Source of the DNA: a virus
Length of the DNA stretch: 64,000 nt
Virus record (IMG/VR): IMGVR_UViG_3300046820_000975
Coordinates: 1-64,000 of that record
Strand: one strand, 5' to 3'
The first letter of the stretch is position 1. Each line of letters starts with the position of its first letter. The position numbers were made by a program, and so were the translations under genes. Below are positions 1-64,000 of the stretch, piece by piece. The notes beneath the pieces were generated by a model. That model had not been told where the DNA came from and did not search any database. It saw only the letters and a list, made by a program, of their open reading frames with translations.

Positions 1-1208
1 TCTTTATTACTGGCGATTGTATTATTACACCTGTAGTACTTACAGGTTCTGTAATGACAGGTACCACAGTATTTAACTTTACAGGTACAACAAACATTTC
101 TGATACAACAACTGGTTTTAACTTTACTTGGAGTAATAGTATTATTATTAATACTTTTGGTACAATAACATTTGGAGCTAACTTTAACTTTGGAGGAAGT
201 GCTTTTACATATACTGCAGGTACAGTAGATATGATTACTAATGCATGTTTGTTTCGTGTAAATACTTCATGTACCTGGAACTCAGGGTCTATTATATTTA
301 GTACTTGGCAAATTAGAAATAACCCAACTATTACTTTAACATCAGATGTAATTGCACAAACTGTATTCTTTTCGCATACAGCAACATTTACTGCAACTAT
401 TAATGGTGCTTTTAAAATTTATGTAGGTGATCCTAATGGAAGTGTAGGAAACTTATATCATACAGCAGCAGGTGGTAGTATTGTACAAGGTACAGCAACA
501 ATTGAATTTACTGGTAAAGGTGGTGTTGGATATTGGATGAATTGGTATATATTCTTTGCTCCTGCTACTACAGGATATAGAGTAATGAACTGGAATATTA
601 ATGTAAATATTAATACTGCAGGAACCATATTTGTAATTGATAAAATGAATACTACTAATAACTATTCATATACACTTATGGGTGGAAGTAAAACATTTAC
701 TTATACTGCAGGAAACTTAATTACTAAAACAATAAGTACATTACCTGGTTCACAATTATCATTTAAAGGAGGTACTATACAATTTGCAACTGGTCATACT
801 ATCAATGGTTTAAATAAAATGACTTGGGGTAGAATAATATTAGCGGGTGGTGGATCATTTACAATGGATGAATTTCCATGTGGTAATGCAACTGTAGTAA
901 CTCAAATGACTTCTACTAGTACAACTAACTATACAATTACTTTAACAAGTAATACAAATAAAAATGAACGTATTGCAAACTTTATACGTGTAAAGAACTG
1001 TACACTTGCAAATGCTAATTCAAGACAAGTACTGATTACTCATCCTAAAGGAAACTTAGGTAGTAATGTAGGTTTAAGATTTGGTGATATAATGGGACAT
1101 ACTATTCCTAAAGCTTTAGAAACTAATCAACCTAAATTTAAATCAGGTAAAGAAATTGCTTACGGAGCTATGGGATTGGTGGCTGATCCTAACTTTTCAT
1201 CAATATAA
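1..1208 (+). CDS. Virion fibre-like beta-rich protein, 5' end cut off
   Basis: The frame is open to the first base of the window, so the gene starts upstream; about 402 residues are visible and the first ATG (54) is probably internal. The protein is dominated by Thr, Asn, Gly, Ser and aromatic residues in alternating hydrophobic strands. Short motifs recur, such as FTYTAG near visible residues 68 and 234. This composition is typical of beta-solenoid or beta-sandwich tail fibres and receptor-binding proteins. No enzymatic motif is seen. It lies on the same strand as the late genes at the other end of the window, which fits a continuing virion operon. Fibre identity is inference from composition only. 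Confidence 0.6.
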   Translation, partial: FITGDCIITPVVLTGSVMTGTTVFNFTGTTNISDTTTGFNFTWSNSIIINTFGTITFGANFNFGGSAFTYTAGTVDMITNACLFRVNTSCTWNSGSIIFSTWQIRNNPTITLTSDVIAQTVFFSHTATFTATINGAFKIYVGDPNGSVGNLYHTAAGGSIVQGTATIEFTGKGGVGYWMNWYIFFAPATTGYRVMNWNINVNINTAGTIFVIDKMNTTNNYSYTLMGGSKTFTYTAGNLITKTISTLPGSQLSFKGGTIQFATGHTINGLNKMTWGRIILAGGGSFTMDEFPCGNATVVTQMTSTSTTNYTITLTSNTNKNERIANFIRVKNCTLANANSRQVLITHPKGNLGSNVGLRFGDIMGHTIPKALETNQPKFKSGKEIAYGAMGLVADPNFSSI

Positions 1209-1220
1209 ACTATAAACAAA

Positions 1221-1364
1221 ATGGCAAAAGCTAAATCAACCAGTTCAACAGCAAACTTTCTAAAGAAGGTTCCTAAAACTCGCAAGTGGCAAGGTGCTAA
1301 AAAGCATTCTAAAAACAAAGCGTCAAAAAGTTATAAGAAACCTTACAGAGGACAAGGACGATAA
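1221..1364 (+). CDS. Small lysine-rich basic protein (47 aa)
   Basis: ATG at 1221 opens a 47-residue frame ending in TAA at 1362-1364, 12 bases after the fibre-like gene and directly before a strong terminator. The product is extremely basic (many Lys plus Arg, Gln and Ser) with no hydrophobic segment, beginning MAKAKSTSST and ending KPYRGQGR. Such proteins usually bind nucleic acid or are small virion components. I do not recognise a family. Its place as the last gene before a terminator on the virion strand supports it being real. Confidence 0.6.
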   Translation: MAKAKSTSSTANFLKKVPKTRKWQGAKKHSKNKASKSYKKPYRGQGR

Positions 1365-1390
1365 AGGGGAGGGTTTAACTCCCCTTTTTT
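1364..1390 (+). terminator. Intrinsic terminator between convergent genes
   Basis: An 8-bp stem AAGGGGAG / CTCCCCTT with a 7-base loop is followed by six T on the + strand (1385-1390). It ends the rightward virion block and faces the leftward gene that stops at 1392. Confidence 0.85.
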
Positions 1391-1391
1391 A

Positions 1392-1784
1392 TTACCATCC
1401 CAAATCTAAACTAGTGTCTTTGTTTAACTTTAAATATTCTTCTTTAACTTCTTCTTCATTGCAGAATTGTATATGGTCCAATAACTCAACAACACTAACG
1501 TTGCAATCACAACGTGTTCCATTTTCATTGATACCAATTACAAGTGCATTTCCAAATATGATATTGTCAGAAAAGAAATCTGATTTAAATCCACCTTTAA
1601 GATTATCAACTGATTCAAACTCAGCTGTAGCATCACACAAGAATGCATTGTTCTCTTTTAAGTTTTCTGGTTTAATCAAATCCATGTAGCTACAATCAAC
1701 AATGTCATAGACATCTTGCAGTGTATTACCTACTTCTATTTCCTCCAAGCACTTGGATTTTACGTCAATAAGGATTGCTTTCAT
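1392..1784 (-). CDS. DUF3846-like hypothetical protein
   Basis: A 130-residue protein starting MKAILIDVKS. The layout resembles the DUF3846 family of phage and plasmid proteins: an N-terminal strand, then a central region with FLCDATAEFE, then FGNALVIGINENG where the family normally has a phrase like GTFLVVG. The family has no established function that I know of. It is the last gene of a short leftward group (RNR, then a replication-type protein, then this gene). Assignment is by pattern only. Confidence 0.55.
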   Translation of the reverse strand: MKAILIDVKSKCLEEIEVGNTLQDVYDIVDCSYMDLIKPENLKENNAFLCDATAEFESVDNLKGGFKSDFFSDNIIFGNALVIGINENGTRCDCNVSVVELLDHIQFCNEEEVKEEYLKLNKDTSLDLGW

Positions 1785-1793
1785 AATTCTAAT

Positions 1794-2423
1794 TTAAGGA
1801 CCAAAGTAATGAAACCCTGTATTGATTTCTTCATCATTACCTTCTTTCATGTTATAACACATGGTAGCTAATGTTGAGTTTATACTTTTTGATTTGTCCT
1901 CTTTCTTGATAAAATATTTTGATGTTTGAAGATACTTATAATCTTGAGAAACTTCAAACGCTTCTACATATTTTTTAGTAGCTGTCAACACATCATCCCA
2001 GGTGTACTCTGGGTATTCTTTGAAGAACCATTTAAATCTATCAAACAAATCTTTTGGATTAGTTCTGAAACTTATACTGGCTCCATCTTTCTTTCCTTTA
2101 GGAAAGATTTCATTGTACTCTTGAATCTTTGTTTCCCATTCTGAGAATGGAACTTCACTCTTCTTTACTGGTTTCATCTTGGCAACTATGTTAGTTGATT
2201 CTCTCAAGAGATGCAAACCTTTATCAGTAATTTTATAAATAGTATTATAAGTTGTACTTTCAGATTTAACTTCTACAAGATAACCACTTAAACTTAAACG
2301 ATACTGTTCATGTTTAAAGTTTACATAGTTAGGATACATGTAACCATTATGAGTGGCATGAAGGATGAATAACCCATTTGGCGTTACACCTTCTCTCACT
2401 AAATAATCATATAGATCTTTCAT
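1794..2423 (-). CDS. Hypothetical protein with winged-helix-like N-terminus
   Basis: 209 residues if started at the ATG at 2423 (MKDLYDYLVREG). A longer reading would run into the RNR gene and across a hairpin, so the shorter start is preferred. The first ~80 residues (LYDYLVREGVTPNGLFILHA, then YLVEV and YKITDKGLHLL) look like a winged-helix DNA-binding fold. The C-terminal half is helical with aromatic residues (DLFDRFKWFFKEYPEY). Phage replication and transcription regulators often look like this, but no family is recognised. Confidence 0.55.
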   Translation of the reverse strand: MKDLYDYLVREGVTPNGLFILHATHNGYMYPNYVNFKHEQYRLSLSGYLVEVKSESTTYNTIYKITDKGLHLLRESTNIVAKMKPVKKSEVPFSEWETKIQEYNEIFPKGKKDGASISFRTNPKDLFDRFKWFFKEYPEYTWDDVLTATKKYVEAFEVSQDYKYLQTSKYFIKKEDKSKSINSTLATMCYNMKEGNDEEINTGFHYFGP

Positions 2424-2444
2424 AACAGTTTTCTTTAAGTGGTA

Positions 2445-2482
2445 ATATAAGGGACAAAACAACCACGATTTGCCCCTTATAT
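2445..2482 (-). terminator. Long hairpin after the RNR gene
   Basis: A 14-bp stem (ATATAAGGGRCAAA paired with TTTGYCCCTTATAT, one G-U pair in the leftward transcript) closes a 10-base loop just downstream of the RNR stop. There is no T-run after it, so it may be an mRNA-stabilising or processing hairpin rather than a full intrinsic terminator. Confidence 0.6.
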
Positions 2483-2491
2483 GACACATTA

Positions 2492-4423
2492 TTAACGTAC
2501 TGGACAAACTCCTCCTTCGCAGTCAGAGATATCCATATCCTCAAGCTTGATGTTAGAACTCTTATCAATAGATACAATTGTTTTAGTTCCTTGAACTAAT
2601 TCATCATACTTCTCTTTAGAGATTTCTTCCAATGGTGCTTGAATAAAACCATGCTCGCTGTGTAATAAAAACGATACAGATTTAACATTGATAAAGTTAA
2701 CTTTCAACCATTCAATGATTTCAGATAACTCGTTCTTTCTGTAGTAAATAGTAACAGACACAGCGTTGTCTGACCATTCTTTTTGTAAACGTTTGATAAC
2801 TTCTAACTGATCAACAGCAGACATATCATTTGCAAGTTTAGTTCCGTCTGGAACTTTACAAGGGAATGATACAACAACTGTGTTATGATCAGCAGTACCA
2901 TCAAAGTTTTTAACATACTCCACATGATAACCGTGTTCCTGACACACTGTTACAATAGGACTGTTAGATGCCATACGTATACGACGTATGTAGTGTTGTG
3001 CATAAGCAGGATGTGCACCAGAAGTAACACCAGCTAACAAACTTAAAGTACCTGAAGGTTTAACTGTTGTCAACTTAATTGAGCGATGAAAACCACATTT
3101 TGCAGAATAGTAATTATCATACTCACGTAAAGCTTCATATGCAGCACTTAACCAAGAACGTTGTTCTGGAGTTGCTTGCAAGTAACCAGTTACACCAATA
3201 CCCATACGCATGTTCTTGTGTACGATATCTTCAGTTTCTTTAATTGCACACTTGATTGCTAATGAATGTTTGTTGATGCGGTACAACAAACGCGTCACTT
3301 TCAACAACTCAGCGTAAGACGTAATGTTTGGTAAGTAAACTTCAGCAAGACAACATGTTTCAAAGTTTGCTAAAGATTGTTCTGCACAAGGATTGAATCC
3401 CATTACATCTGGATCTGGATATTGTATTTCATCAGTACGCCCCATACGACGGGAAGCTTCTAAGTTGATGATACCATAAGGTTCACCATTACCTTTGTAA
3501 CCTTCCCAAAACTCTTCTGGTAACGTTGTAATGTCATCACATACCACAGAGTTGTTACTCATTGCTCTCCAGTTAGGTATTGATACTAAGTCCCAACGTT
3601 TTGCACGTAAGAATTCAATATCATCACTATCACCAATTGCAATTTGTGCTGAGCGTCTAACATTACCTGCAACTACAATCATACCAATGATGTTCATGAT
3701 ATCTAAACAATCAATTGGACGTAAACGCTTGCCACTGCGTAAGTTAAGTACATTTACAATCTGACCAATACCCCATACTAAATCTTCTGGTCCTGATGCA
3801 ACTCCGCCAAAACCTTTGATTGGACTTCCTTTTGATCTGATTAAATGTGTAGCAAATGTAAACCCTGTACCAGTTACAAATGATGCTTCCAATACACGAC
3901 GTAACAATTCTACCCAACCTTCGCGGGAGTCAGGTACAATAAAATCAGCATCGTTTTTGTCAGATCTTGTAATCTGAACTTTAGCTTTTACCTTTGGAAT
4001 CTGATACACATGCTCACGCTGAATGTTGAATCCAACACCAGCACCTAACATAAGTAACTCAAACGCCCAGGTAAAAGGTCTGATAGGTTCATCTACCACT
4101 GTAAACGCACAGTTCTGAAGAGAAGGTAAACCTAATCTTTCTACAGTGTCTGTACCTAATTGCCACAAAAATCTACCTGCTACGGTACCTTTAAGTGACA
4201 ACATCATTTCACGCACATCATCCTCTTCTGCTGGGGTGAACCCAACACCAAGCTGCGTTCTGCACGCATTTAGCACGCGTTCAATGGTTTCTGACCATTC
4301 TTCTGTTCTGTCTCCGTGAGTTCTAGCATAGGTACGCTTGTAAGTTACATAACCTACTGGTCCCCAAGGAGTTACGATTGATTCAGGGTTTGTTTCTGAA
4401 TTAGTTGTTTCTAAATCTGACAT
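2492..4423 (-). CDS. nrdJ: Class II adenosylcobalamin-dependent ribonucleotide reductase
   Basis: Reduces ribonucleotides to deoxyribonucleotides using coenzyme B12, feeding phage DNA synthesis. The 643-residue protein has the monomeric RTPR pattern. The first redox cysteine is C105 in LQNCAF. The finger-loop signature NPCAEQ (344-349) holds the thiyl cysteine C346 and E348. The partner cysteine lies in ETCCLAE (C357/C358). A C-terminal reducing pair C635/C640 sits in CEGGVCPVR. It is shorter than the ~740-residue Lactobacillus enzyme. There is no small subunit or NrdG-type activase nearby, as expected for class II. It needs cobalamin from the host or medium. It has its own promoter at 4456-4485. 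Confidence 0.93.
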   Translation of the reverse strand: MSDLETTNSETNPESIVTPWGPVGYVTYKRTYARTHGDRTEEWSETIERVLNACRTQLGVGFTPAEEDDVREMMLSLKGTVAGRFLWQLGTDTVERLGLPSLQNCAFTVVDEPIRPFTWAFELLMLGAGVGFNIQREHVYQIPKVKAKVQITRSDKNDADFIVPDSREGWVELLRRVLEASFVTGTGFTFATHLIRSKGSPIKGFGGVASGPEDLVWGIGQIVNVLNLRSGKRLRPIDCLDIMNIIGMIVVAGNVRRSAQIAIGDSDDIEFLRAKRWDLVSIPNWRAMSNNSVVCDDITTLPEEFWEGYKGNGEPYGIINLEASRRMGRTDEIQYPDPDVMGFNPCAEQSLANFETCCLAEVYLPNITSYAELLKVTRLLYRINKHSLAIKCAIKETEDIVHKNMRMGIGVTGYLQATPEQRSWLSAAYEALREYDNYYSAKCGFHRSIKLTTVKPSGTLSLLAGVTSGAHPAYAQHYIRRIRMASNSPIVTVCQEHGYHVEYVKNFDGTADHNTVVVSFPCKVPDGTKLANDMSAVDQLEVIKRLQKEWSDNAVSVTIYYRKNELSEIIEWLKVNFINVKSVSFLLHSEHGFIQAPLEEISKEKYDELVQGTKTIVSIDKSSNIKLEDMDISDCEGGVCPVR

Positions 4424-4455
4424 GGTTAAAGTGTTTTAAAATTGAAAAAGGGTTG

Positions 4456-4485
4456 CAAATATACCACAGTTTTTCAAGGTTGCAA
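4456..4485 (-). promoter_or_regulatory. Bacteroidota-type promoter for the RNR gene
   Basis: On the leftward strand the sequence reads TTG, 19 bases, TATATTTG, matching the Bacteroidota -33/-7 consensus (TTTG, TAnnTTTG). The direct repeat GGTTGCAA lies at both ends (4451-4458 and 4479-4486) and could be an operator. Confidence 0.75.
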
Positions 4486-4591
4486 CTCTCAACCTCAAAA
4501 AAATCTTATTATTAACTAAGTAAGTTTTCGTATCTTATTGTGTAAGGATAATTATGGAGCGTGGAGCACTCAATAATCTATAATTACAGGA

Positions 4592-5005
4592 ATGAAATAC
4601 ACTTTATTCTTAAAAACCAAATTCTGGTTACTTGCTGGGATGTCAATTCTTTTACCTATAAAAGGATTGATGTTTACTATTGGTTTTCTTGTGGGTGTTG
4701 ACATGATTGTTGGCATCTGGAAAGCACTCAAGTTAAACCAACGCATTCGTTCTCGTAGAATGAGTGACACTATTACTAAACTATTATTGTATCAAGTAGC
4801 AATTATATCTGGGTTTTTGATTCAGAAATATGTGCTTGTTGATACAATTCCAATTGCCAAACTTATAGGTACTGTTATTGCAATCATTGAGTTCAAGAGT
4901 ATTCTTGAAAGCATAGAAGCAGTCACGGGACAAGATGTATGGACAAAGATTAAAAAGATAATTGGTCGCAAGAGCGATGATGCTCGCGACATAATGGGTA
5001 GCTAA
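4592..5005 (+). CDS. Phage holin (holin_4 / toxin-secretion holin type)
   Basis: A 137-residue inner-membrane protein. Hydrophobic segments occur around residues 8-36 (KFWLLAGMSILLPIKGLMFT onward) and 65-100. Between them lies the family motif GVDMIVGIWKAL followed by a basic RSRRMSDTITK stretch. This is the pattern of the phage holin family that makes membrane lesions and releases the endolysin. It is the first gene of a six-gene rightward lysis cassette, 2 bp from the next gene. An AGGA precedes the ATG. Confidence 0.85.
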   Translation: MKYTLFLKTKFWLLAGMSILLPIKGLMFTIGFLVGVDMIVGIWKALKLNQRIRSRRMSDTITKLLLYQVAIISGFLIQKYVLVDTIPIAKLIGTVIAIIEFKSILESIEAVTGQDVWTKIKKIIGRKSDDARDIMGS

Positions 5006-5006
5006 T

Positions 5007-5630
5007 ATGATTTCACAAACCAAATTTTTCAGTATTATTATTGGGATTCTGATTGCTATTATTGTAGCACAGAGAGTATTTACTCCAACCCCAGAGTGTC
5101 CTCAAACTATTGAGCTTAGAGTTGACACAGTTTATAACACAGTTTCTAAGACTTTTACAAAGACTGTAAAGCTTGCTGGTAAAGATACCACATATCACGT
5201 AGTGGATACTATGTATTTAGTTGACACAAATTGTGAGGTAACTAAATCAAGATTTTTAAAGCTTGTTAAACAACACGTTACACGTAACATTTACAAAGAC
5301 ACACTTACTATTGATAGCATTGGTCATGTATATATCATTGATACTGTACAGTTTAACAAATTAGAACATAGAAAGTATACTTATAAATATAGCATTCCTA
5401 CAGTAACGATTACTAAAATCATACCTCCTGCGCGTGTGCGTCAACTATATGTTGGTGGTGGTATTGATGGTACCTATATTAACAAGACAGTAAATATTAC
5501 TGCTGCAAAAGCAGGTGTTTTATACAAAACCAAAAAAGACCAACTTTATGGAGCAACAGTAGGTGTATCTACAACTGGGTACTTAACCTATGGGTTGCAA
5601 TCTTACTGGAAAATAAAACTTAAAAAATAA
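5007..5630 (+). CDS. Envelope-spanning spanin-like protein
   Basis: 207 residues with one N-terminal transmembrane helix (about 7-24, FFSIIIGILIAIIVAQRV). A Thr/Asp/Val-rich periplasmic region follows with repeated DTV/DTM strands. The C-terminal 60 residues (LYVGGGIDGTYI, AGVLYKTKK, YGATVGVSTTGYLTYGL) look like amphipathic outer-membrane beta strands. The design would tether inner to outer membrane, the job of spanins in Gram-negative lysis. It sits between two membrane-protein genes of the lysis cassette. Spanin role is inference from topology and context; no family is recognised with certainty. Confidence 0.6.
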   Translation: MISQTKFFSIIIGILIAIIVAQRVFTPTPECPQTIELRVDTVYNTVSKTFTKTVKLAGKDTTYHVVDTMYLVDTNCEVTKSRFLKLVKQHVTRNIYKDTLTIDSIGHVYIIDTVQFNKLEHRKYTYKYSIPTVTITKIIPPARVRQLYVGGGIDGTYINKTVNITAAKAGVLYKTKKDQLYGATVGVSTTGYLTYGLQSYWKIKLKK

Positions 5631-5635
5631 TAAAA

Positions 5636-5932
5636 ATGTTACTTACAACTGCCACATCTGCTGTACCATCTTTTGGTGTATTTGAAACCCTAACTCAATA
5701 TGGAGCTTTAGGTGTTATTACTTTAGGTCTTGGAGCTGCTCTTTGGTTTTTGTTAAAAAGACAGATTGCTTCTGAAGACAAACTCAAATCTGAAGTAGCT
5801 GAGCTACGTAAAGAGATGAATGAGTATATGCGTAAAGATCAAGGTGCAATGAAAGATGCTATTGAAAACAACACGCGTGCTTTGAATCAGATCCAGATTA
5901 TGATTATGCAACCTAAAAAAACTTCTAAATAA
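5636..5932 (+). CDS. Small membrane protein with coiled coil (BhlA/UviB-like holin candidate)
   Basis: 98 residues: a single transmembrane helix (about 20-42, YGALGVITLGLGAALWFLL) ending in KR, then a charged helical region (SEVAELRKEMNEYMRK) predicted to form a coiled coil. This one-helix plus charged-coil plan resembles BhlA/UviB bacteriocin-type holins. The stop overlaps the start of the next gene by one base, so translation is probably coupled. Confidence 0.6.
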   Translation: MLLTTATSAVPSFGVFETLTQYGALGVITLGLGAALWFLLKRQIASEDKLKSEVAELRKEMNEYMRKDQGAMKDAIENNTRALNQIQIMIMQPKKTSK

Positions 5933-6399
5933 TGAAAAAGTCATACACACTTTTGTACATACTGGTATTCTTATTGGTATCAGTTGTTGGTGTGACTATT
6001 TACGTTAGTGGTAAAAGTCATATTGATGCTGTAAATACTGCTGTAAAACTTGATAGTGCTAATGTAGCATTACAAGAACAAGTTATTGTAGTAAGTAAAA
6101 CTTATTCATCTAAGATGTCTAAATTAGATTCTGTAATTGCAAAGAAAGACTCTACAATTAAAGTTCAAAAAGGAAGCATCTTCAGTTTGATTGGACAAGT
6201 GGCAAAGCAAATGTTTGTAAAAACATCCTCTGTATTTGTTCATGATACAGTATTCATTACTGAAAAGAAGAACTTCTGGGGACGCACAAAAACATCTGTA
6301 GCAAAAACTGAGACTTTAGTTGACTCTAGCTCATCAACTATAGTACAAGAACCAATATTAATGGGATCAATGGTAGCTCCAGTTGATTCAACAAAATAA
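5932..6399 (+). CDS. Membrane-anchored lysis accessory (inner-membrane spanin-like)
   Basis: 155 residues with an N-terminal signal-anchor (about 5-26, YTLLYILVFLLVSVVGVTIYV). A helical Lys/Asp/Val-rich stretch follows (LDSANVALQEQV, SKLDSVIAKKDSTIK), then HDTVFITEKKNFWGR. Length, topology and place before the endolysin match Rz-type i-spanins. The phrase HDTVFI is shared with spanin-like proteins of other Bacteroidota phages as I remember them. Function is inferred. Confidence 0.5.
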   Translation: MKKSYTLLYILVFLLVSVVGVTIYVSGKSHIDAVNTAVKLDSANVALQEQVIVVSKTYSSKMSKLDSVIAKKDSTIKVQKGSIFSLIGQVAKQMFVKTSSVFVHDTVFITEKKNFWGRTKTSVAKTETLVDSSSSTIVQEPILMGSMVAPVDSTK

Positions 6400-6404
6400 T
6401 AATT

Positions 6405-6635
6405 ATGAAACAGTTATTCATTGACGAAACTGGTAAACTCTCTATGAAAAGAGTTTGCGGTTTACTATGTACAGTAGCACTTTGTGTTACTATGTATCAC
6501 AACTCGTTCTCACATGAAGATCAAAAACCTTCAGATATCTTAGTAGAATCTGTAGCTGCCTTAGCATTTGGTTGCTTAGGTTTATCTTCTATTGATAAAA
6601 TCTTTGGTAAAAAAGAAACTAAAACAAAAGAGTAA
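6405..6635 (+). CDS. Small two-helix membrane protein of the lysis cassette
   Basis: 76 residues: a soluble start (MKQLFIDETGKLSMKR), two hydrophobic helices (about 17-31 and 47-63) and a Lys-rich tail (KKETKTKE). It lies 5 bp after the previous gene, and its stop overlaps the endolysin start (TAATG). It could be a second holin or antiholin; nothing in the sequence decides this. Confidence 0.6.
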   Translation: MKQLFIDETGKLSMKRVCGLLCTVALCVTMYHNSFSHEDQKPSDILVESVAALAFGCLGLSSIDKIFGKKETKTKE

Positions 6636-7108
6636 TGCAATTATCTACACACTTATCATTAGCTGAGGTTACGTATTCTGAAACTGCAAAACGTGCAGGA
6701 GTATCTAACGAACCTACACCTGCTCATCTAGAAGCAATGAAAAAACTTGCTGAGCATATTTTTGAACCTATTAGAACTCACTTTGAAAAACCTATCAAAG
6801 TGTCTTCAGGTTACCGTTCTGCTGCATTGAATGCTATTACTCCAGGATCTTCTGCTACTTCACAACATTGTAAAGGTGAAGCTTTAGATTTGGATCAAGA
6901 CGGAATGCCTACAGGTGTTACTAACAAAATGGTATTTGATTATATCAAAGGTAACTTAAACTTTGATCAATTAATTTGGGAATATGGTACTGATAGTAAC
7001 CCTGATTGGGTGCATGTATCTTATTCTGCATCTGGTACTCAACGTAAAATGGTACTCAGGTGTAAAAGAGACAGTGCTGGAAAGCCAGTCTACACACCTT
7101 ACAAATAG
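6635..7108 (+). CDS. Endolysin, M15-family D-Ala peptidase
   Basis: 157 residues matching peptidase M15_3: LSLAEVTYSETAKRAG at the start, the substrate-shaping SSGYRSAALN (58-67), the metal-binding SQHCKGEALDLD (77-88, His and Asp zinc ligands), and a second His in DWVHVSY. The enzyme cleaves peptide cross-links of peptidoglycan. No signal peptide is present, so it relies on the holin for export. It is the last gene of the cassette and is followed by a terminator. Confidence 0.9.
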   Translation: MQLSTHLSLAEVTYSETAKRAGVSNEPTPAHLEAMKKLAEHIFEPIRTHFEKPIKVSSGYRSAALNAITPGSSATSQHCKGEALDLDQDGMPTGVTNKMVFDYIKGNLNFDQLIWEYGTDSNPDWVHVSYSASGTQRKMVLRCKRDSAGKPVYTPYK

Positions 7109-7112
7109 AAAT

Positions 7113-7137
7113 AACCCCCTAATTAAAGGGGGTTTTT
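7113..7137. terminator. Bidirectional intrinsic terminator
   Basis: AACCCCCT and AGGGGGTT form an 8-bp stem with five T on the + strand. It separates the rightward lysis cassette from the leftward gene ending at 7141. Confidence 0.85.
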
Positions 7138-7140
7138 CAT

Positions 7141-7716
7141 TTAATCTAATGCTGGAAGAGTAAAGTCAATTACTTCTGATTCATCAATAGCGTAGTCAAT
7201 ACACATAGCAACAACCTTGTTGTACTTCTCTGCTACGTATAACTTGTATGAACCATCTCCAAAACCTGAATGACTAACAACACCTTCAGGGTATGTTTCA
7301 ACACCTGCTTGTTTGGTCCATATAAGTGAGCACATTCTTCTGTACCACTTCTCACCTTCAGTATTGTTTTCTCCAAACAGTTTAAGACATTCTGAAATTT
7401 CACTTAACAAGATAGGATCTGTAGTGATTTCAGCGTTATCATTTCTGTATGTTTCTTCTGAAAAGATACCACACTGGCCAGAGTCAACACCTAATACTCC
7501 TTTGTATTCTTTCCAGGTAAGTTTACTCTTTGCGTAGTCTTCATGAACTGCAAACAGCATTGAATTACGTTTATCTTCACCATCATAAAAGTCTAACTTT
7601 TTAGGGTAGATGTTGTAAACGCCAGGTTTGACATTTAATTTGATTTGACACCATGTACCTTTTTTATAACATGGGTCTGAAACAATAACTGTTTCTTTTA
7701 ATTTGATTTGTTGCAT
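7141..7716 (-). CDS. DUF4241-like protein
   Basis: 191 residues. Recognisable phrases are VSDPCYKKGTWC near the start, LGVDSGQCGIFSEETY in the middle and HSGFGDGSYKLYVA near the end. Together they resemble the DUF4241 family found in phages and bacteria. The pattern of metal-binding-type residues (Asp, Cys, His) is suggestive, but no activity is known to me. It lies 1 bp from the dNMP kinase gene, so it is co-transcribed with nucleotide metabolism. Confidence 0.65.
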   Translation of the reverse strand: MQQIKLKETVIVSDPCYKKGTWCQIKLNVKPGVYNIYPKKLDFYDGEDKRNSMLFAVHEDYAKSKLTWKEYKGVLGVDSGQCGIFSEETYRNDNAEITTDPILLSEISECLKLFGENNTEGEKWYRRMCSLIWTKQAGVETYPEGVVSHSGFGDGSYKLYVAEKYNKVVAMCIDYAIDESEVIDFTLPALD

Positions 7717-7717
7717 A

Positions 7718-8473
7718 TTAGTAGTTAATTAGTGGTAAAATCTTCTCACGCACTTGAGCTGCTAAGTACTTGACATCTTTTGTATTATCGATATAAACGT
7801 CAAAGTCATAACCTTTATCAAGCGCTGTTTCAGATATGTGAGTATTATCTGGCATCATAGGTCTTGTAATGCGTACAAGTAATCCTTTCTTAGCTCTGAT
7901 TGCATTAAATTCATTTGGAAATCTTACATCAGTAATAATTTGTTTCTTATCAGTGCTGTAACCTGCAAGCAATGCGTTAACCCACGCGTTTGGATGTAAA
8001 TGATTTCTGATGGCATCAGTTCCTATTTCTTGCAAAAACTGACGTACAGTCATTTGTTTCTCAATAGGTTCATATTCCATATCAAATTCACCATACATAG
8101 GTTTTAATACATGCTCTATAGATTCTTCAGCTGATTCTTTTGTCAAATGTCTACCAGTGTGTAACATAATCTTACCTTCTGACATCACTGCAATTTCCCA
8201 GTAATTCCATTCAGGACCTAAGTTTGTTAACTTAAAGTCTTGATCTTCAAACTTTTGTATAGGGATTCCAGTTAATAAAGCTGCACACTCTTTTAATTTG
8301 CCAGCAAACTTTTTAATCTGATATCCTTCACTAAAAGGATAACCAGCATCAATAATAATCTTTACTTGCACATCAGTAAGTTTATCATGATCAGTCATGA
8401 TCTGAATAATCTTGGCAAGTAAATCCTTACCATGACCAATCTTACCAGAGATTCCAATCAAACTTGTTTTCAT
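7718..8473 (-). CDS. Deoxynucleoside monophosphate kinase
   Basis: 251 residues with a P-loop at the very N-terminus (GISGKIGHGKD, 7-17). The phage dNMP kinase signatures follow: FAGKLKECAALLTG, VRQFLQEIGTDAIR (144-157) and ITDVRFPNEFNAI (180-192), as in T4 gene 1 type kinases. It phosphorylates dNMPs toward dNTPs, complementing RNR, ThyX and dUTPase in this genome. Its ATG shares a base with the stop of the 50-codon gene upstream. Confidence 0.85.
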   Translation of the reverse strand: MKTSLIGISGKIGHGKDLLAKIIQIMTDHDKLTDVQVKIIIDAGYPFSEGYQIKKFAGKLKECAALLTGIPIQKFEDQDFKLTNLGPEWNYWEIAVMSEGKIMLHTGRHLTKESAEESIEHVLKPMYGEFDMEYEPIEKQMTVRQFLQEIGTDAIRNHLHPNAWVNALLAGYSTDKKQIITDVRFPNEFNAIRAKKGLLVRITRPMMPDNTHISETALDKGYDFDVYIDNTKDVKYLAAQVREKILPLINY

Positions 8474-8625
8474 TAGCGTATACTTTTAAATCTGTCTAGT
8501 AATACTGTACGATCCAATTTGATACGATACTTGATACGCAAATATCGCATGACCAAAAAGAACTTATTGGTCTTTGTGTTTCTTTTAGAAACCTTTTCAA
8601 TTGTTGTTTTGATTAAATCTTTCAT
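8473..8625 (-). CDS. Small basic protein (50 aa)
   Basis: A 50-codon frame starting MKDLIKTTIEKVSKRN and ending DRFKSIR. It is rich in Lys and Arg. Its TAA overlaps the ATG of the dNMP kinase (TAATG), a typical phage coupling, which is the main argument that it is real. No family recognised. Confidence 0.6.
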   Translation of the reverse strand: MKDLIKTTIEKVSKRNTKTNKFFLVMRYLRIKYRIKLDRTVLLDRFKSIR

Positions 8626-8639
8626 AAGGATTAATTTAT

Positions 8640-8671
8640 AAGTCTGCCACAAAGTTAATTATGGCAGACTT
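8640..8671 (-). terminator. Perfect 10-bp hairpin upstream of the kinase pair
   Basis: AAGTCTGCCA and TGGCAGACTT form a perfect stem with a 12-base loop, between the stop of the gene at 8679 and the next start. Only a weak T-rich stretch follows in the leftward direction, so it may be a partial terminator or an mRNA-processing site. Confidence 0.6.
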
Positions 8672-8678
8672 ACATTAA

Positions 8679-9536
8679 TTAGAATGGTAAACCCTCAACT
8701 TTTATATGAGTTTCAGGTGTTTCTGCAGTAAGACTAGGTTCTTCTGCTGTACTAAACTTAGGTTTTGCTGCATCACTTATTTTTCCATCAAGCAAATTAA
8801 CAAAAGTAGGACGCAACGTTCTTAAGAATGTTTCAAAGAAATAACGTGGATGTACGTATTCCATATACATTTTATTGTAAATAGCATACAGTTTACCAAT
8901 TGTAATTTGTTCAGGATTCTTAAACAAAGTCGCATACTCTTTACTCAAATAAGTTGCTTGCACACTTGTAATTTTTGATTTCTCAAAAAAGTATTCATTG
9001 AAAATAGCATAAGCATCTTGCTTGGTTGCTTTTAATGTTTCGTCATTTAATTTATTTGCAAAAGCATATATCTTTTCAAATTCAACATGTGCGTTTAATC
9101 CAGCAATATGCTCTGCAAATTTTTCAGGTTTTGTAACAGCATACAATGAACTAAAAAAATTTGTAGTACTCAATGTACGTGGAAAAATCAACGTATTGTT
9201 TAACGGATTGCGTAATGCAAGTATTGCTTCAAATTTACTACGTTTGCAGTTTTTGTTACTAACAATAACAGTTGGTTGATAATATCCAGTTTCAGGAAAT
9301 GCATCACTGGGATTCATTGTAGCAAAGCTAGCAATTAGCACCATGTATTCACCTTTACTGTCTGCCATAATTGATTCTTCTGTAACAACACAGTTTTTAG
9401 ATTCAATAGCTTTTCTAATTAATTCGTAAACCAATTTGTTAGATGGTGCCCACCATTTCAATTCTTCCAATTTACTTATTGGATCTATTGTTACTATTTT
9501 ATTTAGTGCTTCTGAATTCTTTAAAGTTGTTTTCAT
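8679..9536 (-). CDS. Hypothetical replication-region protein with SSB-like C-terminal tip
   Basis: 285 residues, no family recognised. It is mixed alpha/beta, with WWAPSNKLVYELIRKAI near the start and several aromatic-rich helices (YATLFKNP, YFFETFLRTLRP). The C-terminus is a flexible, Pro/Thr/Glu-rich tail ending VEGLPF, similar in style to the acidic-hydrophobic tip of single-strand binding proteins (DIPF type). It is the gene just after DNA polymerase in the leftward operon (9-bp gap). A polymerase accessory or ssDNA-binding role is possible but unproven. Confidence 0.6.
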   Translation of the reverse strand: MKTTLKNSEALNKIVTIDPISKLEELKWWAPSNKLVYELIRKAIESKNCVVTEESIMADSKGEYMVLIASFATMNPSDAFPETGYYQPTVIVSNKNCKRSKFEAILALRNPLNNTLIFPRTLSTTNFFSSLYAVTKPEKFAEHIAGLNAHVEFEKIYAFANKLNDETLKATKQDAYAIFNEYFFEKSKITSVQATYLSKEYATLFKNPEQITIGKLYAIYNKMYMEYVHPRYFFETFLRTLRPTFVNLLDGKISDAAKPKFSTAEEPSLTAETPETHIKVEGLPF

Positions 9537-9545
9537 AAATGAAAA

Positions 9546-11519
9546 TTAAAAAAGTGATAATTGATTGTTTTGTAAATGCGCAGGTAGTACTGTCGCTCTT
9601 GATTCTACTTTAGCAATCTCATCATAAATGCGATCAAGGTAGAACTTTTCATCAACGTCATATTGTTCCCAAGGTAATTCTTGATAACGATTAAATATAG
9701 TCTGCATGTGTGGACCACTAACTAACTGTAGCTCGCGTCCATCACTGTGACATTTAATAAGTTTACAACCCTTGTTAGAGTTGTAGAATCGTAACATTTT
9801 TTGCAGTTTAGTTTCTTTGATAGAGTCATCTACCAATTCACGTCGTACAAAGTGCCAGTCACCTTTCAGTTTGACACCTGCACAATAATCATAAATGTTG
9901 CGATTGTTTGCCAAAAAGTCTTTTGGATCTACACCATCAATAAAATAAGCATACCATGCTTTAGGTATAATCAAAAAACTTTTGTTCTTATGTAAAGCTA
10001 GATTGTCAAATTCATATCTACCCTTACACTTAGGTTTTCCTTTTGTAGGAATTGCAATGTAATTGTTTACGTCTGCAATAATCATTTTCTTATACTCAAC
10101 AAATTCTAATTGCAGAGAGGTCATCTCTTGCCATTCATTGCATATTGTATAGAATAACTCTTCATCTTTTTCGTCAACTAAGAATTCCAAACCATCTGTG
10201 TTTTGCATCAGAGGTTGTGCTGTCGGTATTCTTGTAGCAATCATTTCATAAAGCATTGACAGTAGTAACTGACCATTCACAGTAATTCTAAAAGTGAATT
10301 CAGGATCATACAGAAATGAATGTCTGTTCTTACTCAAGCCATATGTGGAATTAAGAATGATCTTGAATAGATAATTCAAGGGATTCTTTTTGTCATACTT
10401 CTTACGTTCAATAAAGAACCATTCATACAGTTCGCAGAATGCTTCTTTAGATATATGTGCAGGTGACCATTTGTTTTTGATTGCAAGGTTTGGATAAAAA
10501 CTCGTAACATCAGCAGATAAGATCTTCTTACCTGGAGTTGCTTCATAAATACCAGAACTGATACAACCATGCAAACCACCCAAACCATAATCAGTTTGAA
10601 CGCCTTTGTAAGTCATACTATATTTAGGTCCTTTACGTTCTTGCTCTTCAACATCCACTACAGATGTGTCAACAACCATGGACTTAAACCAATTGTGTAC
10701 ACCAATAAACTCTGGTGTTTCAAATTTAACGTAAGGAAGTATTACATCCCTTACAGTAACATGATTACGCAAGGTGCGCATGTCTCGTAGAACTTTTTTA
10801 TCAAGCTTAAGTTTTTCTGACAAGAAGTGAAGGAACATTTCCTTTGATATCTTAGGCTCAGAAGCACTGTGAAGTCTGAGTTTATAATCTCTACTCAACT
10901 GCGCACGCAAGTTAATCTGTGATGCCATAACTTTCTCCCCACTACCATCTTTTAATAAGAAGATTGCGCGAGTACTCATTACGTCATTAATACAATACTG
11001 AACTATCTCATCTAACGTAGATGTAGACAGTACTTCAATGTAGTGTTCGTGTGGCATTTCCTCCACATTATACCAATCCATTGAGAACTGTATCCACTTC
11101 AATGATGATCTTTTCGCTTGACTATCCCAGTGATTCAACTTAAAAATATCCAGCACAGGGATACTCAATTTAAATTCTGGATAGTCAAGGAATTCACCTT
11201 TACTTGATCTGTTAATTACAGATTGTGCATACATGTAGATAAGTTTGGTAACTTCATCAGAAGACATACCGTAAAGCATGTCTTGATTTTCAAGTATGTA
11301 TTCTGTAATCTGGGAGTCAAATGAAATATTATTGTAACCAAGATGCCAATCACCTGCTACTTTACTATTGATCAGGAATGCTAAGAAATCAGGGAAGTCA
11401 TTGCGATCTTTATTGATCACAAATGTTCTGATATCATCAGAATCATAATCTGCAAATACAGCAACAAAACAATTGACAATGGTTTCATAGTCCATTATCC
11501 AGAACTTGCGAGTTCTCAT
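9546..11519 (-). CDS. Family B DNA polymerase
   Basis: Replicative polymerase with proofreading, 657 residues. Exonuclease motifs: ExoI D10-Y-E12, ExoII YNNISFD (62-68), ExoIII YCIND (175-179). Polymerase motifs: a YxGG-like YGLGG (311-315), motif A DVTSFYP (337-343), motif B KIILNSTYG (386-394), motif C as QNTDGLEF (439-446) with one Asp (D442) where cellular enzymes have DTD. It is short for PolB and lacks extra domains. Upstream and downstream genes overlap or nearly touch, so it is in the replication operon. Confidence 0.92.
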   Translation of the reverse strand: MRTRKFWIMDYETIVNCFVAVFADYDSDDIRTFVINKDRNDFPDFLAFLINSKVAGDWHLGYNNISFDSQITEYILENQDMLYGMSSDEVTKLIYMYAQSVINRSSKGEFLDYPEFKLSIPVLDIFKLNHWDSQAKRSSLKWIQFSMDWYNVEEMPHEHYIEVLSTSTLDEIVQYCINDVMSTRAIFLLKDGSGEKVMASQINLRAQLSRDYKLRLHSASEPKISKEMFLHFLSEKLKLDKKVLRDMRTLRNHVTVRDVILPYVKFETPEFIGVHNWFKSMVVDTSVVDVEEQERKGPKYSMTYKGVQTDYGLGGLHGCISSGIYEATPGKKILSADVTSFYPNLAIKNKWSPAHISKEAFCELYEWFFIERKKYDKKNPLNYLFKIILNSTYGLSKNRHSFLYDPEFTFRITVNGQLLLSMLYEMIATRIPTAQPLMQNTDGLEFLVDEKDEELFYTICNEWQEMTSLQLEFVEYKKMIIADVNNYIAIPTKGKPKCKGRYEFDNLALHKNKSFLIIPKAWYAYFIDGVDPKDFLANNRNIYDYCAGVKLKGDWHFVRRELVDDSIKETKLQKMLRFYNSNKGCKLIKCHSDGRELQLVSGPHMQTIFNRYQELPWEQYDVDEKFYLDRIYDEIAKVESRATVLPAHLQNNQLSLF

Positions 11520-11899
11520 TATTCAGCTTTTGGTTCTTCTGCAGGCATTGCTTCAGCTACTGATGCATGATCAGCGTTGATTGCAAACAATTCAATAAAT
11601 GCTTTTACGTCAGCTTCTTTATCTAAGTAGTACTCATAGTAAGCATCCATCATACGACGCTCTTCTACATACTGAGGTTCAGAAGTACTAGTAGCAGCTT
11701 TTAAAGGAATAGCTAATCCTTTGTCATTTAACTTAGGAAGCATTTGTGGCTTTTCCTTTTGGTCTTTGCTGATAATAGCAAGCACCTTGTTGTGTGTGTC
11801 ATAGATTGCTTCGTTAAAAGGACAATCTTCTGTTACTGGCATCATGCGGAATGTACGTTTACCATACCAGTCTGACGAATAAATCATCATGTTTTTCAT
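11519..11899 (-). CDS. Hypothetical protein next to DNA polymerase
   Basis: 126 residues. It starts MKNMMIYSSDWYGKRTFRMM, has a central strand region (AIYDTHNKVLAIISK) and an acidic Ala/Glu/Pro C-terminal tail. It overlaps both neighbours by one base, so the trio is translationally coupled. No family recognised; a small polymerase accessory is a guess from position. Confidence 0.55.
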   Translation of the reverse strand: MKNMMIYSSDWYGKRTFRMMPVTEDCPFNEAIYDTHNKVLAIISKDQKEKPQMLPKLNDKGLAIPLKAATSTSEPQYVEERRMMDAYYEYYLDKEADVKAFIELFAINADHASVAEAMPAEEPKAE

Positions 11900-12474
11900 T
11901 ATACTTGTGAATTTAAGGGGTTAGAGATTTCTGATAACTGAATGTCATGTGGGCAGTTTTCTTTTTCCAAATTAGGTTTTTCACACAACTCGCCAACATT
12001 ACGTAGAATGTCTTCATCAACATTCAGGATCTCAGCGTAGTGTTTGTAATACTTTTCTGGAAATAAAAAACTTTCAATGTACACCCATTCAGGCGTGTGT
12101 ACACCGTAGTAGTCAGTAAGTAACTTTTTTGCAGGGTTGCTCAACTTTGAATACTTGCCATTAACGACAGCTTCAAAATCTTCACCCAACATTTCAAGAT
12201 TAAATACACAAATTACAGTATCATCATTCAATGGATAACTGTATTCAAGATACTTATGTGTAATCAGATGTTTCAACTCAAACTGTTTCCAGGCTTCAGT
12301 ATCACTCTTCTTATATACGCATATCAGTTTCTTGTCTTTTAGTTGAATCCCTGAACTATCGCTGTAAGTATATACAGTTTCAGGTTTAGGATGTTTGCCC
12401 TTATTAAACCCAAGCAATGGATATAAAAAGGTAAACGATTTCTGAAAGTACTTGCGATAGATTTCTGATATCAT
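11899..12474 (-). CDS. Hypothetical protein
   Basis: 191 residues, alpha/beta, with many aromatic residues (YFQKSFTFLYPLL, EYSYPLNDD, YYGVHTPEWVYIES). No motif recognised. It overlaps the RecE-like nuclease gene by 4 bp (ATGA) and the next gene by one base, placing it firmly in the replication and recombination operon. Confidence 0.55.
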   Translation of the reverse strand: MISEIYRKYFQKSFTFLYPLLGFNKGKHPKPETVYTYSDSSGIQLKDKKLICVYKKSDTEAWKQFELKHLITHKYLEYSYPLNDDTVICVFNLEMLGEDFEAVVNGKYSKLSNPAKKLLTDYYGVHTPEWVYIESFLFPEKYYKHYAEILNVDEDILRNVGELCEKPNLEKENCPHDIQLSEISNPLNSQV

Positions 12475-13535
12475 AACACCAACTCTTGATTTGTTAAAAA
12501 CTCATATGGTAAATCAAACTGTCTAGTTGTAAAATGCATATTTGCTTCTTCCAACTTTTTCTTTGTGTTGATCAACCACTCTTGCATAGTAGCGTCAGAT
12601 ACTTTAATAGGTGCAATCTGCATGTAAGGATCAATAACAATGAATCTAAATTCAATGTTCCAATCTGCATACTGAGGTTGAGAACGATATGTTGAATCAA
12701 CTAGTATGTGATACATAGCAGCTTGTATCCAGTAACGAAAGTACTGAATACTATCAGGAAAATCTGATAATGCTTTGCTTGTTTTCTTTACGTCATTAAC
12801 ACGTATTGTCTTAGTATTTGGATCAAACACTAAGTTGTCAACGAAACCACGTAAACCAAACGTGTATTCTTCAGGCATTGCAGTTAATTCAATCTCGTTG
12901 AATTTTTTGATACCATTGAATGCGTCAGCAAAGTATCCCATCTTATCCATAACAGTAGGATTAGATGTAATCTTATCTACTACTTGTTTACAGAAAGAAT
13001 AAGTTTCATGCGATATGATACTTTTCTTTTCTGAATTTATGAGCATTGTAAAATACTCAATTGTTTTCTCATTGATAACTTTCTCAAGTCTCTGTTCATC
13101 AGTTTTCAAAGTCTGGTAAAGATTCATATCTTTTAAGATATCAATCAATGCATCTTTTGATTCTGATAAAAGATCACGTGTTGAAGTATCAAATCCATTT
13201 CTTTTGAGTTCTTGTAGGTGTGCAAACAACATGTCAATTACCTTACGTTGGTTATCGTTTGGTAAATTCTTTGCTGCAAGCACAAAATTGTCGTCAAATG
13301 ATTCAGGTTTTAATAACAAGCAGTGAATTAAACTACCTTCTATTACACTTAAATCTGTACTGTCTTCACGTTGGTTCAACACATAGTGCTGATAGAACAA
13401 CGCGGGACTGTGAACAAGCTTATTCAAACCAGAATAAGACATAAGGAAACCTCTTGAGAAGAAGTCATCCTCACGTGTAATTCTTTCTGATAAACTTGGG
13501 GGAGCAACGAATGCTTTTGTTAAATTTGATGCCAT
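12471..13535 (-). CDS. RecE-like PD-(D/E)XK exonuclease
   Basis: 354 residues. The N-terminal motif SYSGLNKLVHSPALFY (34-49) and VIEGSLIHCLLL with its catalytic-region His are typical of the phage exonuclease (DUF3799/RecE C-terminal) family. The core reads GFVDNLVF then IRVNDVKKT, giving the D...D-x-K pattern of PD-(D/E)XK enzymes, followed by YFRYWIQAAMYHILV. It would resect double-stranded ends for recombination, with the Sak4-like protein and putative SSB encoded in the same operon. Confidence 0.8.
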   Translation of the reverse strand: MASNLTKAFVAPPSLSERITREDDFFSRGFLMSYSGLNKLVHSPALFYQHYVLNQREDSTDLSVIEGSLIHCLLLKPESFDDNFVLAAKNLPNDNQRKVIDMLFAHLQELKRNGFDTSTRDLLSESKDALIDILKDMNLYQTLKTDEQRLEKVINEKTIEYFTMLINSEKKSIISHETYSFCKQVVDKITSNPTVMDKMGYFADAFNGIKKFNEIELTAMPEEYTFGLRGFVDNLVFDPNTKTIRVNDVKKTSKALSDFPDSIQYFRYWIQAAMYHILVDSTYRSQPQYADWNIEFRFIVIDPYMQIAPIKVSDATMQEWLINTKKKLEEANMHFTTRQFDLPYEFLTNQELVL

Positions 13536-13536
13536 A

Positions 13537-13974
13537 CTATATCATGTCTTTTTTATAGTAACGTCCTAAAATATTACCATTGTAACTGTCTGCTCTTAAA
13601 ACATCCAGTTTGATTTGCCACTCTATCTCGCAAAAGCTGAGATACTTTTTACTTTTACACAACTGCACGATTTCTCTTGTGAAACATGCTTCTCCGTACT
13701 TAGCAACATCTGCTGATAGTTCTTTTGACGAACCATAATATGTCAACCAATCTGATTCTTTAATGACTTTCTTAAATGTCTTACGTGTTTTAGTTTCTAA
13801 CTTTTCTTTCTTTGTTATTCTAGTTTTGCGTGAATGCTGTAGGTTCTTCTTACCAATATAGAACTTACCAGTTCTTGCATTAGTTATTCTGTAGATAAAA
13901 CCAACTACGTTTTCATAGTCAGGAATATCTTCAATAGAATCTATTGCTTTGTAATTTAAAATCCATTTATTCAT
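13537..13974 (-). CDS. GIY-YIG (SegE-like) endonuclease
   Basis: 145 residues. FIYRITNARTGKFYIGKKNL (27-46) is the GIY-YIG strand pair. Further SegE-type phrases follow: DWLTYYGSSKEL, KYGEACFTREIV, FCEIEWQIK with the catalytic-type Glu, and YNGNILGRYY. It may be a homing or DNA-processing nuclease. It has its own promoter-like sequence at 13979-14008, inside the 3' end of the primase gene, which suggests separate expression. Confidence 0.75.
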   Translation of the reverse strand: MNKWILNYKAIDSIEDIPDYENVVGFIYRITNARTGKFYIGKKNLQHSRKTRITKKEKLETKTRKTFKKVIKESDWLTYYGSSKELSADVAKYGEACFTREIVQLCKSKKYLSFCEIEWQIKLDVLRADSYNGNILGRYYKKDMI

Positions 13975-13978
13975 AATG

Positions 13979-14008
13979 CAAAATTAGTAAAGTTTAAACT
14001 TTATGCAA
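13979..14008 (-). promoter_or_regulatory. Bacteroidota-type promoter upstream of the GIY-YIG gene
   Basis: Leftward strand: TTG, 19 bases, TAATTTTG, matching TAnnTTTG. It overlaps the last codons of the primase gene and ends 5 bases before the nuclease start, so if used the leader is very short. Confidence 0.5.
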
Positions 14009-15017
14009 CAACATTTGTTAAGTTTAAATCTGAATAGCGATCTAACGCACGCGAAATTCCAGGTAAAAGAATACGCAACGCTTCATCTTTACCTTTTACT
14101 TTTACTAAGTCACTAATGTCTTTCTCTTGTGGCACGTATACATAGGGTAATTGATACTTACTTTCATAAGCTTTCATACTCTTTACACCTGCTTCATCAC
14201 TGTCCATAATAGTAATCACTTTAGCATACCTCTGTTTGTATTCTGTAATACGCTCTTCAGAAATCATAGTGTTCTCACTGTCAGGAGCAATGACGTCAAA
14301 CTTAAAGTTTGCAAGACTTTTTAAAGATATCAAATCTTTTAAAGAAGATGCGATTATAAGTACTTCATTATCATTGAGTTGTTCAGAACCCTGCAGATAA
14401 TTACACACTTTAATAAACTTTCTATCTTTATTTGTTGGTTGATATATCTTGTATAAGGTACCATCCTTCATAAAGTAACCATATATGTTACGTCCTGTAA
14501 CTGTAAACTCTTGTGTTTGAATGTTGTCATTCAACTTCTTACTCATTACATAACGATTGATTGGCTTTACAAGATGTTCTTCTAACATTGAACTAGATAT
14601 GTTATATCCACTCCAGAAATCAGCATCATCTTGTGACCAACCTCTAACAGTATAATCAGCAACTTTCCATGCAGAATGCTCAATGATACGCGTTTCACAA
14701 CGCTTACCTGTTTTGAGAAATGCTACATAGTCATCACTAATTCTTTTGGCTGCCTCAACAAATGGTACTCCCCACATGTACATCATTAGTTCTATTGCAC
14801 TACCACTTTTACCAGTGCTAAAACATTTATAACGATAAGTGTTTTGCTCTTTGTAATAGTACAAAAACATTGAAGGAGTTCTGTCACTTTGATTAAAAAT
14901 ACTACGTATACGTACACTCTGCCCAATCAATGGAGAATCTAAACCTAAATAGTTTTCAAATATCCAGTGAGCAGGAATGTCAGTTACTTTGTCTATATGA
15001 TGTTTGACAGAAAACAT
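14001..15017 (-). CDS. DnaG-type primase, zinc-site degenerate
   Basis: 338 residues. The N-terminal domain has the CHC2 primase layout (DRTPSM, 45-50; YKCFSTGKSGSAIELM, 63-78). Only one of the usual zinc ligands (C65) remains, so it should not bind zinc in the classical way. A TOPRIM domain follows: LIIASSLKDL (220-229), where the canonical Glu is Ser, then TIMDSDEAG (269-277) with the DxD pair, and KDISD (299-303). It makes primers for the DnaB/PolB replisome. The SLKD variant occurs in other Bacteroidota phages as far as I recall. Confidence 0.85.
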   Translation of the reverse strand: MFSVKHHIDKVTDIPAHWIFENYLGLDSPLIGQSVRIRSIFNQSDRTPSMFLYYYKEQNTYRYKCFSTGKSGSAIELMMYMWGVPFVEAAKRISDDYVAFLKTGKRCETRIIEHSAWKVADYTVRGWSQDDADFWSGYNISSSMLEEHLVKPINRYVMSKKLNDNIQTQEFTVTGRNIYGYFMKDGTLYKIYQPTNKDRKFIKVCNYLQGSEQLNDNEVLIIASSLKDLISLKSLANFKFDVIAPDSENTMISEERITEYKQRYAKVITIMDSDEAGVKSMKAYESKYQLPYVYVPQEKDISDLVKVKGKDEALRILLPGISRALDRYSDLNLTNVVA

Positions 15018-15030
15018 AAGACTATAGTTA

Positions 15031-15062
15031 AAAAAAGGGGAAGATAATTAACCTTCCCCTTT
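15031..15062 (-). terminator. Intrinsic terminator after the putative SSB gene
   Basis: AAAGGGGAAG pairs with CTTCCCCTTT (10 bp, 9-base loop), followed leftward by six or more T. It lies between the OB-fold gene (ends 15079) and the primase start (15017). Confidence 0.85.
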
Positions 15063-15078
15063 AATTATGACAATTAAA

Positions 15079-15798
15079 TTATGGAAGCATTAAGTCACTA
15101 CCCAATCCAGTTGAAGTAGGTTCTTGTCCACCAAATCCTGATAATGATTCAGCAGCAGCAGGACCTTCAGCTTTTTGAATGATGTGTTTTGCACGATCAA
15201 ATTTCAAAAGATTAACTGGTTCACCTGTGCGCTCATCAAGATTAGCAGATGCGATTGGCATCAACTTACCTTCAGATTTTGGTAAGAACATACGATAGTT
15301 TGGTTTATCATAACCTTCAGTAAAGTATTCTTGACCGCCAATAGTAAAGTATCCCCATACCTCAGGGTTTGTTACATACTTTTTAACTACACCAACGTAT
15401 TCTTCAATAGTTTCTGCTTCTACATTGTCAGCATTCATTTGATCTAAAACACCTAATGCTTTAGCAAGATTGTTAACCCAACGGAAAATCTGTTCATCAC
15501 GTTTTACCTCACGTCCTTGGTATACAAATGTACTAAAAGGATAGCGACCTGCGCGAATGTTTGCAATCTGACCACGATAGTTACCCAAGCTTGGATTCAT
15601 TTTGTCAATTGGTAAACCAGCAAAATCATCACCTTGATCTTCACCTTCAACTAACAGATTCAAACTATATGCTTCTGTGTTGTAAGGAGGAGTCTCAAGT
15701 TTCATATCAAGGATGTGACAGAAATGTGTTCCTGGACTTAAGATTTTTGGCACTGAACTGCTGCCACCATTTGGGTTAAAAGATGTACTCTTAAACAT
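15079..15798 (-). CDS. Putative single-stranded DNA-binding protein
   Basis: 239 residues. It starts MFKSTSFNPNGGSSSVPKIL, then GTHFCHILDMKLE, a pattern of beta strands seen in OB-fold binding proteins of large phages. After residue ~195 the chain becomes Gly/Glu/Ser/Pro rich and ends LGSDLMLP, a flexible tail like those of SSBs. It sits between the Sak4-like ATPase and the primase and has its own terminator, which fits a highly expressed replication protein. The SSB identity is inferred from position and shape. Confidence 0.55.
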   Translation of the reverse strand: MFKSTSFNPNGGSSSVPKILSPGTHFCHILDMKLETPPYNTEAYSLNLLVEGEDQGDDFAGLPIDKMNPSLGNYRGQIANIRAGRYPFSTFVYQGREVKRDEQIFRWVNNLAKALGVLDQMNADNVEAETIEEYVGVVKKYVTNPEVWGYFTIGGQEYFTEGYDKPNYRMFLPKSEGKLMPIASANLDERTGEPVNLLKFDRAKHIIQKAEGPAAAESLSGFGGQEPTSTGLGSDLMLP

Positions 15799-15818
15799 AA
15801 TAATTAGGGTTTTAAAAA

Positions 15819-16586
15819 TTAATCAATGTAGATTTTGTTCCAATGAGATGTCATTTTACCATCTTTATCAATCTCTGAGATAACAATCTCTTGATTGCGT
15901 AGATGATTAGGTCTTGCACCACATGCAACCTCATCAGTTGTTTTAAATGAAATAATGTTCTTATCTCCTTTACGGTAGAGATAACCAATAGCATCAGCAT
16001 TCGCAGATGTGATACTTTTGATTTTACCTGTTAATTGTAAATCAGAAGTGTTGAATTCCACTCCATTCTTTTCAATCAATGTGTCTTTAATGTGACCAAC
16101 AAGGATGATATTTGGTGCTAAAGTTTTGACGTAATTAATTACCTTTTCAAATGCTTGACGCAAATATGCATATCCCCCACCATTAGGTAGTTGTGTAATA
16201 GTTCCATACTTTAGTTTACCATCAGTAAACCAGCTTTTACCCATTGGAGTTTTTGAATATAACTCTTCTGCGTAAGGAATACACAATTCTTCTAATGCTG
16301 AAATTGTATCTAATGCAATGTACTTGTATGGTTTTTCAGCTGCAAGTATTGCTTTACCAATCGTAACGATGTCAGCAACAGAATTAGCTTTAACCTTTAA
16401 AGCATCTACATAATCAGTACCACTTTCAAGATCAATTATTAAACAGTTATCCAACTGAGAAAGCAAAGTTGTCTTGCCTACTTTTGGTTTACTGAAAATA
16501 ATCAAACTCTTTGGACTCACACAAGCTGCTGGTACTTTAGCAGTTGGTAATACGAATCCTCCCTCAGATTTTACTTCTGCTGCCAT
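15819..16586 (-). CDS. Sak4-like RecA-fold ATPase (annealing/recombination)
   Basis: 255 residues from the ATG at 16586, chosen because AAAAAGGAC stands just upstream; a longer reading would overlap the previous gene by 85 bp. It has a Walker A variant SKPKVGKTT and Walker B-like ALDTISAL after IIDLESG, then ILVGHIKD. This single-domain RecA-core plan is that of Sak4/phage nucleotide-binding proteins, which anneal single strands and work with SSB. Neighbouring genes (SSB candidate, RecE-like nuclease) fit a phage recombination module. Confidence 0.78.
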   Translation of the reverse strand: MAAEVKSEGGFVLPTAKVPAACVSPKSLIIFSKPKVGKTTLLSQLDNCLIIDLESGTDYVDALKVKANSVADIVTIGKAILAAEKPYKYIALDTISALEELCIPYAEELYSKTPMGKSWFTDGKLKYGTITQLPNGGGYAYLRQAFEKVINYVKTLAPNIILVGHIKDTLIEKNGVEFNTSDLQLTGKIKSITSANADAIGYLYRKGDKNIISFKTTDEVACGARPNHLRNQEIVISEIDKDGKMTSHWNKIYID

Positions 16587-17212
16587 TGATGTCCTTTTTG
16601 AATTAATTGGTTTAACCATTTCTTGTTTGACATTGGCACGTTTTGTAACATGCAATACAAATCACGAATAGTCATTTTTGTGTAATGATCGTCATCCTGT
16701 TCTGAAAACATATCAGAAAGTTTTGCTTCATCAAACATGTCTTCAATAGATACAGGTTTTGTAGGTACTTCAGATGCAACAATAGGTACAGCAGAAGATA
16801 CTGGCGTACGATTGATTACAACTAAGTCACTCAACTTAACAGCAAATGTAGACATTGCTGATTTACCTGAAGTGTTTGTCACTACTTCCTTATACTTATC
16901 TTGTTCAGATTTCCAATGTGGATTATAAGGTAGGTAATAAAGTACACGCTCTTTCTCATGAAAGAAATTGAAATCCCAATCATACAATTCTATGTACAAT
17001 CCTGATTCATTTTGTAGTTCAGATTGAAAGAAGCGAATACATTCAACGCGCGGTGTAAACTCTTTTCCTAGATAACATAATTTAGCAAGAAACGCAGGTG
17101 CATTTTCTTTGTGCTTGGAAGCAATCATGTTAATCCAAAAAGGTTTAAATTCTGCAGTCATTTCTGGTGCAGTCTTTTTGATTGGCGTTGTGTCTTGAGA
17201 ATTAAAAGCCAT
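16571..17212 (-). CDS. Hypothetical replication-operon protein
   Basis: 213 residues. The N-terminal part is a beta-rich domain (GLYIELYDWDFNFFHEK, YYLPYNPHW). A Ser/Thr/Val/Pro linker follows, then a C-terminal helical element MTIRDLYCMLQNVPMSNKKW. No family recognised. It lies between DnaB and the Sak4-like gene and overlaps the latter's start by 16 bp. A role in loading or regulating these ATPases is only a guess. Confidence 0.55.
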   Translation of the reverse strand: MAFNSQDTTPIKKTAPEMTAEFKPFWINMIASKHKENAPAFLAKLCYLGKEFTPRVECIRFFQSELQNESGLYIELYDWDFNFFHEKERVLYYLPYNPHWKSEQDKYKEVVTNTSGKSAMSTFAVKLSDLVVINRTPVSSAVPIVASEVPTKPVSIEDMFDEAKLSDMFSEQDDDHYTKMTIRDLYCMLQNVPMSNKKWLNQLIQKGHQWQQK

Positions 17213-17230
17213 TTGTTAAGTTTTAAATTG

Positions 17231-18238
17231 TTACTTTCTAGATGAAAGAGCAGGTGCCATACGTGGTGCAGAGGTTTCGACAAGAGTCATCAATGCGTAC
17301 TCAGCTCTATACCACTGTATTCCTGTTTCACCAAATCGGTTTTTCAAAACATGCATCGCTAACAAATACTTGTCAGTAGGTTCTATGACAAATCTTTGTG
17401 GGCCATACGTGTTAAGATTGTACTTTGCTGGACGATTATAAGCAACCATAACATCTGCACATTGAAGCAGATAGTCAGATCCAAATACGTCAGCTTCTGT
17501 AGGGAAGTTTGACAAGTTGCCAGGCTTTTGACGTTCAGGATCGTCAATCTCTCTGTTAAGCTGTGTCAATACTATGAACGTCACAGGAAGTGCGTTCTTC
17601 ATTTCAGTCATCATCGTTGCTAAATGTTGAAGCGTTTGCTGACGATTAGTCTCTGTACCACTTTGCTTTACAAGTAGCGTGTGGTCTAGAGTTGCAATGA
17701 AAGGTTTCTTAACCTCTTTATAAAAATCAATCAACGCTTTTTTCATTTCAAGAACTGTCATTGGTTTATCAATAACATAATCTTGACGATGACTTTGAGA
17801 TTTAATATAGACTTGTAGTCTATGTAAATCTGCTTCTGAAACAGGTGGCATACCATCATCTCCAGAACTCTGAAGATAACGTATGTTCATTCTGTTAGCA
17901 CTGGATAACTCACGCAACGCCAGATTTCTACCAAGCATCTCAAACTGAAAGTGCAGTACCGCAAAATCCTGCTCTTTGTTTAAGTTCTGTAGTTCTCTGG
18001 TGAGAGAAGATGCGATGAGTGTTTTACCTACTCCAGGTCTAGCAGCAAGTACATACAATGATTGCCACTCAATACCATTTAAACCAATACTGTTGAATCC
18101 TTCCCATTGCGTGCGTAGTGATTTGATTTCACCTTTTGCGCGGGAGGTAATGTAGTCAATACCTTGTTGCATTATTTCTGTATACTGCTTCCATTGTTTG
18201 GATTCAGTATCAGGTTTAATATCTGTTGGTTTATACAT
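17231..18238 (-). CDS. DnaB-like replicative helicase
   Basis: 335 residues containing only the RecA-like helicase core. Walker A is AARPGVGKTL (66-75), followed by FQFEMLGRNLALRELS. Walker B is in IATLDHTLLVKQ, then VLTQLNREID with the sensor Gln, and the DnaB motif 4 region SDYLLQCADVM. The N-terminal primase-interaction domain of bacterial DnaB is missing. It unwinds DNA at the fork with the primase and PolB of this phage. It is the first gene after a clear promoter (18260-18290). Confidence 0.88.
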   Translation of the reverse strand: MYKPTDIKPDTESKQWKQYTEIMQQGIDYITSRAKGEIKSLRTQWEGFNSIGLNGIEWQSLYVLAARPGVGKTLIASSLTRELQNLNKEQDFAVLHFQFEMLGRNLALRELSSANRMNIRYLQSSGDDGMPPVSEADLHRLQVYIKSQSHRQDYVIDKPMTVLEMKKALIDFYKEVKKPFIATLDHTLLVKQSGTETNRQQTLQHLATMMTEMKNALPVTFIVLTQLNREIDDPERQKPGNLSNFPTEADVFGSDYLLQCADVMVAYNRPAKYNLNTYGPQRFVIEPTDKYLLAMHVLKNRFGETGIQWYRAEYALMTLVETSAPRMAPALSSRK

Positions 18239-18259
18239 GCTACAATAAATGTGAGCTTA

Positions 18260-18290
18260 CAAAGATACTTCAGTTATTAGTTAAAGACAA
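18260..18290 (-). promoter_or_regulatory. Bacteroidota-type promoter of the helicase operon
   Basis: Leftward: TTG, 20 bases, TATCTTTG, ending 22 bases before the DnaB ATG. It could start the long leftward DnaB, Sak4, SSB, primase and polymerase transcript. Confidence 0.7.
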
Positions 18291-18312
18291 CAAATAAACC
18301 AAATAAAGTTAT

Positions 18313-19044
18313 TCACACCCATAGAATAGGTGGTGTCTTTGCTTCAATTAATAAATTATTTACCTTGTTAAAGATGTCATTACAATCCCATGCATTTAAT
18401 CTAGCATAAGCTGCTGAAGCTGGATGACTGCAATGCATAACTATATGATTGTCAGGCACTAATGCTTCTAACTCTTGAGTTTTCTTACCCATAAATACCC
18501 AGATGATTTGTTTATCAAGCGTCTTAAGCATGTCAAACAGGTACTGAATAAATGGTTTCCATATTTGGTAGTGCTTACCAATCTTGTTTATCTCTGTAGT
18601 CAAGGCAGTGTTAAGCATTAAGATACCTTGATTGGCCAAATGTGTTAAGTCTGGATTCATCAAAGTTGTATCTAACTTCTCATCGTGTACTGTCTTGTTA
18701 ATAGCAGCTAGCATATATCTTAACGATGCTTCTGCTTTGCGTGTATTACCACAACTAAAAGCAACACCATCTGCAACTCCTGCTTGTGGGTATGGATCTT
18801 GACCTACCATAATAACTCTCAGTTTGTCAACTGGACATTCTGTAAACGCTCTAAATACTTGACGTAATGCTGGCGTAAATCTGCGTCCTTCAGATACTTC
18901 TGTATGTAAAGTTTCAATAATGTTTTTGAAATCTTCAGATACTAAAAATCCTTTCAATAAGTTATGCCATCCAGATGGCTTTAAGATTTCTGATAACTTT
19001 TGAACTATCTCATCATGATTGATGCTAGAAATTTTCTCACTCAT
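18313..19044 (-). CDS. ung: Uracil-DNA glycosylase, family 1
   Basis: 243 residues. The catalytic water-activating motif reads GQDPYPQAGVADGVAFS (usual GQDPYH, here His to Pro). MLNTALTTE and CSHPASAAYARL stand for the leucine-loop motif HPSP. The enzyme removes uracil from DNA and may protect the genome or act in late transcription as in other phages. It is transcribed away from the rightward gene at 19096. Length is normal for the family. Confidence 0.88.
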   Translation of the reverse strand: MSEKISSINHDEIVQKLSEILKPSGWHNLLKGFLVSEDFKNIIETLHTEVSEGRRFTPALRQVFRAFTECPVDKLRVIMVGQDPYPQAGVADGVAFSCGNTRKAEASLRYMLAAINKTVHDEKLDTTLMNPDLTHLANQGILMLNTALTTEINKIGKHYQIWKPFIQYLFDMLKTLDKQIIWVFMGKKTQELEALVPDNHIVMHCSHPASAAYARLNAWDCNDIFNKVNNLLIEAKTPPILWV

Positions 19045-19076
19045 TGTTACAATGTTGTAGTTTTAGTTTATATTTG
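19044..19076 (+). promoter_or_regulatory. Promoter for the lone rightward gene
   Basis: TTG, 22 bases, TATATTTG (19069-19076), ending 19 bases before the ATG at 19096. It is the only rightward signal inside the long leftward block. Confidence 0.65.
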
Positions 19077-19095
19077 TACTTTAAATCTAACAGCT

Positions 19096-19452
19096 ATGTC
19101 AGACACAAGTAAATCGTCAGAAGAAAAATTGATTCAGGTAATTAAACCTGATGCAATTGTTAATGTTAAAGTAAGCACAGGGTACTATCGTCGCTTTCAA
19201 GAAGCAACTATGCAACTTGTATCAAGTAAAACAAAAGAAGAACTTGAAAAAGCTTTAGAAGAAATCAAGTCAGGTAAAATTGAAACTGAATGGGTTAAGC
19301 ATTATGAAACTTTACTTATCTTTTGTAAAGAATTTGAAACTAATGCTAAAGAAGAGGGTATGACTGAAATGATTTCTGCTAAAGAGTTACAAGAAAGAAT
19401 TAGTAAGTTTGAACCTACTAGTCCAACTGATAGCCAACCAGATGAGCAATAG
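19096..19452 (+). CDS. Hypothetical helical protein, lone rightward gene
   Basis: 118 residues from the ATG at 19096, chosen because a promoter ends just before it. Upstream codons would lie in the promoter. A short strand segment (DAIVNVKVSTGYYRRFQ) is followed by amphipathic helices rich in Glu and Lys and an acidic Ser/Pro tail. It is the only gene on this strand between 7.1 and 43.5 kb. Its last 35 bases overlap the end of the convergent gene at 19418. Function unknown. Confidence 0.65.
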   Translation: MSDTSKSSEEKLIQVIKPDAIVNVKVSTGYYRRFQEATMQLVSSKTKEELEKALEEIKSGKIETEWVKHYETLLIFCKEFETNAKEEGMTEMISAKELQERISKFEPTSPTDSQPDEQ

Positions 19453-19804
19453 AGTAGCAAATCTCAATTGCAGATGCCATGTCATCTTTGTTACAGTCAG
19501 CAAAACTTTTATAAGTAGTGCTTCCTGTTTCACTGACCTGAGTGAGACCTGCTCTTGATTTAACTTCTTCTTTCATCTCTTCAAATGTGTGACCTGTAAA
19601 GGTTGCTAATTCGCGAATCATCGCGTGAACTTTTGCCAATTGACCAAGGGTCTTATCGTTGTCTTTAACTTGTGTAATATAAACTTCCACAGTTTCACCT
19701 TCAATAAGACCTTTGTTAAATAACTTAAGTTTTGCTGTATCAGCTGGTGATTTGGGAACCAATACACCATCTTTCAATACATAGGTTGCTGTTACGTTTC
19801 TCAT
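19418..19804 (-). CDS. NinB-like recombination protein (tentative)
   Basis: 128 residues. The C-terminal two thirds (LGQLAKVHAMIRELATFTGH, FEEMKEEVKSRAGL, then YKSFADCNKDDMASAIEIC) resemble the helical NinB/recombination-mediator layout: a helix, a glycine, a helix, then the Ser-Phe-Ala-Asp phrase before the last helix. In lambda NinB is a recombination cofactor. Its start overlaps the helicase stop by 4 bp. Assignment is by pattern and is uncertain. Confidence 0.5.
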   Translation of the reverse strand: MRNVTATYVLKDGVLVPKSPADTAKLKLFNKGLIEGETVEVYITQVKDNDKTLGQLAKVHAMIRELATFTGHTFEEMKEEVKSRAGLTQVSETGSTTYKSFADCNKDDMASAIEICYSIAHLVGYQLD

Positions 19805-20907
19805 ATCATTTCTTCTACGTAAGTAATTTTTGACTGATCTAAATCTTTTAATGCTTCACTAACCCATTGAACATCTTGAGTATCAGTATACATAAGAATA
19901 TGTATCACTGCACAATCTGTTGGATTAAGACGCATCATCCTGCCAATACGCTGTAAACTTTTACGTTCATTAGAGTATGCATGAAGAATAATACCACACT
20001 TTAGATTAGGAATATTAACACCCTCACTTAGTTGTAGAACACAAGATAACTTATTAATTGTACCATTCTTAAATGATTCCAAGTTTTCATCTGATTGTTC
20101 ATTCTTACTATGATAAGAGTGCTCACAAATTTTATCAGCTTGCTCTGTGGTATTACAGAAGACTATACACTTTTCTTTGCGACTATCAACAATCTCTTTT
20201 GCGTATCTTTCTTTAGATGCAAATTCCATCATTGCTTTCATACGCATGATTCTGAATATCTTCTGCTGCACTGCTGAACTTGCTGTTGCAATACGTTCAG
20301 ACCAGTAATCATAGTAAGCTTTTTCAGAAGTATAGAATTGTTTACCAGTCTTTGTAACTACTTTGTAATTCTTGCGTGTGTCTAATGAAAGACAGTGCAC
20401 AATAATCTTGTAGTCATTAAGTATCTGATCTTCTACTGCGCTATCTGTAATGTAGTAATAAGCAATAGGGCAATACTTTTCTACAAGCAATCCTTTCTCA
20501 GATGTTTTATATCTGGGAGGAGTACCTGTCAATCCTACTATCTTGCCAAAGTAAGTAGATAACCAAAAGTCATGTGAGTTAAGAATACTATGACACTCAT
20601 CTAAATAGACAACAGTATAATCTCTACTCTTTTTAGGTAGAGATATATACGTTGTAAATTCTATTAGAGGTACTAGTTCACTCAAACCAAATTTAGCTGC
20701 ATCATCTTTCCAAGATTGGAAGATAGATACCTTTGGAGCAACCACTAGAAATTTCTGTGTAACTCCAGGATTCTTCTCCACTTCTTGTTTCATGTGTTGC
20801 AATCCAATATAAGTTTTACCTACACCCATAGATAGTGCAAGACCAACTCTTTGTTTACCAACTGTAGCAGCTAATGCTTCTGCTTGAACTTGTTCTCTTT
20901 TTGACAT
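19801..20907 (-). CDS. SF2 DNA helicase (DECH-box)
   Basis: 368 residues. Motif I is LALSMGVGKTYIGL (23-36), Ia LVVAPKVS, II YLDECHS, III GLTGTPPRY. The second domain has CIVFCNTTEQA, LQLSEGVNIPNL (motif V) and LQRIGRMMRLN (motif VI). This is a compact superfamily 2 helicase/translocase like those of other phage replication blocks; it could act in branch migration or restart. It overlaps the NinB-like gene and lies 9 bp from the radical SAM gene. Confidence 0.88.
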   Translation of the reverse strand: MSKREQVQAEALAATVGKQRVGLALSMGVGKTYIGLQHMKQEVEKNPGVTQKFLVVAPKVSIFQSWKDDAAKFGLSELVPLIEFTTYISLPKKSRDYTVVYLDECHSILNSHDFWLSTYFGKIVGLTGTPPRYKTSEKGLLVEKYCPIAYYYITDSAVEDQILNDYKIIVHCLSLDTRKNYKVVTKTGKQFYTSEKAYYDYWSERIATASSAVQQKIFRIMRMKAMMEFASKERYAKEIVDSRKEKCIVFCNTTEQADKICEHSYHSKNEQSDENLESFKNGTINKLSCVLQLSEGVNIPNLKCGIILHAYSNERKSLQRIGRMMRLNPTDCAVIHILMYTDTQDVQWVSEALKDLDQSKITYVEEMI

Positions 20908-20916
20908 AGTTCTTAA

Positions 20917-21768
20917 TTAAAAAATGTAACGTATTGTCATCTCTGGTAACTCTTGTTTCATCAATTCTTTGAACTGATTAACGTATTGATTTTTAAGTTG
21001 CCATTGATATCTGATGTTGTCTCCACCATATAAAGAAGTTTTTGCTTCTTGATTTTCTGGAGTCCATAGATACTGTTCAGCATCAGGATAATGTTCTGCA
21101 TTGTATAGATGCTTCTGTGCGTTGTGTGTTAAAAATATACACTCACACTGTAGGTTATCCATACCTAATGCTTTTACTCTTTGAAACAAATCTTTGTAGT
21201 CTTCTAACCAGTTATCGCAAACAATAATAGGACTAAAGTTTACATGGATCTCATAACCTGCTTTTGATAACTCTTGCATCGCTTGCAATCTTTTATCAAG
21301 AGAATGAGTTCCTTTATCCATAATGTCAATCATTCTTTCAGGTAACAAAGATAACCTTATTCTTACTTTTCCTTGAGGATTGAATGATAAAAATTCCTGG
21401 TTAAACCACTTTGTTGCAAACGTAAATTTGACATCATTGTCTACTGCAAATTGAAATACTTTCTGCCAATCAAAGTATTTAGCAACTCTACTAATATCTG
21501 TGTTACAGCCAATGTCATAAATAAAAAAGTCCCTATCGCATTGATTAGGGACTTTCTCACCAAGTTTGTTTCTGTGTTTCAGTATATTCTGTAAAAGATC
21601 ATCTACATTAGTAGCTACGTTCAAATCTATTGATTCATTGTGTCTGTGTTGATAACAGTATGCACATAACATAGGACAGTTCATAACAAAATTAGGAGTT
21701 GTAAAGTCTGCTGACCTACCATTCTCTCTAATTACTTTTGATTTGCGCTCTTTAAAATCTACTTTCAT
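20917..21768 (-). CDS. Radical SAM protein, spore photoproduct lyase-like
   Basis: 283 residues. The radical SAM cluster motif CPMLCAYC (31-38, Cx3Cx2C) follows the sequence TTPNFVMN. Next come YDIGCNTDIS, TFATKWFN, RIRLSLLPE and HVNFSPIIV, the strand pattern of the SPL family. In bacteria SPL repairs a thymine photodimer; a phage copy could repair DNA damage or modify nucleotides. The gene lies in the replication block between ThyX-associated genes and a helicase. Substrate is unknown. An intrinsic terminator-like hairpin lies inside the coding sequence (21523-21555). Confidence 0.8.
   Translation of the reverse strand: MKVDFKERKSKVIRENGRSADFTTPNFVMNCPMLCAYCYQHRHNESIDLNVATNVDDLLQNILKHRNKLGEKVPNQCDRDFFIYDIGCNTDISRVAKYFDWQKVFQFAVDNDVKFTFATKWFNQEFLSFNPQGKVRIRLSLLPERMIDIMDKGTHSLDKRLQAMQELSKAGYEIHVNFSPIIVCDNWLEDYKDLFQRVKALGMDNLQCECIFLTHNAQKHLYNAEHYPDAEQYLWTPENQEAKTSLYGGDNIRYQWQLKNQYVNQFKELMKQELPEMTIRYIF
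21523..21555 (-). terminator. Intrinsic terminator-like hairpin inside the radical SAM gene
   Basis: AAAGTCCCTA and TAGGGACTTT form a perfect 10-bp stem with a 10-base loop, followed leftward by a T-run. It is 210-245 bases into the coding sequence, where it could attenuate transcription of this and downstream genes when not covered by ribosomes. Confidence 0.55.
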
Positions 21769-21785
21769 TAACTATTTGTTGTTTA

Positions 21786-21794
21786 TTATCCACA
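21786..21794 (+). promoter_or_regulatory. DnaA-box sequence
   Basis: TTATCCACA, the exact DnaA box consensus, in the 52-base gap between the radical SAM gene and the next gene. A single box is weak evidence of an origin. Confidence 0.3.
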
Positions 21795-21820
21795 AAATCG
21801 TTGTTTTTGTAGATATTAAT

Positions 21821-22021
21821 CTACATTTTTGTTAAGCCAAATGTTTGATTGTGATGTATTTTGATTTGGTCAGATGCGTAATGTCTAACAATACCACCTT
21901 CACACAGTGTAACACACCATACATCATTCTCAAAAGTACCACTGTTTACTACATAAATTGCATAACCTTCTTTGTCACCTTCTACAACAACAGGTATAGG
22001 GTTTTTAAATTCTAACATCAT
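21821..22021 (-). CDS. Small beta-rich hypothetical protein
   Basis: 66 residues (or 65 from the second Met), strand-rich (PIPVVVEGDKEGYAIYVV, VWCVTLCEGG), looking like a small SH3-type barrel. Its ATG overlaps the ThyX stop (ATGA). No family recognised. Confidence 0.55.
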   Translation of the reverse strand: MMLEFKNPIPVVVEGDKEGYAIYVVNSGTFENDVWCVTLCEGGIVRHYASDQIKIHHNQTFGLTKM

Positions 22022-22659
22022 AATCCAAAAGCTTTGATTGTGTCTTCAAATGGATTACCTGCAATACCTTTTACAAGTTGTAACATACCTTGAGCAAGCT
22101 GACGTACTTCTACTTGTGCATGTTCAGAGTCACGTAACTTTAAGAAATGATAAAAGCTTCTCCAGTTAAACATAACATCCATAGTAATCTGCGAATTCAT
22201 TGTCTTGAAGAATCGTGCGGATTCTTTTGCACGTTTGCGTCCTAAGATAGGAGTTAAGTCAGCAAGACACTGATGATACAACTTATTCATTGTTGCAGTC
22301 TGTGTTGATAATGTATCTGCCCAGTGAGTTAAAACATCATTACCCATTACCCAATCAGCAGGTATGTAAGTCTTATCTTCTTTAAGTTCTTTGTACCTAG
22401 CTGACTCACCATTGATGCTCACACCTATACGATGCTTTAACAAATGAATGTGTGTAGCTTGGTCTACTGTTACAAGGAAGTGCAAACCACTTTTTTCAAA
22501 TGGTGTGTGATGCCCTTCTTGTGCTAGCATTTTTAATAACGCAGGGATGCGTCTAATCTTGTCATCTGATAAGTCTCTACTTGTACTTGTCCATGCGCTT
22601 TGTGCATGAACAGTATCATTGCCATAGTATCCTAATAACTCTACGTGGTTCTTGTTCAT
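22018..22659 (-). CDS. thyX: Flavin-dependent thymidylate synthase
   Basis: 213 residues. The ThyX signature (RHRxxSxNxxSxR) is present as KHRIGVSINGESARY with one conservative change at the first position. Upstream is GHHTPFEKSGLHFLV, and downstream RFFKTMNSQ with WRSFYHFLKLR. It methylates dUMP to dTMP using FAD and methylene-tetrahydrofolate. Together with dUTPase, RNR and dNMP kinase it gives the phage its own thymidine route. It overlaps genes on both sides by 4 bp. Confidence 0.92.
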   Translation of the reverse strand: MNKNHVELLGYYGNDTVHAQSAWTSTSRDLSDDKIRRIPALLKMLAQEGHHTPFEKSGLHFLVTVDQATHIHLLKHRIGVSINGESARYKELKEDKTYIPADWVMGNDVLTHWADTLSTQTATMNKLYHQCLADLTPILGRKRAKESARFFKTMNSQITMDVMFNWRSFYHFLKLRDSEHAQVEVRQLAQGMLQLVKGIAGNPFEDTIKAFGL

Positions 22660-22850
22660 TTGGTTTTTCTTTTAGATTCCATCCATTCAGTCAATGACTC
22701 AGTTTTTTCTTTTGCTAATTGCTTATCAAGCTTTACTGATGTTTCTACAAAGTTTAAACCTTTCTTGCTCATAATCCTATGAGCATCGTTATCAAATATA
22801 CTCCATATCATTTTGAATGGAGTTAAGATAATACTTAGTAATGCTTTCAT
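22656..22850 (-). CDS. Small hypothetical protein with N-terminal hydrophobic helix
   Basis: 64 residues: a hydrophobic start (LLSIILTPFKMIWSIF) then a charged helix (LDKQLAKEKTESLTEWM) ending in basic residues. Possibly membrane-associated. It overlaps both neighbours by 4 bp, which supports its being translated. Confidence 0.5.
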   Translation of the reverse strand: MKALLSIILTPFKMIWSIFDNDAHRIMSKKGLNFVETSVKLDKQLAKEKTESLTEWMESKRKTK

Positions 22851-23524
22851 AATTCAAAAATGTTTCCGTTACTTGTTACTTTACCAAACTTACCATCAGT
22901 TACTACTGACCCATTAGAGAATGTAATCTCAGGATATGCTGATAGGACTTTAGTTCCTGCGTTGATAATGTCTTCGCAGTTGTGTATATGTCCAAAGCAA
23001 ACTAGTTTAGGTTTAATTGCTAAGCAACGAGTTAATAATGCTGAATCACCACAACGTTCTAGATTATGTTGTCTATCAAAAGACAAATCTAAGATACCTT
23101 TTGGTGGTCCATGTGTAACAAAGATATCAATATCATCAGGAACATTCTTCCAATGATCATGCATCTTGTTTCTTTGCTTCATAAATGACCAATCTCCAAA
23201 CGTTGGAGTTTGTGGTGAACCAAAGATTTTTAATCCTTCAATTTCAACCCAGTCATTTTCTAAGTAAGTAATACCTGCTTCTAAGAAATCACCTTGTGTA
23301 ATAAGGTTTCTTTCTATACTTGTGTCATGATTACCTGCTACAAAGATTTTATACTTAATATCTAAGGATTTCATCCATTCAATAAAGTTAAGTACTTGGT
23401 CTCTGTTTTCATATACACCACGTGGGTTACTACAATCTCCACTAAAGATAACCATATCAATACCTTCTGGTACTGATAGTAATCCATGGAATGTGTGAGT
23501 GTCTGAGATGTGCCAGATTTTCAT
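22847..23524 (-). CDS. Metallophosphoesterase
   Basis: 225 residues with the full calcineurin-type motif set: ISDTHTFHG (6-14), FSGDCSNPRG, AGNHDTS, VTHGPPKG and FGHIHNC. It is the size and shape of MPPED/YfcE-type phosphoesterases. The substrate could be a nucleotide, cyclic nucleotide or nucleic acid end. It is embedded in the nucleotide metabolism operon next to ThyX. A second, different phosphoesterase starts at 63297. Confidence 0.85.
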   Translation of the reverse strand: MKIWHISDTHTFHGLLSVPEGIDMVIFSGDCSNPRGVYENRDQVLNFIEWMKSLDIKYKIFVAGNHDTSIERNLITQGDFLEAGITYLENDWVEIEGLKIFGSPQTPTFGDWSFMKQRNKMHDHWKNVPDDIDIFVTHGPPKGILDLSFDRQHNLERCGDSALLTRCLAIKPKLVCFGHIHNCEDIINAGTKVLSAYPEITFSNGSVVTDGKFGKVTSNGNIFEL

Positions 23525-23529
23525 AAGGT

Positions 23530-23775
23530 TTATTTTTTAGTATACTGAAGCTTCATTGCTTTCAATTTGTCCTTCACACGTTCTTTGTTTTTAAACATGT
23601 ATTCTTTTGCACCAAGTATTTTCATGGTTTCCAAGTCGTTGTCAATCATTTTAATTGCCACATCTATTGCATTAAGTTTTGCTGCTGAGTAGACTAACTG
23701 TCCATCAACACCATAACAAGATGCAAAAAGCAATAGTTCATCCACTATTGCTTCTGCTTTTTCTTCTGATCCCAT
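23530..23775 (-). CDS. Small helical hypothetical protein
   Basis: 81 residues, mostly helix (EEKAEAIVDELLLFAS, LNAIDVAIKMIDNDL) with a basic C-terminus. No family recognised. It is co-linear with the ThyX and phosphoesterase genes and has short spacers on both sides. Confidence 0.5.
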   Translation of the reverse strand: MGSEEKAEAIVDELLLFASCYGVDGQLVYSAAKLNAIDVAIKMIDNDLETMKILGAKEYMFKNKERVKDKLKAMKLQYTKK

Positions 23776-23798
23776 AAAGTGAAGGTTATCCTGCGATA

Positions 23799-24101
23799 TT
23801 ACCCGTTTGTATTTGTCTCATCTTTAACTTGTATTTTAGTCTTCACTCTGCGTGTAGGCTTTGATTCAGTTGGTTTCTTTTCCCAACGTACTTTGTTAAA
23901 TTGCACATCTGGGTTTGTCTCTTTTGTTGTAACAGCATTGCGCTCTTTATCTACCCAATAGATGTTTAATAACATGCGATTTAAGAATCGCACTAATCCA
24001 CTAGGTTTAGTTGTGCTCCATAGCATTAAACCTTTTTCATTTTCAGCATCATCTGCGTTTGTGGCACCAATAATAAAGTACCCTACGTAATTTTTGTTCA
24101 T
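23799..24101 (-). CDS. Hypothetical protein with basic C-terminus
   Basis: 100 residues: an N-terminal strand pair (YVGYFIIGATNADDAE), a middle helix (LVRFLNRMLLNIYW) and a Lys/Thr/Pro-rich tail. Its start overlaps the stop of the HNH gene by 4 bp. No family recognised. Confidence 0.5.
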   Translation of the reverse strand: MNKNYVGYFIIGATNADDAENEKGLMLWSTTKPSGLVRFLNRMLLNIYWVDKERNAVTTKETNPDVQFNKVRWEKKPTESKPTRRVKTKIQVKDETNTNG

Positions 24102-24520
24102 ATTCCGTTTCTGTTTTGTGAAAGTAACATTTGTTTTGCTTCAGTTGGATGTTCTTCTATCCACTGATGGCAGCTAAGACACACAGCAATCCATGTTGAT
24201 GTGTCTAAATAGTAAGCACCTCTACCCTTGGTATGGTGAATTGTCAGATCTAACCCCGTGGTACGCATGCAATTTTGAAGTTTTGCTTCACATTTTGAAT
24301 GCTCTTTCTGAGAAAGAAAATCTTTACGCAAGTTAGAGTACACTCTATCTAATACGTTCTGCTTATCTGACTTAGGTTTGATTTGACTACGTCTAGGGGT
24401 GGGATGTTCTACAGAGGCTTGTTTCATCCAGCACTCTTTGCAGAAGCGATTACCTTCGTGGTTCTTCCAGATAGGTTTTGTTTCACCGCATCCTGCACAA
24501 ATTTTAGGTTTTGCGCGCAT
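24098..24520 (-). CDS. HNH-type endonuclease with zinc ribbon
   Basis: 140 residues. The N-terminal ribbon is ICAGCGETKPIW then FCKECW (two Cx2C pairs). A basic linker leads to an HNH-like core: LDLTIHHTKGRGAYYLDTS, then CLSCHQWIEEHP. The His pair and the Cx2CH group are the usual metal and catalytic residues. Related phage proteins process recombination or packaging DNA, or act as homing nucleases. It overlaps the downstream gene by 4 bp. Confidence 0.7.
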   Translation of the reverse strand: MRAKPKICAGCGETKPIWKNHEGNRFCKECWMKQASVEHPTPRRSQIKPKSDKQNVLDRVYSNLRKDFLSQKEHSKCEAKLQNCMRTTGLDLTIHHTKGRGAYYLDTSTWIAVCLSCHQWIEEHPTEAKQMLLSQNRNGI

Positions 24521-24523
24521 AAA

Positions 24524-24802
24524 TTATTCGCTTAAGTTATCTCTGTCAATGTAATCCTCGTCGTATAGTTTTTCTTCAGGATTAACATCAGTGAGATCTT
24601 GTTCAACTTCTTCATCTACTTCATCAATGTCTTCGTCATCAATACATGTTGTACCATAACGCAACACTGATAATGCAAAGGGATCGTTGATGTTCTCACC
24701 ATCATTGAAAGTACCTAAGTCCTTTAAGTCTTGATCAGTCATTTTTAAAAACCGTTCAAGACTTATTTCTACGCTTCTACCATTTGGTAATTGGTATAAC
24801 AT
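24524..24802 (-). CDS. Acidic hypothetical protein
   Basis: 92 residues. A small N-terminal domain (LPNGRSVEISLERFLKMTD) is followed by a very acidic tail (DDEDIDEVDEEVEQDLTD). Such tails often mimic DNA or bind basic proteins. No family recognised. It is separated by 3 bp from the HNH gene. Confidence 0.55.
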   Translation of the reverse strand: MLYQLPNGRSVEISLERFLKMTDQDLKDLGTFNDGENINDPFALSVLRYGTTCIDDEDIDEVDEEVEQDLTDVNPEEKLYDEDYIDRDNLSE

Positions 24803-24888
24803 GAGTTTAAGTGTTTACTTGCACTAATGTAAAGCTTTTTTAAGGACTTAAGCAACTAATTCTAAAACTAAACTATACTATAACGCTA

Positions 24889-25260
24889 CTACAGTGTAGC
24901 AGTGGAAGAGTAATTCTCTATAAATTCAGTAAATGTCATGGAATACTTGTGTTTGTTTTCCATTAGTGACGATATAACTGATATGGTTTGGTCTCTGCAA
25001 TCCAAAGTAATCAAGAGATTTATGTCTCCATATTGCTTTGCACCTATACCAAACCCTTTGTCATTTAACAATTGTTCTGGTGGCATCATTCTACAAAACA
25101 CAATTCTTGCTAAGTAGTCTGCATCATCCCAACGTGCACCAAGTTTTAATGCTTGATACACGTCATTGACTAAACTATCAGCAAGATCATGTGTGTATAA
25201 AAAGATACTGTCATTTTCAGTAGATATGATTTCTACTTGACCACTTGATTTGTTAATCAT
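24889..25260 (-). CDS. Conserved phage hypothetical protein
   Basis: 123 residues. The phrases IFLYTHDLADSLVNDVYQAL, RWDDADYLARIVFCRM and GFGIGAKQYGD match a widespread phage family of unknown function that I recognise by pattern (YTHW-type start, then RW-D-YLARI). It is encoded next to dUTPase. Confidence 0.6.
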   Translation of the reverse strand: MINKSSGQVEIISTENDSIFLYTHDLADSLVNDVYQALKLGARWDDADYLARIVFCRMMPPEQLLNDKGFGIGAKQYGDINLLITLDCRDQTISVISSLMENKHKYSMTFTEFIENYSSTATL

Positions 25261-25268
25261 AGGATTGA

Positions 25269-25706
25269 TTATTTACCTGTAGACCCAAAACCTCCTTCAC
25301 CACGTTCTGTTTCAGTCAAGTCTTGTTCAATAAAGGTTGCTTGAACTACTGGACAGATTACACCTTGAGCAATTCTATCACCCTTTTTGATATGAAATGG
25401 TAAAGCACCTAGCATACTCATGTTATCCATGATAATGCATATTTCTCCACGGTAATCACTGTCAACTGTTCCTGGAGAGTTTGCTACTCTCATTTTAGTT
25501 TTGAGTGACATACCACTGCGTGGACGTACTTGTAATTCATACCCTTCTGGGATTTGCATACTCAATCCAGTTTTAACTAACACAGTTTGACGTGGAAAGA
25601 TTTCCATATCTTCAATTGCGTGGAAGTCAAAACCAGATGCGCCTGGCGTTTGATACGTAGGAATAACAGCTTCTTCTGAAAGCTTTTTGAAGGAGACTCT
25701 GATCAT
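25269..25706 (-). CDS. dut: dUTPase
   Basis: 145 residues with all five trimeric dUTPase motifs: GASGFDFHA, RPRSGMS, GTVDSDYRGEI, KGDRIAQGV and the C-terminal P-loop-like RGEGGFGSTG. It converts dUTP to dUMP, supplying ThyX and keeping uracil out of DNA. It overlaps the next upstream gene by 4 bp. Confidence 0.95.
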   Translation of the reverse strand: MIRVSFKKLSEEAVIPTYQTPGASGFDFHAIEDMEIFPRQTVLVKTGLSMQIPEGYELQVRPRSGMSLKTKMRVANSPGTVDSDYRGEICIIMDNMSMLGALPFHIKKGDRIAQGVICPVVQATFIEQDLTETERGEGGFGSTGK

Positions 25707-26137
25707 ATTGATTCAGGATTTAAATGATAAATAAATAACAATGGTAATGTTAAGTTTTCAATACGAACCATGTAACGATTTTGTGTTGATGCTTTCTTAT
25801 TGAAACTAAACGTGACCTCAAAGTTACAAATTTCTGAGTGTGCTGCATAACGAAATATGGAAATACTTTGTGTCTGCATATGATAAGTCATGCTGTCAAG
25901 AGTAATGTGTATAGTACTATTCTTTTGAAAATCAAATGCAACTGATTCATTGTTAGAACAAAACAAATTCTTGTCTTGAAAATAATCTATCAATTTGTAA
26001 TCACTATCATTTGATTCTTTAAACTGTACTTCATAATAGTACACCTCTAAACAAGTTGCATCAGGTATTATTGGCTGAGATTTAGCAGCAACAATAGTAC
26101 TGATCATAGTCAACAAAATAAGTATTATATACTTCAT
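25703..26137 (-). CDS. Exported hypothetical protein
   Basis: 144 residues starting with a clear signal peptide (MKYIILILLTMISTIVAAKS). The mature part is beta-rich with a few Cys and ends with a hydrophobic stretch (LTLPLLFIYHLN). It is probably periplasmic or outer-membrane facing, so it may alter the host envelope. Overlaps with both neighbours show it is part of the operon. Family unknown. Confidence 0.55.
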   Translation of the reverse strand: MKYIILILLTMISTIVAAKSQPIIPDATCLEVYYYEVQFKESNDSDYKLIDYFQDKNLFCSNNESVAFDFQKNSTIHITLDSMTYHMQTQSISIFRYAAHSEICNFEVTFSFNKKASTQNRYMVRIENLTLPLLFIYHLNPESI

Positions 26138-26517
26138 TAATTTTTTGATTTGTTGGTAAGAACAAACGCTGCAATCTCAGTTTCTTTTTCTTTAAGACTT
26201 GTTGCGTATCTATCAATCATTTTGTTTACTCTATTCAATTCTTCACTCATTGCAATTTGCACACGCGAAGATGATTCAGGTTTGTAAAACTGATTGATAC
26301 CTGCATAACGTCCTTTCCAATACTCAAGTGATAACGCAAGATTTGATTTTTGTTTTCTTAACATTTTTAATTCTTCAACTTGGTCTACATTATCAAATAA
26401 CGTTTTGTTTTTGTCAAGTTCATTTGAACTTTCTTTACAATCACAAGATGTGACACGTGGTGATTTAGCAATCCCACATACAGGACAGATCCATCCTGTT
26501 ACTTCATGATTTAACAT
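26137..26517 (-). CDS. Zinc-ribbon coiled-coil protein
   Basis: 126 residues: an N-terminal zinc ribbon (WICPVCGIAKS, then SCDC) and a long helical, probably coiled-coil region (EELKMLRKQKSNLALSLEYW and EELNRVNKMIDRY). No enzymatic motif. Possibly a nucleic-acid or protein adaptor. Confidence 0.55.
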   Translation of the reverse strand: MLNHEVTGWICPVCGIAKSPRVTSCDCKESSNELDKNKTLFDNVDQVEELKMLRKQKSNLALSLEYWKGRYAGINQFYKPESSSRVQIAMSEELNRVNKMIDRYATSLKEKETEIAAFVLTNKSKN

Positions 26518-26618
26518 GGTACTTGATTTTTTAATTTAGAAAATAATTCAAGAGCTTGTTCTTTTGTGTACGCCCAAATACACAGATTGTCAAATTGATA
26601 TAACTGAAGTAGTTTCAT
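26511..26618 (-). CDS. Very small ORF (35 aa)
   Basis: A 35-codon frame starting MKLLQLYQFDNLCIWAYT, overlapping the next gene's start by 7 bp (ATGTTAA arrangement). It lies directly after the structured RNA candidate at 26632-26714 and could be a leader peptide. Weak evidence on its own. Confidence 0.35.
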   Translation of the reverse strand: MKLLQLYQFDNLCIWAYTKEQALELFSKLKNQVPC

Positions 26619-26631
26619 AACATACTTTTAG

Positions 26632-26714
26632 TAGTCAGGACAGGTACTGCCCCTGTTGCTTGGTCTTTTGCTTTTTATTGCTCACCCATGAGTTACTTTT
26701 ACACCACCTGACTA
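26632..26714 (-). ncRNA. Candidate structured RNA (83 nt)
   Basis: A closing stem TAGTCAGG (26632-26639) / CCTGACTA (26707-26714) abuts a hairpin ACAGG-TACTGCC-CCTGT (26640-26656) with a 7-base loop. A second hairpin CTCA-CCCA-TGAG lies at 26681-26692. There is no ORF here. In the leftward transcript the 5-bp hairpin stacks directly on the 3' side of the closing stem, as a T-arm does on an acceptor stem, but the loop and the other arms are not those of a tRNA. It could be a regulatory leader of the genes that follow. Not matched to a known class. Confidence 0.4.
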
Positions 26715-26719
26715 TTTTA

Positions 26720-27043
26720 TTATAGCTTATACAGTGTATAAGTACTATTTTTAGTGTTAAACTTTATACAATCATCGTGATCTACAATTATTTCAGTCAC
26801 TGGTGTTGTCATCCAAGTAAATGCTTCACTAAATGGAGACATAAGTAATGAACGACCAATTGCAATACTATCGTGCATTGCTTTACCACGACTATCTTCA
26901 CCCCACTCAACCCAAGTCACTCCTACAGATTCTTTAGTTAAGCCATCATTCTCACGAATTAATCTCCAATTCTTTTTACTAAACCCTTCGTTTTGTAATA
27001 CACTATCATCAATAAGTGTAACAGGTATTTTTATTGATTCCAT
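26720..27043 (-). CDS. Hypothetical protein
   Basis: 107 residues, mixed alpha/beta, with Trp-rich phrases (VGVTWVEWGEDSRGKAMHDS, FTWMTTPVTE). No family recognised. It lies 8 bp from the zinc-ribbon gene upstream. Confidence 0.5.
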   Translation of the reverse strand: MESIKIPVTLIDDSVLQNEGFSKKNWRLIRENDGLTKESVGVTWVEWGEDSRGKAMHDSIAIGRSLLMSPFSEAFTWMTTPVTEIIVDHDDCIKFNTKNSTYTLYKL

Positions 27044-27051
27044 TTTATTTA

Positions 27052-27246
27052 TTAATTTATAGGTTCCATGATTACTCTTAAAGATAATGGTGGTTTAGGG
27101 TCACAGTCTATACATGTTCTTACAACCTCAAAATGTGGATCATCTTTTGTATTGCAACAATCGCACTTAATGTCATAGTAATAATATGTTCTTGATACGT
27201 TTGCTTCTGTTTTGCAAATATCGCATACACCTAATTCAAAATCCAT
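27052..27246 (-). CDS. Small zinc-finger protein
   Basis: 64 residues with three cysteine pairs or clusters: VCDICKTE, IKCDCCNTKDD and RTCIDCDPKP. This suggests one or two zinc sites. No catalytic motif. Confidence 0.55.
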   Translation of the reverse strand: MDFELGVCDICKTEANVSRTYYYYDIKCDCCNTKDDPHFEVVRTCIDCDPKPPLSLRVIMEPIN

Positions 27247-27268
27247 GATGTTAATGTTTAGGCAAATT

Positions 27269-27317
27269 AAAAAAATATAACAGTGTTTTGCAAAATTATT
27301 TATTCACAAAACACTGT
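27269..27317 (-). terminator. Intrinsic terminator
   Basis: ACAGTGTTTTG (27280-27290) pairs with CAAAACACTGT (27307-27317), an 11-bp stem, followed leftward by TATATTTTTTT. It ends the transcript of the gene at 27324. Confidence 0.8.
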
Positions 27318-27323
27318 CAGTTG

Positions 27324-27503
27324 TCATTGATTGTTTGTAGTCTGAGATTTACCATCAACGTAATTCTGCAACGCTTGATCAGGTGTTACCTCAAATAGAT
27401 TTAATAAGTCAGTGAAGTTCTCATGTACAATGTCATAGACAATTTTGTCCATTACTTTTGATATGAGTTCTTGTTTCTCAGCAGCGGTTGGTTTCTTTGA
27501 CAT
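27324..27503 (-). CDS. Small hypothetical protein (59 aa)
   Basis: A 59-codon frame with ATG at 27503 and TGA at 27324-27326. It reads MSKKPTAAEKQELISKV, then an acidic/hydrophobic helix (IVYDIVHENFTDLLNLFEVT) and a polar tail. It is spaced 11 bp from the previous gene and followed by a strong terminator, which supports it. Confidence 0.6.
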   Translation of the reverse strand: MSKKPTAAEKQELISKVMDKIVYDIVHENFTDLLNLFEVTPDQALQNYVDGKSQTTNNQ

Positions 27504-27514
27504 AAGTTGTTGAT

Positions 27515-27769
27515 TTACAAATGGTTAATTCTTTCAGCAATTTCTTTTTCTATTGCTTCATAATTCTCAGGTGTCTCTTCAGACCAAGTAATTGAATGCA
27601 TCTGACTGTTTTCAAAGTCATCGTCAAATTCAATTGTCACAATAAAACTATAGTCTTTTAAAACTACAACGCTTGCATCGTCAAGATTGACATCACAAGT
27701 ATACACACCACCGTATTGACAGTGGTGTGTTACTTTTGAAGGATACGGTTCTAACTGAATGTTTCCCAT
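27515..27769 (-). CDS. Hypothetical beta-rich protein
   Basis: 84 residues, strands (VYTCDVNLDDASVVVL, FIVTIEFDDDFEN) and a C-terminal helix. No family recognised. It sits 2 bp after the gene at 27772. Confidence 0.5.
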   Translation of the reverse strand: MGNIQLEPYPSKVTHHCQYGGVYTCDVNLDDASVVVLKDYSFIVTIEFDDDFENSQMHSITWSEETPENYEAIEKEIAERINHL

Positions 27770-27771
27770 GA

Positions 27772-28476
27772 TTAAGGTTTTACAGTGTACAAGTGTTTAC
27801 TGATTAACATTTGCTTTACAGAAGGAAGTTCTGTAATGTCAATTGTAGCAATGAATTCAAGTGAAGTTGTATCTGATGCTTGTTCAGCTAATTTAATTGG
27901 ATCATCACTACCTTGCAATGCACTAACAACTAAACTTTCAGTTCTATTGCTGTAGTACAAATTAAAGAATCTCTTTTCAGAACCTAAAACAACAGTCCCT
28001 GCAGGTAAAGGTTCTGGTTTCTTTAATTCACTTTTATGAACCATTACTAAATCAAGTGTAGAATTTCCAAACTTCTCACGAACATCATTAAATGCTGAAC
28101 CTTCGTCAATATAAGTTCCATTTTTCCTCCATTGATCATAATTTGGATAATCAATATCTTCTTCATCATCATCATCTTCATCTACTTTATGACTAAGTCT
28201 TGTTCTTGTCAATTGAAACTTGCCATGAATTGGATAATCAATATCACTGTGACTGTCTGATAAATAATGTTCAGTTAGATCAATTGAAATTTCAACTTGC
28301 TCATACAAACCTCCAGGTAAAGTACCTTTATAAGTAAGCAATTCTTTGTCAAGTGTACCTCGTGTAAATACAATGTAATCACCATTCATGTATTTATGGT
28401 AATCAAATTCAACAACATTTCGTGTTGTCATTTCAAAATAACTTGGGATAGTCACCCAATCATTTTTCCATTTCAT
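27772..28476 (-). CDS. Hypothetical protein, paralogue of the next gene
   Basis: 234 residues. It has an acidic linker (VDEDDDDEEDIDYPNY) in the middle and ends with FIATIDITELPSVKQMLI. The last phrase matches the ending of the gene at 28487 (HIATINIADHPAVKAVLI), and both carry a D-I-(D/S)-Y-P phrase, so they are likely diverged tandem duplicates. Function unknown. Confidence 0.55.
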   Translation of the reverse strand: MKWKNDWVTIPSYFEMTTRNVVEFDYHKYMNGDYIVFTRGTLDKELLTYKGTLPGGLYEQVEISIDLTEHYLSDSHSDIDYPIHGKFQLTRTRLSHKVDEDDDDEEDIDYPNYDQWRKNGTYIDEGSAFNDVREKFGNSTLDLVMVHKSELKKPEPLPAGTVVLGSEKRFFNLYYSNRTESLVVSALQGSDDPIKLAEQASDTTSLEFIATIDITELPSVKQMLISKHLYTVKP

Positions 28477-28486
28477 AATTGTAGAT

Positions 28487-29203
28487 TTATACTGGTATTA
28501 AAATACCTTTTTCAATTAATACTGCTTTGACTGCAGGATGATCTGCTATGTTGATAGTAGCGATGTGTTCAACAACTTTTGTAGTTATCGTTGTGCTCAA
28601 TATTAATGGAGATTGTTCTGAAACACATTTTATAGCATTTTTTGATGCTGATTCATAACTTAGATTTGGTCTACCTGCATAAATTATTGAACTATCAGTA
28701 CCTTTTATTTTAGATCTGTAAACATTTATAAATACGTTCATCAATTCTGCAACTGGTTCGTATTTAATTTCTACAGATGCTGGTTTAAATGTTACTATGT
28801 TCTCTTCTGTAACTGGTACATAACCTTTAGGTACTTTGATAATCAAGTTAGGTTGATTTCCATAGTAAGGTCTGTCAAAAAACAATCTTCCATCAACAGT
28901 AAATATGTCACTACCAAATGTAGTGTTATCATCCTTTCGACGTACATCATTGTATACAACTCTGACTGGATAACTTATATCATCTCTTTTATCATAATTG
29001 CAACCAAGGATTTTGATGAAATAATCAGGTTCATCTCTGCGTGTCAAATACAAATCATGCGTTGATTCATTATAATCATCAGCATTAAACTTACAAGCTG
29101 GAGATATTGTAACTCCTTCATCAGGTTTTGCATCTGATTCAAGCAATTCTGCTAAAGAAGGTTCTTCCGTAGATTCTGAATACATTTCTTCTACTGGTTC
29201 CAT
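28487..29203 (-). CDS. Hypothetical protein, paralogue of the previous gene
   Basis: 238 residues. The N-terminus is acidic and flexible (EEMYSESTEEPSLAELLE), followed by beta-rich sequence and the shared C-terminal motif HIATINIADHPAVKAVLI. It is separated by 10 bp from its probable duplicate. Confidence 0.55.
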   Translation of the reverse strand: MEPVEEMYSESTEEPSLAELLESDAKPDEGVTISPACKFNADDYNESTHDLYLTRRDEPDYFIKILGCNYDKRDDISYPVRVVYNDVRRKDDNTTFGSDIFTVDGRLFFDRPYYGNQPNLIIKVPKGYVPVTEENIVTFKPASVEIKYEPVAELMNVFINVYRSKIKGTDSSIIYAGRPNLSYESASKNAIKCVSEQSPLILSTTITTKVVEHIATINIADHPAVKAVLIEKGILIPV

Positions 29204-29206
29204 AAG

Positions 29207-29350
29207 TTAAAATTTAGCGTTAAAAAATAGATGTGCAATGATTTTGTAGTAGCAATACATATGGACTGCTGATACTGTTAAGAAGAATAAACCAGCAGCA
29301 ACTATAAAAATAGTCACTGCTAGTTTACCTAATGTGCGTTTAAAATGCAT
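29207..29350 (-). CDS. Small single-helix membrane protein (47 aa)
   Basis: 47 residues from the ATG at 29350 (MHFKRTLGKLAV), chosen to keep the overlap with the AAA gene to 11 bp. One strong transmembrane helix (LAVTIFIVAAGLFFLTVSAV) is preceded by basic residues. Unknown function. Confidence 0.5.
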   Translation of the reverse strand: MHFKRTLGKLAVTIFIVAAGLFFLTVSAVHMYCYYKIIAHLFFNAKF

Positions 29351-30449
29351 AACCGTAGAATGCGTTGTGAACCTTTTTAACTTCTTCCAAAATGAATTGA
29401 CCTTTTGCGTTTTCTTCAAATTCTTCTACATCATAATTCTTTTCATAATTAGAATCAACCTTCTTACCTAATGCTTTCATAATCAATGGATTACCATCAT
29501 GATATTCCATAGTAAAGCTACCATCAGGTAAAATTTCAGACAATGCACCAATTAAAGTATACTCTGGCATACGTACTGCAATGTATTTACCAAGGTTTTG
29601 ATCAGTAATTCTGTCTTGCATGTGTTTGTTTTCAAATACAGTTACTGGTTTCTTATCAGGTCCAATCATGTAAAGATTGTAAGATTTGTCTTCATTCTCT
29701 TCATTCACATTCATAAATGGCATAAATGATTCAGGAGCTGCATCATGTATGTTTACTTCTTGAATAATAGATTTAACCAAATCCATGGTAATCAATGATA
29801 AACTGCTGATTGCTTTGATAACTTCTAATCTTCTGTGTTTGTGTATCAATAAGTCATCTACAATCTCAATGATTGTTTCTAACTTCATGTTACCAAACTG
29901 TTTGATGTAACGCACACGTGATGGACGTTGCTTCATGTTTGCTTCCAAGTAGTCATTGTTACTTGTTAACAAAAATAAAATACGCGTGTCTGTCTTCAAC
30001 ACACCATCCATAACAGTTAATAAACTATTGTTATAGCGTTCAAAGATTTTGTCATATTCATCAATGAAAACTATCACATCTTGATTCAATTCGTTCAAAA
30101 AATTAGTAATATTTTCATATGCAGTTGGGATAATAATAACTGGTAAGTCAACAGTGTTGCTAATTTGTTCTGCAGTCACTGTCTTCCCTGTACCTTTAAC
30201 TCCATTAAGAAGTACACCCATGTTAGCAGTTGTATTATTCCATGTTTTAACTACGTGGTCAATAAAACTTGTTTCTGTTCCATAGACTTTGTAGTCAAAT
30301 TTAAATTTATCGCTGATGCGAGTGACATAGAATTGTCCTGTCATAGGATTTCTGTTCAACTTATAGACACCTTTTGGTAAAATAGGTACCTGATTTGTAA
30401 TTTCTGACATTATAAAGTCAGAACCATGATTGTTCCAAACGTTTTTCAT
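29340..30449 (-). CDS. AAA+ ATPase
   Basis: 369 residues. Walker A is NGVKGTGKTV (82-91), Walker B VIVFIDEYDKI (125-135), and sensor I LLTSNN (160-165). An arginine-rich stretch (KQRPSRVRYIKQF) probably holds the Arg finger, and a C-terminal beta-rich domain follows. A similar central AAA+ is found in many large Bacteroidota phages; the substrate is unknown. An alternative start is the Met at residue 14 (MSEITNQ). It lies just downstream of the VWA/MoxR pair, separated by a terminator. Confidence 0.8.
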   Translation of the reverse strand: MKNVWNNHGSDFIMSEITNQVPILPKGVYKLNRNPMTGQFYVTRISDKFKFDYKVYGTETSFIDHVVKTWNNTTANMGVLLNGVKGTGKTVTAEQISNTVDLPVIIIPTAYENITNFLNELNQDVIVFIDEYDKIFERYNNSLLTVMDGVLKTDTRILFLLTSNNDYLEANMKQRPSRVRYIKQFGNMKLETIIEIVDDLLIHKHRRLEVIKAISSLSLITMDLVKSIIQEVNIHDAAPESFMPFMNVNEENEDKSYNLYMIGPDKKPVTVFENKHMQDRITDQNLGKYIAVRMPEYTLIGALSEILPDGSFTMEYHDGNPLIMKALGKKVDSNYEKNYDVEEFEENAKGQFILEEVKKVHNAFYGYAF

Positions 30450-30473
30450 AAATAAAATTGTGTTGTGATGTAA

Positions 30474-30509
30474 TAAAAAAACAAGTCCCAGATAAGAATC
30501 CAGGACTTG
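30474..30509 (-). terminator. Intrinsic terminator after the VWA gene
   Basis: CAAGTCC (30482-30488) pairs with GGACTTG (30503-30509), followed leftward by seven or more T (complement of 30474-30481). Confidence 0.8.
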
Positions 30510-30520
30510 CTATAACTAAA

Positions 30521-32437
30521 CTAAACAAAAACCTTTTCCTTGATGAGATGATCAATTTTTCTGCTCAAGAACTTAACCATATCGGTAGGTAAGTTCTCAA
30601 TGTCAGTCATTTGAATGAAATGTTTAAACATTCTCTCAGAAGGTACAGAAGATTCAATTGCAATCTGAATGACTTGTAAACCTAAAGCTTCAGTCTTTAT
30701 GACCTTTTGCTTTGTGTCTTCAATTGCACTTGCACCATTATATCTGTGAGCGCATGGAGCACCGTCAGATATAACAAACAGAATACCAGCGTTTTGTGTA
30801 AACTTACGCATACGCATACCAGTAGCTAAAATTGCATCACCATCTCTATTCTCTATACGTGCTCTGCAACTACCTAAAGCATACATGTTAGTTTTACCTG
30901 GTTCACGATAAGTTATCATGTCAGTAGTTCCTTCTTCTTCCATATCAGCAGAGTGACCATAAATGAATAACTCTACACCTTGCATCTTTCTGAAGATTTC
31001 ATTGATGAATATTGCTGCTTCTTTTGCTTTCTTCATTTTATTACCACCGCCCATAGAACCAGACTCATCAATAAGAACACCAACGCAAATCTTATTAGTC
31101 TTCACTTGGCCAATACGCTCGTAGATACTTGGAACACCTTGTACAGCTTCTGCTAACTTATCAGTATCCAATCTACCTGAACGCATAGACTTCATGCTAA
31201 ACTTATAATCTTTGTTCTTACGCGCAAAAAGACGTGCAAGTGTCTGTGCTTTTGACATATCAAGCTTTTCACGTACTCTTAAATAAGATTCTTTGTCTTC
31301 AGTAGCAGTAGCAAAACTAACAGTAGAACTGTAAACTTCACCTTTTTCTTCAAAACCATCTGCTTCTTTAGTACTAGAATCAAACTCATGCAAGTCTTTT
31401 AAATCTTTACTTGATACAGAATCATCTTTCATACCAGCATTGATAAGAGAACGCATCATTTTACGTGCTGCTTCATCCATTGGTTTACCACCTTTGCTTG
31501 AACCTTTGCTTTTATCACCTTCACCTTCTCCTGTGCCACCATCTTTACTGTCACCATCACCGTCACCATCTTTATCTTCATCACTATCACCGCCACCACC
31601 ACCTGGAGGAGGAGGTTCGATTTCATAAAGAAGTTTAGATAGTTTACCTGCAAGACTTTCACATTTAGTAAGAGAATCAGGAATACCACCTTCGCTCTGT
31701 AATAAATGTTTAATCTTTGACAATGGTTCAGCAAACTCTTCTAGTTGATCTTCACTGATGTCTGCTGGATAGCGAATCATCTTTGTGACAAGATCAAGAA
31801 GTTGTGTGCCTTTATCTTTCATAAGTTCTGCCATTACATCTTCCTCCTGCATCTTTGAATATGCATGATTCTTGTATTTCTGAACAAACTTAAGATAACC
31901 AGGGAATTTATCTGACAACTTTTTATCTATACGTTCTGAATTCAACAGAGACGCAAGATATTTAGTTGTATCAGAACGGTCATCGTCTTTAGTACTATCA
32001 CTTTTGTAACCACGCAACTCAAGAGAACGTATATATTCTGCTTTAGTCTGCATGGTAGCCATAGATGCATTCTGAATAGATGCACCATAAAAAGCATCAA
32101 CAATACTGTTGTCTTCTACGTATACACCTTTATCATCACGCAACATGTTGATAGGTACTTGAATAACAGGAGAGTCTGTTTTATGTGAAGAACGTGTCTT
32201 CTCAACAGTATCATTACCTGTAATAGTGAACTTTTTATCCTTACCTATGCCCAGTACTCTGAACATACTACCTAAGAATTTTCCTGCATCACTAACAGGA
32301 TTTTTTGCCATGAAGTAAGAACTGTAATTATCCAGTCCATCATCCCAGTTAAACAAACGTTTGCTTGGATCATAGAAAGTATAATCATGTTCTGAACTTC
32401 TATTAAACCAGTCAGTTTTAAAAGTCTTTCTAGACAT
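30521..32437 (-). CDS. VWA-domain protein, CobT-like
   Basis: 638 residues. The N-terminal half is helical. Residues ~275-320 are a low-complexity linker rich in Gly, Asp, Lys and Ser. The C-terminal third is a von Willebrand A domain with a perfect MIDAS (VLIDESGSMGGG), a conserved Thr/Gly region and FVISDGAPCA. This layout is that of CobT, the partner of the CobS/MoxR AAA+ encoded just upstream. Such pairs form chaperone-like complexes that insert metals or remodel proteins. CobN is not in this window, so cobalt chelation cannot be assumed. Confidence 0.8.
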   Translation of the reverse strand: MSRKTFKTDWFNRSSEHDYTFYDPSKRLFNWDDGLDNYSSYFMAKNPVSDAGKFLGSMFRVLGIGKDKKFTITGNDTVEKTRSSHKTDSPVIQVPINMLRDDKGVYVEDNSIVDAFYGASIQNASMATMQTKAEYIRSLELRGYKSDSTKDDDRSDTTKYLASLLNSERIDKKLSDKFPGYLKFVQKYKNHAYSKMQEEDVMAELMKDKGTQLLDLVTKMIRYPADISEDQLEEFAEPLSKIKHLLQSEGGIPDSLTKCESLAGKLSKLLYEIEPPPPGGGGGDSDEDKDGDGDGDSKDGGTGEGEGDKSKGSSKGGKPMDEAARKMMRSLINAGMKDDSVSSKDLKDLHEFDSSTKEADGFEEKGEVYSSTVSFATATEDKESYLRVREKLDMSKAQTLARLFARKNKDYKFSMKSMRSGRLDTDKLAEAVQGVPSIYERIGQVKTNKICVGVLIDESGSMGGGNKMKKAKEAAIFINEIFRKMQGVELFIYGHSADMEEEGTTDMITYREPGKTNMYALGSCRARIENRDGDAILATGMRMRKFTQNAGILFVISDGAPCAHRYNGASAIEDTKQKVIKTEALGLQVIQIAIESSVPSERMFKHFIQMTDIENLPTDMVKFLSRKIDHLIKEKVFV

Positions 32438-32466
32438 AGTTAATGTTTTAAGAGAGTTGAAGAGTT

Positions 32467-32488
32467 GGGGAGACTATATAATCTCCCC
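32467..32488 (-). terminator. Hairpin between the MoxR and VWA genes
   Basis: GGGGAGA and TCTCCCC form a 7-bp stem with an 8-base loop. There is no T-run, so it may only tune the relative expression of the two genes. Confidence 0.5.
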
Positions 32489-32514
32489 TATCTTCTATGA
32501 CCCTCTGTGATCAA

Positions 32515-33801
32515 TTAAAATGCACTAACGATACCCAACACCTTAGAGCGTTCTGATACTCCAATACCATCTTCAAACAAAGGCATGATAACTGAAAGTA
32601 AAGACTTCTCAGTTTCAAAACCATCTGCAATCAGACTAGCAGCTTGTAGGGTATGACGAACAGAAATTGCGTTAGACAACTCTTGTTCTTTCGACTGCTT
32701 ACGAATCTCATTAGCAACCTTTACAATTGCTTTTGCTTGCTTCTCACCAATACCTGTACGCAACATTAGCACACGAATTTCTTCAGCCTCGCGTGGATAA
32801 TCCAACTCAATTGGCATGAAGCGGTCTAACAATGCACGGTCAATTGCTTGAGTACCAGAATATTCTGCACCCAAGTTTGCAGTTGCAAAGAACACAGTAT
32901 CAGGGTGAATGTTAATCTTACGATCACAAGATTCACAAGCGATATCTACAGGAATGTAGCGACGCTTGTCTAATGCAGGGAATAAGATATTGTTTGCAGC
33001 AAGTGGAGAGCGATTCAGCTCATCCAATAAAACTAAACCACCAGATTGAACGTGACTGATGAATGGAGCAAACTCAAATTCTGAGTGACCTTCCTTATTC
33101 AAACGATGCACACCTAGCAATGCAGACTGAGCATCTTGAACAGTACCCATGTCTTGGATATTCAATTCTCTTGCCATAGTCTTTGCAAGTAATGCAATCA
33201 TTTCTGTTTTACCAGAACCAGTAGGACCTACCAACATAGTATTCTCACCACGTAACACGTTACGAACCATAAGATACCATTTGTCTTGGTCAACTTGGAA
33301 TCCGCAGTCTTCAACTTTAGGTGCAGGATACATAGCAGTCAAACTTCTACGGAAGTTAGCACCTGCTTCCATTTTACCTGTTGCTTCATCAATCTTTGGA
33401 GTCAACATCTTTTCAATGTCAATCTTTATTCCAAGTGCTTTCTCTGCCAACGCAGCATATTTCTTTGCGTGGTCATGACCCATCTCAGGGTTATCAATCA
33501 TGTAAGTGGTGATATAATTCCAAATCTCTTCTTTGTTCGCTTCAGTGATTGGGAATATATTATCTTCAAAATACACAGGGATTGCACTACCCTTTGGGAT
33601 AAACATTTCTACACCAGATGTCATTTCTTCTGTTGTGCAGATAAACACGCTGTTTAACGGATAACGTGCAAAGTCTGAGACAGTTGCTTTAATTTGCAAG
33701 TCTTCTAATGGACACGTTAACGTTTTGTCAAGGTTTGCTTGACCTGATAAAGGACGAATTTGATAGTTTGTACCTTCAATTCTAGTTTGTAAGAGGATCA
33801 T
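32515..33801 (-). CDS. MoxR/CobS-type AAA+ ATPase
   Basis: 428 residues. Walker A is LVGPTGSGKTEM, then the MoxR-type pore/insert region (SALLGVHRL). Walker B is LVLLDELNRSP, sensor I FFATANLGAEYSGT, and the Arg finger region ALLDRFMPIEL. Short CESCDR cysteines lie between. It works with VWA partners; the adjacent CobT-like gene is the obvious partner. The ~125-residue N-terminal domain is unrecognised. Confidence 0.85.
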   Translation of the reverse strand: MILLQTRIEGTNYQIRPLSGQANLDKTLTCPLEDLQIKATVSDFARYPLNSVFICTTEEMTSGVEMFIPKGSAIPVYFEDNIFPITEANKEEIWNYITTYMIDNPEMGHDHAKKYAALAEKALGIKIDIEKMLTPKIDEATGKMEAGANFRRSLTAMYPAPKVEDCGFQVDQDKWYLMVRNVLRGENTMLVGPTGSGKTEMIALLAKTMARELNIQDMGTVQDAQSALLGVHRLNKEGHSEFEFAPFISHVQSGGLVLLDELNRSPLAANNILFPALDKRRYIPVDIACESCDRKINIHPDTVFFATANLGAEYSGTQAIDRALLDRFMPIELDYPREAEEIRVLMLRTGIGEKQAKAIVKVANEIRKQSKEQELSNAISVRHTLQAASLIADGFETEKSLLSVIMPLFEDGIGVSERSKVLGIVSAF

Positions 33802-33850
33802 AATTGTATTGATTAATTGTTTTTTTTTTGATTCTTGATACTATAGATAA

Positions 33851-33872
33851 GGGTACTCTGTTACAAGTACCC
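33851..33872 (-). terminator. Hairpin after the UVR-like gene
   Basis: GGGTACT and AGTACCC form a 7-bp stem with an 8-base loop between the gene ending at 33894 and the MoxR start. A T-rich stretch lies farther downstream, so termination is plausible but weak. Confidence 0.45.
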
Positions 33873-33893
33873 TGTCACTACAGCTTATACACA

Positions 33894-34394
33894 TCACATA
33901 AAGTCTTTTGGATTGAATGTTGAATCATCCATTGATGTTCCATTTCCAAAGCGTTTCTTAAAGAATTCACGTAACTCATCACGAACACGCTTACCTTCTT
34001 CATAATCTTCTTTGTCAGCAGCGTTTTTCATACGGTCACGCAACTTCTTTAACGTTTCAACGTCTTCATCAGTTGCTTCAAATGTATCTCCTTGACCTAA
34101 AGTTCTCATCATGTCTTTAAGACCATCAATGAAACCTTCGTCATGATTTGCATCTGAGATATCATCAATCCTTGTATGGATTTCTTTCTTTAAGTTATCA
34201 ATCTCACGTTGCATACGTTCAAGAATACCCAATGCTAAGAAAGGGTTACACTTTGACTGAATAAGGACACCTTTTGGGTTACCTGTATCACTCAATTCAA
34301 TACCAATGACAATGATATTCTCAATAGAATTCTTGTCTGCATCTAACATTTCTGTACGCAAAGATGCGCAGCGATCTAAATACTGTTTAGCCAT
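33894..34394 (-). CDS. Helical protein with UVR-like C-terminal motif
   Basis: 166 residues. The C-terminal part (LKKLRDRMKNAADKEDYEEG then KRVRDELREF) has the spacing of the UVR helical hairpin that UvrB and UvrC use to bind each other. The N-terminal part (IIVIGIELSDTGN) is a small alpha/beta region. It is encoded directly before the MoxR/VWA pair. UVR-type motifs also occur in Clp-associated adaptors, so an adaptor for the AAA+ proteins is a reasonable guess. Confidence 0.5.
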   Translation of the reverse strand: MAKQYLDRCASLRTEMLDADKNSIENIIVIGIELSDTGNPKGVLIQSKCNPFLALGILERMQREIDNLKKEIHTRIDDISDANHDEGFIDGLKDMMRTLGQGDTFEATDEDVETLKKLRDRMKNAADKEDYEEGKRVRDELREFFKKRFGNGTSMDDSTFNPKDFM

Positions 34395-34423
34395 TTTGCT
34401 AAGTTTTTGTTTAGTTAAAATAA

Positions 34424-34735
34424 TTATTTCTTAAGTCCTTCACTGAACATTTTTAGTTCAGTATCACAATCTTCAAGCAGATTCACAATAGGAGACAGAG
34501 TCTTTACCACGTTATGAATAACTTGGTAATACTCAGACTTCTTAAATGAGTCTGCTTGCGTTTGTGTTATGTCATGATAAGTGACACCATTATCGTTTGT
34601 CTTCTGGATTCTTAACTTTTTCAAGTTAGATTCCATAGTATCAACGATGTCCTTCATTTTGTGATAGGTCAAAATGATGTCTTTGTTTGATAAGCCAGCA
34701 TACTTTGGCACTGTTGTTTCAGTAATCTGTGTCAT
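34424..34735 (-). CDS. Helical hypothetical protein
   Basis: 103 residues, mostly helices with regular hydrophobic spacing (DIVDTMESNLKKLRIQK, VVKTLSPIVNLLEDC). No family recognised. It overlaps the next gene by 4 bp. Confidence 0.5.
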   Translation of the reverse strand: MTQITETTVPKYAGLSNKDIILTYHKMKDIVDTMESNLKKLRIQKTNDNGVTYHDITQTQADSFKKSEYYQVIHNVVKTLSPIVNLLEDCDTELKMFSEGLKK

Positions 34736-35256
34736 AACATAGGAGTTTGTGGAGTGATAGATAAAAAATTTGCAGGTAACAACTTTCTGATTATCAATTC
34801 GTTGATAACATCAGTAGTTGTAAACTTGAGAGAGCGCAATGTCACTCCGCTAGGAAGTGGTTCCATCCAGTCACAATCCTTGTCATATCTTATGGAGTTC
34901 TCTCCAAAGATTTGATTGATTAACTTAGTTTCAGCAGCCATGTAACGCTTTGCTTTCATAATGTGAAGAAAACGTGTAGCACGCAAATGATCCTGTTCAA
35001 TTCTGTGTATTGCTTGAGGACTCATAGCACGCTTCTGTGCATCTGAGAACTCTTTCATACCGTACATTAAACGTCTGTACATAGGGCGTTGTATCAGATT
35101 AAGATGTAACCCTTCTTCAATATCAACTGCTGTAGCATTATGCGACGGTTGATTTTGATAAGTGGTTTTACCATACTGATAAAACTTCTTGTCACCCATA
35201 TCTGAGTGCAAGACATAGCAATTGGCATTGCAATTGGCAATTGTAACTTTTGTCAT
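34732..35256 (-). CDS. Hypothetical protein
   Basis: 174 residues. A conserved-looking core of basic helices (RPMYRRLMYGMKEFSDAQKR, RIEQDHLRATRFLHIMKAKR) suggests nucleic-acid or protein binding. No family recognised. Confidence 0.5.
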   Translation of the reverse strand: MTKVTIANCNANCYVLHSDMGDKKFYQYGKTTYQNQPSHNATAVDIEEGLHLNLIQRPMYRRLMYGMKEFSDAQKRAMSPQAIHRIEQDHLRATRFLHIMKAKRYMAAETKLINQIFGENSIRYDKDCDWMEPLPSGVTLRSLKFTTTDVINELIIRKLLPANFLSITPQTPML

Positions 35257-35269
35257 AAAGTTTAAATTT

Positions 35270-35524
35270 TTAAACGTTAAATTTCAAGAACTTATTTTTG
35301 TCCTTGTTGACGATAATATACTCGCAGTTAGTGTATTTCTTACGCGAGCGTGAGACATGATTAATAGCATCTGCTAATTCAATAAACTCACAGGTGTACA
35401 TGTTCTTTGTACTTAAATTAAGACGTATAACCAAATAATGTGGCACAACATGTGAATGCTGTACCACATACTTGATTGGCTCTCTATTTAAATTCTTTCG
35501 CAAGCACCTTAACTTTACTGACAT
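35270..35524 (-). CDS. Small basic hypothetical protein
   Basis: 84 residues from the internal ATG at 35524. A longer start at 35563 would overlap the GH73 gene by 80 bp instead of 41. Very basic N-terminus (MSVKLRCLRKNLNREP), then strands with several His. No family recognised. Confidence 0.4.
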   Translation of the reverse strand: MSVKLRCLRKNLNREPIKYVVQHSHVVPHYLVIRLNLSTKNMYTCEFIELADAINHVSRSRKKYTNCEYIIVNKDKNKFLKFNV

Positions 35525-36020
35525 ACGTGCTATCTTCCGCATAATTCTTTGATAGATACTCATAGTATTCTGCTTCTGAATGTATGTTTTTCAAATAACA
35601 GCACTGGAATAGTGCATAATCAAGAACAGATTCACGCCAGTGTTGATACACTGCGTGTCCATTCTCTGCACCTTTGTTTGTTGATACTCTACCACGAGCT
35701 TCTCTCATACCAAACAAATTGTTGTTAGATTTAAAAATCTGACTACTAAAATGTCCAGTCTCAAGACAAGCTTGTGCATATACGATGTGAGGGAATTGAA
35801 TCTGTAAGTCTTTCAAGTATGACTTAAACGCTTCAGGTGTAAAAGTGTCCGTCGTTGTGACAGACACTTTATACTCCCGCGGTGATTCAAAACCTCTTAC
35901 AAAACCATAGTGGTAACTAGTAAACCCAACTATTGATACAGTCAGTAACCAGACAATCCACCAAGGTTTGGGACGATGTTCTTTGAATTGTAAAGAATTC
36001 AAGTCAAACTTGTAGATCAT
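35484..36020 (-). CDS. Membrane-anchored glucosaminidase (GH73, FlgJ-like)
   Basis: 178 residues: a cytoplasmic stretch, one transmembrane helix (about 21-37), then a GH73 core. HIVYAQACLETGHFSS holds the catalytic Glu in the ETGH motif, followed by NNLFGMREARG and YQHWRESVLDYALF, then YAEDSTYVSKV. It would cut the glycan chains of peptidoglycan in the periplasm. It lies outside the lysis cassette in the leftward block, so it may act early on the envelope rather than in final lysis. Confidence 0.82.
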   Translation of the reverse strand: MIYKFDLNSLQFKEHRPKPWWIVWLLTVSIVGFTSYHYGFVRGFESPREYKVSVTTTDTFTPEAFKSYLKDLQIQFPHIVYAQACLETGHFSSQIFKSNNNLFGMREARGRVSTNKGAENGHAVYQHWRESVLDYALFQCCYLKNIHSEAEYYEYLSKNYAEDSTYVSKVKVLAKEFK

Positions 36021-36565
36021 CTAATCCAACGATTTTTCTCATAGAACATCATTTGTAGACGTTCTAAGTCTTCTGCATTACGAGCAGCAAGATAGTTAGT
36101 GTTCATGTTAATCCACTCGCATAACGCTTCATTTGACACATCATCAAATCTTTCTTCATTTGCTACGTGCCATATGTAATTGGCAAGTATCTCTTGAAGT
36201 TTATAACTTGTAGGTATGTCATGGTAGAATTCAAAGTTAACAGGTTCTGATATCTGTTCTAATTCACCATTAGTATCTCTCTTGTAAAGAGGAGTGCTTA
36301 ACGAAGCGTTCCACCTGTAGGTAGTCCTATATTCTCTGTAGAGATTAAAGACTGCTGACAATAGTTCTACCACCATATCACCAATAAGGAATACCTCAAG
36401 GGTGATATAGATAGGTAGAATACGTGGGTTATTTACAAACAACAACTTATCATAGAATGCTTCATAGAGTGTAGTACCAATTAGCAATCCTGCCAAGGTC
36501 ATACATAGAACTCTGAATATTCTGACAAGTTTCTGTTTTCTGCGGGACCTAAACTTATTTAGCAT
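36017..36565 (-). CDS. Two-helix membrane protein
   Basis: 182 residues: basic N-terminus, transmembrane helices around 14-34 and 50-72, and a soluble C-terminal domain (YHDIPTSYKLQEILANYIWH). It overlaps the GH73 gene by 4 bp, so the two membrane proteins may act together. Family unknown. Confidence 0.55.
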   Translation of the reverse strand: MLNKFRSRRKQKLVRIFRVLCMTLAGLLIGTTLYEAFYDKLLFVNNPRILPIYITLEVFLIGDMVVELLSAVFNLYREYRTTYRWNASLSTPLYKRDTNGELEQISEPVNFEFYHDIPTSYKLQEILANYIWHVANEERFDDVSNEALCEWINMNTNYLAARNAEDLERLQMMFYEKNRWIR

Positions 36566-37061
36566 ACTCAGCTACGATTTTAGAAATAAACTCTTCATGA
36601 GTCATGTCTTCGTTAGCAAAGTAATCCTCTAAAGTAATCTTGTGGCTGATTTCTTCTATTGTAGGAATACCTAAACGAGAATTGTCATGTCCACGGTGTG
36701 GTTCATGTAGAACTGCCAAAGACTTTGGTTTACCATTCTCTTCGCCAACGTATGTCACACTTGAATAATAACCAGAACGATTTCTTATCAAAGAAGCATT
36801 CCAACCAAAGTGGAAGGTATCATCTGAGTACTTATCAATACAAGTGTCGCGTAAATTTTCAAACTCTTCTTCAAGGTTTTTCAAGTTATTGTATAAACTG
36901 TTTAACTCCTTCAGTTTTGATTCTGCTTGTTTGAACTCAGGAGTTTTCTTTACGTCAGCAAACTTTTTGTTGTTTTGCTGTTTACGCTTTGTAACGATTT
37001 CGTCTTGGATACGTGTAGCGAGAATCTTCACTACATTCTGGGGCATAGTTTTCTTTGCCAT
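36555..37061 (-). CDS. Coiled-coil hypothetical protein
   Basis: 168 residues. A basic Lys-rich start, a coiled-coil stretch (ESKLKELNSLYNNLKNLEEE), then a beta-rich C-terminal half (FHFGWNASLIRN, SSVTYVGEENG). No family recognised. Confidence 0.5.
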   Translation of the reverse strand: MAKKTMPQNVVKILATRIQDEIVTKRKQQNNKKFADVKKTPEFKQAESKLKELNSLYNNLKNLEEEFENLRDTCIDKYSDDTFHFGWNASLIRNRSGYYSSVTYVGEENGKPKSLAVLHEPHRGHDNSRLGIPTIEEISHKITLEDYFANEDMTHEEFISKIVAEYAK

Positions 37062-37075
37062 GATTTGTTATTGGT

Positions 37076-37435
37076 TTAAATGTTATTACTTTTTGAGAAC
37101 TTTGTAACTTCTGAGAACTTACCGTTTACATAGCGGTGAAATATCAGCGTGTCACAGCGTTCATCTTCCATACAATCTTGGGTATAAGAACCCGCGTGTG
37201 TCTTAGAGCGGATAGTACCAAAGTACTTAGTACCTGTGGTAGTGATATACTCATAAGCAGCGTAGGGTCTCTTAACAGTTTCGCGGTGGATGCTACCATC
37301 CTCTTCATAGTAAAGAGCATCATAGTAACCGCATTGATCACAAAAGGTGGTCTCTCCTTCTTCTATAAGAAGATAAAGACTTGCATGATGATTGTCACAG
37401 TAAGGACAAATACATTCTTCTTGTGTAGTAGACAT
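37076..37435 (-). CDS. Zinc-ribbon hypothetical protein
   Basis: 119 residues. ICPYCDNHH and FCDQCGYYD form a classic two-knuckle zinc ribbon at the N-terminus; a beta-rich domain follows (AAYEYITTTGTKYFGTI). Possibly a nucleic-acid-binding regulator. Confidence 0.55.
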   Translation of the reverse strand: MSTTQEECICPYCDNHHASLYLLIEEGETTFCDQCGYYDALYYEEDGSIHRETVKRPYAAYEYITTTGTKYFGTIRSKTHAGSYTQDCMEDERCDTLIFHRYVNGKFSEVTKFSKSNNI

Positions 37436-37543
37436 AAGTTAGTTCTGATTAAAAGTTAATGATTTCTTGAGTACATTGACTAGTTGCTATCTAGTGTCGC
37501 GACTTTTGTGGCTAACTAGCACTTTAGTTAAGGGTGATAGAAG

Positions 37544-37570
37544 GTGAGAGTGGTGTTTTACCACCCTCAC
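37544..37570 (-). terminator. Hairpin after the first small-gene unit
   Basis: GTGAGAGTGGT and ACCACCCTCAC form an 11-bp stem with one mismatch, 31 bases downstream of the leftward gene ending at 37601. Confidence 0.55.
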
Positions 37571-37600
37571 AATCAATCACTTACGCACAAATACCACCAA

Positions 37601-38092
37601 TTAAGATGGTAAGTTAGCAGCTTTACGTGCAGCTAAGAACTCACGCACCTCAGCGGTGTTGTCATTCTGTACTTTAACGTCAGCAGTAGTACCTGTCTCA
37701 TCATAGAAAGAGTATCTGATGATACGCTCTCCACCATAAGTAAGTTCCATGCCATCATTACCTGCACGTTTTACGTACGATTTGATAGCATCTTCCCACG
37801 TCATTGCTTTGTCATTGTGGATGACATTAACAATATGGTCAGGAACTTCAGATTCTAAATACTCTTGAACGCAAATACGTCCTGGCATAGTACCATACTT
37901 GGCGTCTTTAATTAACCCTTGAAGGTCAGACACTTTACCGCGTATTAAACAACTCTTCTCCTTTACAGAGATGAAGCCATTGTTAATACTACGTACGCTT
38001 TCAGACAAGCGAATGTAACCATACTCAGGGTTACTGTCATAAGCTGTGAACATTGCACCAGCTTTGTTAGGCATAATTCTTACATTAGACAT
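37601..38092 (-). CDS. Hypothetical protein, tandem paralogue A
   Basis: 163 residues from the ATG at 38092 (MSNVRIMPNKAG). A longer reading would be Pro-rich sequence from a skewed leader. It shares a plan with the gene at 38383: YDSNPEYGY, PGRICVQEYLESEVP, RIIRYSFYDE, DVKVQNDN and the same C-terminus ANLPS. Function unknown; the two look like a duplicated, compact domain protein. The leader element (GGGTGTTTGG on the + strand, 38120-38129) lies 28 bases upstream. Confidence 0.65.
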   Translation of the reverse strand: MSNVRIMPNKAGAMFTAYDSNPEYGYIRLSESVRSINNGFISVKEKSCLIRGKVSDLQGLIKDAKYGTMPGRICVQEYLESEVPDHIVNVIHNDKAMTWEDAIKSYVKRAGNDGMELTYGGERIIRYSFYDETGTTADVKVQNDNTAEVREFLAARKAANLPS

Positions 38093-38347
38093 AAGGTGTA
38101 AATTTAGATTAGATTGGTTGGGTGTTTGGAATGGGGTTGTGAATGGGGGTAGTGGGTGGGATGGTAGTGGGTTTGTGTACATGGTTTTGATTTGGTCTTG
38201 ATTCCTTGCGGGGTACAGTTCTGATTATCCATGAGAGTTTGACTGGGTACACTATTGCTGTAACCCTTTCTGAGTATTTGGGGTGGTTGGAATGGGATAG
38301 TGAATTGGTGTACCCTGTTTTGTGGACAGGGTTGTGGACAAGGTGTA

Positions 38348-38371
38348 GAGCGTAGCATTTCTACTACGCTC
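38348..38371 (-). terminator. Hairpin between tandem paralogues
   Basis: GAGCGTAG and CTACGCTC form a perfect 8-bp stem with an 8-base loop just after the leftward gene ending at 38383. The ~290 bases 38093-38382 around it hold no convincing gene. They are strongly G/T-rich on the + strand and contain the leader element at 38120. Confidence 0.6.
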
Positions 38372-38382
38372 ACTGTCCTTGT

Positions 38383-38877
38383 TTAGGAAGGCAAGTTAGC
38401 ACCGCCTGCACGTACTGCTGTACGCCATTGGGCAATCTCTTCCTGGTTGTCGTGTTCTACACGCACGTCTTGCATAACGTTATCAGGGTCGTAATCTGTG
38501 AAACGCAAGATTCTGTCTCCTTCTTTACGCAAGTAAGGAGCATCATCTTGTGGACGTTTCAAGAATGGTTGTACTGCTACTTCATAGTCAACGTCTGAAC
38601 GTAGACGTGACTTAAAAGATTCAGGACATTCACTCTCTGTGAACTCTCTAACAACTATCTGTCCTGGTACAGGACTGTTAGCATAAGTGTTGACAAACAT
38701 TTGAAGAATGTCTTTCTTAGCACGCAAGATAGTGGTGCGTGTCTGCTTGTCAATGAACCCGCCTGCTCTGTGTACAATCTTATCAGATTGCATAACGCAG
38801 TATGCGAATTCAGGGTTAGACGCGTAGTAACGAACTTTGTTACCTGTCTTTGGGTCTGTAATGATAGTTACTGACAT
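38383..38877 (-). CDS. Hypothetical protein, tandem paralogue B
   Basis: 164 residues (MSVTIITDPKTGNKVRYYAS). Shared features with the gene at 37601: YASNPEFAY, PGQIVVREFTESECP, DRILRFTDYD, DVRVEHDNQEE and final ANLPS. More Cys and Arg than its partner. Preceded by the leader element at 38905-38914 and followed by its own hairpin, so it is probably monocistronic. Confidence 0.65.
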   Translation of the reverse strand: MSVTIITDPKTGNKVRYYASNPEFAYCVMQSDKIVHRAGGFIDKQTRTTILRAKKDILQMFVNTYANSPVPGQIVVREFTESECPESFKSRLRSDVDYEVAVQPFLKRPQDDAPYLRKEGDRILRFTDYDPDNVMQDVRVEHDNQEEIAQWRTAVRAGGANLPS

Positions 38878-38925
38878 AGTTATGGGGATTTAATTAGTGA
38901 CGTTGGGTGTTTGGGTGTAGTGGTG

Positions 38926-38955
38926 GGTAGGTAGAGTTTGTGTACCCTACCTACC
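38926..38955 (-). terminator. Hairpin after the gene at 38964
   Basis: GGTAGGTAG (38926-38934) pairs with CTACCTACC (38947-38955), 9 bp, immediately downstream of the leftward stop. Confidence 0.6.
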
Positions 38956-38963
38956 TTACTACC

Positions 38964-39377
38964 TTATAGTTTCGCAAACAAGTCTCTCATTTCTTGTGGA
39001 GTACTGTCTTTGAAGCGTCTGTTTGCTAATACAGCAAGTTTAAAAGACTGGCTTTGCAATTTGAATTTGAGACTGATAATCTCTGTTTCCAAACTTTTAA
39101 CCTTGTCTTTGTACTGTTGTTCTACAGTACCTGTGTATCTGTTAAGCATACGTTCATCAGGTGTGCTGTCAACAATACAATCGTACAAGTCTGTCACAAG
39201 TATTGTGTAGTTACTTGGTGTAAAATTGTCTACAGGGATTTGTAGATACTTGGACACAGCAATGCTTTCGTAAGAACAGAATACGCTTACTTTAACTTTG
39301 ATTCTGCGTACATAACCGTTTTCAGTTTCAAGTTGATAGTCTGAACAGGTTGCGAGGGGGATGCGTTGTTTTTGCAT
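38964..39377 (-). CDS. Hypothetical protein with C-terminal coiled coil
   Basis: 137 residues: a beta-rich N-terminal half (YVRRIKVKVSVFCSYESIAV) and a helical C-terminal half (QQYKDKVKSLETEIISLKFK) that should form a coiled coil. Own leader element (39404-39413) and own hairpin. Family unknown. Confidence 0.6.
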   Translation of the reverse strand: MQKQRIPLATCSDYQLETENGYVRRIKVKVSVFCSYESIAVSKYLQIPVDNFTPSNYTILVTDLYDCIVDSTPDERMLNRYTGTVEQQYKDKVKSLETEIISLKFKLQSQSFKLAVLANRRFKDSTPQEMRDLFAKL

Positions 39378-39435
39378 AGGTATGAGTTTTAGTTAGATAG
39401 ATAGGGTGTTTGGAAATGAAATGAGAATGTATACA

Positions 39436-39463
39436 ACAGCACTACCTATTAGAATAGTGCTGT
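39436..39463 (-). terminator. Hairpin after the gene at 39492
   Basis: ACAGCACTA and TAGTGCTGT form a perfect 9-bp stem with a 10-base loop, 12 bases beyond the parS-like palindrome. Confidence 0.55.
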
Positions 39464-39474
39464 ATTGTACACAA

Positions 39475-39490
39475 TGTTCCACGTGGAACA
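39475..39490. promoter_or_regulatory. parS-like 16-bp palindrome
   Basis: TGTTCCACGTGGAACA is a perfect palindrome that fits the bacterial centromere consensus TGTTNCACGTGNAACA bound by ParB/Noc proteins. It lies in the intergenic space right after the gene ending at 39492. Having no loop, it is a poor RNA hairpin and is more likely a protein-binding DNA site. No parB or parA is seen in this window. I noticed no second copy. Confidence 0.55.
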
Positions 39491-39491
39491 A

Positions 39492-40043
39492 TTAGTGGTT
39501 CTCAGGAACAGGTGGTAACTCAGATACCCAATTCAAATACTGACTGCCTTTAATCCATTCATTGTTTTCTTTTGCATTGCGTGTGTTAGACTCAATGTCT
39601 TTGAGTTTCTCACAAGTTGTAGTCATGTAAGACGGTACAAGTCTGTCTTCAAAGAAATCAGTTGGCGTTTCAGTTTCTGTTGCATAAGTATCGTCTGTGA
39701 AATACTTACGTGATGTCTTTACTGACATGTAACTGATGACAACCTTATTAGTAATAGGGTTGTAAGATTCAATGTTACCGTCAATCAAATGAGTTTCAAC
39801 GCGTTCATCTTTCTTACTACGATACATAGCAAATACAGTTTGATTGATAGGCATCTGGTTGATGCTTTCATCATTAATACAGAACAGCATATCAAGGAGC
39901 GTGTTTACTTGGTCATTGCTGAATTCTGAATTTAACGCTTCAATGATTACAGGCATGTTTCTTGCAAACAAAATTGAGTTGTTTGTAATAGCATTGTGAC
40001 CTGCCTTGATGATTAGTTCTTGTTGTTTTTTTGAGAGTTCCAT
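39492..40043 (-). CDS. Hypothetical protein
   Basis: 183 residues (MELSKKQQELIIKAGHNA). Mostly helical N-terminal half, then strands (NKVVISYMSVKTSRKYF) and an acidic helical end. Own leader element (40080-40089). Family unknown. Confidence 0.6.
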   Translation of the reverse strand: MELSKKQQELIIKAGHNAITNNSILFARNMPVIIEALNSEFSNDQVNTLLDMLFCINDESINQMPINQTVFAMYRSKKDERVETHLIDGNIESYNPITNKVVISYMSVKTSRKYFTDDTYATETETPTDFFEDRLVPSYMTTTCEKLKDIESNTRNAKENNEWIKGSQYLNWVSELPPVPENH

Positions 40044-40095
40044 GATTAGTGGGGTTTATAGTTAATAATTAGTTTAAAAGGGTGTTTGGGTTATT

Positions 40096-40129
40096 AAACC
40101 CCCTATATCATTTCTGGTATAGGGAGTTT
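40096..40129 (-). terminator. Hairpin overlapping the end of the gene at 40103
   Basis: AAACCCCCTATA and TATAGGGAGTTT form a 12-bp stem with one wobble and a 10-base loop, followed leftward by TTTAAT. Confidence 0.65.
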
Positions 40130-40351
40130 AACAAACATTTTCTTACCTGACGCGCTTACTTTAAACTTGCGAAAGGTGTTTACAAATACGCCAGTATTGT
40201 CTATGTGCGTAAATTGTTTCATAGCACGTAGATGGTTGATGGCACCTATTCTTGTAGGGAATGTTTTGGTGCTATCAATGGAGAAACTTATTTCTCCTAA
40301 CTCATTAAAGAACTGCGTAGTGTAGTTCAGTTGGAATAAAGTCTTTTGCAT
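40103..40351 (-). CDS. Small hypothetical protein (82 aa)
   Basis: 82 residues, MQKTLFQLNYTTQFFNELGE, beta-rich with a helix (RIGAINHLRAMKQFTH) and ending KLPIPEMI. Own leader element (40375-40384). Family unknown. Confidence 0.6.
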   Translation of the reverse strand: MQKTLFQLNYTTQFFNELGEISFSIDSTKTFPTRIGAINHLRAMKQFTHIDNTGVFVNTFRKFKVSASGKKMFVKLPIPEMI

Positions 40352-40384
40352 ATGGTTTATATTTAGTTATCAAAGGGTGTTTGG

Positions 40385-40880
40385 AAATGAATAGTCAATC
40401 GTTTTGATCACATGTGGCAGCAGGTGGTTTGGTACTGATGCGTGGTTTTGATATCGAGTTTTGATATCAGTGCACACGTTGAGTTAATCCATTCACTTCA
40501 CTGTTGGCTATGGTCTTACAACCAACAGTGATTTGAATTTCAAGCATTACTACAGCGCCTATCTGTAGTACAAGTTCCCAGCTGGACACTTATATCCCTT
40601 TCGGGGGACTGACCCTACACTGCTGTAAGGTGACTGTACTGTTGACTGCTCATCCTGACCAGGACTTCCTTGTAGTTTTTACATATTCACTCCCAACAGC
40701 GAGTAATATAACTCAACCTATAAAGGTTAAGAGAAGCAACAACACATCAAATGCTTATAATGTGTTATTGCTAAAAATAACTGTAACAGACACTTTCAGT
40801 CTGAAGCTCCCGCACTCTTTGTAGAGGTCTAGGGCGCATTTGCAATACCTTTACAGGATTACAGTTATGTTAGTTTATTT
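40385..40880 (-). ncRNA. Candidate large structured non-coding RNA (~0.5 kb)
   Basis: No credible gene lies between 40352 and 40942. The + strand frame of 64 codons at 40630 looks like noise. The stretch is full of strong inverted repeats. TCACTGTTGG/CCAACAGTGA (40498-40507 with 40522-40531) is a perfect 10-bp stem. TACTACAG/CTGTAGTA (40548-40570) has 8 bp and a 7-base loop. GCAACAACACAT/ATGTGTTATTGC (40736-40771) has 12 bp with one wobble. ATAACTGTAA/TTACAGTTAT (40777-40786 with 40859-40868) is a 10-bp long-range closing stem that directly abuts hairpin CAGAC/GTCTG (40787-40803). The CCAAACACCC leader element precedes it at 40881-40890, as it does the neighbouring genes, implying leftward transcription. 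TTTTGATATC is repeated at 40446 and 40459. The size class recalls phage-borne GOLLD/ROOL RNAs, but no match is claimed. Confidence 0.6.
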
Positions 40881-40900
40881 GGGTGTTTGGAAATGACTAG

Positions 40901-40931
40901 AAAAAAAGGTGAGCAGTTTATTCACGTGCTC
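40901..40931 (-). terminator. Intrinsic terminator after the gene at 40943
   Basis: GAGCA (40911-40915) pairs with TGCTC (40927-40931), followed leftward by seven T. The same TGAGCAGTTTA...TGCTCAGG pattern recurs at 41338-41362. Confidence 0.65.
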
Positions 40932-40942
40932 AGGTGTAGCAG

Positions 40943-41299
40943 TTAACATTCAGGAGATTGATTCTCCAATGCGTTGAGTTCACACTCATTTTTTAAATCT
41001 TCCATGTGACTGTACCAAGGAACATATGTTATAACATTGCGAGGAATATCAATGAATCCTGTACCTGCTACCATGTGGTGTACTCTTTGGTCATCAAGGT
41101 TAATAATGACATCTCCTACACATGTGCTTCTTTTATCAAGGAGAGCATACTCTTCTGAGAAATCATTTTGTGCTAACTTAAATGCGTCTTCCAGCGAGTT
41201 AGCTTCAAGAGAATGTATAAGGTCATACTTATATACACCGCTTTTCATCTCATGGTTTATTGCACCAGTTGATGGGTGAAAAATAAGAAATGTTTTCAT
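40943..41299 (-). CDS. Hypothetical protein
   Basis: 118 residues from the ATG at 41299 (MKTFLIFHPSTGAINHE). Upstream codons run into a repeated terminator. The sequence has helix LEANSLEDAFKLAQND and strands DVIINLDDQRVHHMV. The LEANSLEDAFKLAQ phrase is typical of short phage proteins, but the family is not identified. Confidence 0.6.
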   Translation of the reverse strand: MKTFLIFHPSTGAINHEMKSGVYKYDLIHSLEANSLEDAFKLAQNDFSEEYALLDKRSTCVGDVIINLDDQRVHHMVAGTGFIDIPRNVITYVPWYSHMEDLKNECELNALENQSPEC

Positions 41300-41333
41300 G
41301 TTACAATTGTTTTTGTTGGTTATTAAATGATTG

Positions 41334-41360
41334 AAAATGAGCAGTTTAGTGTCATGCTCA
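41334..41360 (-). terminator. Intrinsic terminator after the lipoprotein gene
   Basis: TGAGCA and TGCTCA form a 6-bp stem with an 11-base loop, followed leftward by TTTTC. It is a near copy of the terminator at 40901-40931. Confidence 0.6.
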
Positions 41361-41370
41361 GGACAGTTCT

Positions 41371-41493
41371 TTAGTGTATTGGACCACAAGTTTGGTGGTA
41401 TACACGCCATTGCTTACAGTTGTGCGACTCAGTAGCACAAGAAGCGAACAATACTATGCTTAAAAGCACGATGATGTAGAAAGAGAATTTCAT
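41371..41493 (-). CDS. Small lipoprotein (40 aa)
   Basis: 40 residues from the ATG at 41493: MKFSFYIIVLLSIVLFASC, a signal peptide with a lipobox (FASC), then a short Cys-containing mature part (ESHNCKQWRVYHQTC). Small phage lipoproteins often block receptors and exclude superinfecting phage. A variant leader element lies at 41524-41533. The assignment as lipoprotein is from the lipobox; function is inferred. Confidence 0.6.
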   Translation of the reverse strand: MKFSFYIIVLLSIVLFASCATESHNCKQWRVYHQTCGPIH

Positions 41494-41534
41494 GAGTGAA
41501 ATATTTATTTGGTTAGTTAATGAGGGTGTTGGGT

Positions 41535-41570
41535 GACCAAAGGCGTGCAATCTATACACGCCAAATGGTC
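41535..41570 (-). terminator. Hairpin between small membrane-protein genes
   Basis: GGCGTG (41542-41547) pairs with CACGCC (41557-41562), with an outer GACCA/TGGTC pair. Confidence 0.55.
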
Positions 41571-41580
41571 AAACCAAAAA

Positions 41581-41787
41581 TTACATGTCTTGTAGTTCAT
41601 TGCCTGTTACAACAGTTAGGAACAACCACAAGAAGAAACCTATTACCCATACAGGTGCACATGTAGTGACATCCATAAAGGTAGCAGGTGTTAACACTGA
41701 AATCATTGTAGCAATTACTACAATAAAAGCGAAAGTCATAATTGCAGGTAGGAACAATCCTATTACAATCTTCATTAAGTTTTTCAT
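41581..41787 (-). CDS. Small membrane protein (68 aa)
   Basis: 68 residues with two hydrophobic helices (about 8-32 and 46-62), MKIVIGLFLPAIMTFAFIVV and VWVIGFFLWLFLTVV. Own leader element (41815-41824). It may belong with the neighbouring lipoprotein and membrane protein in changing the host envelope. Confidence 0.6.
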   Translation of the reverse strand: MKNLMKIVIGLFLPAIMTFAFIVVIATMISVLTPATFMDVTTCAPVWVIGFFLWLFLTVVTGNELQDM

Positions 41788-41825
41788 ATCGTTATTGGTT
41801 TTGTTAGTTAATGAGGGTGTTTGGT

Positions 41826-41853
41826 AAAAGAGCAGGAGTGTTAGTCCTGCTCT
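41826..41853 (-). terminator. Intrinsic terminator after the gene at 41860
   Basis: AGAGCAGGA and TCCTGCTCT form a perfect 9-bp stem with a 7-base loop, followed leftward by TTTT. Confidence 0.75.
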
Positions 41854-41859
41854 AATACA

Positions 41860-42120
41860 TTAGAACTTGTCAACAATCTTGTTAACTTTCTCTTTTCTGC
41901 TATAAAACTTGTAGTCTCTTGTAGCAATCTGTGCTACAAAGATGAACTGCACGCCAATAGTAAATGTAATCAACAACACTGCTATAACAGCAAGGCCATA
42001 CTGTGGTTCATCACCAGAGATAGCGTCAGCAAACATTTTACAAGATGGGTTCATAGTCATAAAAGCAAGAACAGCAATAGCTAGTAATCTAACTACTACA
42101 AAAAGGAAATTGTTTTTCAT
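41860..42120 (-). CDS. Small membrane protein (86 aa)
   Basis: 86 residues with two transmembrane helices (about 4-22 and 42-64: FLFVVVRLLAIAVLAFM and LAVIAVLLITFTIGVQFIFV) and a basic C-terminal tail. Own leader element (42148-42157). Family unknown. Confidence 0.6.
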   Translation of the reverse strand: MKNNFLFVVVRLLAIAVLAFMTMNPSCKMFADAISGDEPQYGLAVIAVLLITFTIGVQFIFVAQIATRDYKFYSRKEKVNKIVDKF

Positions 42121-42157
42121 AATAAAGTTGGTTTAATTAGTTAGTAAGGGTGTTTGG

Positions 42158-42428
42158 TACACTAATACATTGTACAAGCTCTGGCTGTGTGTAGTCTACA
42201 CATACAAGAGTGCTGTGCGGGTGGCTGCGTGCGTGGCGTGGGTGGGTGTGCTGTCCTCTGTGTGTGTTGTTGTTCTTCCTCAGAGAGATGTCAGTGTTTT
42301 ACCTAATACACAAGTGTGCTGTGGCAAAAGCATGGGGGTACCCATGGCGCTGCGTGAGGGCGGGGAGTTGTTGCATAGTAGGTACCCACACTTTCATCCT
42401 CATTGCAAATTGCACCCCTTAGTACCCA
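42158..42428. other. Gene-free, GC-richer, G/T-skewed region
   Basis: The gap 42121-42494 holds no convincing gene. Two overlapping rightward frames of 94 and 70 codons here look random (Cys/Val-rich from GTG/TGT runs). The + strand is markedly rich in G and T. GTACCCA-type repeats occur at 42337-42344, 42381-42388 and 42421-42428. CATGGG/CCCATG forms a hairpin at 42331-42346. It could be a replication or regulatory locus, or another RNA; nothing here decides it. Confidence 0.4.
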
Positions 42429-42463
42429 TAAAAAGAAACCCCCGCACTTATTAGGTGGGGGGT
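42429..42463 (-). terminator. Intrinsic terminator of the PhoH transcript
   Basis: ACCCCC-CAC pairs with GTG-GGGGGT (9 bp with one bulge, 7-base loop), followed leftward by TTTCTTTTT. A second small hairpin CTATAC/GTATAG lies at 42468-42486. Confidence 0.75.
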
Positions 42464-42494
42464 CTGTCTATACTGACTAAGTATAGGGGGGATC

Positions 42495-42698
42495 TTAATT
42501 AGCGTTGGTAGCTAGGAGGATGTCTTTCTCCCTGGAGAGTTCTAGACCATAGTGGACGCTTTCGCTTGTTCCTATGGCGAGTTTATAGAGAAGGCCCCCT
42601 GCTGTTACAAGAATACCAGTAACAACAAGTATGTTTTGGTCTGGGTCTGTACGTAGGTAGACAATGTCCCCTAGTTCGTATTCGTTGTTTATGTGCAT
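42495..42698 (-). CDS. Small conserved phage protein (67 aa)
   Basis: 67 residues from the ATG at 42698 (MHINNEYELGDIVYLRTDPDQ). The phrases GDIVYLRTDPDQ, VTGILV and SVHYGLELSREKDI match a small beta-barrel protein common in phages near replication or structural genes; its role is not known to me. It follows PhoH by 10 bp and ends at a terminator. Confidence 0.65.
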   Translation of the reverse strand: MHINNEYELGDIVYLRTDPDQNILVVTGILVTAGGLLYKLAIGTSESVHYGLELSREKDILLATNAN

Positions 42699-42708
42699 AG
42701 TGGTGAAG

Positions 42709-43392
42709 TTATTTGTATTCGTGTTCAAGTATCTTACCTACCAAGTCAGAACGGTGGTTGTGTGCTAGTTTAATCCACTCAATACCATCAATCTTCTTTG
42801 ATAATTCTATAGCATAAGAGAGTCCGTTGAACTCATCTCTGATGTCTTTTTGTTCATTGTCCCCATTGATGACTATTTTACCTGTCTTACCCAATCGTGT
42901 AAGGATTGCTAGCATCTGTCCTTTTGTAAGGTTCTGTGCTTCCTCTACTATAAGGATATCTTCAATAGTCTTACCTCTGATGAACTGTACAGGTAATGCC
43001 TTTACTTTCTCAGACTTTATAATATCATCAATCTTCTCTTTTGTGTAGCATTTACCAAGGTTTTCCATGAATGCTTCTAAGTATGGATCAAACTTCTCTC
43101 CAAGACTACCTGGTAAAAACCCTAATGAGTTACCTACTTCAATGGTTGCGCGTGTTACAAACACATGGTCGCACTCCTCTTTAAATAAGAAGTCTAAAGC
43201 AGTTTGAGCTGATACAAGTGATTTTCCGCAACCAGCGCGACCAGTGATAATGACTATCTGGTTTTCCCTAATAAGTCTTTTTGCCTCCTTCTGCTCTTCA
43301 TTTAAAGTTACTTGATACTTGATTTCTTGCTTGCGGATACGTTTAGGCTCTTTCATAATGTGGAGGTCTACACTTCTAAGATAGGGAAACAT
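42709..43392 (-). CDS. phoH: PhoH-like ATPase
   Basis: 227 residues. Walker A is IITGRAGCGKSLVS, then FVTRATIEVGNSLGFLPG (the PhoH-type phrase), KTIEDILIVEEAQNLTKGQM (Walker B, VEEAQN) and IVINGDNEQKDI, then LAHNHRSDLV. PhoH proteins are RNA-helicase-like ATPases found in many phages, of debated function. It is the first gene of its leftward transcript, divergent from the late block. Confidence 0.88.
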   Translation of the reverse strand: MFPYLRSVDLHIMKEPKRIRKQEIKYQVTLNEEQKEAKRLIRENQIVIITGRAGCGKSLVSAQTALDFLFKEECDHVFVTRATIEVGNSLGFLPGSLGEKFDPYLEAFMENLGKCYTKEKIDDIIKSEKVKALPVQFIRGKTIEDILIVEEAQNLTKGQMLAILTRLGKTGKIVINGDNEQKDIRDEFNGLSYAIELSKKIDGIEWIKLAHNHRSDLVGKILEHEYK

Positions 43393-43432
43393 TTGAATAG
43401 TTGTATTCTTTTCAATTATTTATCTAAATAAA

Positions 43433-43464
43433 TTTGCAAAAGTTAAACTTGTGAAGTATATTTG
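43433..43464 (+). promoter_or_regulatory. Bacteroidota-type promoter of the rightward late block
   Basis: TTTG, 20 bases, TATATTTG, ending 39 bases before the first rightward start at 43504, in the divergent gap next to PhoH. Confidence 0.75.
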
Positions 43465-43503
43465 TAGTGTAACAACTTTTAAAGTTTAAAAATCAATACA
43501 ACA

Positions 43504-43767
43504 ATGTCAAACGAAAAAGACAAAAAGGAACTCCCTTCTCAAGAGCAAGTTATTTCTTGGTATAAGGAGCAAATTGAATTAGCAAAACTACGTGCTGAAT
43601 TGGCTCAGTTGCAGAAGGATGCAGCTGTTGCAGACGCTCAACGTTTACAAGCTGTGCGTGTTATTGCACAAATTCAATCAGAACAACCAGGCGCTGATGA
43701 GTCTGATGAAGATCAAGATGAAGCACCTAGTGAAGCTAAAACCGCAACCTTAACTAAAACAAAATAA
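43504..43767 (+). CDS. Coiled-coil hypothetical protein
   Basis: 87 residues. An uninterrupted helix (EQVISWYKEQIELAKLRAEL, then AQLQKDAAVADAQRL) with heptad spacing is followed by an acidic tail. First gene of the rightward block. Family unknown; it may bridge other structural or packaging proteins. Confidence 0.6.
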   Translation: MSNEKDKKELPSQEQVISWYKEQIELAKLRAELAQLQKDAAVADAQRLQAVRVIAQIQSEQPGADESDEDQDEAPSEAKTATLTKTK

Positions 43768-43772
43768 ATCTC

Positions 43773-44063
43773 ATGAGTTTACCATTTAAAGCACTTAAAG
43801 GTCGCAGGATCCTAGTAGAAAAACCTGTACGTCCAGAATCAACGATTGAATTAACAGAAGATGTTAAACAACGTATGGAAATTGAAATGATGCGTCAATG
43901 GACAAAGCTTGAAGTTTTTGCTATTGGTGAAGACGTTGAGTCAATTGCTGTTGGAGATAAAGTATATCTTCCTTCTGGAGCTTTACAATCAGCTGAAGTA
44001 GTTGATGTTGAAGGTCAATTAAAATTGATGGTTAGCGAATTTGATGTCGCTATCATCTGGTAA
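43773..44063 (+). CDS. GroES-like co-chaperonin
   Basis: 96 residues. ALKGRRILVEKPVRPESTIE at the start, a mobile-loop-sized insertion (LTEDVKQRMEIEMMRQW), then VFAIGEDVESIAVGDKVYLP and a final FDVAIIW. This follows the GroES/gp31 fold order of strands, including the VGDKV phrase of GroES. Phage co-chaperonins replace host GroES for capsid folding. It is encoded ahead of the terminase, portal and capsid genes. Confidence 0.65.
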   Translation: MSLPFKALKGRRILVEKPVRPESTIELTEDVKQRMEIEMMRQWTKLEVFAIGEDVESIAVGDKVYLPSGALQSAEVVDVEGQLKLMVSEFDVAIIW

Positions 44064-44070
44064 TACCAAA

Positions 44071-44139
44071 GCGGGATGGTGTAGTGGTAGCATGCAAGCC
44101 TCATAAGCTAGAGATCTAGGTTCAATTCCTAGTCCCGCA
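44071..44139 (+). tRNA. tRNA-Met (CAT anticodon)
   Basis: GCGGGAT opens the acceptor stem, which closes with GTCCCGC and discriminator A. The D-loop has GTGGTAG. The anticodon loop is CTCATAA (CAT) with one A-A mismatch in its stem. The T-arm is CTAGG-TTCAATT-CCTAG. CCA is not encoded. CAT could also be read as Ile after lysidine modification. Confidence 0.9.
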
Positions 44140-44147
44140 ACTAAAAA

Positions 44148-44199
44148 ACCTGCATGTTGTTTTTGGTGGAAACAACAACCAGTCTTGCGCTGGGCAGGT
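44148..44199 (+). ncRNA. Candidate three-way-junction RNA after the tRNA
   Basis: ACCTGC (44148-44153) and GCAGGT (44194-44199) close two hairpins: GTTGTTT-TTGGTGG-AAACAAC (44156-44176) and CCAG-TCTTGCG-CTGG (44179-44193). Both loops have seven bases. It lies between the tRNA and the start at 44215 and could be a co-processed RNA or a leader element. Not assigned to a known class. Confidence 0.45.
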
Positions 44200-44214
44200 G
44201 AAAATAACTTAATA

Positions 44215-44622
44215 ATGAAAACCAACATGCAAGTAAATCGCATACAAAAAAAGGTAAGGTTGAACGCACATGATTTAGTTAAATACCAAATCATGACTGA
44301 AGTAGTCTTTTTTGGAAAGGAACATTTGATTCCTTCTGACATGGAGTTACTTACCTTACTTGCTTTATGGGGTCCAGTTGAACTAGTATCGTTCTGTGCA
44401 ACTGCAGCAAAGCACTTATATCCAGATATAAAACCTGAAGAGATTGCTGTACGTTCTCAGAATGTACGCAACAGAATTGTAAAGCTAGAAAAACGTGGTC
44501 TAGTAGAGAAAAGCAAGAAAGGTAAAAAGATGATTCAGCTTGCTGAAAAGATCACTCTTGCATCAAAAGGTAATGTATTGTTGGATTATAATTTCTTAGC
44601 TCTTGAAACCAGTAAAGCGTAA
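44215..44622 (+). CDS. Winged-helix protein (possible terminase small subunit or regulator)
   Basis: 135 residues from the ATG at 44215; upstream codons fall in the structured RNA. The central and C-terminal part (MELLTLLALWGPVELVSFCA, VRSQNVRNRIVKLEKRGLVE) is a winged helix with a Lys-rich wing. Proteins of this type near the terminase in Bacteroidota phages are often annotated as hypothetical. A small-terminase role is possible but unproven. Confidence 0.55.
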   Translation: MKTNMQVNRIQKKVRLNAHDLVKYQIMTEVVFFGKEHLIPSDMELLTLLALWGPVELVSFCATAAKHLYPDIKPEEIAVRSQNVRNRIVKLEKRGLVEKSKKGKKMIQLAEKITLASKGNVLLDYNFLALETSKA

Positions 44623-45001
44623 ACAGATAACTATAAAGACTGCAAATGAAATGGAACTGCCAGTAGAACTGGTGGACGATGTGGTCAAGTTCTTTTACAG
44701 TGAGTTGCATAAGTCATTGATATCCTGTGATGATATAGCAATTGAAGTACCTAAGTTGGGTACATTTGTTGTTAAGTCAAAGTCACTAGATCATTTGATA
44801 CAGCACACAGAAGCAAAGATACCTTATTTGAGAAATGTAGGAACTATGCGTGCTTATGAATCTTCATTGGAGAATGAACGTTACTTAGTTAAGTACAATG
44901 TTTTACGTGAAACATTGGATAGTGAGCGTAAACGCAAAGAAGAAATAAAACAAAAAAGGTGGAACCATGAAAATAAATCTGATACACATCTGGAAGAATA
45001 A
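44603..45001 (+). CDS. HU/IHF-like DNA-binding protein (TTG start)
   Basis: 132 residues using TTG at 44603. The first ATG (44651) would cut off KRKQITIKTANEME, which looks like part of the domain. LPVELVDDVVKFFYSELHK and then VPKLGTFVVK resemble the helical body and the LGTF turn of HU/IHF proteins. The C-terminus is charged and helical. It overlaps the previous gene by 20 bp. crAss-like phages also carry IHF-like genes near their structural genes. Confidence 0.55.
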   Translation: MKPVKRKQITIKTANEMELPVELVDDVVKFFYSELHKSLISCDDIAIEVPKLGTFVVKSKSLDHLIQHTEAKIPYLRNVGTMRAYESSLENERYLVKYNVLRETLDSERKRKEEIKQKRWNHENKSDTHLEE

Positions 45002-45275
45002 AGGTAAAATTGCAGAAGGCGTTGCAAATTCTATCTTTAAAAAAGAACACATTGAAGAAATTGCAAATGAGCGATTACAAACATGCATGTCTTGTGAGCA
45101 TATAGATAAGACAGGAAGCAAGTGTGCTGTTCCTGGAACACAACCTTGTTGTGCTTTATGCGGATGTTCACTAGCTTTTAAAACACGCTCGTTATCTTCA
45201 AAGTGTGATATTGACAACTGGTCAGCAGCTGTAACTCAAGAAGAGGAAGATTTAATAAAACAAAACTTAAAATAA
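44967..45275 (+). CDS. Cysteine-rich zinc protein
   Basis: 102 residues with CMSCEHIDKTGSKC, then CCALCGCSLAFKTRSLSSKC, a two-site cysteine cluster followed by DNW. This pattern is common in small phage proteins preceding a PD-(D/E)XK gene. It overlaps both neighbours (35 bp and 1 bp). Exact function unknown. Confidence 0.6.
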   Translation: MKINLIHIWKNKGKIAEGVANSIFKKEHIEEIANERLQTCMSCEHIDKTGSKCAVPGTQPCCALCGCSLAFKTRSLSSKCDIDNWSAAVTQEEEDLIKQNLK

Positions 45276-46120
45276 TGGCACTTGTATTTGAACCAACAAC
45301 GCACTCATATAAGTCCATTGACTCTACAGATTCAACTATTTGGACTAGCGTAACTACTTTACTTGGACATTTAAAGCAACCTTTTGACAGCAATGCTATT
45401 GCAAAAAAAAGTGCTGCAAGTAAAAAGAGTAAGTGGTATGGCATGTCACAAGAGAAAATCCAAGAAGCTTGGAAACGTGAATCTGACAGAGCATGTACGT
45501 TGGGTAACTGGTATCACGATCAACGTGAGCAGGATATTACATCTTGTGTTGTTATAAACAGACATGATGTTGAATTGCCTGTTATCAGACCAATGCATGA
45601 TGAAGCTGGTTTAAAAGTAGCGCCAAATCAAAAGTTAATAGAAGGAATCTATCCAGAACATATGGTGTACTTGCGTAGTGCAGGTATCTGTGGGCAGAGC
45701 GATCTGGTGGAAGTAGCAAATGGTTTAGTTCACATCACCGATTACAAAACCAACAAGGAGATTAAAACTGAATCATTTAAAAATTGGGAGGGTATATCAC
45801 AGAAAATGCTTCCACCAGTCTCCCACTTAGATGATTGTAACTTGAATCATTACAACTTACAATTGTCTATTTACATGTTTATGATTCTTAAACACAATCC
45901 TACTCTTAAACCTGGTGATTTAATTATTCACCATATCTTATTTGAAGAAGAAGAAGAGAAAGATGAGTTTGGGTATCCTATTAGTAAGTTAGATGAACAA
46001 GGTAGTCCAATTGTAAAAGATATTGTACAGTACAAACTACCATATCTTAAAGATGAAGTATTAAGTATACTTACTTGGTATAAAGATAACGCAGCTAAAC
46101 TGCAGAAAAAGAAAAAATAA
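45275..46120 (+). CDS. PD-(D/E)XK nuclease of the packaging region
   Basis: 281 residues. Start MALVFEPTTHSYKSID and ITSVTT-like phrase TSVTTLLG, then ACTLGNWYHDQ (His motif). The nuclease core is AGICGQSDLVEV and VHITDYKTNKEI (D...D-x-K), followed by LNHYNLQLSIYMFMIL (the Q-x3-Y motif). This is a Cas4/RecB-type nuclease. It lies between the Cys-rich and terminase genes, so a role in DNA end processing for packaging or recombination is likely. It is distinct from the RecE-like gene at 12471. Confidence 0.82.
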   Translation: MALVFEPTTHSYKSIDSTDSTIWTSVTTLLGHLKQPFDSNAIAKKSAASKKSKWYGMSQEKIQEAWKRESDRACTLGNWYHDQREQDITSCVVINRHDVELPVIRPMHDEAGLKVAPNQKLIEGIYPEHMVYLRSAGICGQSDLVEVANGLVHITDYKTNKEIKTESFKNWEGISQKMLPPVSHLDDCNLNHYNLQLSIYMFMILKHNPTLKPGDLIIHHILFEEEEEKDEFGYPISKLDEQGSPIVKDIVQYKLPYLKDEVLSILTWYKDNAAKLQKKKK

Positions 46121-46635
46121 TGGTTAAGCTATTTGATATACATAATGGTAAGATAGTTCCTTCAGAACATTGCTATACATTAAAAGCATTGAAAGATATC
46201 ATGGAAGTATATCCAGAAGATTACGTGAATGTGTATGCTTATTTGTTTTACATGTCCTGTCCAAATCCTGATTTAAATCCATTCTTTGATGTGCAAGAAA
46301 ATGACAAAGAAGAATTAATCCTTACACAACTTAAAGTCACATTTTCAACTGAAGATGAACATATAGTTATTGCATTAGAATTGTGCAAGAAGTTATATGA
46401 AACTCCAACATACAGAGCGTACATGGGTCTTAAGTCAATGCTTGACAGACTTGCTCGTTATATGGAAACAACACAGATTGAGCATGGACGCGATGGAAAT
46501 ATCAACTCATTAGTTAATGCAGCTGCAAAATTTGAAGCTATACGTATGAGTTTTAAAGGAGCGTACAAAGACTTGATGGAAGAACAGAAGAGTCAAGTAC
46601 GTGGAGGACAACACTTATCTTACGATCAAATGTAA
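46120..46635 (+). CDS. Conserved packaging-region hypothetical protein
   Basis: 171 residues, mostly helical (ALKDIMEVYPEDYVNVYAYL, AYMGLKSMLDRLARYMETT, NAAAKFEAIRMSFKGAYKDL). No enzymatic motif. The DG-N-N-LVNAAAKFEAIR region resembles helical small-terminase-type proteins, but this is speculation. It overlaps the nuclease stop by one base. Confidence 0.55.
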   Translation: MVKLFDIHNGKIVPSEHCYTLKALKDIMEVYPEDYVNVYAYLFYMSCPNPDLNPFFDVQENDKEELILTQLKVTFSTEDEHIVIALELCKKLYETPTYRAYMGLKSMLDRLARYMETTQIEHGRDGNINSLVNAAAKFEAIRMSFKGAYKDLMEEQKSQVRGGQHLSYDQM

Positions 46636-46640
46636 ATACA

Positions 46641-47012
46641 ATGAAGAAAAAAGCATTCTACGAAAAACTTGGATACATGTATGTATCAATCTCTGTTAAG
46701 TTAAACAGGTTCAATCTATTACCTAAATTAGCTGACTATCTATTAGATAGAGGCTCCTTGTATTATATACATGGTGGTAAAAAGATTATAAATGATAAAC
46801 CAGCTTTGAAAGAAGAGTGGATGTATGATTGGAGATTTCACTTCAACCCTTATACTCAAGAGTGGGTTGCTTATCATGTGGAAGATTCACGTCAATATCT
46901 TAATGGTAAAGAAACTAAGCATGTTGTTATCAGAACAAAAACGCTTGAAGCAATGCTTACAACTTTATTGATTGTTCATAACAAAGATCACAAGAACTTA
47001 TATGGTTGTTAA
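46641..47012 (+). CDS. Hypothetical protein
   Basis: 123 residues. Basic with many aromatic residues (MKKKAFYEKLGYMYVSISVK, WMYDWRFHFNPYTQEWVAYH). No family recognised. It overlaps the next small gene by 11 bp. Confidence 0.5.
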   Translation: MKKKAFYEKLGYMYVSISVKLNRFNLLPKLADYLLDRGSLYYIHGGKKIINDKPALKEEWMYDWRFHFNPYTQEWVAYHVEDSRQYLNGKETKHVVIRTKTLEAMLTTLLIVHNKDHKNLYGC

Positions 47013-47211
47013 AATTGTAAAACCAGGTGGTGAAATGTTTGATTTTGACTCCAGAAATGGAGAAATACCAAACAAGAATGAAACACTTTTATTAGATGGT
47101 GAAGTATTTGTTGTACGCAGCAGAACTTTGTTTTTAGAATCTGACCCTGTTAGCAAGAAAATAGTAACGTCTGGCGTTAGTATTTTATTAAGCTATAAAG
47201 AACTTGCATAA
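47002..47211 (+). CDS. Small hypothetical protein preceding terminase
   Basis: 69 residues from the ATG at 47002 (MVVKIVKPGGEMFDFDS). A longer start would overlap the previous gene by 41 bp. Beta-rich small domain. Its stop overlaps the terminase ATG (TAATG). Confidence 0.55.
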   Translation: MVVKIVKPGGEMFDFDSRNGEIPNKNETLLLDGEVFVVRSRTLFLESDPVSKKIVTSGVSILLSYKELA

Positions 47212-49412
47212 TGTATCGTAGTATACCCACATATAATGACACAACTGGTGAGTGGTCACACACAGATTTTGGAACACGTGAAGAGTTTGTAGAATTTTTG
47301 TGGTCTATATTCAAAGAACCTGGCTTGTATAACTTTGATGAAACATCATTAAAGTTTAATGAGCAAGCACGTATCTTTAACAAGAATGGATTCTACTGTG
47401 TAGCACCAAACAGAAGTAAGGACTTTGTACAGTACTGGGATGACCAAAAAGATAAATGCAGAAATGGTGTTATTTATATTGGTAAATCTGGCACATGGTA
47501 TCTACCACGTGGATATTACATGTGGTTAAACTTCTTACCTATCTATAATAAAGAGGTAGCCAAGTTTACATTTGCTGATGTTAGAGATGCACAGTACCAT
47601 ATGGCATTGTATGAAGAGATTGCAAAACACTCTTATAAACATGTGGCAATCCTTAAGAAACGTCAGATTGCGTCTTCTTACTTCCACGCTGGTATTTTAA
47701 TTAACTCATTCTGGTTTGAAGAAGGTTCTATCAATAAGATTGCTGGTTCCTTAAAAGATTACATTAATGAGAAAGGTACATGGCGTTTTTTGGAAGAGTA
47801 CAGAAACTTCCTGAATACACATACAGGTTGGTATAGACCATGTAATCCAGATAAGGTACTTAACTGGGAACAGAAGATTGAGGTAAACCAAGGTGGCAAA
47901 AAACGTGACGTTGGTTTAAAATCAGTTGTTATTGGTACAGCGTTAGATAAAGATCCAACAAATGGTGTCGGTGGTCCTTGTTCTATCTTCTTTCATGAGG
48001 AAGCAGGTATTGCTCATCAAATGGGTACAACACTAGAGTATTTGCTACCTGCCATGAAATCTGGTATGATCTATACAGGTATGTTTATTGCAGCAGGATC
48101 TGTGGGTGATTTGGAACAATGTGAACCTTTGAAAGATCTTATACTAAATCCTGACGCAAAAGATGTACTTAAAGTAAGTACAGATCTGTTAGATGATCAG
48201 GGTCAAATAGGAGAATGTGGATTGTTTATACCTGAGCAATGGAGCATGTTACCATGTATAGACAACTTTGGTAACAGTCTTGTTGAGAAAGCAAAAGAAT
48301 TAATTCTGGCAGAACGTATTGAGTGGAAACAGAAACTAAGAGCTGATGAATATCAGTTACGTGTTTCTCAGAAACCTATGTATATCTCAGAAGCTTTCAG
48401 TTCAAGAAAAGCCAGTGTGTTTCCTATGCACTTGGTAACCAAGCAGTTACGCAGAATTGAGGACAAAGAATACTTTACAGAACATCTTGAATTATCACGC
48501 GATGACGCAGGTAAAGTAGTAGCTAAAGAATCACGTAAGCTACCTATCAGAGAGTTTCCTATATCTCCAAAGACACAAGACAAGGAGGGCGTGTTATGCG
48601 TTTACGAAAGACCTGCAAAAGATCCTGCGTTTGGAACTTATTATGCAAGTATTGACCCTGTATCTGAAGGTAAAACAACAACATCAGATTCATTGTGTTC
48701 TATATATGTTTACAAAACTAGCTTAGAAGTAACAAAGCATAAAGCTGATGGTACAATAGAACAGTCAATTGAAAGAGACAAAATTGTAGCTTCTTGGTGT
48801 GGACGTTTTGACGATCTTAATAAAACGCATGAACGTCTGGAAATGATTATTGAGTGGTATAATGCTTGGACAATTGTGGAAAATAACGTTTCTTTGTTTA
48901 TCCAGTACATGATATCACGCAGAAAACAAAAGTATTTGGTACCAAAAAGCCAGATTATGTTCCTTAAAGAACTAGGTTCTAACTCCAATGTATACCAAGA
49001 GTATGGTTGGAGAAACGTAGGTAACATCTTTAAAGGAAACTTGATATCTTATGCTGTGCAGTTTTTGGAAGAAGAGATACACCATGAAACTAAAACTGAT
49101 GGGGAGATTGTTAAAACTACCTATGGTATTGAGCGTATCCCAGATATCATGTTATTAAAAGAAATGCAAGCTTACAGAGATGGATTGAACGTGGATAGAC
49201 TAGTAAGTTTTTGCGCATTGGTGGCATTTGCAAGGGTTCAAGAGTCAAACAGAGGATATTCACGTCGTGTTGAACGAGAAGACACCAGTAATTTGGATAA
49301 CTTGTCTAAAAGAGGTATATTAAGTATGAACCCCCACCATAATAACAGAAGGGGGCAAACAACTGTTTCACCATACCACAAACCTCGCAATCCATTTAGA
49401 AACCTACGTTAG
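47211..49412 (+). CDS. terL: Terminase large subunit
   Basis: 733 residues; packages DNA into the capsid. The ATPase half has a Walker A-like KKRQIASSY (149-157), Walker B CSIFFHEEAG (257-266) and a coupling-type motif IAAGSVGD. The nuclease half begins YASIDPVSEGKTTTSDS with the catalytic Asp and continues with IVENN and a conserved Asp/Glu cluster. Length and order before the portal gene fit TerL. The Walker A is non-canonical (SS in place of KT/S) as in several phage terminases. Confidence 0.9.
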   Translation: MYRSIPTYNDTTGEWSHTDFGTREEFVEFLWSIFKEPGLYNFDETSLKFNEQARIFNKNGFYCVAPNRSKDFVQYWDDQKDKCRNGVIYIGKSGTWYLPRGYYMWLNFLPIYNKEVAKFTFADVRDAQYHMALYEEIAKHSYKHVAILKKRQIASSYFHAGILINSFWFEEGSINKIAGSLKDYINEKGTWRFLEEYRNFLNTHTGWYRPCNPDKVLNWEQKIEVNQGGKKRDVGLKSVVIGTALDKDPTNGVGGPCSIFFHEEAGIAHQMGTTLEYLLPAMKSGMIYTGMFIAAGSVGDLEQCEPLKDLILNPDAKDVLKVSTDLLDDQGQIGECGLFIPEQWSMLPCIDNFGNSLVEKAKELILAERIEWKQKLRADEYQLRVSQKPMYISEAFSSRKASVFPMHLVTKQLRRIEDKEYFTEHLELSRDDAGKVVAKESRKLPIREFPISPKTQDKEGVLCVYERPAKDPAFGTYYASIDPVSEGKTTTSDSLCSIYVYKTSLEVTKHKADGTIEQSIERDKIVASWCGRFDDLNKTHERLEMIIEWYNAWTIVENNVSLFIQYMISRRKQKYLVPKSQIMFLKELGSNSNVYQEYGWRNVGNIFKGNLISYAVQFLEEEIHHETKTDGEIVKTTYGIERIPDIMLLKEMQAYRDGLNVDRLVSFCALVAFARVQESNRGYSRRVEREDTSNLDNLSKRGILSMNPHHNNRRGQTTVSPYHKPRNPFRNLR

Positions 49413-49437
49413 GTAAATCACACAATATTATAAGAAT

Positions 49438-52170
49438 ATGGCACTAGTATATAATGCAATGCAGTTAAAGAATGGGGCGAAAGCAGAGTACAACCGTATG
49501 GGTACTTTGACTCAACCTGTTCAATTTTTGCCACGTGATGAAAAAAGTGATTCATGGGGTGGATGGAACATGGACTGGTTAGAGATGCAAGGTCTCAAAC
49601 AGTTAAGACGTAATGCACGCAGATTGTTAAAGAACTATAAATTAGCAAATGGTGTTATTGACAGAACTGACTACATTATTGAAGAAGATAATGAAATGGC
49701 AGATCTTATTGAAACCTTGACTAAAGAAGATCAAAGTGCGTTTGAATTAAAGTTTTTCCCAATTGTACCAAACGTATTAAATGTATTAACAGGAGAATTT
49801 GCTAAACGCAATGATCGCATTATTTATCGCGCTGTTGATGAAACGAGCTTCAATGAATTGTTGGAAGCAAAACGTACTATGTTGGAAGAATCGCTTGTTG
49901 CACTTGGTGAACAAAGGATGCAAGAAAACATTCAAAAGATGGGCCTTAATCCTCAAGATCAACAACAAGCACAACAGATTCAACAAATGATGTCTCCTGA
50001 GAGCATCAAGAGTTTACCAGAAATTGAAGAGTTTTTTAAAAAGGACTATCGTTCTTTGGTAGAAGAATGGGCAACTCACCAACACAAAGTTGATGAGGAG
50101 CGCTTTTATATGAAAGAATTAGAGAATCTTGCATTCAGAGATATGCTTATTACAGATCGTGAGTTCTGGCATTTCAAGATGAATGAGGATGACTATGATA
50201 TTGAGATTTGGAATCCAGTATTAACATTCTACCACAAATCTCCTGATGCACGTTACATTTCACAATCTAACTGGGCAGGACGTATGGATCTTTTAACGTT
50301 ATCTGACGTTATTGATAAGTATGGTTGGATGATGTCTGATGATCAGTTAAAGTCTTTGGAAGCTATTTATCCTGTAAAATCTGCAGGTTATATGATTCCA
50401 GGTGTACAGAATGATGGTAGTTACTATGATCCTACACGTTCACATGAGTGGAACGTACAAGGACCATCATTAGGTATGCGTCAGTTCCTTAGCGCACGTG
50501 ATACATTTGTTAATACAGGTGATGATATTATCTTCCGCATTCTTAATGAATCAGAAGACTTGCAAGATTTAAGTAATTTGAATTTGCTACGTGTAACTAC
50601 TTGTTATTGGAAGAGCCAACGTATGGTTGGTCATCTAACTAAAGTAGATGAGGAAGGTATGTTGGAAGATATGATTGTAGATGAGAACTACAAAGTAACA
50701 GTTAAACCAATATATGACACGTCTGTGTTTAAAAAGAAATCACGTGAAACATTAGTTTCTGGTGAGCACATTGATTGGATCTGGATTAATGAAGTTTGGG
50801 GTGGTGTCAAAATTGGACCAAACAGACCAAGTTTCTATGGTAACGTTGATAACATGGGATTCTCTCCTATCTATTTAAATGTTAAACCAGTTAAGTTCCA
50901 GTTCAAAGGTGACTTTACTTTATATGGTTGTAAGCTTCCAATTGAAGGTGCTGTATTCTCTGATCGTAATACAAAGAGTACATCATTAGTAGATAAGATG
51001 AAACCTTACCAGATTGGCTATAATCTAGTTAATAACCAGATTGCTGATATCTTGGTAGATGAATTAGGTACTGTAATTGTACTTGATCAAAATGCATTAC
51101 CACGTCACTCAATGGGTGAAGACTGGGGTAAGAACAATTTCTCAAAAGCATTTGTGGCAATGAAGAATTTCCAGATGCTTCCTTTAGATACTACAATTGC
51201 TAATACTGAAAGCGCTACTAACTTCCAACATTATCAAGTGTTGAACTTAGATCAAACTAATCGTTTGATGACACGTATTCAGTTATCTAACTACTTTAAG
51301 AGTCAGTGTTTTGAAGCTATTGGTGTTAATCCTCAACGTATGGGTACACCTATTTCACAGCAAACTGCTACTGGTGTAGAACAAGCAATGAACGCTTCTT
51401 ACTCACAAACTGAGATGTACTTTGTACAACACTCAGAATACTTAATGCCACGTGTACACCAAATGCGTACAGACTTGGCACAGTACTATAACTCTAACAG
51501 ACCATCTTTACGTTTACAATACGTAACTAGCTTGGATGAAAAAGTTAATTTCCAAATCAATGGTACTGAGTTACTTGCACGTGATTTAAATGTATTTGCT
51601 ACAACACGTGTTAGTCAGCGTCAAGTTATGGAACAAATACGTCAACTTGCATTAAATAACAATACTGCAGGTGCTTCTATTTATGATTTGGGTAATATCA
51701 TCAAAGCTGATTCATTAGCTGAGATTACACATGTTATGAAGGGTATTGAAGAGAAGAATACAAATGCTAAGCAGCAAGAACAACAAGCAATGCAAGAGAC
51801 TGAGAAAATGAAGCAAGAAGCAGAAAATCAACGTCAAGAAGCAATGCTTAAATTCCAAGCTGAACAAAAAGCATTGGATCGTGCAAATGATATCCAAGTT
51901 GCTGAAGTACGTTCTGCTGGTTACACTGCTATGCAAGACATGAACAAAGACAACCAATCAGATTATATTAACACACTTGAATACTTGGATAAGAAGCGCG
52001 CACGTGAAACAGATCAAGCTTTATCACGTGACGCAGCTTTAACAAAACAAGCGTCTGAGCAACAAAAACTTGATTTGAAACGTCAAGAAATTGCATCACG
52101 CGAAAGAATTGCAGACAAGCAAGTTCAAGTTGCACGTGTGAACAAGAACAAGTACGACAAAAAAGATTAA
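49438..52170 (+). CDS. Portal protein
   Basis: 910 residues. The first ~70% is portal-like: YKLANGVIDRTDY at the start, then long alpha/beta domains with many Asp and Trp, NVLTGEFAKRND, NRLMTRIQLSNYFKSQCFEA and GVNPQRMGTPISQQTATGVE. The last ~150 residues are a Gln/Glu/Lys/Ala-rich coiled coil (QEQQAMQETEKMKQEAENQR). Place after TerL and before scaffold and capsid supports the portal role. It is larger than most portals, like those of crAss-type and other large Bacteroidota phages. Confidence 0.82.
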   Translation: MALVYNAMQLKNGAKAEYNRMGTLTQPVQFLPRDEKSDSWGGWNMDWLEMQGLKQLRRNARRLLKNYKLANGVIDRTDYIIEEDNEMADLIETLTKEDQSAFELKFFPIVPNVLNVLTGEFAKRNDRIIYRAVDETSFNELLEAKRTMLEESLVALGEQRMQENIQKMGLNPQDQQQAQQIQQMMSPESIKSLPEIEEFFKKDYRSLVEEWATHQHKVDEERFYMKELENLAFRDMLITDREFWHFKMNEDDYDIEIWNPVLTFYHKSPDARYISQSNWAGRMDLLTLSDVIDKYGWMMSDDQLKSLEAIYPVKSAGYMIPGVQNDGSYYDPTRSHEWNVQGPSLGMRQFLSARDTFVNTGDDIIFRILNESEDLQDLSNLNLLRVTTCYWKSQRMVGHLTKVDEEGMLEDMIVDENYKVTVKPIYDTSVFKKKSRETLVSGEHIDWIWINEVWGGVKIGPNRPSFYGNVDNMGFSPIYLNVKPVKFQFKGDFTLYGCKLPIEGAVFSDRNTKSTSLVDKMKPYQIGYNLVNNQIADILVDELGTVIVLDQNALPRHSMGEDWGKNNFSKAFVAMKNFQMLPLDTTIANTESATNFQHYQVLNLDQTNRLMTRIQLSNYFKSQCFEAIGVNPQRMGTPISQQTATGVEQAMNASYSQTEMYFVQHSEYLMPRVHQMRTDLAQYYNSNRPSLRLQYVTSLDEKVNFQINGTELLARDLNVFATTRVSQRQVMEQIRQLALNNNTAGASIYDLGNIIKADSLAEITHVMKGIEEKNTNAKQQEQQAMQETEKMKQEAENQRQEAMLKFQAEQKALDRANDIQVAEVRSAGYTAMQDMNKDNQSDYINTLEYLDKKRARETDQALSRDAALTKQASEQQKLDLKRQEIASRERIADKQVQVARVNKNKYDKKD

Positions 52171-52220
52171 CAAGATAGCGTTATAGTGCATATTTAATAC
52201 ACTTTACCTTTCTAAAATGT

Positions 52221-52255
52221 AAATCTTTCAAGTTTATCTTGTAGATTGTATATGA
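52221..52255 (+). promoter_or_regulatory. Candidate late element, copy 1
   Basis: AAATCTTTCAAGTTTA, 8 bases, ATTGTATATGA, ending 25 bases before the scaffold gene. A second copy with identical spacing is at 57795-57829. It resembles a -33/-7 promoter with a TATAT core. Confidence 0.5.
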
Positions 52256-52279
52256 AGATAAATTTAAACCAACTATCTT

Positions 52280-53521
52280 ATGAGTATTGAAAACAAAAAC
52301 ACTACAGTTGATAGTGTTACAATTGACAGCATTGATGACTTTTTACCTATGCCAGGTGCTGAATCAATAGTAACACCAGAAGGTGGTGAAGAAGAAAAAC
52401 CAGGAATTTTTTCAGCTCCTGGAAAAACAGTTGACATGGGATTCCTTGAATCTGATAAAGATGATGAGGAAAAAGAACCAACAGCAACTGAGAAAAAAGC
52501 TGAAACAGCACAAGCATTAGCTGCTTTAGATTCAGAACTTGAAGCTGCTGCAGAAGATGAAGAAGCTGGAAAACCTGGACGTAAGCGCTTAGACAAAAGT
52601 GGTCTAGTAGATACATTCAGTAAACTCATCGAAGAAGGAATGATTGTTCCTTTTGAAGATGAAAAACCTTTGGAAGAGTATTCTATTAAAGATTGGAAAG
52701 AGTTGCTTCAAGCAAATTTTGAAGAACGCGAAAGATCAATTAGAGAACAAACTCCAAAAGAGTTCTTTGAATCTTTACCTCAAGAGTTACAGTATGCAGC
52801 TGAGTATGTTGCACGCGGTGGACAAGACATGAAAGGTCTTTTCCAAGCTTTAGCTCAAGTAGAAGAAGTACGTAACTTAGATGTCAATGAACCTGGACAT
52901 CAAGAAATCATTGTACGTCAATACTTACAAGCAACTAACTATGGTAATGGAGATGCAGATCTTATTGAAGATCAAATTACTGAGTGGATGGAAATGGGTA
53001 CACTAAGTAAAAAAGCACTTCAGTTTAAACCAAAGTTAGATCAAAAGCAAGAAGAAATTGTTCAATATAAACTTGCACAACAAGAAGCTTTCCGTCAACA
53101 ACAAGAAGAACAAAAACGTGCCTACATGGACAACATTTATCACACCTTGAAACCAGGTGATTTAAATGGTGTTAAGTTGGATGGCAAACGTCAGAAGTTC
53201 TTATGGGATGAATTAACTACTGTAAAGTATGCTTCAATGACAGGACGTCCAACTAACTTGTTGGGTAAATTGTTAGAAGAGCATCAGTTTGGTAAAACTC
53301 CTCGTTATGACTTGATTGCAGAAACACTTTGGTTATTATCTGATCCAGATGATTATAAAGAAAACATTCGCAAGCAAGTTAAATCTGAAGTTACACAGGA
53401 TACAGTACGTAAACTAAAAACTGAAGAAGCACGCAAAATTGCTAGTTCTAATAAAGACGAAGAGGATGAAAAGCCAATCTCACGTAAGATTCCACGTCCT
53501 GCAAACATTTTTAAACGTTAA
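52280..53521 (+). CDS. Scaffold-like capsid assembly protein
   Basis: 413 residues. Strongly acidic, Ser/Glu/Pro-rich first ~110 residues, then helical Gln/Glu/Lys-rich segments (LDQKQEEIVQYKLAQQEAFR) and a basic C-terminal end (RKIPRPANIFKR). Acidic helical proteins with a basic tail directly before the capsid gene usually act as scaffolds. It begins after the late element at 52221-52255 and is followed within 31 bp by the capsid gene. Confidence 0.72.
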   Translation: MSIENKNTTVDSVTIDSIDDFLPMPGAESIVTPEGGEEEKPGIFSAPGKTVDMGFLESDKDDEEKEPTATEKKAETAQALAALDSELEAAAEDEEAGKPGRKRLDKSGLVDTFSKLIEEGMIVPFEDEKPLEEYSIKDWKELLQANFEERERSIREQTPKEFFESLPQELQYAAEYVARGGQDMKGLFQALAQVEEVRNLDVNEPGHQEIIVRQYLQATNYGNGDADLIEDQITEWMEMGTLSKKALQFKPKLDQKQEEIVQYKLAQQEAFRQQQEEQKRAYMDNIYHTLKPGDLNGVKLDGKRQKFLWDELTTVKYASMTGRPTNLLGKLLEEHQFGKTPRYDLIAETLWLLSDPDDYKENIRKQVKSEVTQDTVRKLKTEEARKIASSNKDEEDEKPISRKIPRPANIFKR

Positions 53522-53552
53522 CCTTAAACAATAAACAAAATAAACAATTACT

Positions 53553-55199
53553 ATGTCAACACCTGTTTTAAACAACGGACTGTTCCTACGCGATACTAAC
53601 TACAAGGTTAGTTCCCATGTGGACAGCTACCACTTGGTGAACATGCTAAAGAACACTGAACCTATGGATTTAGGTCCAGTTGATCTTTGGGCAATGACCC
53701 AAAAGGTAGAAATGCCTCTTTATCAGATGGCATCATTTGGTGGTAAAAACACCATTTTAGTAGACAACGCTCGTGGCGAGTACAAATGGCAAACTCCTAT
53801 CGTACAGGATTTACCTTACATCGTTGAAGACGTTGAACCTACAAACACTACACTTGGTATTGATGGTACTACCTTCAAAATCAAATTAAACAAGCGTGCT
53901 TTTGGTCACGGTGATATCATCACTTATGACAAGTACAAGGGATTGGAAATGTACATCGTTGCTGATGACATTCTTCCTGGCGCTGATGGATTTATCTACA
54001 CTGTTCAGTTGGTTAACAACAACAGTACTGCTTCTTTGGATAAGAAGTATTTGAAACCTGGTACTAAGTTCTTCCGTAAAGGTTCTGCTCGTGGTGAATA
54101 CGGTGAGCGTTTCTCTGACATTGGAGAATTGAACGCTGGTTTCCGTGAGTACTACAACTTTGTTGGTGGTGCTGAAGCTCACGTTCACTATTCAGTATCT
54201 TCTCGTGCAGAGTTGATGATGAAAGGTGGTTTGAATGCTGATGGTACAGTTCCTGTAACTGAGATCTGGCGTTCATTTGACTCAAATCTTGCTAACGATC
54301 CTTCATTGACTAACATTGATGCGATGGTTAACAAAATGGGTAAAGACTACATCAAGAAAGCTTATGACAATGGTACATTGACTCGTACGTTCTTGACAAA
54401 GATGGAAGCTGCTCACTTGAGCAAAGTTGCTAATGACATCGAAACTTACTTAATGTGGGGACAAGGTGGAAAGATTAAGCAAGATGGTCCAGATGATATC
54501 CGCTTGTCAGTGGGTCTTTGGGGTCAATTGGATAACTCTTTCAAACGTGTTTACAATAAGTCTGGTTTCAGTCTTGAGTTGTTCCGTTCTGAGATCTTCA
54601 ACTTCTACAATGGTAAGGTTGAATTAAAAGGACCAGATCCTCAACGTCAGATCATTGTACAAACTGGTATGGCTGGTATGCGTTTGATCAACGAAGCAAT
54701 CAAGAAGGAAGCTTTCACAGCTAACTTAGGTGGTGGTCTTATCGCAAACATGGATAAATCAGGTGTTGGTGCTATTTCTGGTAACAACTCTATGGATTTG
54801 AACTTTGGTTTTGCGTTCACTAGCTACACAATTCCATTCTTAGCTAACGTTAAGTTTGTATTGAACCCAGCTTTTGATAACGTTCATACCAACGATATTG
54901 AGAATCCAATCATTGATGGATATCCATTAAGCTCTTACAACTTCATCGTGTTTGATATCACTGATAACACAAATGACAACATTTACTTGTTGAAATTGAA
55001 GTGGGATAGCGAAATGAGATGGTTCTACCAAAACGGTACTATGGATTACATGGGACGTACGCAAGGTTTCGCTTCTAGTGGAAACTTCAACGGATACCGC
55101 GTATTCATGACACAAACAATGCCTTCTATCTGGGTTAAAGATCCAACGAAAGTATTGAAGATCGTTATGCGTAACCCAATCACTGGTGGTTCATTCTAA
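53553..55199 (+). CDS. Major capsid protein
   Basis: 548 residues. Codon use is visibly different from neighbours (more C-ending codons, e.g. AAC, TAC, ATC), a sign of very high expression. It follows the scaffold and precedes head and tail completion genes. Phrases typical of capsid folds include an N-terminal arm (MSTPVLNNGLFLRDTNYK), DLGPVDLWAMTQKVE and a large central helix-strand region ending WVKDPTKVLKIVMRNP. No sequence signature proves the HK97 fold, so the call is from position, size and codon bias. Confidence 0.8.
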   Translation: MSTPVLNNGLFLRDTNYKVSSHVDSYHLVNMLKNTEPMDLGPVDLWAMTQKVEMPLYQMASFGGKNTILVDNARGEYKWQTPIVQDLPYIVEDVEPTNTTLGIDGTTFKIKLNKRAFGHGDIITYDKYKGLEMYIVADDILPGADGFIYTVQLVNNNSTASLDKKYLKPGTKFFRKGSARGEYGERFSDIGELNAGFREYYNFVGGAEAHVHYSVSSRAELMMKGGLNADGTVPVTEIWRSFDSNLANDPSLTNIDAMVNKMGKDYIKKAYDNGTLTRTFLTKMEAAHLSKVANDIETYLMWGQGGKIKQDGPDDIRLSVGLWGQLDNSFKRVYNKSGFSLELFRSEIFNFYNGKVELKGPDPQRQIIVQTGMAGMRLINEAIKKEAFTANLGGGLIANMDKSGVGAISGNNSMDLNFGFAFTSYTIPFLANVKFVLNPAFDNVHTNDIENPIIDGYPLSSYNFIVFDITDNTNDNIYLLKLKWDSEMRWFYQNGTMDYMGRTQGFASSGNFNGYRVFMTQTMPSIWVKDPTKVLKIVMRNPITGGSF

Positions 55200-55215
55200 C
55201 TAATTGTGTATCTTT

Positions 55216-55375
55216 GGGGAGATAATCTTCTCCCCATTGACTACACATAACAATACTCCACCTCCCGTCAGTACTACTGACTTTTCTTTTCTGCCTGGCG
55301 AAATCCAGGCAACTCCTGTAAGCAACACCTTGACGTGGTTCAGGAGCTTAGGCGCAAGCTGACCAACGTTGCAAA
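55216..55375 (+). ncRNA. Candidate structured RNA downstream of the capsid gene
   Basis: The ~208 bases between the capsid stop and the ATG at 55408 are GC-richer than their surroundings and hold a string of hairpins. These are GGGGAGA/TCTCCCC (55216-55235), GTCAG/CTGAC followed by TTTTCTTTT (55267-55290), and TGCCTGG/CCAGGCA (55292-55311). A nested set follows: GCAAC/GTTGC (55322 to 55373), GGTTCAG/CTGACC and AGCTT/AAGCT. Some could terminate or stabilise the abundant capsid mRNA. Confidence 0.5.
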
Positions 55376-55407
55376 AATTTAAAAACCCACAAACCAACAA
55401 TCTCCGT

Positions 55408-56421
55408 ATGGAAGTAACAATGATTGAGAAGCACAATTCTCTAAAAAGAAATGCTAGTATTAGCATTCGCCCTTATGTAGACAATACCTATGCAAACATG
55501 GGATTGGAACGCTACAACATGACGCTCTTTGAAGGATGTTTTCACGAAGAACCACTTATGTGTCTTGAAAACAATGGTATCAGACGTTACGTTACAGGTC
55601 TTAATGAGTTCGCACCAGAACTTAAAGATTTGGATAATGATGAAAGAGAAGCTGCAATTAAGCAGATACGTATTACAGTTGCGCAATTAGAAAAAGAATT
55701 AGCGTCAAATGTGATTGATCCAAATGATAATGAGTTTTGGAATAAAGTTAAATTGCTACGTCCTGACAATGCAGAATTCTGGGAAAAGATTGTTTTGCGT
55801 TTAGGTAATGATCCTGTGTTTTTGGATCCTGCTAAAGATCCTTATGATCTTATCAAGATGAAAGCAATTGAAGCAGGTGGATTTTCTATGATTGCGAAAT
55901 CAATGGAAGAGGCACGCAGAATTACTGGTTCTAAATTCTATTTAGATAAGTTTGAAGAAACTGCTCAAATTCGTACTGAAGTTAAGAAGTTGCGTAACAA
56001 AGCTCTTGCAGAATTGCAGAAGTTGTTTGATAAAAATCAAAACAAGTTATTCTACGTTTGTAAGATTGTTGATCCAAATTCAACACAGTATCGTAAAACT
56101 ACACCATCAGATATCATGTATGATAACATGGATAAATATATCAATGGTGAAGGAGTAGATAAGGATAAAAAGAAAACAGCACAACGTTTCTTAGATGTTG
56201 CAAATCTAGACATGGAAACATTAAAGATGCGCGCAATCGTAAAAGATGCAAACTTCTACAAGTTAATTGCAACACGTGGTGATGGTTTTATTTATCACAT
56301 GAAGAGTGCTACAATGGTAGGTAAAAACCCATCAGATGTAGTAGAGTATTTGAAAAATCCACTTAATGAGGAGATCTTAATGGATCTTACAAAGAATGTG
56401 GAGAAAATGTGGAACCAATAA
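55408..56421 (+). CDS. Head protein (hypothetical, post-capsid)
   Basis: 337 residues from the ATG at 55408. A TTG start at 55369 would lie in the structured region. Mainly helical with long charged segments (KLRNKALAELQKLFDKNQNK). Place after the major capsid gene suggests a head vertex or head-completion protein. No family recognised. Confidence 0.55.
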   Translation: MEVTMIEKHNSLKRNASISIRPYVDNTYANMGLERYNMTLFEGCFHEEPLMCLENNGIRRYVTGLNEFAPELKDLDNDEREAAIKQIRITVAQLEKELASNVIDPNDNEFWNKVKLLRPDNAEFWEKIVLRLGNDPVFLDPAKDPYDLIKMKAIEAGGFSMIAKSMEEARRITGSKFYLDKFEETAQIRTEVKKLRNKALAELQKLFDKNQNKLFYVCKIVDPNSTQYRKTTPSDIMYDNMDKYINGEGVDKDKKKTAQRFLDVANLDMETLKMRAIVKDANFYKLIATRGDGFIYHMKSATMVGKNPSDVVEYLKNPLNEEILMDLTKNVEKMWNQ

Positions 56422-56480
56422 AATTATACCTGAGCGGGTATAATTTGATTAGAAATACTTAAATTATACCCTAACGGGTA
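56421..56480 (+). repeat. Tandem 40-base repeat with hairpin
   Basis: AAATTATACC starts at 56421 and again at 56461, each followed by a similar CGGGTA. The first copy folds into a perfect 10-bp hairpin with GGTATAATTT, the second into a shorter one. Lies just before the connector-candidate gene. Confidence 0.6.
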
Positions 56481-56487
56481 CACGCAT

Positions 56488-57186
56488 ATGAACAACAACC
56501 TATTACAAATCAAGTTTAAAGAACGCTTAAACAAATTAGCGTCTTTGGATTATGACAACATTGAATGTTGGCAGATTACTGAAGCTTTCAATAAAGCTCA
56601 GCTAGAATGGGTACGTCGTCAAGTTAATGGTATTAACCAGTCAAAAGCAGGTGATGAATCAACAGACATGAAGATTGATGATTTGCAAATACTTCTGAAA
56701 TCAGATATATTGACAACTGCTAAATACCCAACTTACAATGAGACTGAGTTTTTACCAGCTGATTATTTATACTTTAAACGTATAGGTGCAGAAGCAAAAA
56801 CTGAATGTTGTCCTAATCGTGCAGTAATTGCTTATTTAGCTGCTGAAGCAGACGTAGACAATTTATTAGCTGATGTATTACGTGGTCCAAGTGCTGAATG
56901 GGGTGAAACATTTGCTACATTTATAGGCAACAGAGTACGTATTTACACAAATGGTAAGTTTGATATTGAAAATGCTAAGTTAACTTATTATCGCAAACCA
57001 CGTCCAATCAGCTTTTATGGTTGTATGGATATTGCTACAAACACATTATCAGCAAATGTTGAGTGTGAATTTAAAGATGATATAGTTGAGTTAATTATTG
57101 ATGATGCTGTAAGTATTATTGCTGGTGATATTGAAAGTTCTAACCAGTATTCACGTAACAAAACAAATTCAAATCTTAATACATAA
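56488..57186 (+). CDS. Head-tail connector candidate
   Basis: 232 residues. It begins MNNNLLQIKFKERLNKL with a short helix set (IECWQITEAFNKAQLEWVRR), the usual form of an adaptor protein that sits under the portal. An alpha/beta region follows. The TAA stop shares a base with the ferritin ATG. Connector identity is from position and N-terminal pattern; no signature is decisive. Confidence 0.55.
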   Translation: MNNNLLQIKFKERLNKLASLDYDNIECWQITEAFNKAQLEWVRRQVNGINQSKAGDESTDMKIDDLQILLKSDILTTAKYPTYNETEFLPADYLYFKRIGAEAKTECCPNRAVIAYLAAEADVDNLLADVLRGPSAEWGETFATFIGNRVRIYTNGKFDIENAKLTYYRKPRPISFYGCMDIATNTLSANVECEFKDDIVELIIDDAVSIIAGDIESSNQYSRNKTNSNLNT

Positions 57187-57782
57187 TGGAACAGTCAAGC
57201 AATGGCAATATGCTAAAACGTACATTAGCGACTCCTGTTAAAAGCACTGCACCAACAGTTGCTCCTGGAGTTAAAGCACCATCAATAAAAGGTAAAAACA
57301 TTTTATTATCTGATGAGTGCGTATCTTATCTTAACTATCGCATTGAACAAGAAGAGTATTCTTCAAGAATATATCTTGCAATGTCTATGTGGTTAAACAA
57401 CAATGGTTACACTAATGCTGCTGCATTGTGGAAAAAATATTCAAATGAAGAATTAGCACATGCTGATTGGGCGCGTGAATATTTGTTAGCAATGGGTGTA
57501 CAACCAATGACTCCAAGATTGGATGCTCCAATTCAAGAGTTTTCTGGTTTACCACAAATCATCCATGATTCTTACGATCATGAGATTGTTGTAACTAAAC
57601 AAGTTAAAGATCTAGCTACTGATGCTTTTAAGAAAGGTGATCACATGTTATATGAGTTAACCTTGAAATACTTGAAAGAACAAGTAGAAGAGCATGACAA
57701 AATGCAGAACTGGGTTGATCAATTAAATGCTTTTGGTACTGACAAAGTAGCATTACGTTTACTTGACAATGAAATGGGATAA
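57186..57782 (+). CDS. Ferritin (ferroxidase type) in the structural operon
   Basis: 198 residues. After a ~38-residue Pro/Ala/Ser-rich extension absent from cellular ferritins, the four-helix ferritin core is complete: IEQEEYSSRIYLAMSMW (E57 as the A-helix ligand), KYSNEELAHADW (E88, E89, H92), SYDHEIV (E133) and LKEQVEEHDKM (E165, Q166, E168, E169). These are the ligands of E. coli FtnA-type diiron and C sites, so iron oxidation is expected. It is translationally coupled (TAATG) to the connector candidate and lies before the abundant tail-type protein gene. The N-terminal extension could target it to virions. Intracellular iron storage is the alternative. Confidence 0.9.
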   Translation: MEQSSNGNMLKRTLATPVKSTAPTVAPGVKAPSIKGKNILLSDECVSYLNYRIEQEEYSSRIYLAMSMWLNNNGYTNAAALWKKYSNEELAHADWAREYLLAMGVQPMTPRLDAPIQEFSGLPQIIHDSYDHEIVVTKQVKDLATDAFKKGDHMLYELTLKYLKEQVEEHDKMQNWVDQLNAFGTDKVALRLLDNEMG

Positions 57783-57794
57783 TAATTTTTAGTA

Positions 57795-57829
57795 AATCTT
57801 TGAAGTTTAAAAACAGAATTGTATATTAT
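57795..57829 (+). promoter_or_regulatory. Candidate late element, copy 2
   Basis: AAATCTTTGAAGTTTA, 8 bases, ATTGTATATTA, the same layout as at 52221-52255. It also reads as TTTG, 19 bases, TATATTAT, close to the host -33/-7 pattern. It precedes the abundant tail-type gene by 56 bases. Confidence 0.55.
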
Positions 57830-57885
57830 ATATGAGTTCTGTTACTCACAAAATATTTTTTTATAAACCCAAAATCTAAATTAAA

Positions 57886-59601
57886 ATGGCTTATTTTCCT
57901 CACGCGTACCAGAAGATGCTGGTAACAAAAGATGGCACCGATGCTTCAGGCTTCATCGTAGGTGCAGGTACAGCTACATCTGCTTTGACTTATGGTCAGT
58001 TGGCACTTGTTAGCGCTACCACTAACACAAGCTTGGCTTTGTCTTCAGGTACTTCTTACACAGGTTCACCATTGGTGTACTTGGCACAAGGTAGCTACCA
58101 CTCAGTAGACAAAATTGGACCTTATCATGGAGGTTACAAAGAAACTGTTAAATCTAAGGGTATCAATCCTAAGTATGTTAGCGCTTTCTACGTTACACAA
58201 CCAACTAGTCCAGTGAACGAAGTAATGAACATTAGTTACACTTACTCTAGTTCATGTCCAGTTGTTTGTAACAAAACGTATCGTTTGCGTCTTGACATCA
58301 AGGGTTCTCCTGCTCTTCGTTTCTTGACACACAATGCTTACTTTACATTGGATGCTAACTCTGGTTGTTGCGATTCTTCAAACAGTGCAATTGATCCAAA
58401 TTATGTAATGTTACAATGGGCAGAACGTATTGCTACTTACAACACTTTGAAAGACTTTGTAATGCCAATCGTTTGGAGTCGTGTTAAAGTATCTGGTACA
58501 GCTGCTACTGCTTCTGCTACTGCTGCTTCTGCATTGACTATGACTCGCGATGGTATCTATGCTGGTGATAAAGTTATCTTTACTCCAACTACTGCTACTT
58601 CAGCTACAAGTTCAACAATTGCTGGTAACACTTTCACAGTTGGTACTGCTACTAACACTGTATTCTCTGTAGGTCAAACTATCACAGGTACTGGTGTTGC
58701 TGCTGGAACTGTTATTACTGCATTAGTTTCTGGTGGTGGTGGAACAGGTTCTGTATTCACAGTTAACATTGCACAGACTGTTTCTTCAACAACTATTTCT
58801 TCTACATCTCCTGTTACTGCTTTTGTAAGTTCTTCTTACACAAATACAACTGGTTCTGGTGCTGTTGCTTTAGTTGCTGCTACTAACTTGTACACTCCAA
58901 GTGCTACAACAATTAGTGCATTTACAACTACTACAATCACTCCTGCTGTTTACCACAAAGTAAACACTTCTTTGGTTAATGGTACTTATTTGTATGATGC
59001 TACTTTGAACCCTTCTGGTTACCAACCAATCACTGGTTCTGCTGTTGCAACTGCAAATCCTGAATCATTTATGGAATTAGTAACTGCTTATGTTGAAACA
59101 CAATTTGGTAATGCTTCTTTTTACCCAACTGACCACTTTGAATTACAACCTTTAGAACTTTATGCTTCTATGTTAGACAGTGAAGGTAACGTTTGTGTTA
59201 CTTCATGTTTTGTTCCTACAGAAAAACAACAAAGTTTGCAAGGTCGTGGTTTTGGTGAACCATTAGTTCGTGAATTGATTCTTGCTAAACGCTACCAACA
59301 AGAACCATTCCAATTGGATCCACGTTTACGTGAAGTATTGAACGATACTACATTGTCTTATGTTGATGCAGCTGGTAACATTGTTAACGGTGAGATTAGT
59401 CGTGCAGCTAAATACTATGTATATAACATTTTACACAGTGTTCCTCGCAAAGCTAACCCAAGTGGTACAATGGATAGTGATCAATATCTTATCAAGATTG
59501 TTACTCCTGCTCGTAACACTGCGTTTGAGCAAGGTTTCATCAAGATGTTGAATGACTTTGGTAACTACGATTGCGGTACTGCTATCACAGTAACTGTTTA
59601 A
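57886..59601 (+). CDS. Abundant virion protein (tail sheath/tube or decoration type)
   Basis: 571 residues with codon bias as strong as the capsid gene, its own promoter and its own terminator, all pointing to a major virion component. Residues ~203-352 are a Thr/Ser/Ala/Gly-rich insertion. It holds the phage surface-domain pattern GNTFTVGTATNT, GQTITGTGVAAGTVITAL and TVSSTTIS (about 246-305). The flanking parts are alpha/beta (LQWAERIATYNTLKDFVMPI; EPLVRELILAKRYQQEPFQL). A tail sheath or major tail protein with a surface insertion is the best guess. Confidence 0.65.
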   Translation: MAYFPHAYQKMLVTKDGTDASGFIVGAGTATSALTYGQLALVSATTNTSLALSSGTSYTGSPLVYLAQGSYHSVDKIGPYHGGYKETVKSKGINPKYVSAFYVTQPTSPVNEVMNISYTYSSSCPVVCNKTYRLRLDIKGSPALRFLTHNAYFTLDANSGCCDSSNSAIDPNYVMLQWAERIATYNTLKDFVMPIVWSRVKVSGTAATASATAASALTMTRDGIYAGDKVIFTPTTATSATSSTIAGNTFTVGTATNTVFSVGQTITGTGVAAGTVITALVSGGGGTGSVFTVNIAQTVSSTTISSTSPVTAFVSSSYTNTTGSGAVALVAATNLYTPSATTISAFTTTTITPAVYHKVNTSLVNGTYLYDATLNPSGYQPITGSAVATANPESFMELVTAYVETQFGNASFYPTDHFELQPLELYASMLDSEGNVCVTSCFVPTEKQQSLQGRGFGEPLVRELILAKRYQQEPFQLDPRLREVLNDTTLSYVDAAGNIVNGEISRAAKYYVYNILHSVPRKANPSGTMDSDQYLIKIVTPARNTAFEQGFIKMLNDFGNYDCGTAITVTV

Positions 59602-59620
59602 TCATAAACTTTAACAAATA

Positions 59621-59653
59621 AAAGGAGGAAGAGGAAACTCTCCTCCTTTTTTT
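59621..59653 (+). terminator. Strong intrinsic terminator
   Basis: AAAGGAGGA pairs with TCCTCCTTT (9 bp), 11-base loop, followed by a T-run (59647-59653). It ends the abundant virion protein transcript. Confidence 0.9.
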
Positions 59654-59706
59654 GTTTTTGTCTGTAATTTTTTGTATTTTTTTAGTAGAGGATAATTTAC
59701 ATCAAA

Positions 59707-60264
59707 ATGGCACTTAAACATCATTTAGCATTAGACATACCAGATACAGCATGTGATAACATATTGCGTATTGTAGACGCATCTGTTTATGCTACTGGAT
59801 TAGACGTAGATTGTCCAAGATTGGATATTACGCTACCTGGATTTACCATACCAGTTTATGTTACTACATTTGTTCCAGGTGAATCTATCAATTTAAATGC
59901 AATTGATTTAGGACTTATCCCTGTAAACTCACCAGAAATTATGAGTTTACCTGATGGTTTGTATACTATCAGATATAGTGTTTCACCTAATGATAAAGTA
60001 TATGTAGAATACTATCACTTACGTGTAACAAAACTTTTGAATACATACTGGAAAGAAGTATGTAAAGTACAATTAGCTCCATGCGAACCTTCTGTTGAAC
60101 AACATGAAAAGTTACATGACTTGCGTTATATCAAAATGTACATTGATGGAGCAAAAGCAAAAACTGAATACTGTCATTCACCTAAAGATGGTGTTAACAT
60201 GTATCTTTATGCTAAAAATTTACTAAGTAAATTCCAATCAGGTTGTTGCATAACCTGTAAATAA
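59707..60264 (+). CDS. Tail-region hypothetical protein
   Basis: 185 residues. Beta-rich first half (LDVDCPRLDITLPGFTIPVY; DGLYTIRYSVSP) then a helical, Cys-containing end (KFQSGCCITCK). A conserved-looking protein between the sheath/tube candidate and the fibre genes. The N-terminal half looks like a small Ig or jelly-roll domain. Family not identified. Confidence 0.55.
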   Translation: MALKHHLALDIPDTACDNILRIVDASVYATGLDVDCPRLDITLPGFTIPVYVTTFVPGESINLNAIDLGLIPVNSPEIMSLPDGLYTIRYSVSPNDKVYVEYYHLRVTKLLNTYWKEVCKVQLAPCEPSVEQHEKLHDLRYIKMYIDGAKAKTEYCHSPKDGVNMYLYAKNLLSKFQSGCCITCK

Positions 60265-60284
60265 TAACTCTAAAACCAACAAAT

Positions 60285-60440
60285 ATGAGTACTTGTCAAA
60301 ATTGCAATGCAGCATTAACATGCGGATGTCAAATCAGAACAGCTTCAAATGGTAAAAATGTATGTAGTTCATGCATACAATCTTACGAAGCTCAAATTGC
60401 TCAAGCTAAATTAAATCAAACAAACTTATCACAAGGATGA
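60285..60440 (+). CDS. Small cysteine-rich zinc-finger protein (51 aa)
   Basis: 51 residues, ATG at 60285: TCQNCNAALTCGCQ and VCSSCIQSYE give Cx2C, CxC and Cx2C groups, a likely zinc knuckle, then an Ala/Gln helix. The TGA overlaps the next ATG (ATGATG), a coupling that supports it. Confidence 0.65.
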   Translation: MSTCQNCNAALTCGCQIRTASNGKNVCSSCIQSYEAQIAQAKLNQTNLSQG

Positions 60441-60670
60441 TGGAAACACCTATAGTTCATATTAACAGATTGTTTGCTGATACAGTTTTTCAAGAAGTGC
60501 GTAAAAAACGCTTTGGGTTAAAAATTTGTAAAGCACATGTTGATATGGATCTTGCAGATGATTTAAGAAACATTTATACAAGACAATTAGAATTAATTGA
60601 CTGTGGATGTAATCCAAATTTATCTTCTTGTGAAAGAGTAAAAGTTGAAGAACGCATTAATACATTATAA
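60437..60670 (+). CDS. Small helical hypothetical protein
   Basis: 77 residues (or 76 from the second Met), mostly helical (LADDLRNIYTRQLELIDCGC) with a few Cys. Overlaps both neighbours (TAATG with the next gene). Family unknown. Confidence 0.5.
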   Translation: MMETPIVHINRLFADTVFQEVRKKRFGLKICKAHVDMDLADDLRNIYTRQLELIDCGCNPNLSSCERVKVEERINTL

Positions 60671-62220
60671 TGGAACCAATAAATACATCAAATAAAGATA
60701 CGCAAGCTTGTATACCAATCAGTTCTAACTGTGTGGTATGGCAAGGTCCAGATATCCCATGTATTAACTTATGTTCTGGTGATAATATAACTGAGGTTGT
60801 ATATAAACTTGCAACAAAGTTGTGTGAAATGGCTGATCAAGTACTTGATATTACTGCACTTGATTTGACATGTTTAAACCCTAGCACAGGAGTTACAAAC
60901 CAAACTCAACTTATTCAGTTATTAATTAACAAAATTTGTGAAGCATTAAATTGCTGTAACAACAGTGGTGGTATTGTGCCTGGTACTAGTTTTTATGATT
61001 TACCAGTATGTTTACAATATACTGAGAATGATCAAGTAATAACACAATTACCTTTAGACGATTACTTAACGTATTTGGCTACTAATATCTGTGATATAAT
61101 TACAGATATAAATAGTTTAACTACACGTGTTACAACATTGGAAATTGCTGTAGCTGAATTACAAGAAGCAACATATCCAACTGCAGACATATTCATTACT
61201 ACACAGTGTGCAAGTGGTGGAACACCAGGTGTTACAATGGAAATACAAACAGCGTTTGAAAATTTTGAAGAAAAATTTTGTCAATTGCTGGGTTTACTTG
61301 GTTCTACTTCTGCCATAGATACGTTTATTGATGTTGAATGTGCAGGTATTGATACTGCTCCACAGTTAGCTGATCCAGGTAGTTTAATGAATGCATTACC
61401 AGGATGGACAAGTTCTCCATCAACTGTAATGCAAAATCTAACCAACCTATGGTTAGTTGTTTGCGATATGCGAGAAAAGGTTACTACTTGTTGTACAGGA
61501 ACAATTCCTTGTTCTGCTGTACCTGTAAGTAATATTAATACAATTGTAGATGGAGTAAACAATACATTTACATGGACACCACCAGCATTAATTGTTGGCG
61601 CTCCTACACCTACATCATTATTACTTGAAATATTTAGATACACATCTGGTTCTGTTGTAACTCCTAGTGTGTATAATCAAACTTTTGCAGGAACAGCTGT
61701 TACATCAGGATCAATAAATGTAAGTGGATTTGCAGCATCTTATGATGAGTTATTTTATGTAAAAATAACAGCAATCTATTCTTGCGGTCAAGCTGAAGCA
61801 TTTAACATTTTACATTTAGTGAATCCTTCTGTTGCTCCTTGTGTTCGTGTAACTGATAATGTTGTAACATCTTCAACTTCAATTACTTGTAGCGGATCTA
61901 ACTATCCTGCAACACAACGTAACATTATAGTTGAATTGCGTGATGTAAGTAATAACTTAGTTATCAATACTTCAAGTGCTGCAACTGTACGTGTAATGTT
62001 CAGCTTAGCTTATTCTGGTGGTTCAACAACTACAGAATATGTTGATGTAGTTCTTCCAGTTGGTGTATCAAGCGTAAACTATACTTACTATAGTGCTGGT
62101 ACACAAACTCATTCAGGATCTTGTACAGCATTTACAAGAACTTATCTTGGAGTTAACTCAGCAAGTTCTTCAATTGGTTCTCGTGCATTCTGCTCAGGCA
62201 TAACTTATTATACTCCATAA
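60670..62220 (+). CDS. Fibre/baseplate-type protein with Ig-like domain
   Basis: 516 residues. The N-terminal domain carries NCVVWQGPDIPCINLCSGDN, then helix VVYKLATKLCEMADQV, followed by more Cys-containing helical segments. The middle (~300-380) has a fibronectin-like strand pattern (FTWTPPALIVG, LLLEIFRYTSG, LFYVKITAIYSCG). The C-terminal part is Ser/Thr-rich. The N-terminal motif is shared with the next gene, so both probably dock to the same tail site. Confidence 0.62.
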   Translation: MEPINTSNKDTQACIPISSNCVVWQGPDIPCINLCSGDNITEVVYKLATKLCEMADQVLDITALDLTCLNPSTGVTNQTQLIQLLINKICEALNCCNNSGGIVPGTSFYDLPVCLQYTENDQVITQLPLDDYLTYLATNICDIITDINSLTTRVTTLEIAVAELQEATYPTADIFITTQCASGGTPGVTMEIQTAFENFEEKFCQLLGLLGSTSAIDTFIDVECAGIDTAPQLADPGSLMNALPGWTSSPSTVMQNLTNLWLVVCDMREKVTTCCTGTIPCSAVPVSNINTIVDGVNNTFTWTPPALIVGAPTPTSLLLEIFRYTSGSVVTPSVYNQTFAGTAVTSGSINVSGFAASYDELFYVKITAIYSCGQAEAFNILHLVNPSVAPCVRVTDNVVTSSTSITCSGSNYPATQRNIIVELRDVSNNLVINTSSAATVRVMFSLAYSGGSTTTEYVDVVLPVGVSSVNYTYYSAGTQTHSGSCTAFTRTYLGVNSASSSIGSRAFCSGITYYTP

Positions 62221-62240
62221 ACTGATAAATATTTTTTGAG

Positions 62241-63152
62241 ATGTATCCAGAATTAAATAATAACTGCGGATGTCCAGATCCTACAGTACCAGCAGTAGAA
62301 ATACCAGCACCTCCTGTATGTGAAGGTGAACCGTGTCCAGAAGTCATAAACACCACATGTGTTAGATATGATGGTCCTGCTATTGAATGTATTACTACTA
62401 CAGTAAACATGACATTAAATGCTTTGATAATTGCAATTACAGATAAACTGTGTGCATTAGAAGCAGGTGGTAGTACAGGTGAAGGAGCTGTTACAGGCAT
62501 TACATGGGGATGTGTTGTTGAACCAGAAACTACTTCAGTTTCTGATGCAGTACAAATGTTGGTTAATGCAATTAACAATACAATTATCAGATACAATGTA
62601 AATGATTTCACTGTAGTTGATGATGATGATTGTTCTGCGCGCACATTAACAATTAAAAAAGGCGTTTGGACACAAATTGCAAACAATGATATCCTTTGGT
62701 ATAATGGATTTAGTGCAGCTACTCCAATTTATTATTTGTTAGATGCAGATGGAGTGATCCATTTAAAAGGTACATTGAGCAAATCAACTGTAATGGTTAT
62801 GTCTTCAGCTACTTATTCAAGTGGTGTAGGTATTAAAATTGCTGAATTACCAGGGTATTTATTACCAGTTGCTGAAAGAAATACTAATACTCCATCAGCA
62901 ATAAATGATTTTCCAATTTTAACTGTACCTGGATTTAACAATACATGTATTTATTCTACAGCTGGTCCTGTTAATCCTAACTATGCTTTACAATGGACTT
63001 TATCATGCAGTAAAACTGTTAGTGGAAGTAACTACTATTTTGCTATTAACGCATATGTTCCTTATGGTGCAACTGTAAATGGTGGAGGTAATGTAAATGG
63101 TGCAACAAATGTTAGCATGTACTTACATCCTGTAAAATACACAAGTTTATAA
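62241..63152 (+). CDS. Fibre-type protein with shared N-terminal motif
   Basis: 303 residues. N-terminal TCVRYDGPAIECITTTVNMT, helix ALIIAITDKLCALEAG matches the motif of the previous gene (C-V..GP.I.CI..., then a helix with LC.L). The C-terminal half is a beta-rich, Gly/Ser/Asn/Thr chain (GNVNGATNVSMYLHPVKYTS). A receptor-binding or tail-tip protein is likely. Confidence 0.6.
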   Translation: MYPELNNNCGCPDPTVPAVEIPAPPVCEGEPCPEVINTTCVRYDGPAIECITTTVNMTLNALIIAITDKLCALEAGGSTGEGAVTGITWGCVVEPETTSVSDAVQMLVNAINNTIIRYNVNDFTVVDDDDCSARTLTIKKGVWTQIANNDILWYNGFSAATPIYYLLDADGVIHLKGTLSKSTVMVMSSATYSSGVGIKIAELPGYLLPVAERNTNTPSAINDFPILTVPGFNNTCIYSTAGPVNPNYALQWTLSCSKTVSGSNYYFAINAYVPYGATVNGGGNVNGATNVSMYLHPVKYTSL

Positions 63153-63196
63153 AAGTAATCATTCGTCAGGTTTGTTGGTTTTTTCCTGAAAGATGA

Positions 63197-63229
63197 TGCC
63201 CCTAGGTAAAACTGGGGGCAACTTTTTTT
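63197..63229 (+). terminator. Intrinsic terminator
   Basis: TGCCCCTAG (63197-63205) pairs with CTGGGGGCA (63212-63220), one wobble, followed by ACTTTTTTT. Confidence 0.85.
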
Positions 63230-63235
63230 GCAGAA

Positions 63236-63267
63236 TTTGCTATTTGTATATAAAACCATTATATTTG
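63236..63267 (+). promoter_or_regulatory. Bacteroidota-type promoter
   Basis: TTTG, 20 bases, TATATTTG, ending 29 bases before the ATG at 63297, right after a terminator. Confidence 0.75.
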
Positions 63268-63296
63268 TTAGACTCATGTCTTAGAAAACCATTCTT

Positions 63297-64000
63297 ATGA
63301 CCATTATATCAGCTGTTTACAACAGTCTTAAACGCAAAAAATCTGCAGAATCTGAAGCTAGCAGATTAGGAATCTCCCTCCCTCAGTACCTTAAAGTTAA
63401 AGATGCATTGTTAAAAGTTATCCACAAGGTGGGTTCTAAAGTAGACAATGTTATAATTACTTTGGCTGAGCAAGAACTTAGCAAATCTTATTCTGTAAAA
63501 ACAGAAAAAGAATTATTAAAAGCTCTCACAGAGAAATTACCTGAAACTGAATCTGCAAAGTACTTTGAAGTACATGAAGATCTTGAATCTGGTACAAGTA
63601 AAATTTCAGCAATTTCTTCTACTGAACCTAAAAGTGCAGAAGAGATTATTAAACTTCTTAAGATTGATACTTCTAAATGGAAGTTAAGTCAATACTGGAA
63701 TAAAGAGAAATCTGATAAGTGGTTGGTATCTGCATTGGTAACTAAACGTCCAGAAGCAGAACAGATCCAAAGTACATTTTTGGATTTATTACAAAATTAT
63801 GAATTAGCACAACCTGCTGCACCAGAATTTTACTATTTAAACTCAGGGGTATCAGAAGAAGTTTGTGCAGTAATCTCATTGCAAGATCTTCACTTTGGTA
63901 AAACTGGTAATGAAGATTTAGAAATCCACGTAGAAAACGCTATAAAGTACCTTATTGGTAAAGCACATGTTAATTATACACTACAAAAAGTAGTTTTAGT
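63297..64000 (+). CDS. Phosphoesterase-type protein, cut by window end
   Basis: At least 234 residues, open at the last base. The first ~170 residues are helical and charged (EASRLGISLPQYLKVKDALL, KSDKWLVSALVTKRP) and look like a DNA-binding/HTH region. At ~200-212 the start of a calcineurin-like fold appears: VCAVISLQDLHFGKTG (the D-x-H pair), then YLIGKAHVNYTLQKVVLV. It is the first gene after a promoter that starts a new rightward transcript. Confidence 0.65.
   Translation, partial: MTIISAVYNSLKRKKSAESEASRLGISLPQYLKVKDALLKVIHKVGSKVDNVIITLAEQELSKSYSVKTEKELLKALTEKLPETESAKYFEVHEDLESGTSKISAISSTEPKSAEEIIKLLKIDTSKWKLSQYWNKEKSDKWLVSALVTKRPEAEQIQSTFLDLLQNYELAQPAAPEFYYLNSGVSEEVCAVISLQDLHFGKTGNEDLEIHVENAIKYLIGKAHVNYTLQKVVL

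Follow-up and report, generated by a model that had tools for sequence, protein, structure and literature searches.

The window, as we call the whole stretch of DNA analyzed here (64 kb out of a 112-kb virus record), comes from a crAss-like phage. Its terminase, portal, and major head protein fall in crAss-type PHROG families, and the terminase shows about 25% identity to crAss-like phages in INPHARED and up to 78-80% to environmental relatives in IMG/VR. Upstream of the rightward structural genes lies a leftward gene cluster, within which the stretch 40385-40880 is free of genes. This stretch, and the element that we describe in it, is part of an accessory island that close relatives do not have. 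The genes 38383-38877 and 41581-41787 are 2.7 kb apart in the window, and in five relatives (L003, L004, L005, L009, and L025) their homologues are joined directly, with 65-79 nt between them. The features of the locus, in the leftward direction, are:

38914-41559, minus strand: accessory island with the element, from the gene maps of these five relatives
40943-41299, minus strand: gene 5' of the element, 118 aa; modules of an RNA family, R1 (see below), adjoin its homologues in several other phages
40900-40931, minus strand: terminator-like element of that upstream gene, from sequence and predicted pairing; imperfect hairpin TGAGCA...TGCTCA, then TTTTTTT
40881-40890, minus strand: leader CCAAACACCC of the element, then AAATAAACTAAC; exact copy, probable promoter
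40777-40868, minus strand: 5' domain, 92 nt; 10-bp closing helix ATAACTGTAA/TTACAGTTAT around small hairpins
40735-40772, minus strand: 15-bp hairpin AGCAATAACACATTA/TGATGTGTTGTTGCT, pairing probability 0.99
40712-40731, minus strand: 8-bp hairpin CTTAACCT/AGGTTGAG, probability 0.96
40687-40706, minus strand: 6-bp hairpin TTACTC/GAGTGA, probability 0.85
40388-40652, minus strand: 3' domain, 265 nt; nested helices TGAG/TTCA, AGTCAA/TTGACT, GTCAC/GTGAT, and CAGCAG/CTGCTG, probabilities 0.93-0.98
40549-40569, minus strand: 7-bp hairpin ACTACAG/CTGTAGT, probability 0.96
40491-40538, minus strand: 14-bp hairpin TCACTGTTGGTTGT/ATAGCCAACAGTGA (40531-40498), extended by ATTCA/TGAAT, probability 0.99, z -9.1
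40440-40477, minus strand: 7-bp hairpin TGATATC/GATATCA (40469-40449), extended by GTGTG/CACGC, probabilities 0.99 and 0.90
40375-40384, minus strand: leader CCAAACACCC of the next gene (40103-40351), marking the 3' limit of the element

The initial annotation had described the stretch as lacking a credible ORF, and this is indeed the case: none fills the region 40352-40942, and the longest minus-strand open frame lying wholly within the stretch has 40 aa. Recoded frames, in which TAG or TGA is read through, were rejected as a gene, since nothing convincing runs leftward. The same annotation had placed the leader of the surrounding genes at the upstream end, where we find an exact copy (40890-40881). 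The 112-kb genome has 8 exact copies of CCAAACACCC, all on the minus strand and all within 38129-42157. Seven of them precede an ORF start by 23-36 nt, and the eighth opens the gene-free stretch. A few bases past CCAAACACCC, the motif ACTAA is kept or nearly kept, and the full pattern CCAAACACCC-N5-8-ACTAA is confined to the leftward cluster (38129-42157, minus strand). The relatives seem to have a variant leader, CTAAACCCCTTAACTAA, before the corresponding genes. Judging from its copies and their spacing, CCAAACACCC is a probable promoter.

The terminator-like hairpin 40900-40931 stands between the element and gene 40943-41299, with its T run just before the 40890 copy of the leader; it is not listed by a simple terminator scanner, which accepts loops of 3-8 only. 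At the other end, the 40384 leader comes directly after the last helix. From this anatomy, the element appears to be a transcription unit of its own. A scan of its 3' end revealed no clear U-tract terminator, so that transcription may continue into gene 40103-40351, which begins 37 nt past the last helix. Both points would suit a long structured UTR, where the leader at 40881 reads through the hairpins into this gene and the hairpins control or protect its mRNA. However, the gene has its own leader at 40384, at the usual spacing, and tandem leaders around a long spacer are seen in no other gene of the cluster, which makes a UTR unlikely in our view.

The predicted fold of the minus strand has a minimum free energy of -161.7 kcal/mol, against -122.0 kcal/mol in shuffled sequences (z -5.91, 0/100 shuffles), and the pairing probability of the main helices is mostly above 0.85. 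The strong inverted repeats reported initially are thereby borne out on this strand. The same applies to a closing stem said to span about 90 bases and to stack on a neighboring hairpin: the 10-bp helix closes 92 nt, and a 5-bp hairpin (CAGAC/GTCTG) lies directly against its 3' strand. The region 40652-40388 is closed by further, nested long-range helices (4+6+5+6 bp), which were not listed then. The pairing probabilities of the 5' domain are 0.86 and 0.97, and its z is -2.7 on the minus strand and -3.1 on the plus strand; for the 3' domain, the values of z are -5.7 and -4.8, respectively. The plus strand of the whole stretch also folds well (z -4.94, 0/100 shuffles). The middle hairpins are biased toward the minus strand, with -19.0 kcal/mol against -10.2 on the plus strand for 40735-40772, and -39.0 against -23.1 for 40660-40776. 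There is no such bias in the 3' domain, whose absolute energy slightly favors the plus strand (-86.4 kcal/mol minus, -93.0 plus).

Across the 64 kb, the median z of control windows of 480 nt is about -1.9 on the minus strand. By z, the stretch 40385-40880 ranks within the top five of some 200 such windows, i.e., in the top few per cent but not alone there, as a handful of others, some of them coding, reach z -6 to -7. Folding energy alone was therefore rejected as proof of an RNA. The fact that some coding windows fold as well, together with the frequency of strong intergenic hairpins in this phage, the good fold on both strands, and the location in an accessory island, is what could be expected if the stretch were a decayed gene or spacer DNA, whose leader had lost its ORF and whose hairpins were the debris of terminators or the scars of recombination in an island that changes fast. 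Yet, no ORF remnant is found at the expected distance past the 40890 leader, where the first ATG opens only three codons, and we saw no similarity to known genes in any frame of the stretch. Nor would debris be expected to show nested long-range helices and a strand bias in the middle hairpins. We thus hold decay to be rather unlikely.

We found no homologue of the element. Searches by DNA similarity in INPHARED gave only chance matches of 28-40 bases, and the 80 best TerL relatives, with the complete records of 49 of them, yielded short chance matches only, the best of which among the relatives (L075) falls within coding sequence. A nhmmer search against 1.5 Mb of relatives returned nothing. 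Two IMG/VR pattern scans, designed from two parts of the element, retrieved chance matches and a single contig, 100% identical where compared, which is the sole other copy. The genes 39492-40043 and 40943-41299, each used as sole protein bait, led to this identical contig only, and INPHARED contains no relative of gene 40103-40351. The syntenic gaps of L003, L005, L009, and L039 were considered as homologues and dropped, as by eye they contain a conserved small ORF. The gene maps of the relatives account for this outcome: homologues were not found because the element sits in the accessory island. Our literature search found no paper on structured RNAs of crAss-like phages. Elsewhere, a conserved non-coding stretch (L015:3239-3515) is flanked by the homologues of genes 43773-44063 and 44215-44622 of the window; it recurs in eight loci, and the window has a tRNA-Met at the same place.

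The structured gaps of related phages yielded a conserved RNA family, which we named R1. The 19-mer CACGTGGATATAAAGACTT is found in 27 IMG/VR stretches, and an alignment of 14 members shows an almost invariant core (CACGTGGATATAAAGACTT ... GATGTRAAACCAC ... CCCAAGGGTGAGCAGTTGTAAT ... ACAACTGAGTGCAGAGG) and conserved helices that close three hypervariable arms. The six helices comprise 36 pairs, 98.4% of them paired, and include nine doubly changed pairs, compared with 1.5 in shuffles; the pairing is destroyed when the partners are slid. Rfam 15 has no such family. Full and minimal copies, several per genome, are detected by the R1 covariance model. By eye, R1 seems to be modular in its arms: an entire arm distinguishes two copies that are otherwise nearly identical, and a similar sequence serves as arm 1 in both L209 and L189 and as arm 3 in L192. 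The corresponding loci are:

L187-L213: R1
L033:387-642, minus strand: R1
L099:1531-1882: R1
L103:2774-3048: R1
L056:2447-2581, minus strand: R1
L205:6339-6617: R1, arm modularity
L211:2976-3313: R1, arm modularity
L209:1876-2159: R1, arm modularity
L192:11626-11987: R1, arm modularity

One R1 copy in L200 is interrupted, by eye exactly in the conserved core, by a 177-aa ORF of putative GIY-YIG endonuclease type (L200:10485-11018, minus strand). The insertion point is between CCCAAGGGTGA and GCAGTTGTAA, and the end of the ORF recreates AAGGGTGA. Genes resembling tRNAs also occur near R1 modules (L103:4560-5350, L099:1381-1473, and L104:12423-12570); in L103 and L104 they resemble tRNA genes that contain long inserted or variable arms.

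Homologues of gene 40943-41299 (L217:389-739, L218:4001-4336, and L219:4001-4291) lie within about 60-330 nt of R1 modules, and a partner protein of R1 is a possible role for them. Structured RNA would thus be usual in this niche, since the relatives have covarying RNAs both within this cluster and next to the homologues of the neighboring gene, which speaks for an RNA gene here as well. The element and R1 have in common the phage clade, the leftward gene cluster, and, in some cases, the neighbor gene 40943-41299, and short resemblances such as GGATGAGCAGT are present in both. One could then imagine an extremely diverged R1 member. However, the element differs from R1 in sequence and architecture, and it does not match in a PWM scan. 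With filters off, the R1 covariance model gives at best 4.6 bits in the element's stretch, nothing above noise, and the remainder of the genome has no match to it at E<=1, whereas R1 members score 30-225 bits. Membership was rejected on the scan and the model, the niche alone being in common, and we consider even a very distant kinship highly improbable.

In light of these data, we regard the element, with moderate confidence, as probably an orphan accessory RNA gene of the crAss-like phage, leftward and discrete, whose product would act in trans. The computed basis of this reading is the lack of a credible frame, the identity and spacing of the leader, the strong predicted fold, and the membership in the island. 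Under this model, a leftward RNA of about 0.5 kb, from roughly 40870 to 40388, would be transcribed from a leader copy of its own, starting just past the terminator-like hairpin of the preceding gene, and would accumulate as a discrete molecule. Through its two-domain fold, the RNA would act in trans during infection, for which a role as a stable scaffold or decoy is the most likely, and it may work alongside the accessory proteins of the island. The initial proposal of a new phage-borne RNA transcribed leftward stands in so far as the stretch is non-coding, has a leftward leader of its own and a strong predicted structure, and matches no Rfam family.

CrAss-like phages are among the commonest viruses of Bacteroidetes, and accessory islands are where genes dealing with the host tend to lie. 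If the element gives a discrete transcript, then crAss-like phages have an RNA gene in such an island. More tentatively, and with considerable doubt, the element could be the first representative seen of a new phage family of structured RNAs acting in trans, in a clade that carries interchangeable, unrelated large RNAs (the element and R1) beside the same small protein gene, maybe their partner. R1 is the stronger comparative case, being covarying, modular, with hypervariable arms, and absent from Rfam. These traits provide many natural variants for testing what such RNAs do. To our knowledge, few large phage RNAs have been described, and none has an established function.

Compared with known systems, the element matches no family of Rfam 15 at threshold (weak chance matches only, best E 2.2), which means that it is neither GOLLD nor ROOL, the two RNAs evoked initially. 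Their covariance models have no match at the gathering score in the window, and none at E<=10 in 40300-41000. For GCGCCC...GCGGGAG, a twister-like reading was dropped as well, with no Rfam match at E<=10. The capsid-related function raised for RNAs of the GOLLD and ROOL type finds no support here. Like GOLLD, the element is a large, structured, phage-borne RNA candidate, but it is about 480-500 nt long, its two leaders being about 500 nt apart, whereas members of GOLLD often exceed 800 nt (PMC12286853). A conserved 3' region is a further trait of GOLLD. With regard to the tRNA islands associated with GOLLD, a single tRNA-Met (44070-44141, plus strand) lies 3.2 kb off, and no such island adjoins the element. 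ROOL is a large phage-borne RNA without a known protein partner (PMC12286853), a description that would also fit the element, although the two have no sequence or structural model in common. ROOL is further characterized by its RNA-only multimeric cage. The element is probably of a known kind, the phage-borne structured RNAs, and a candidate for a new type among them.
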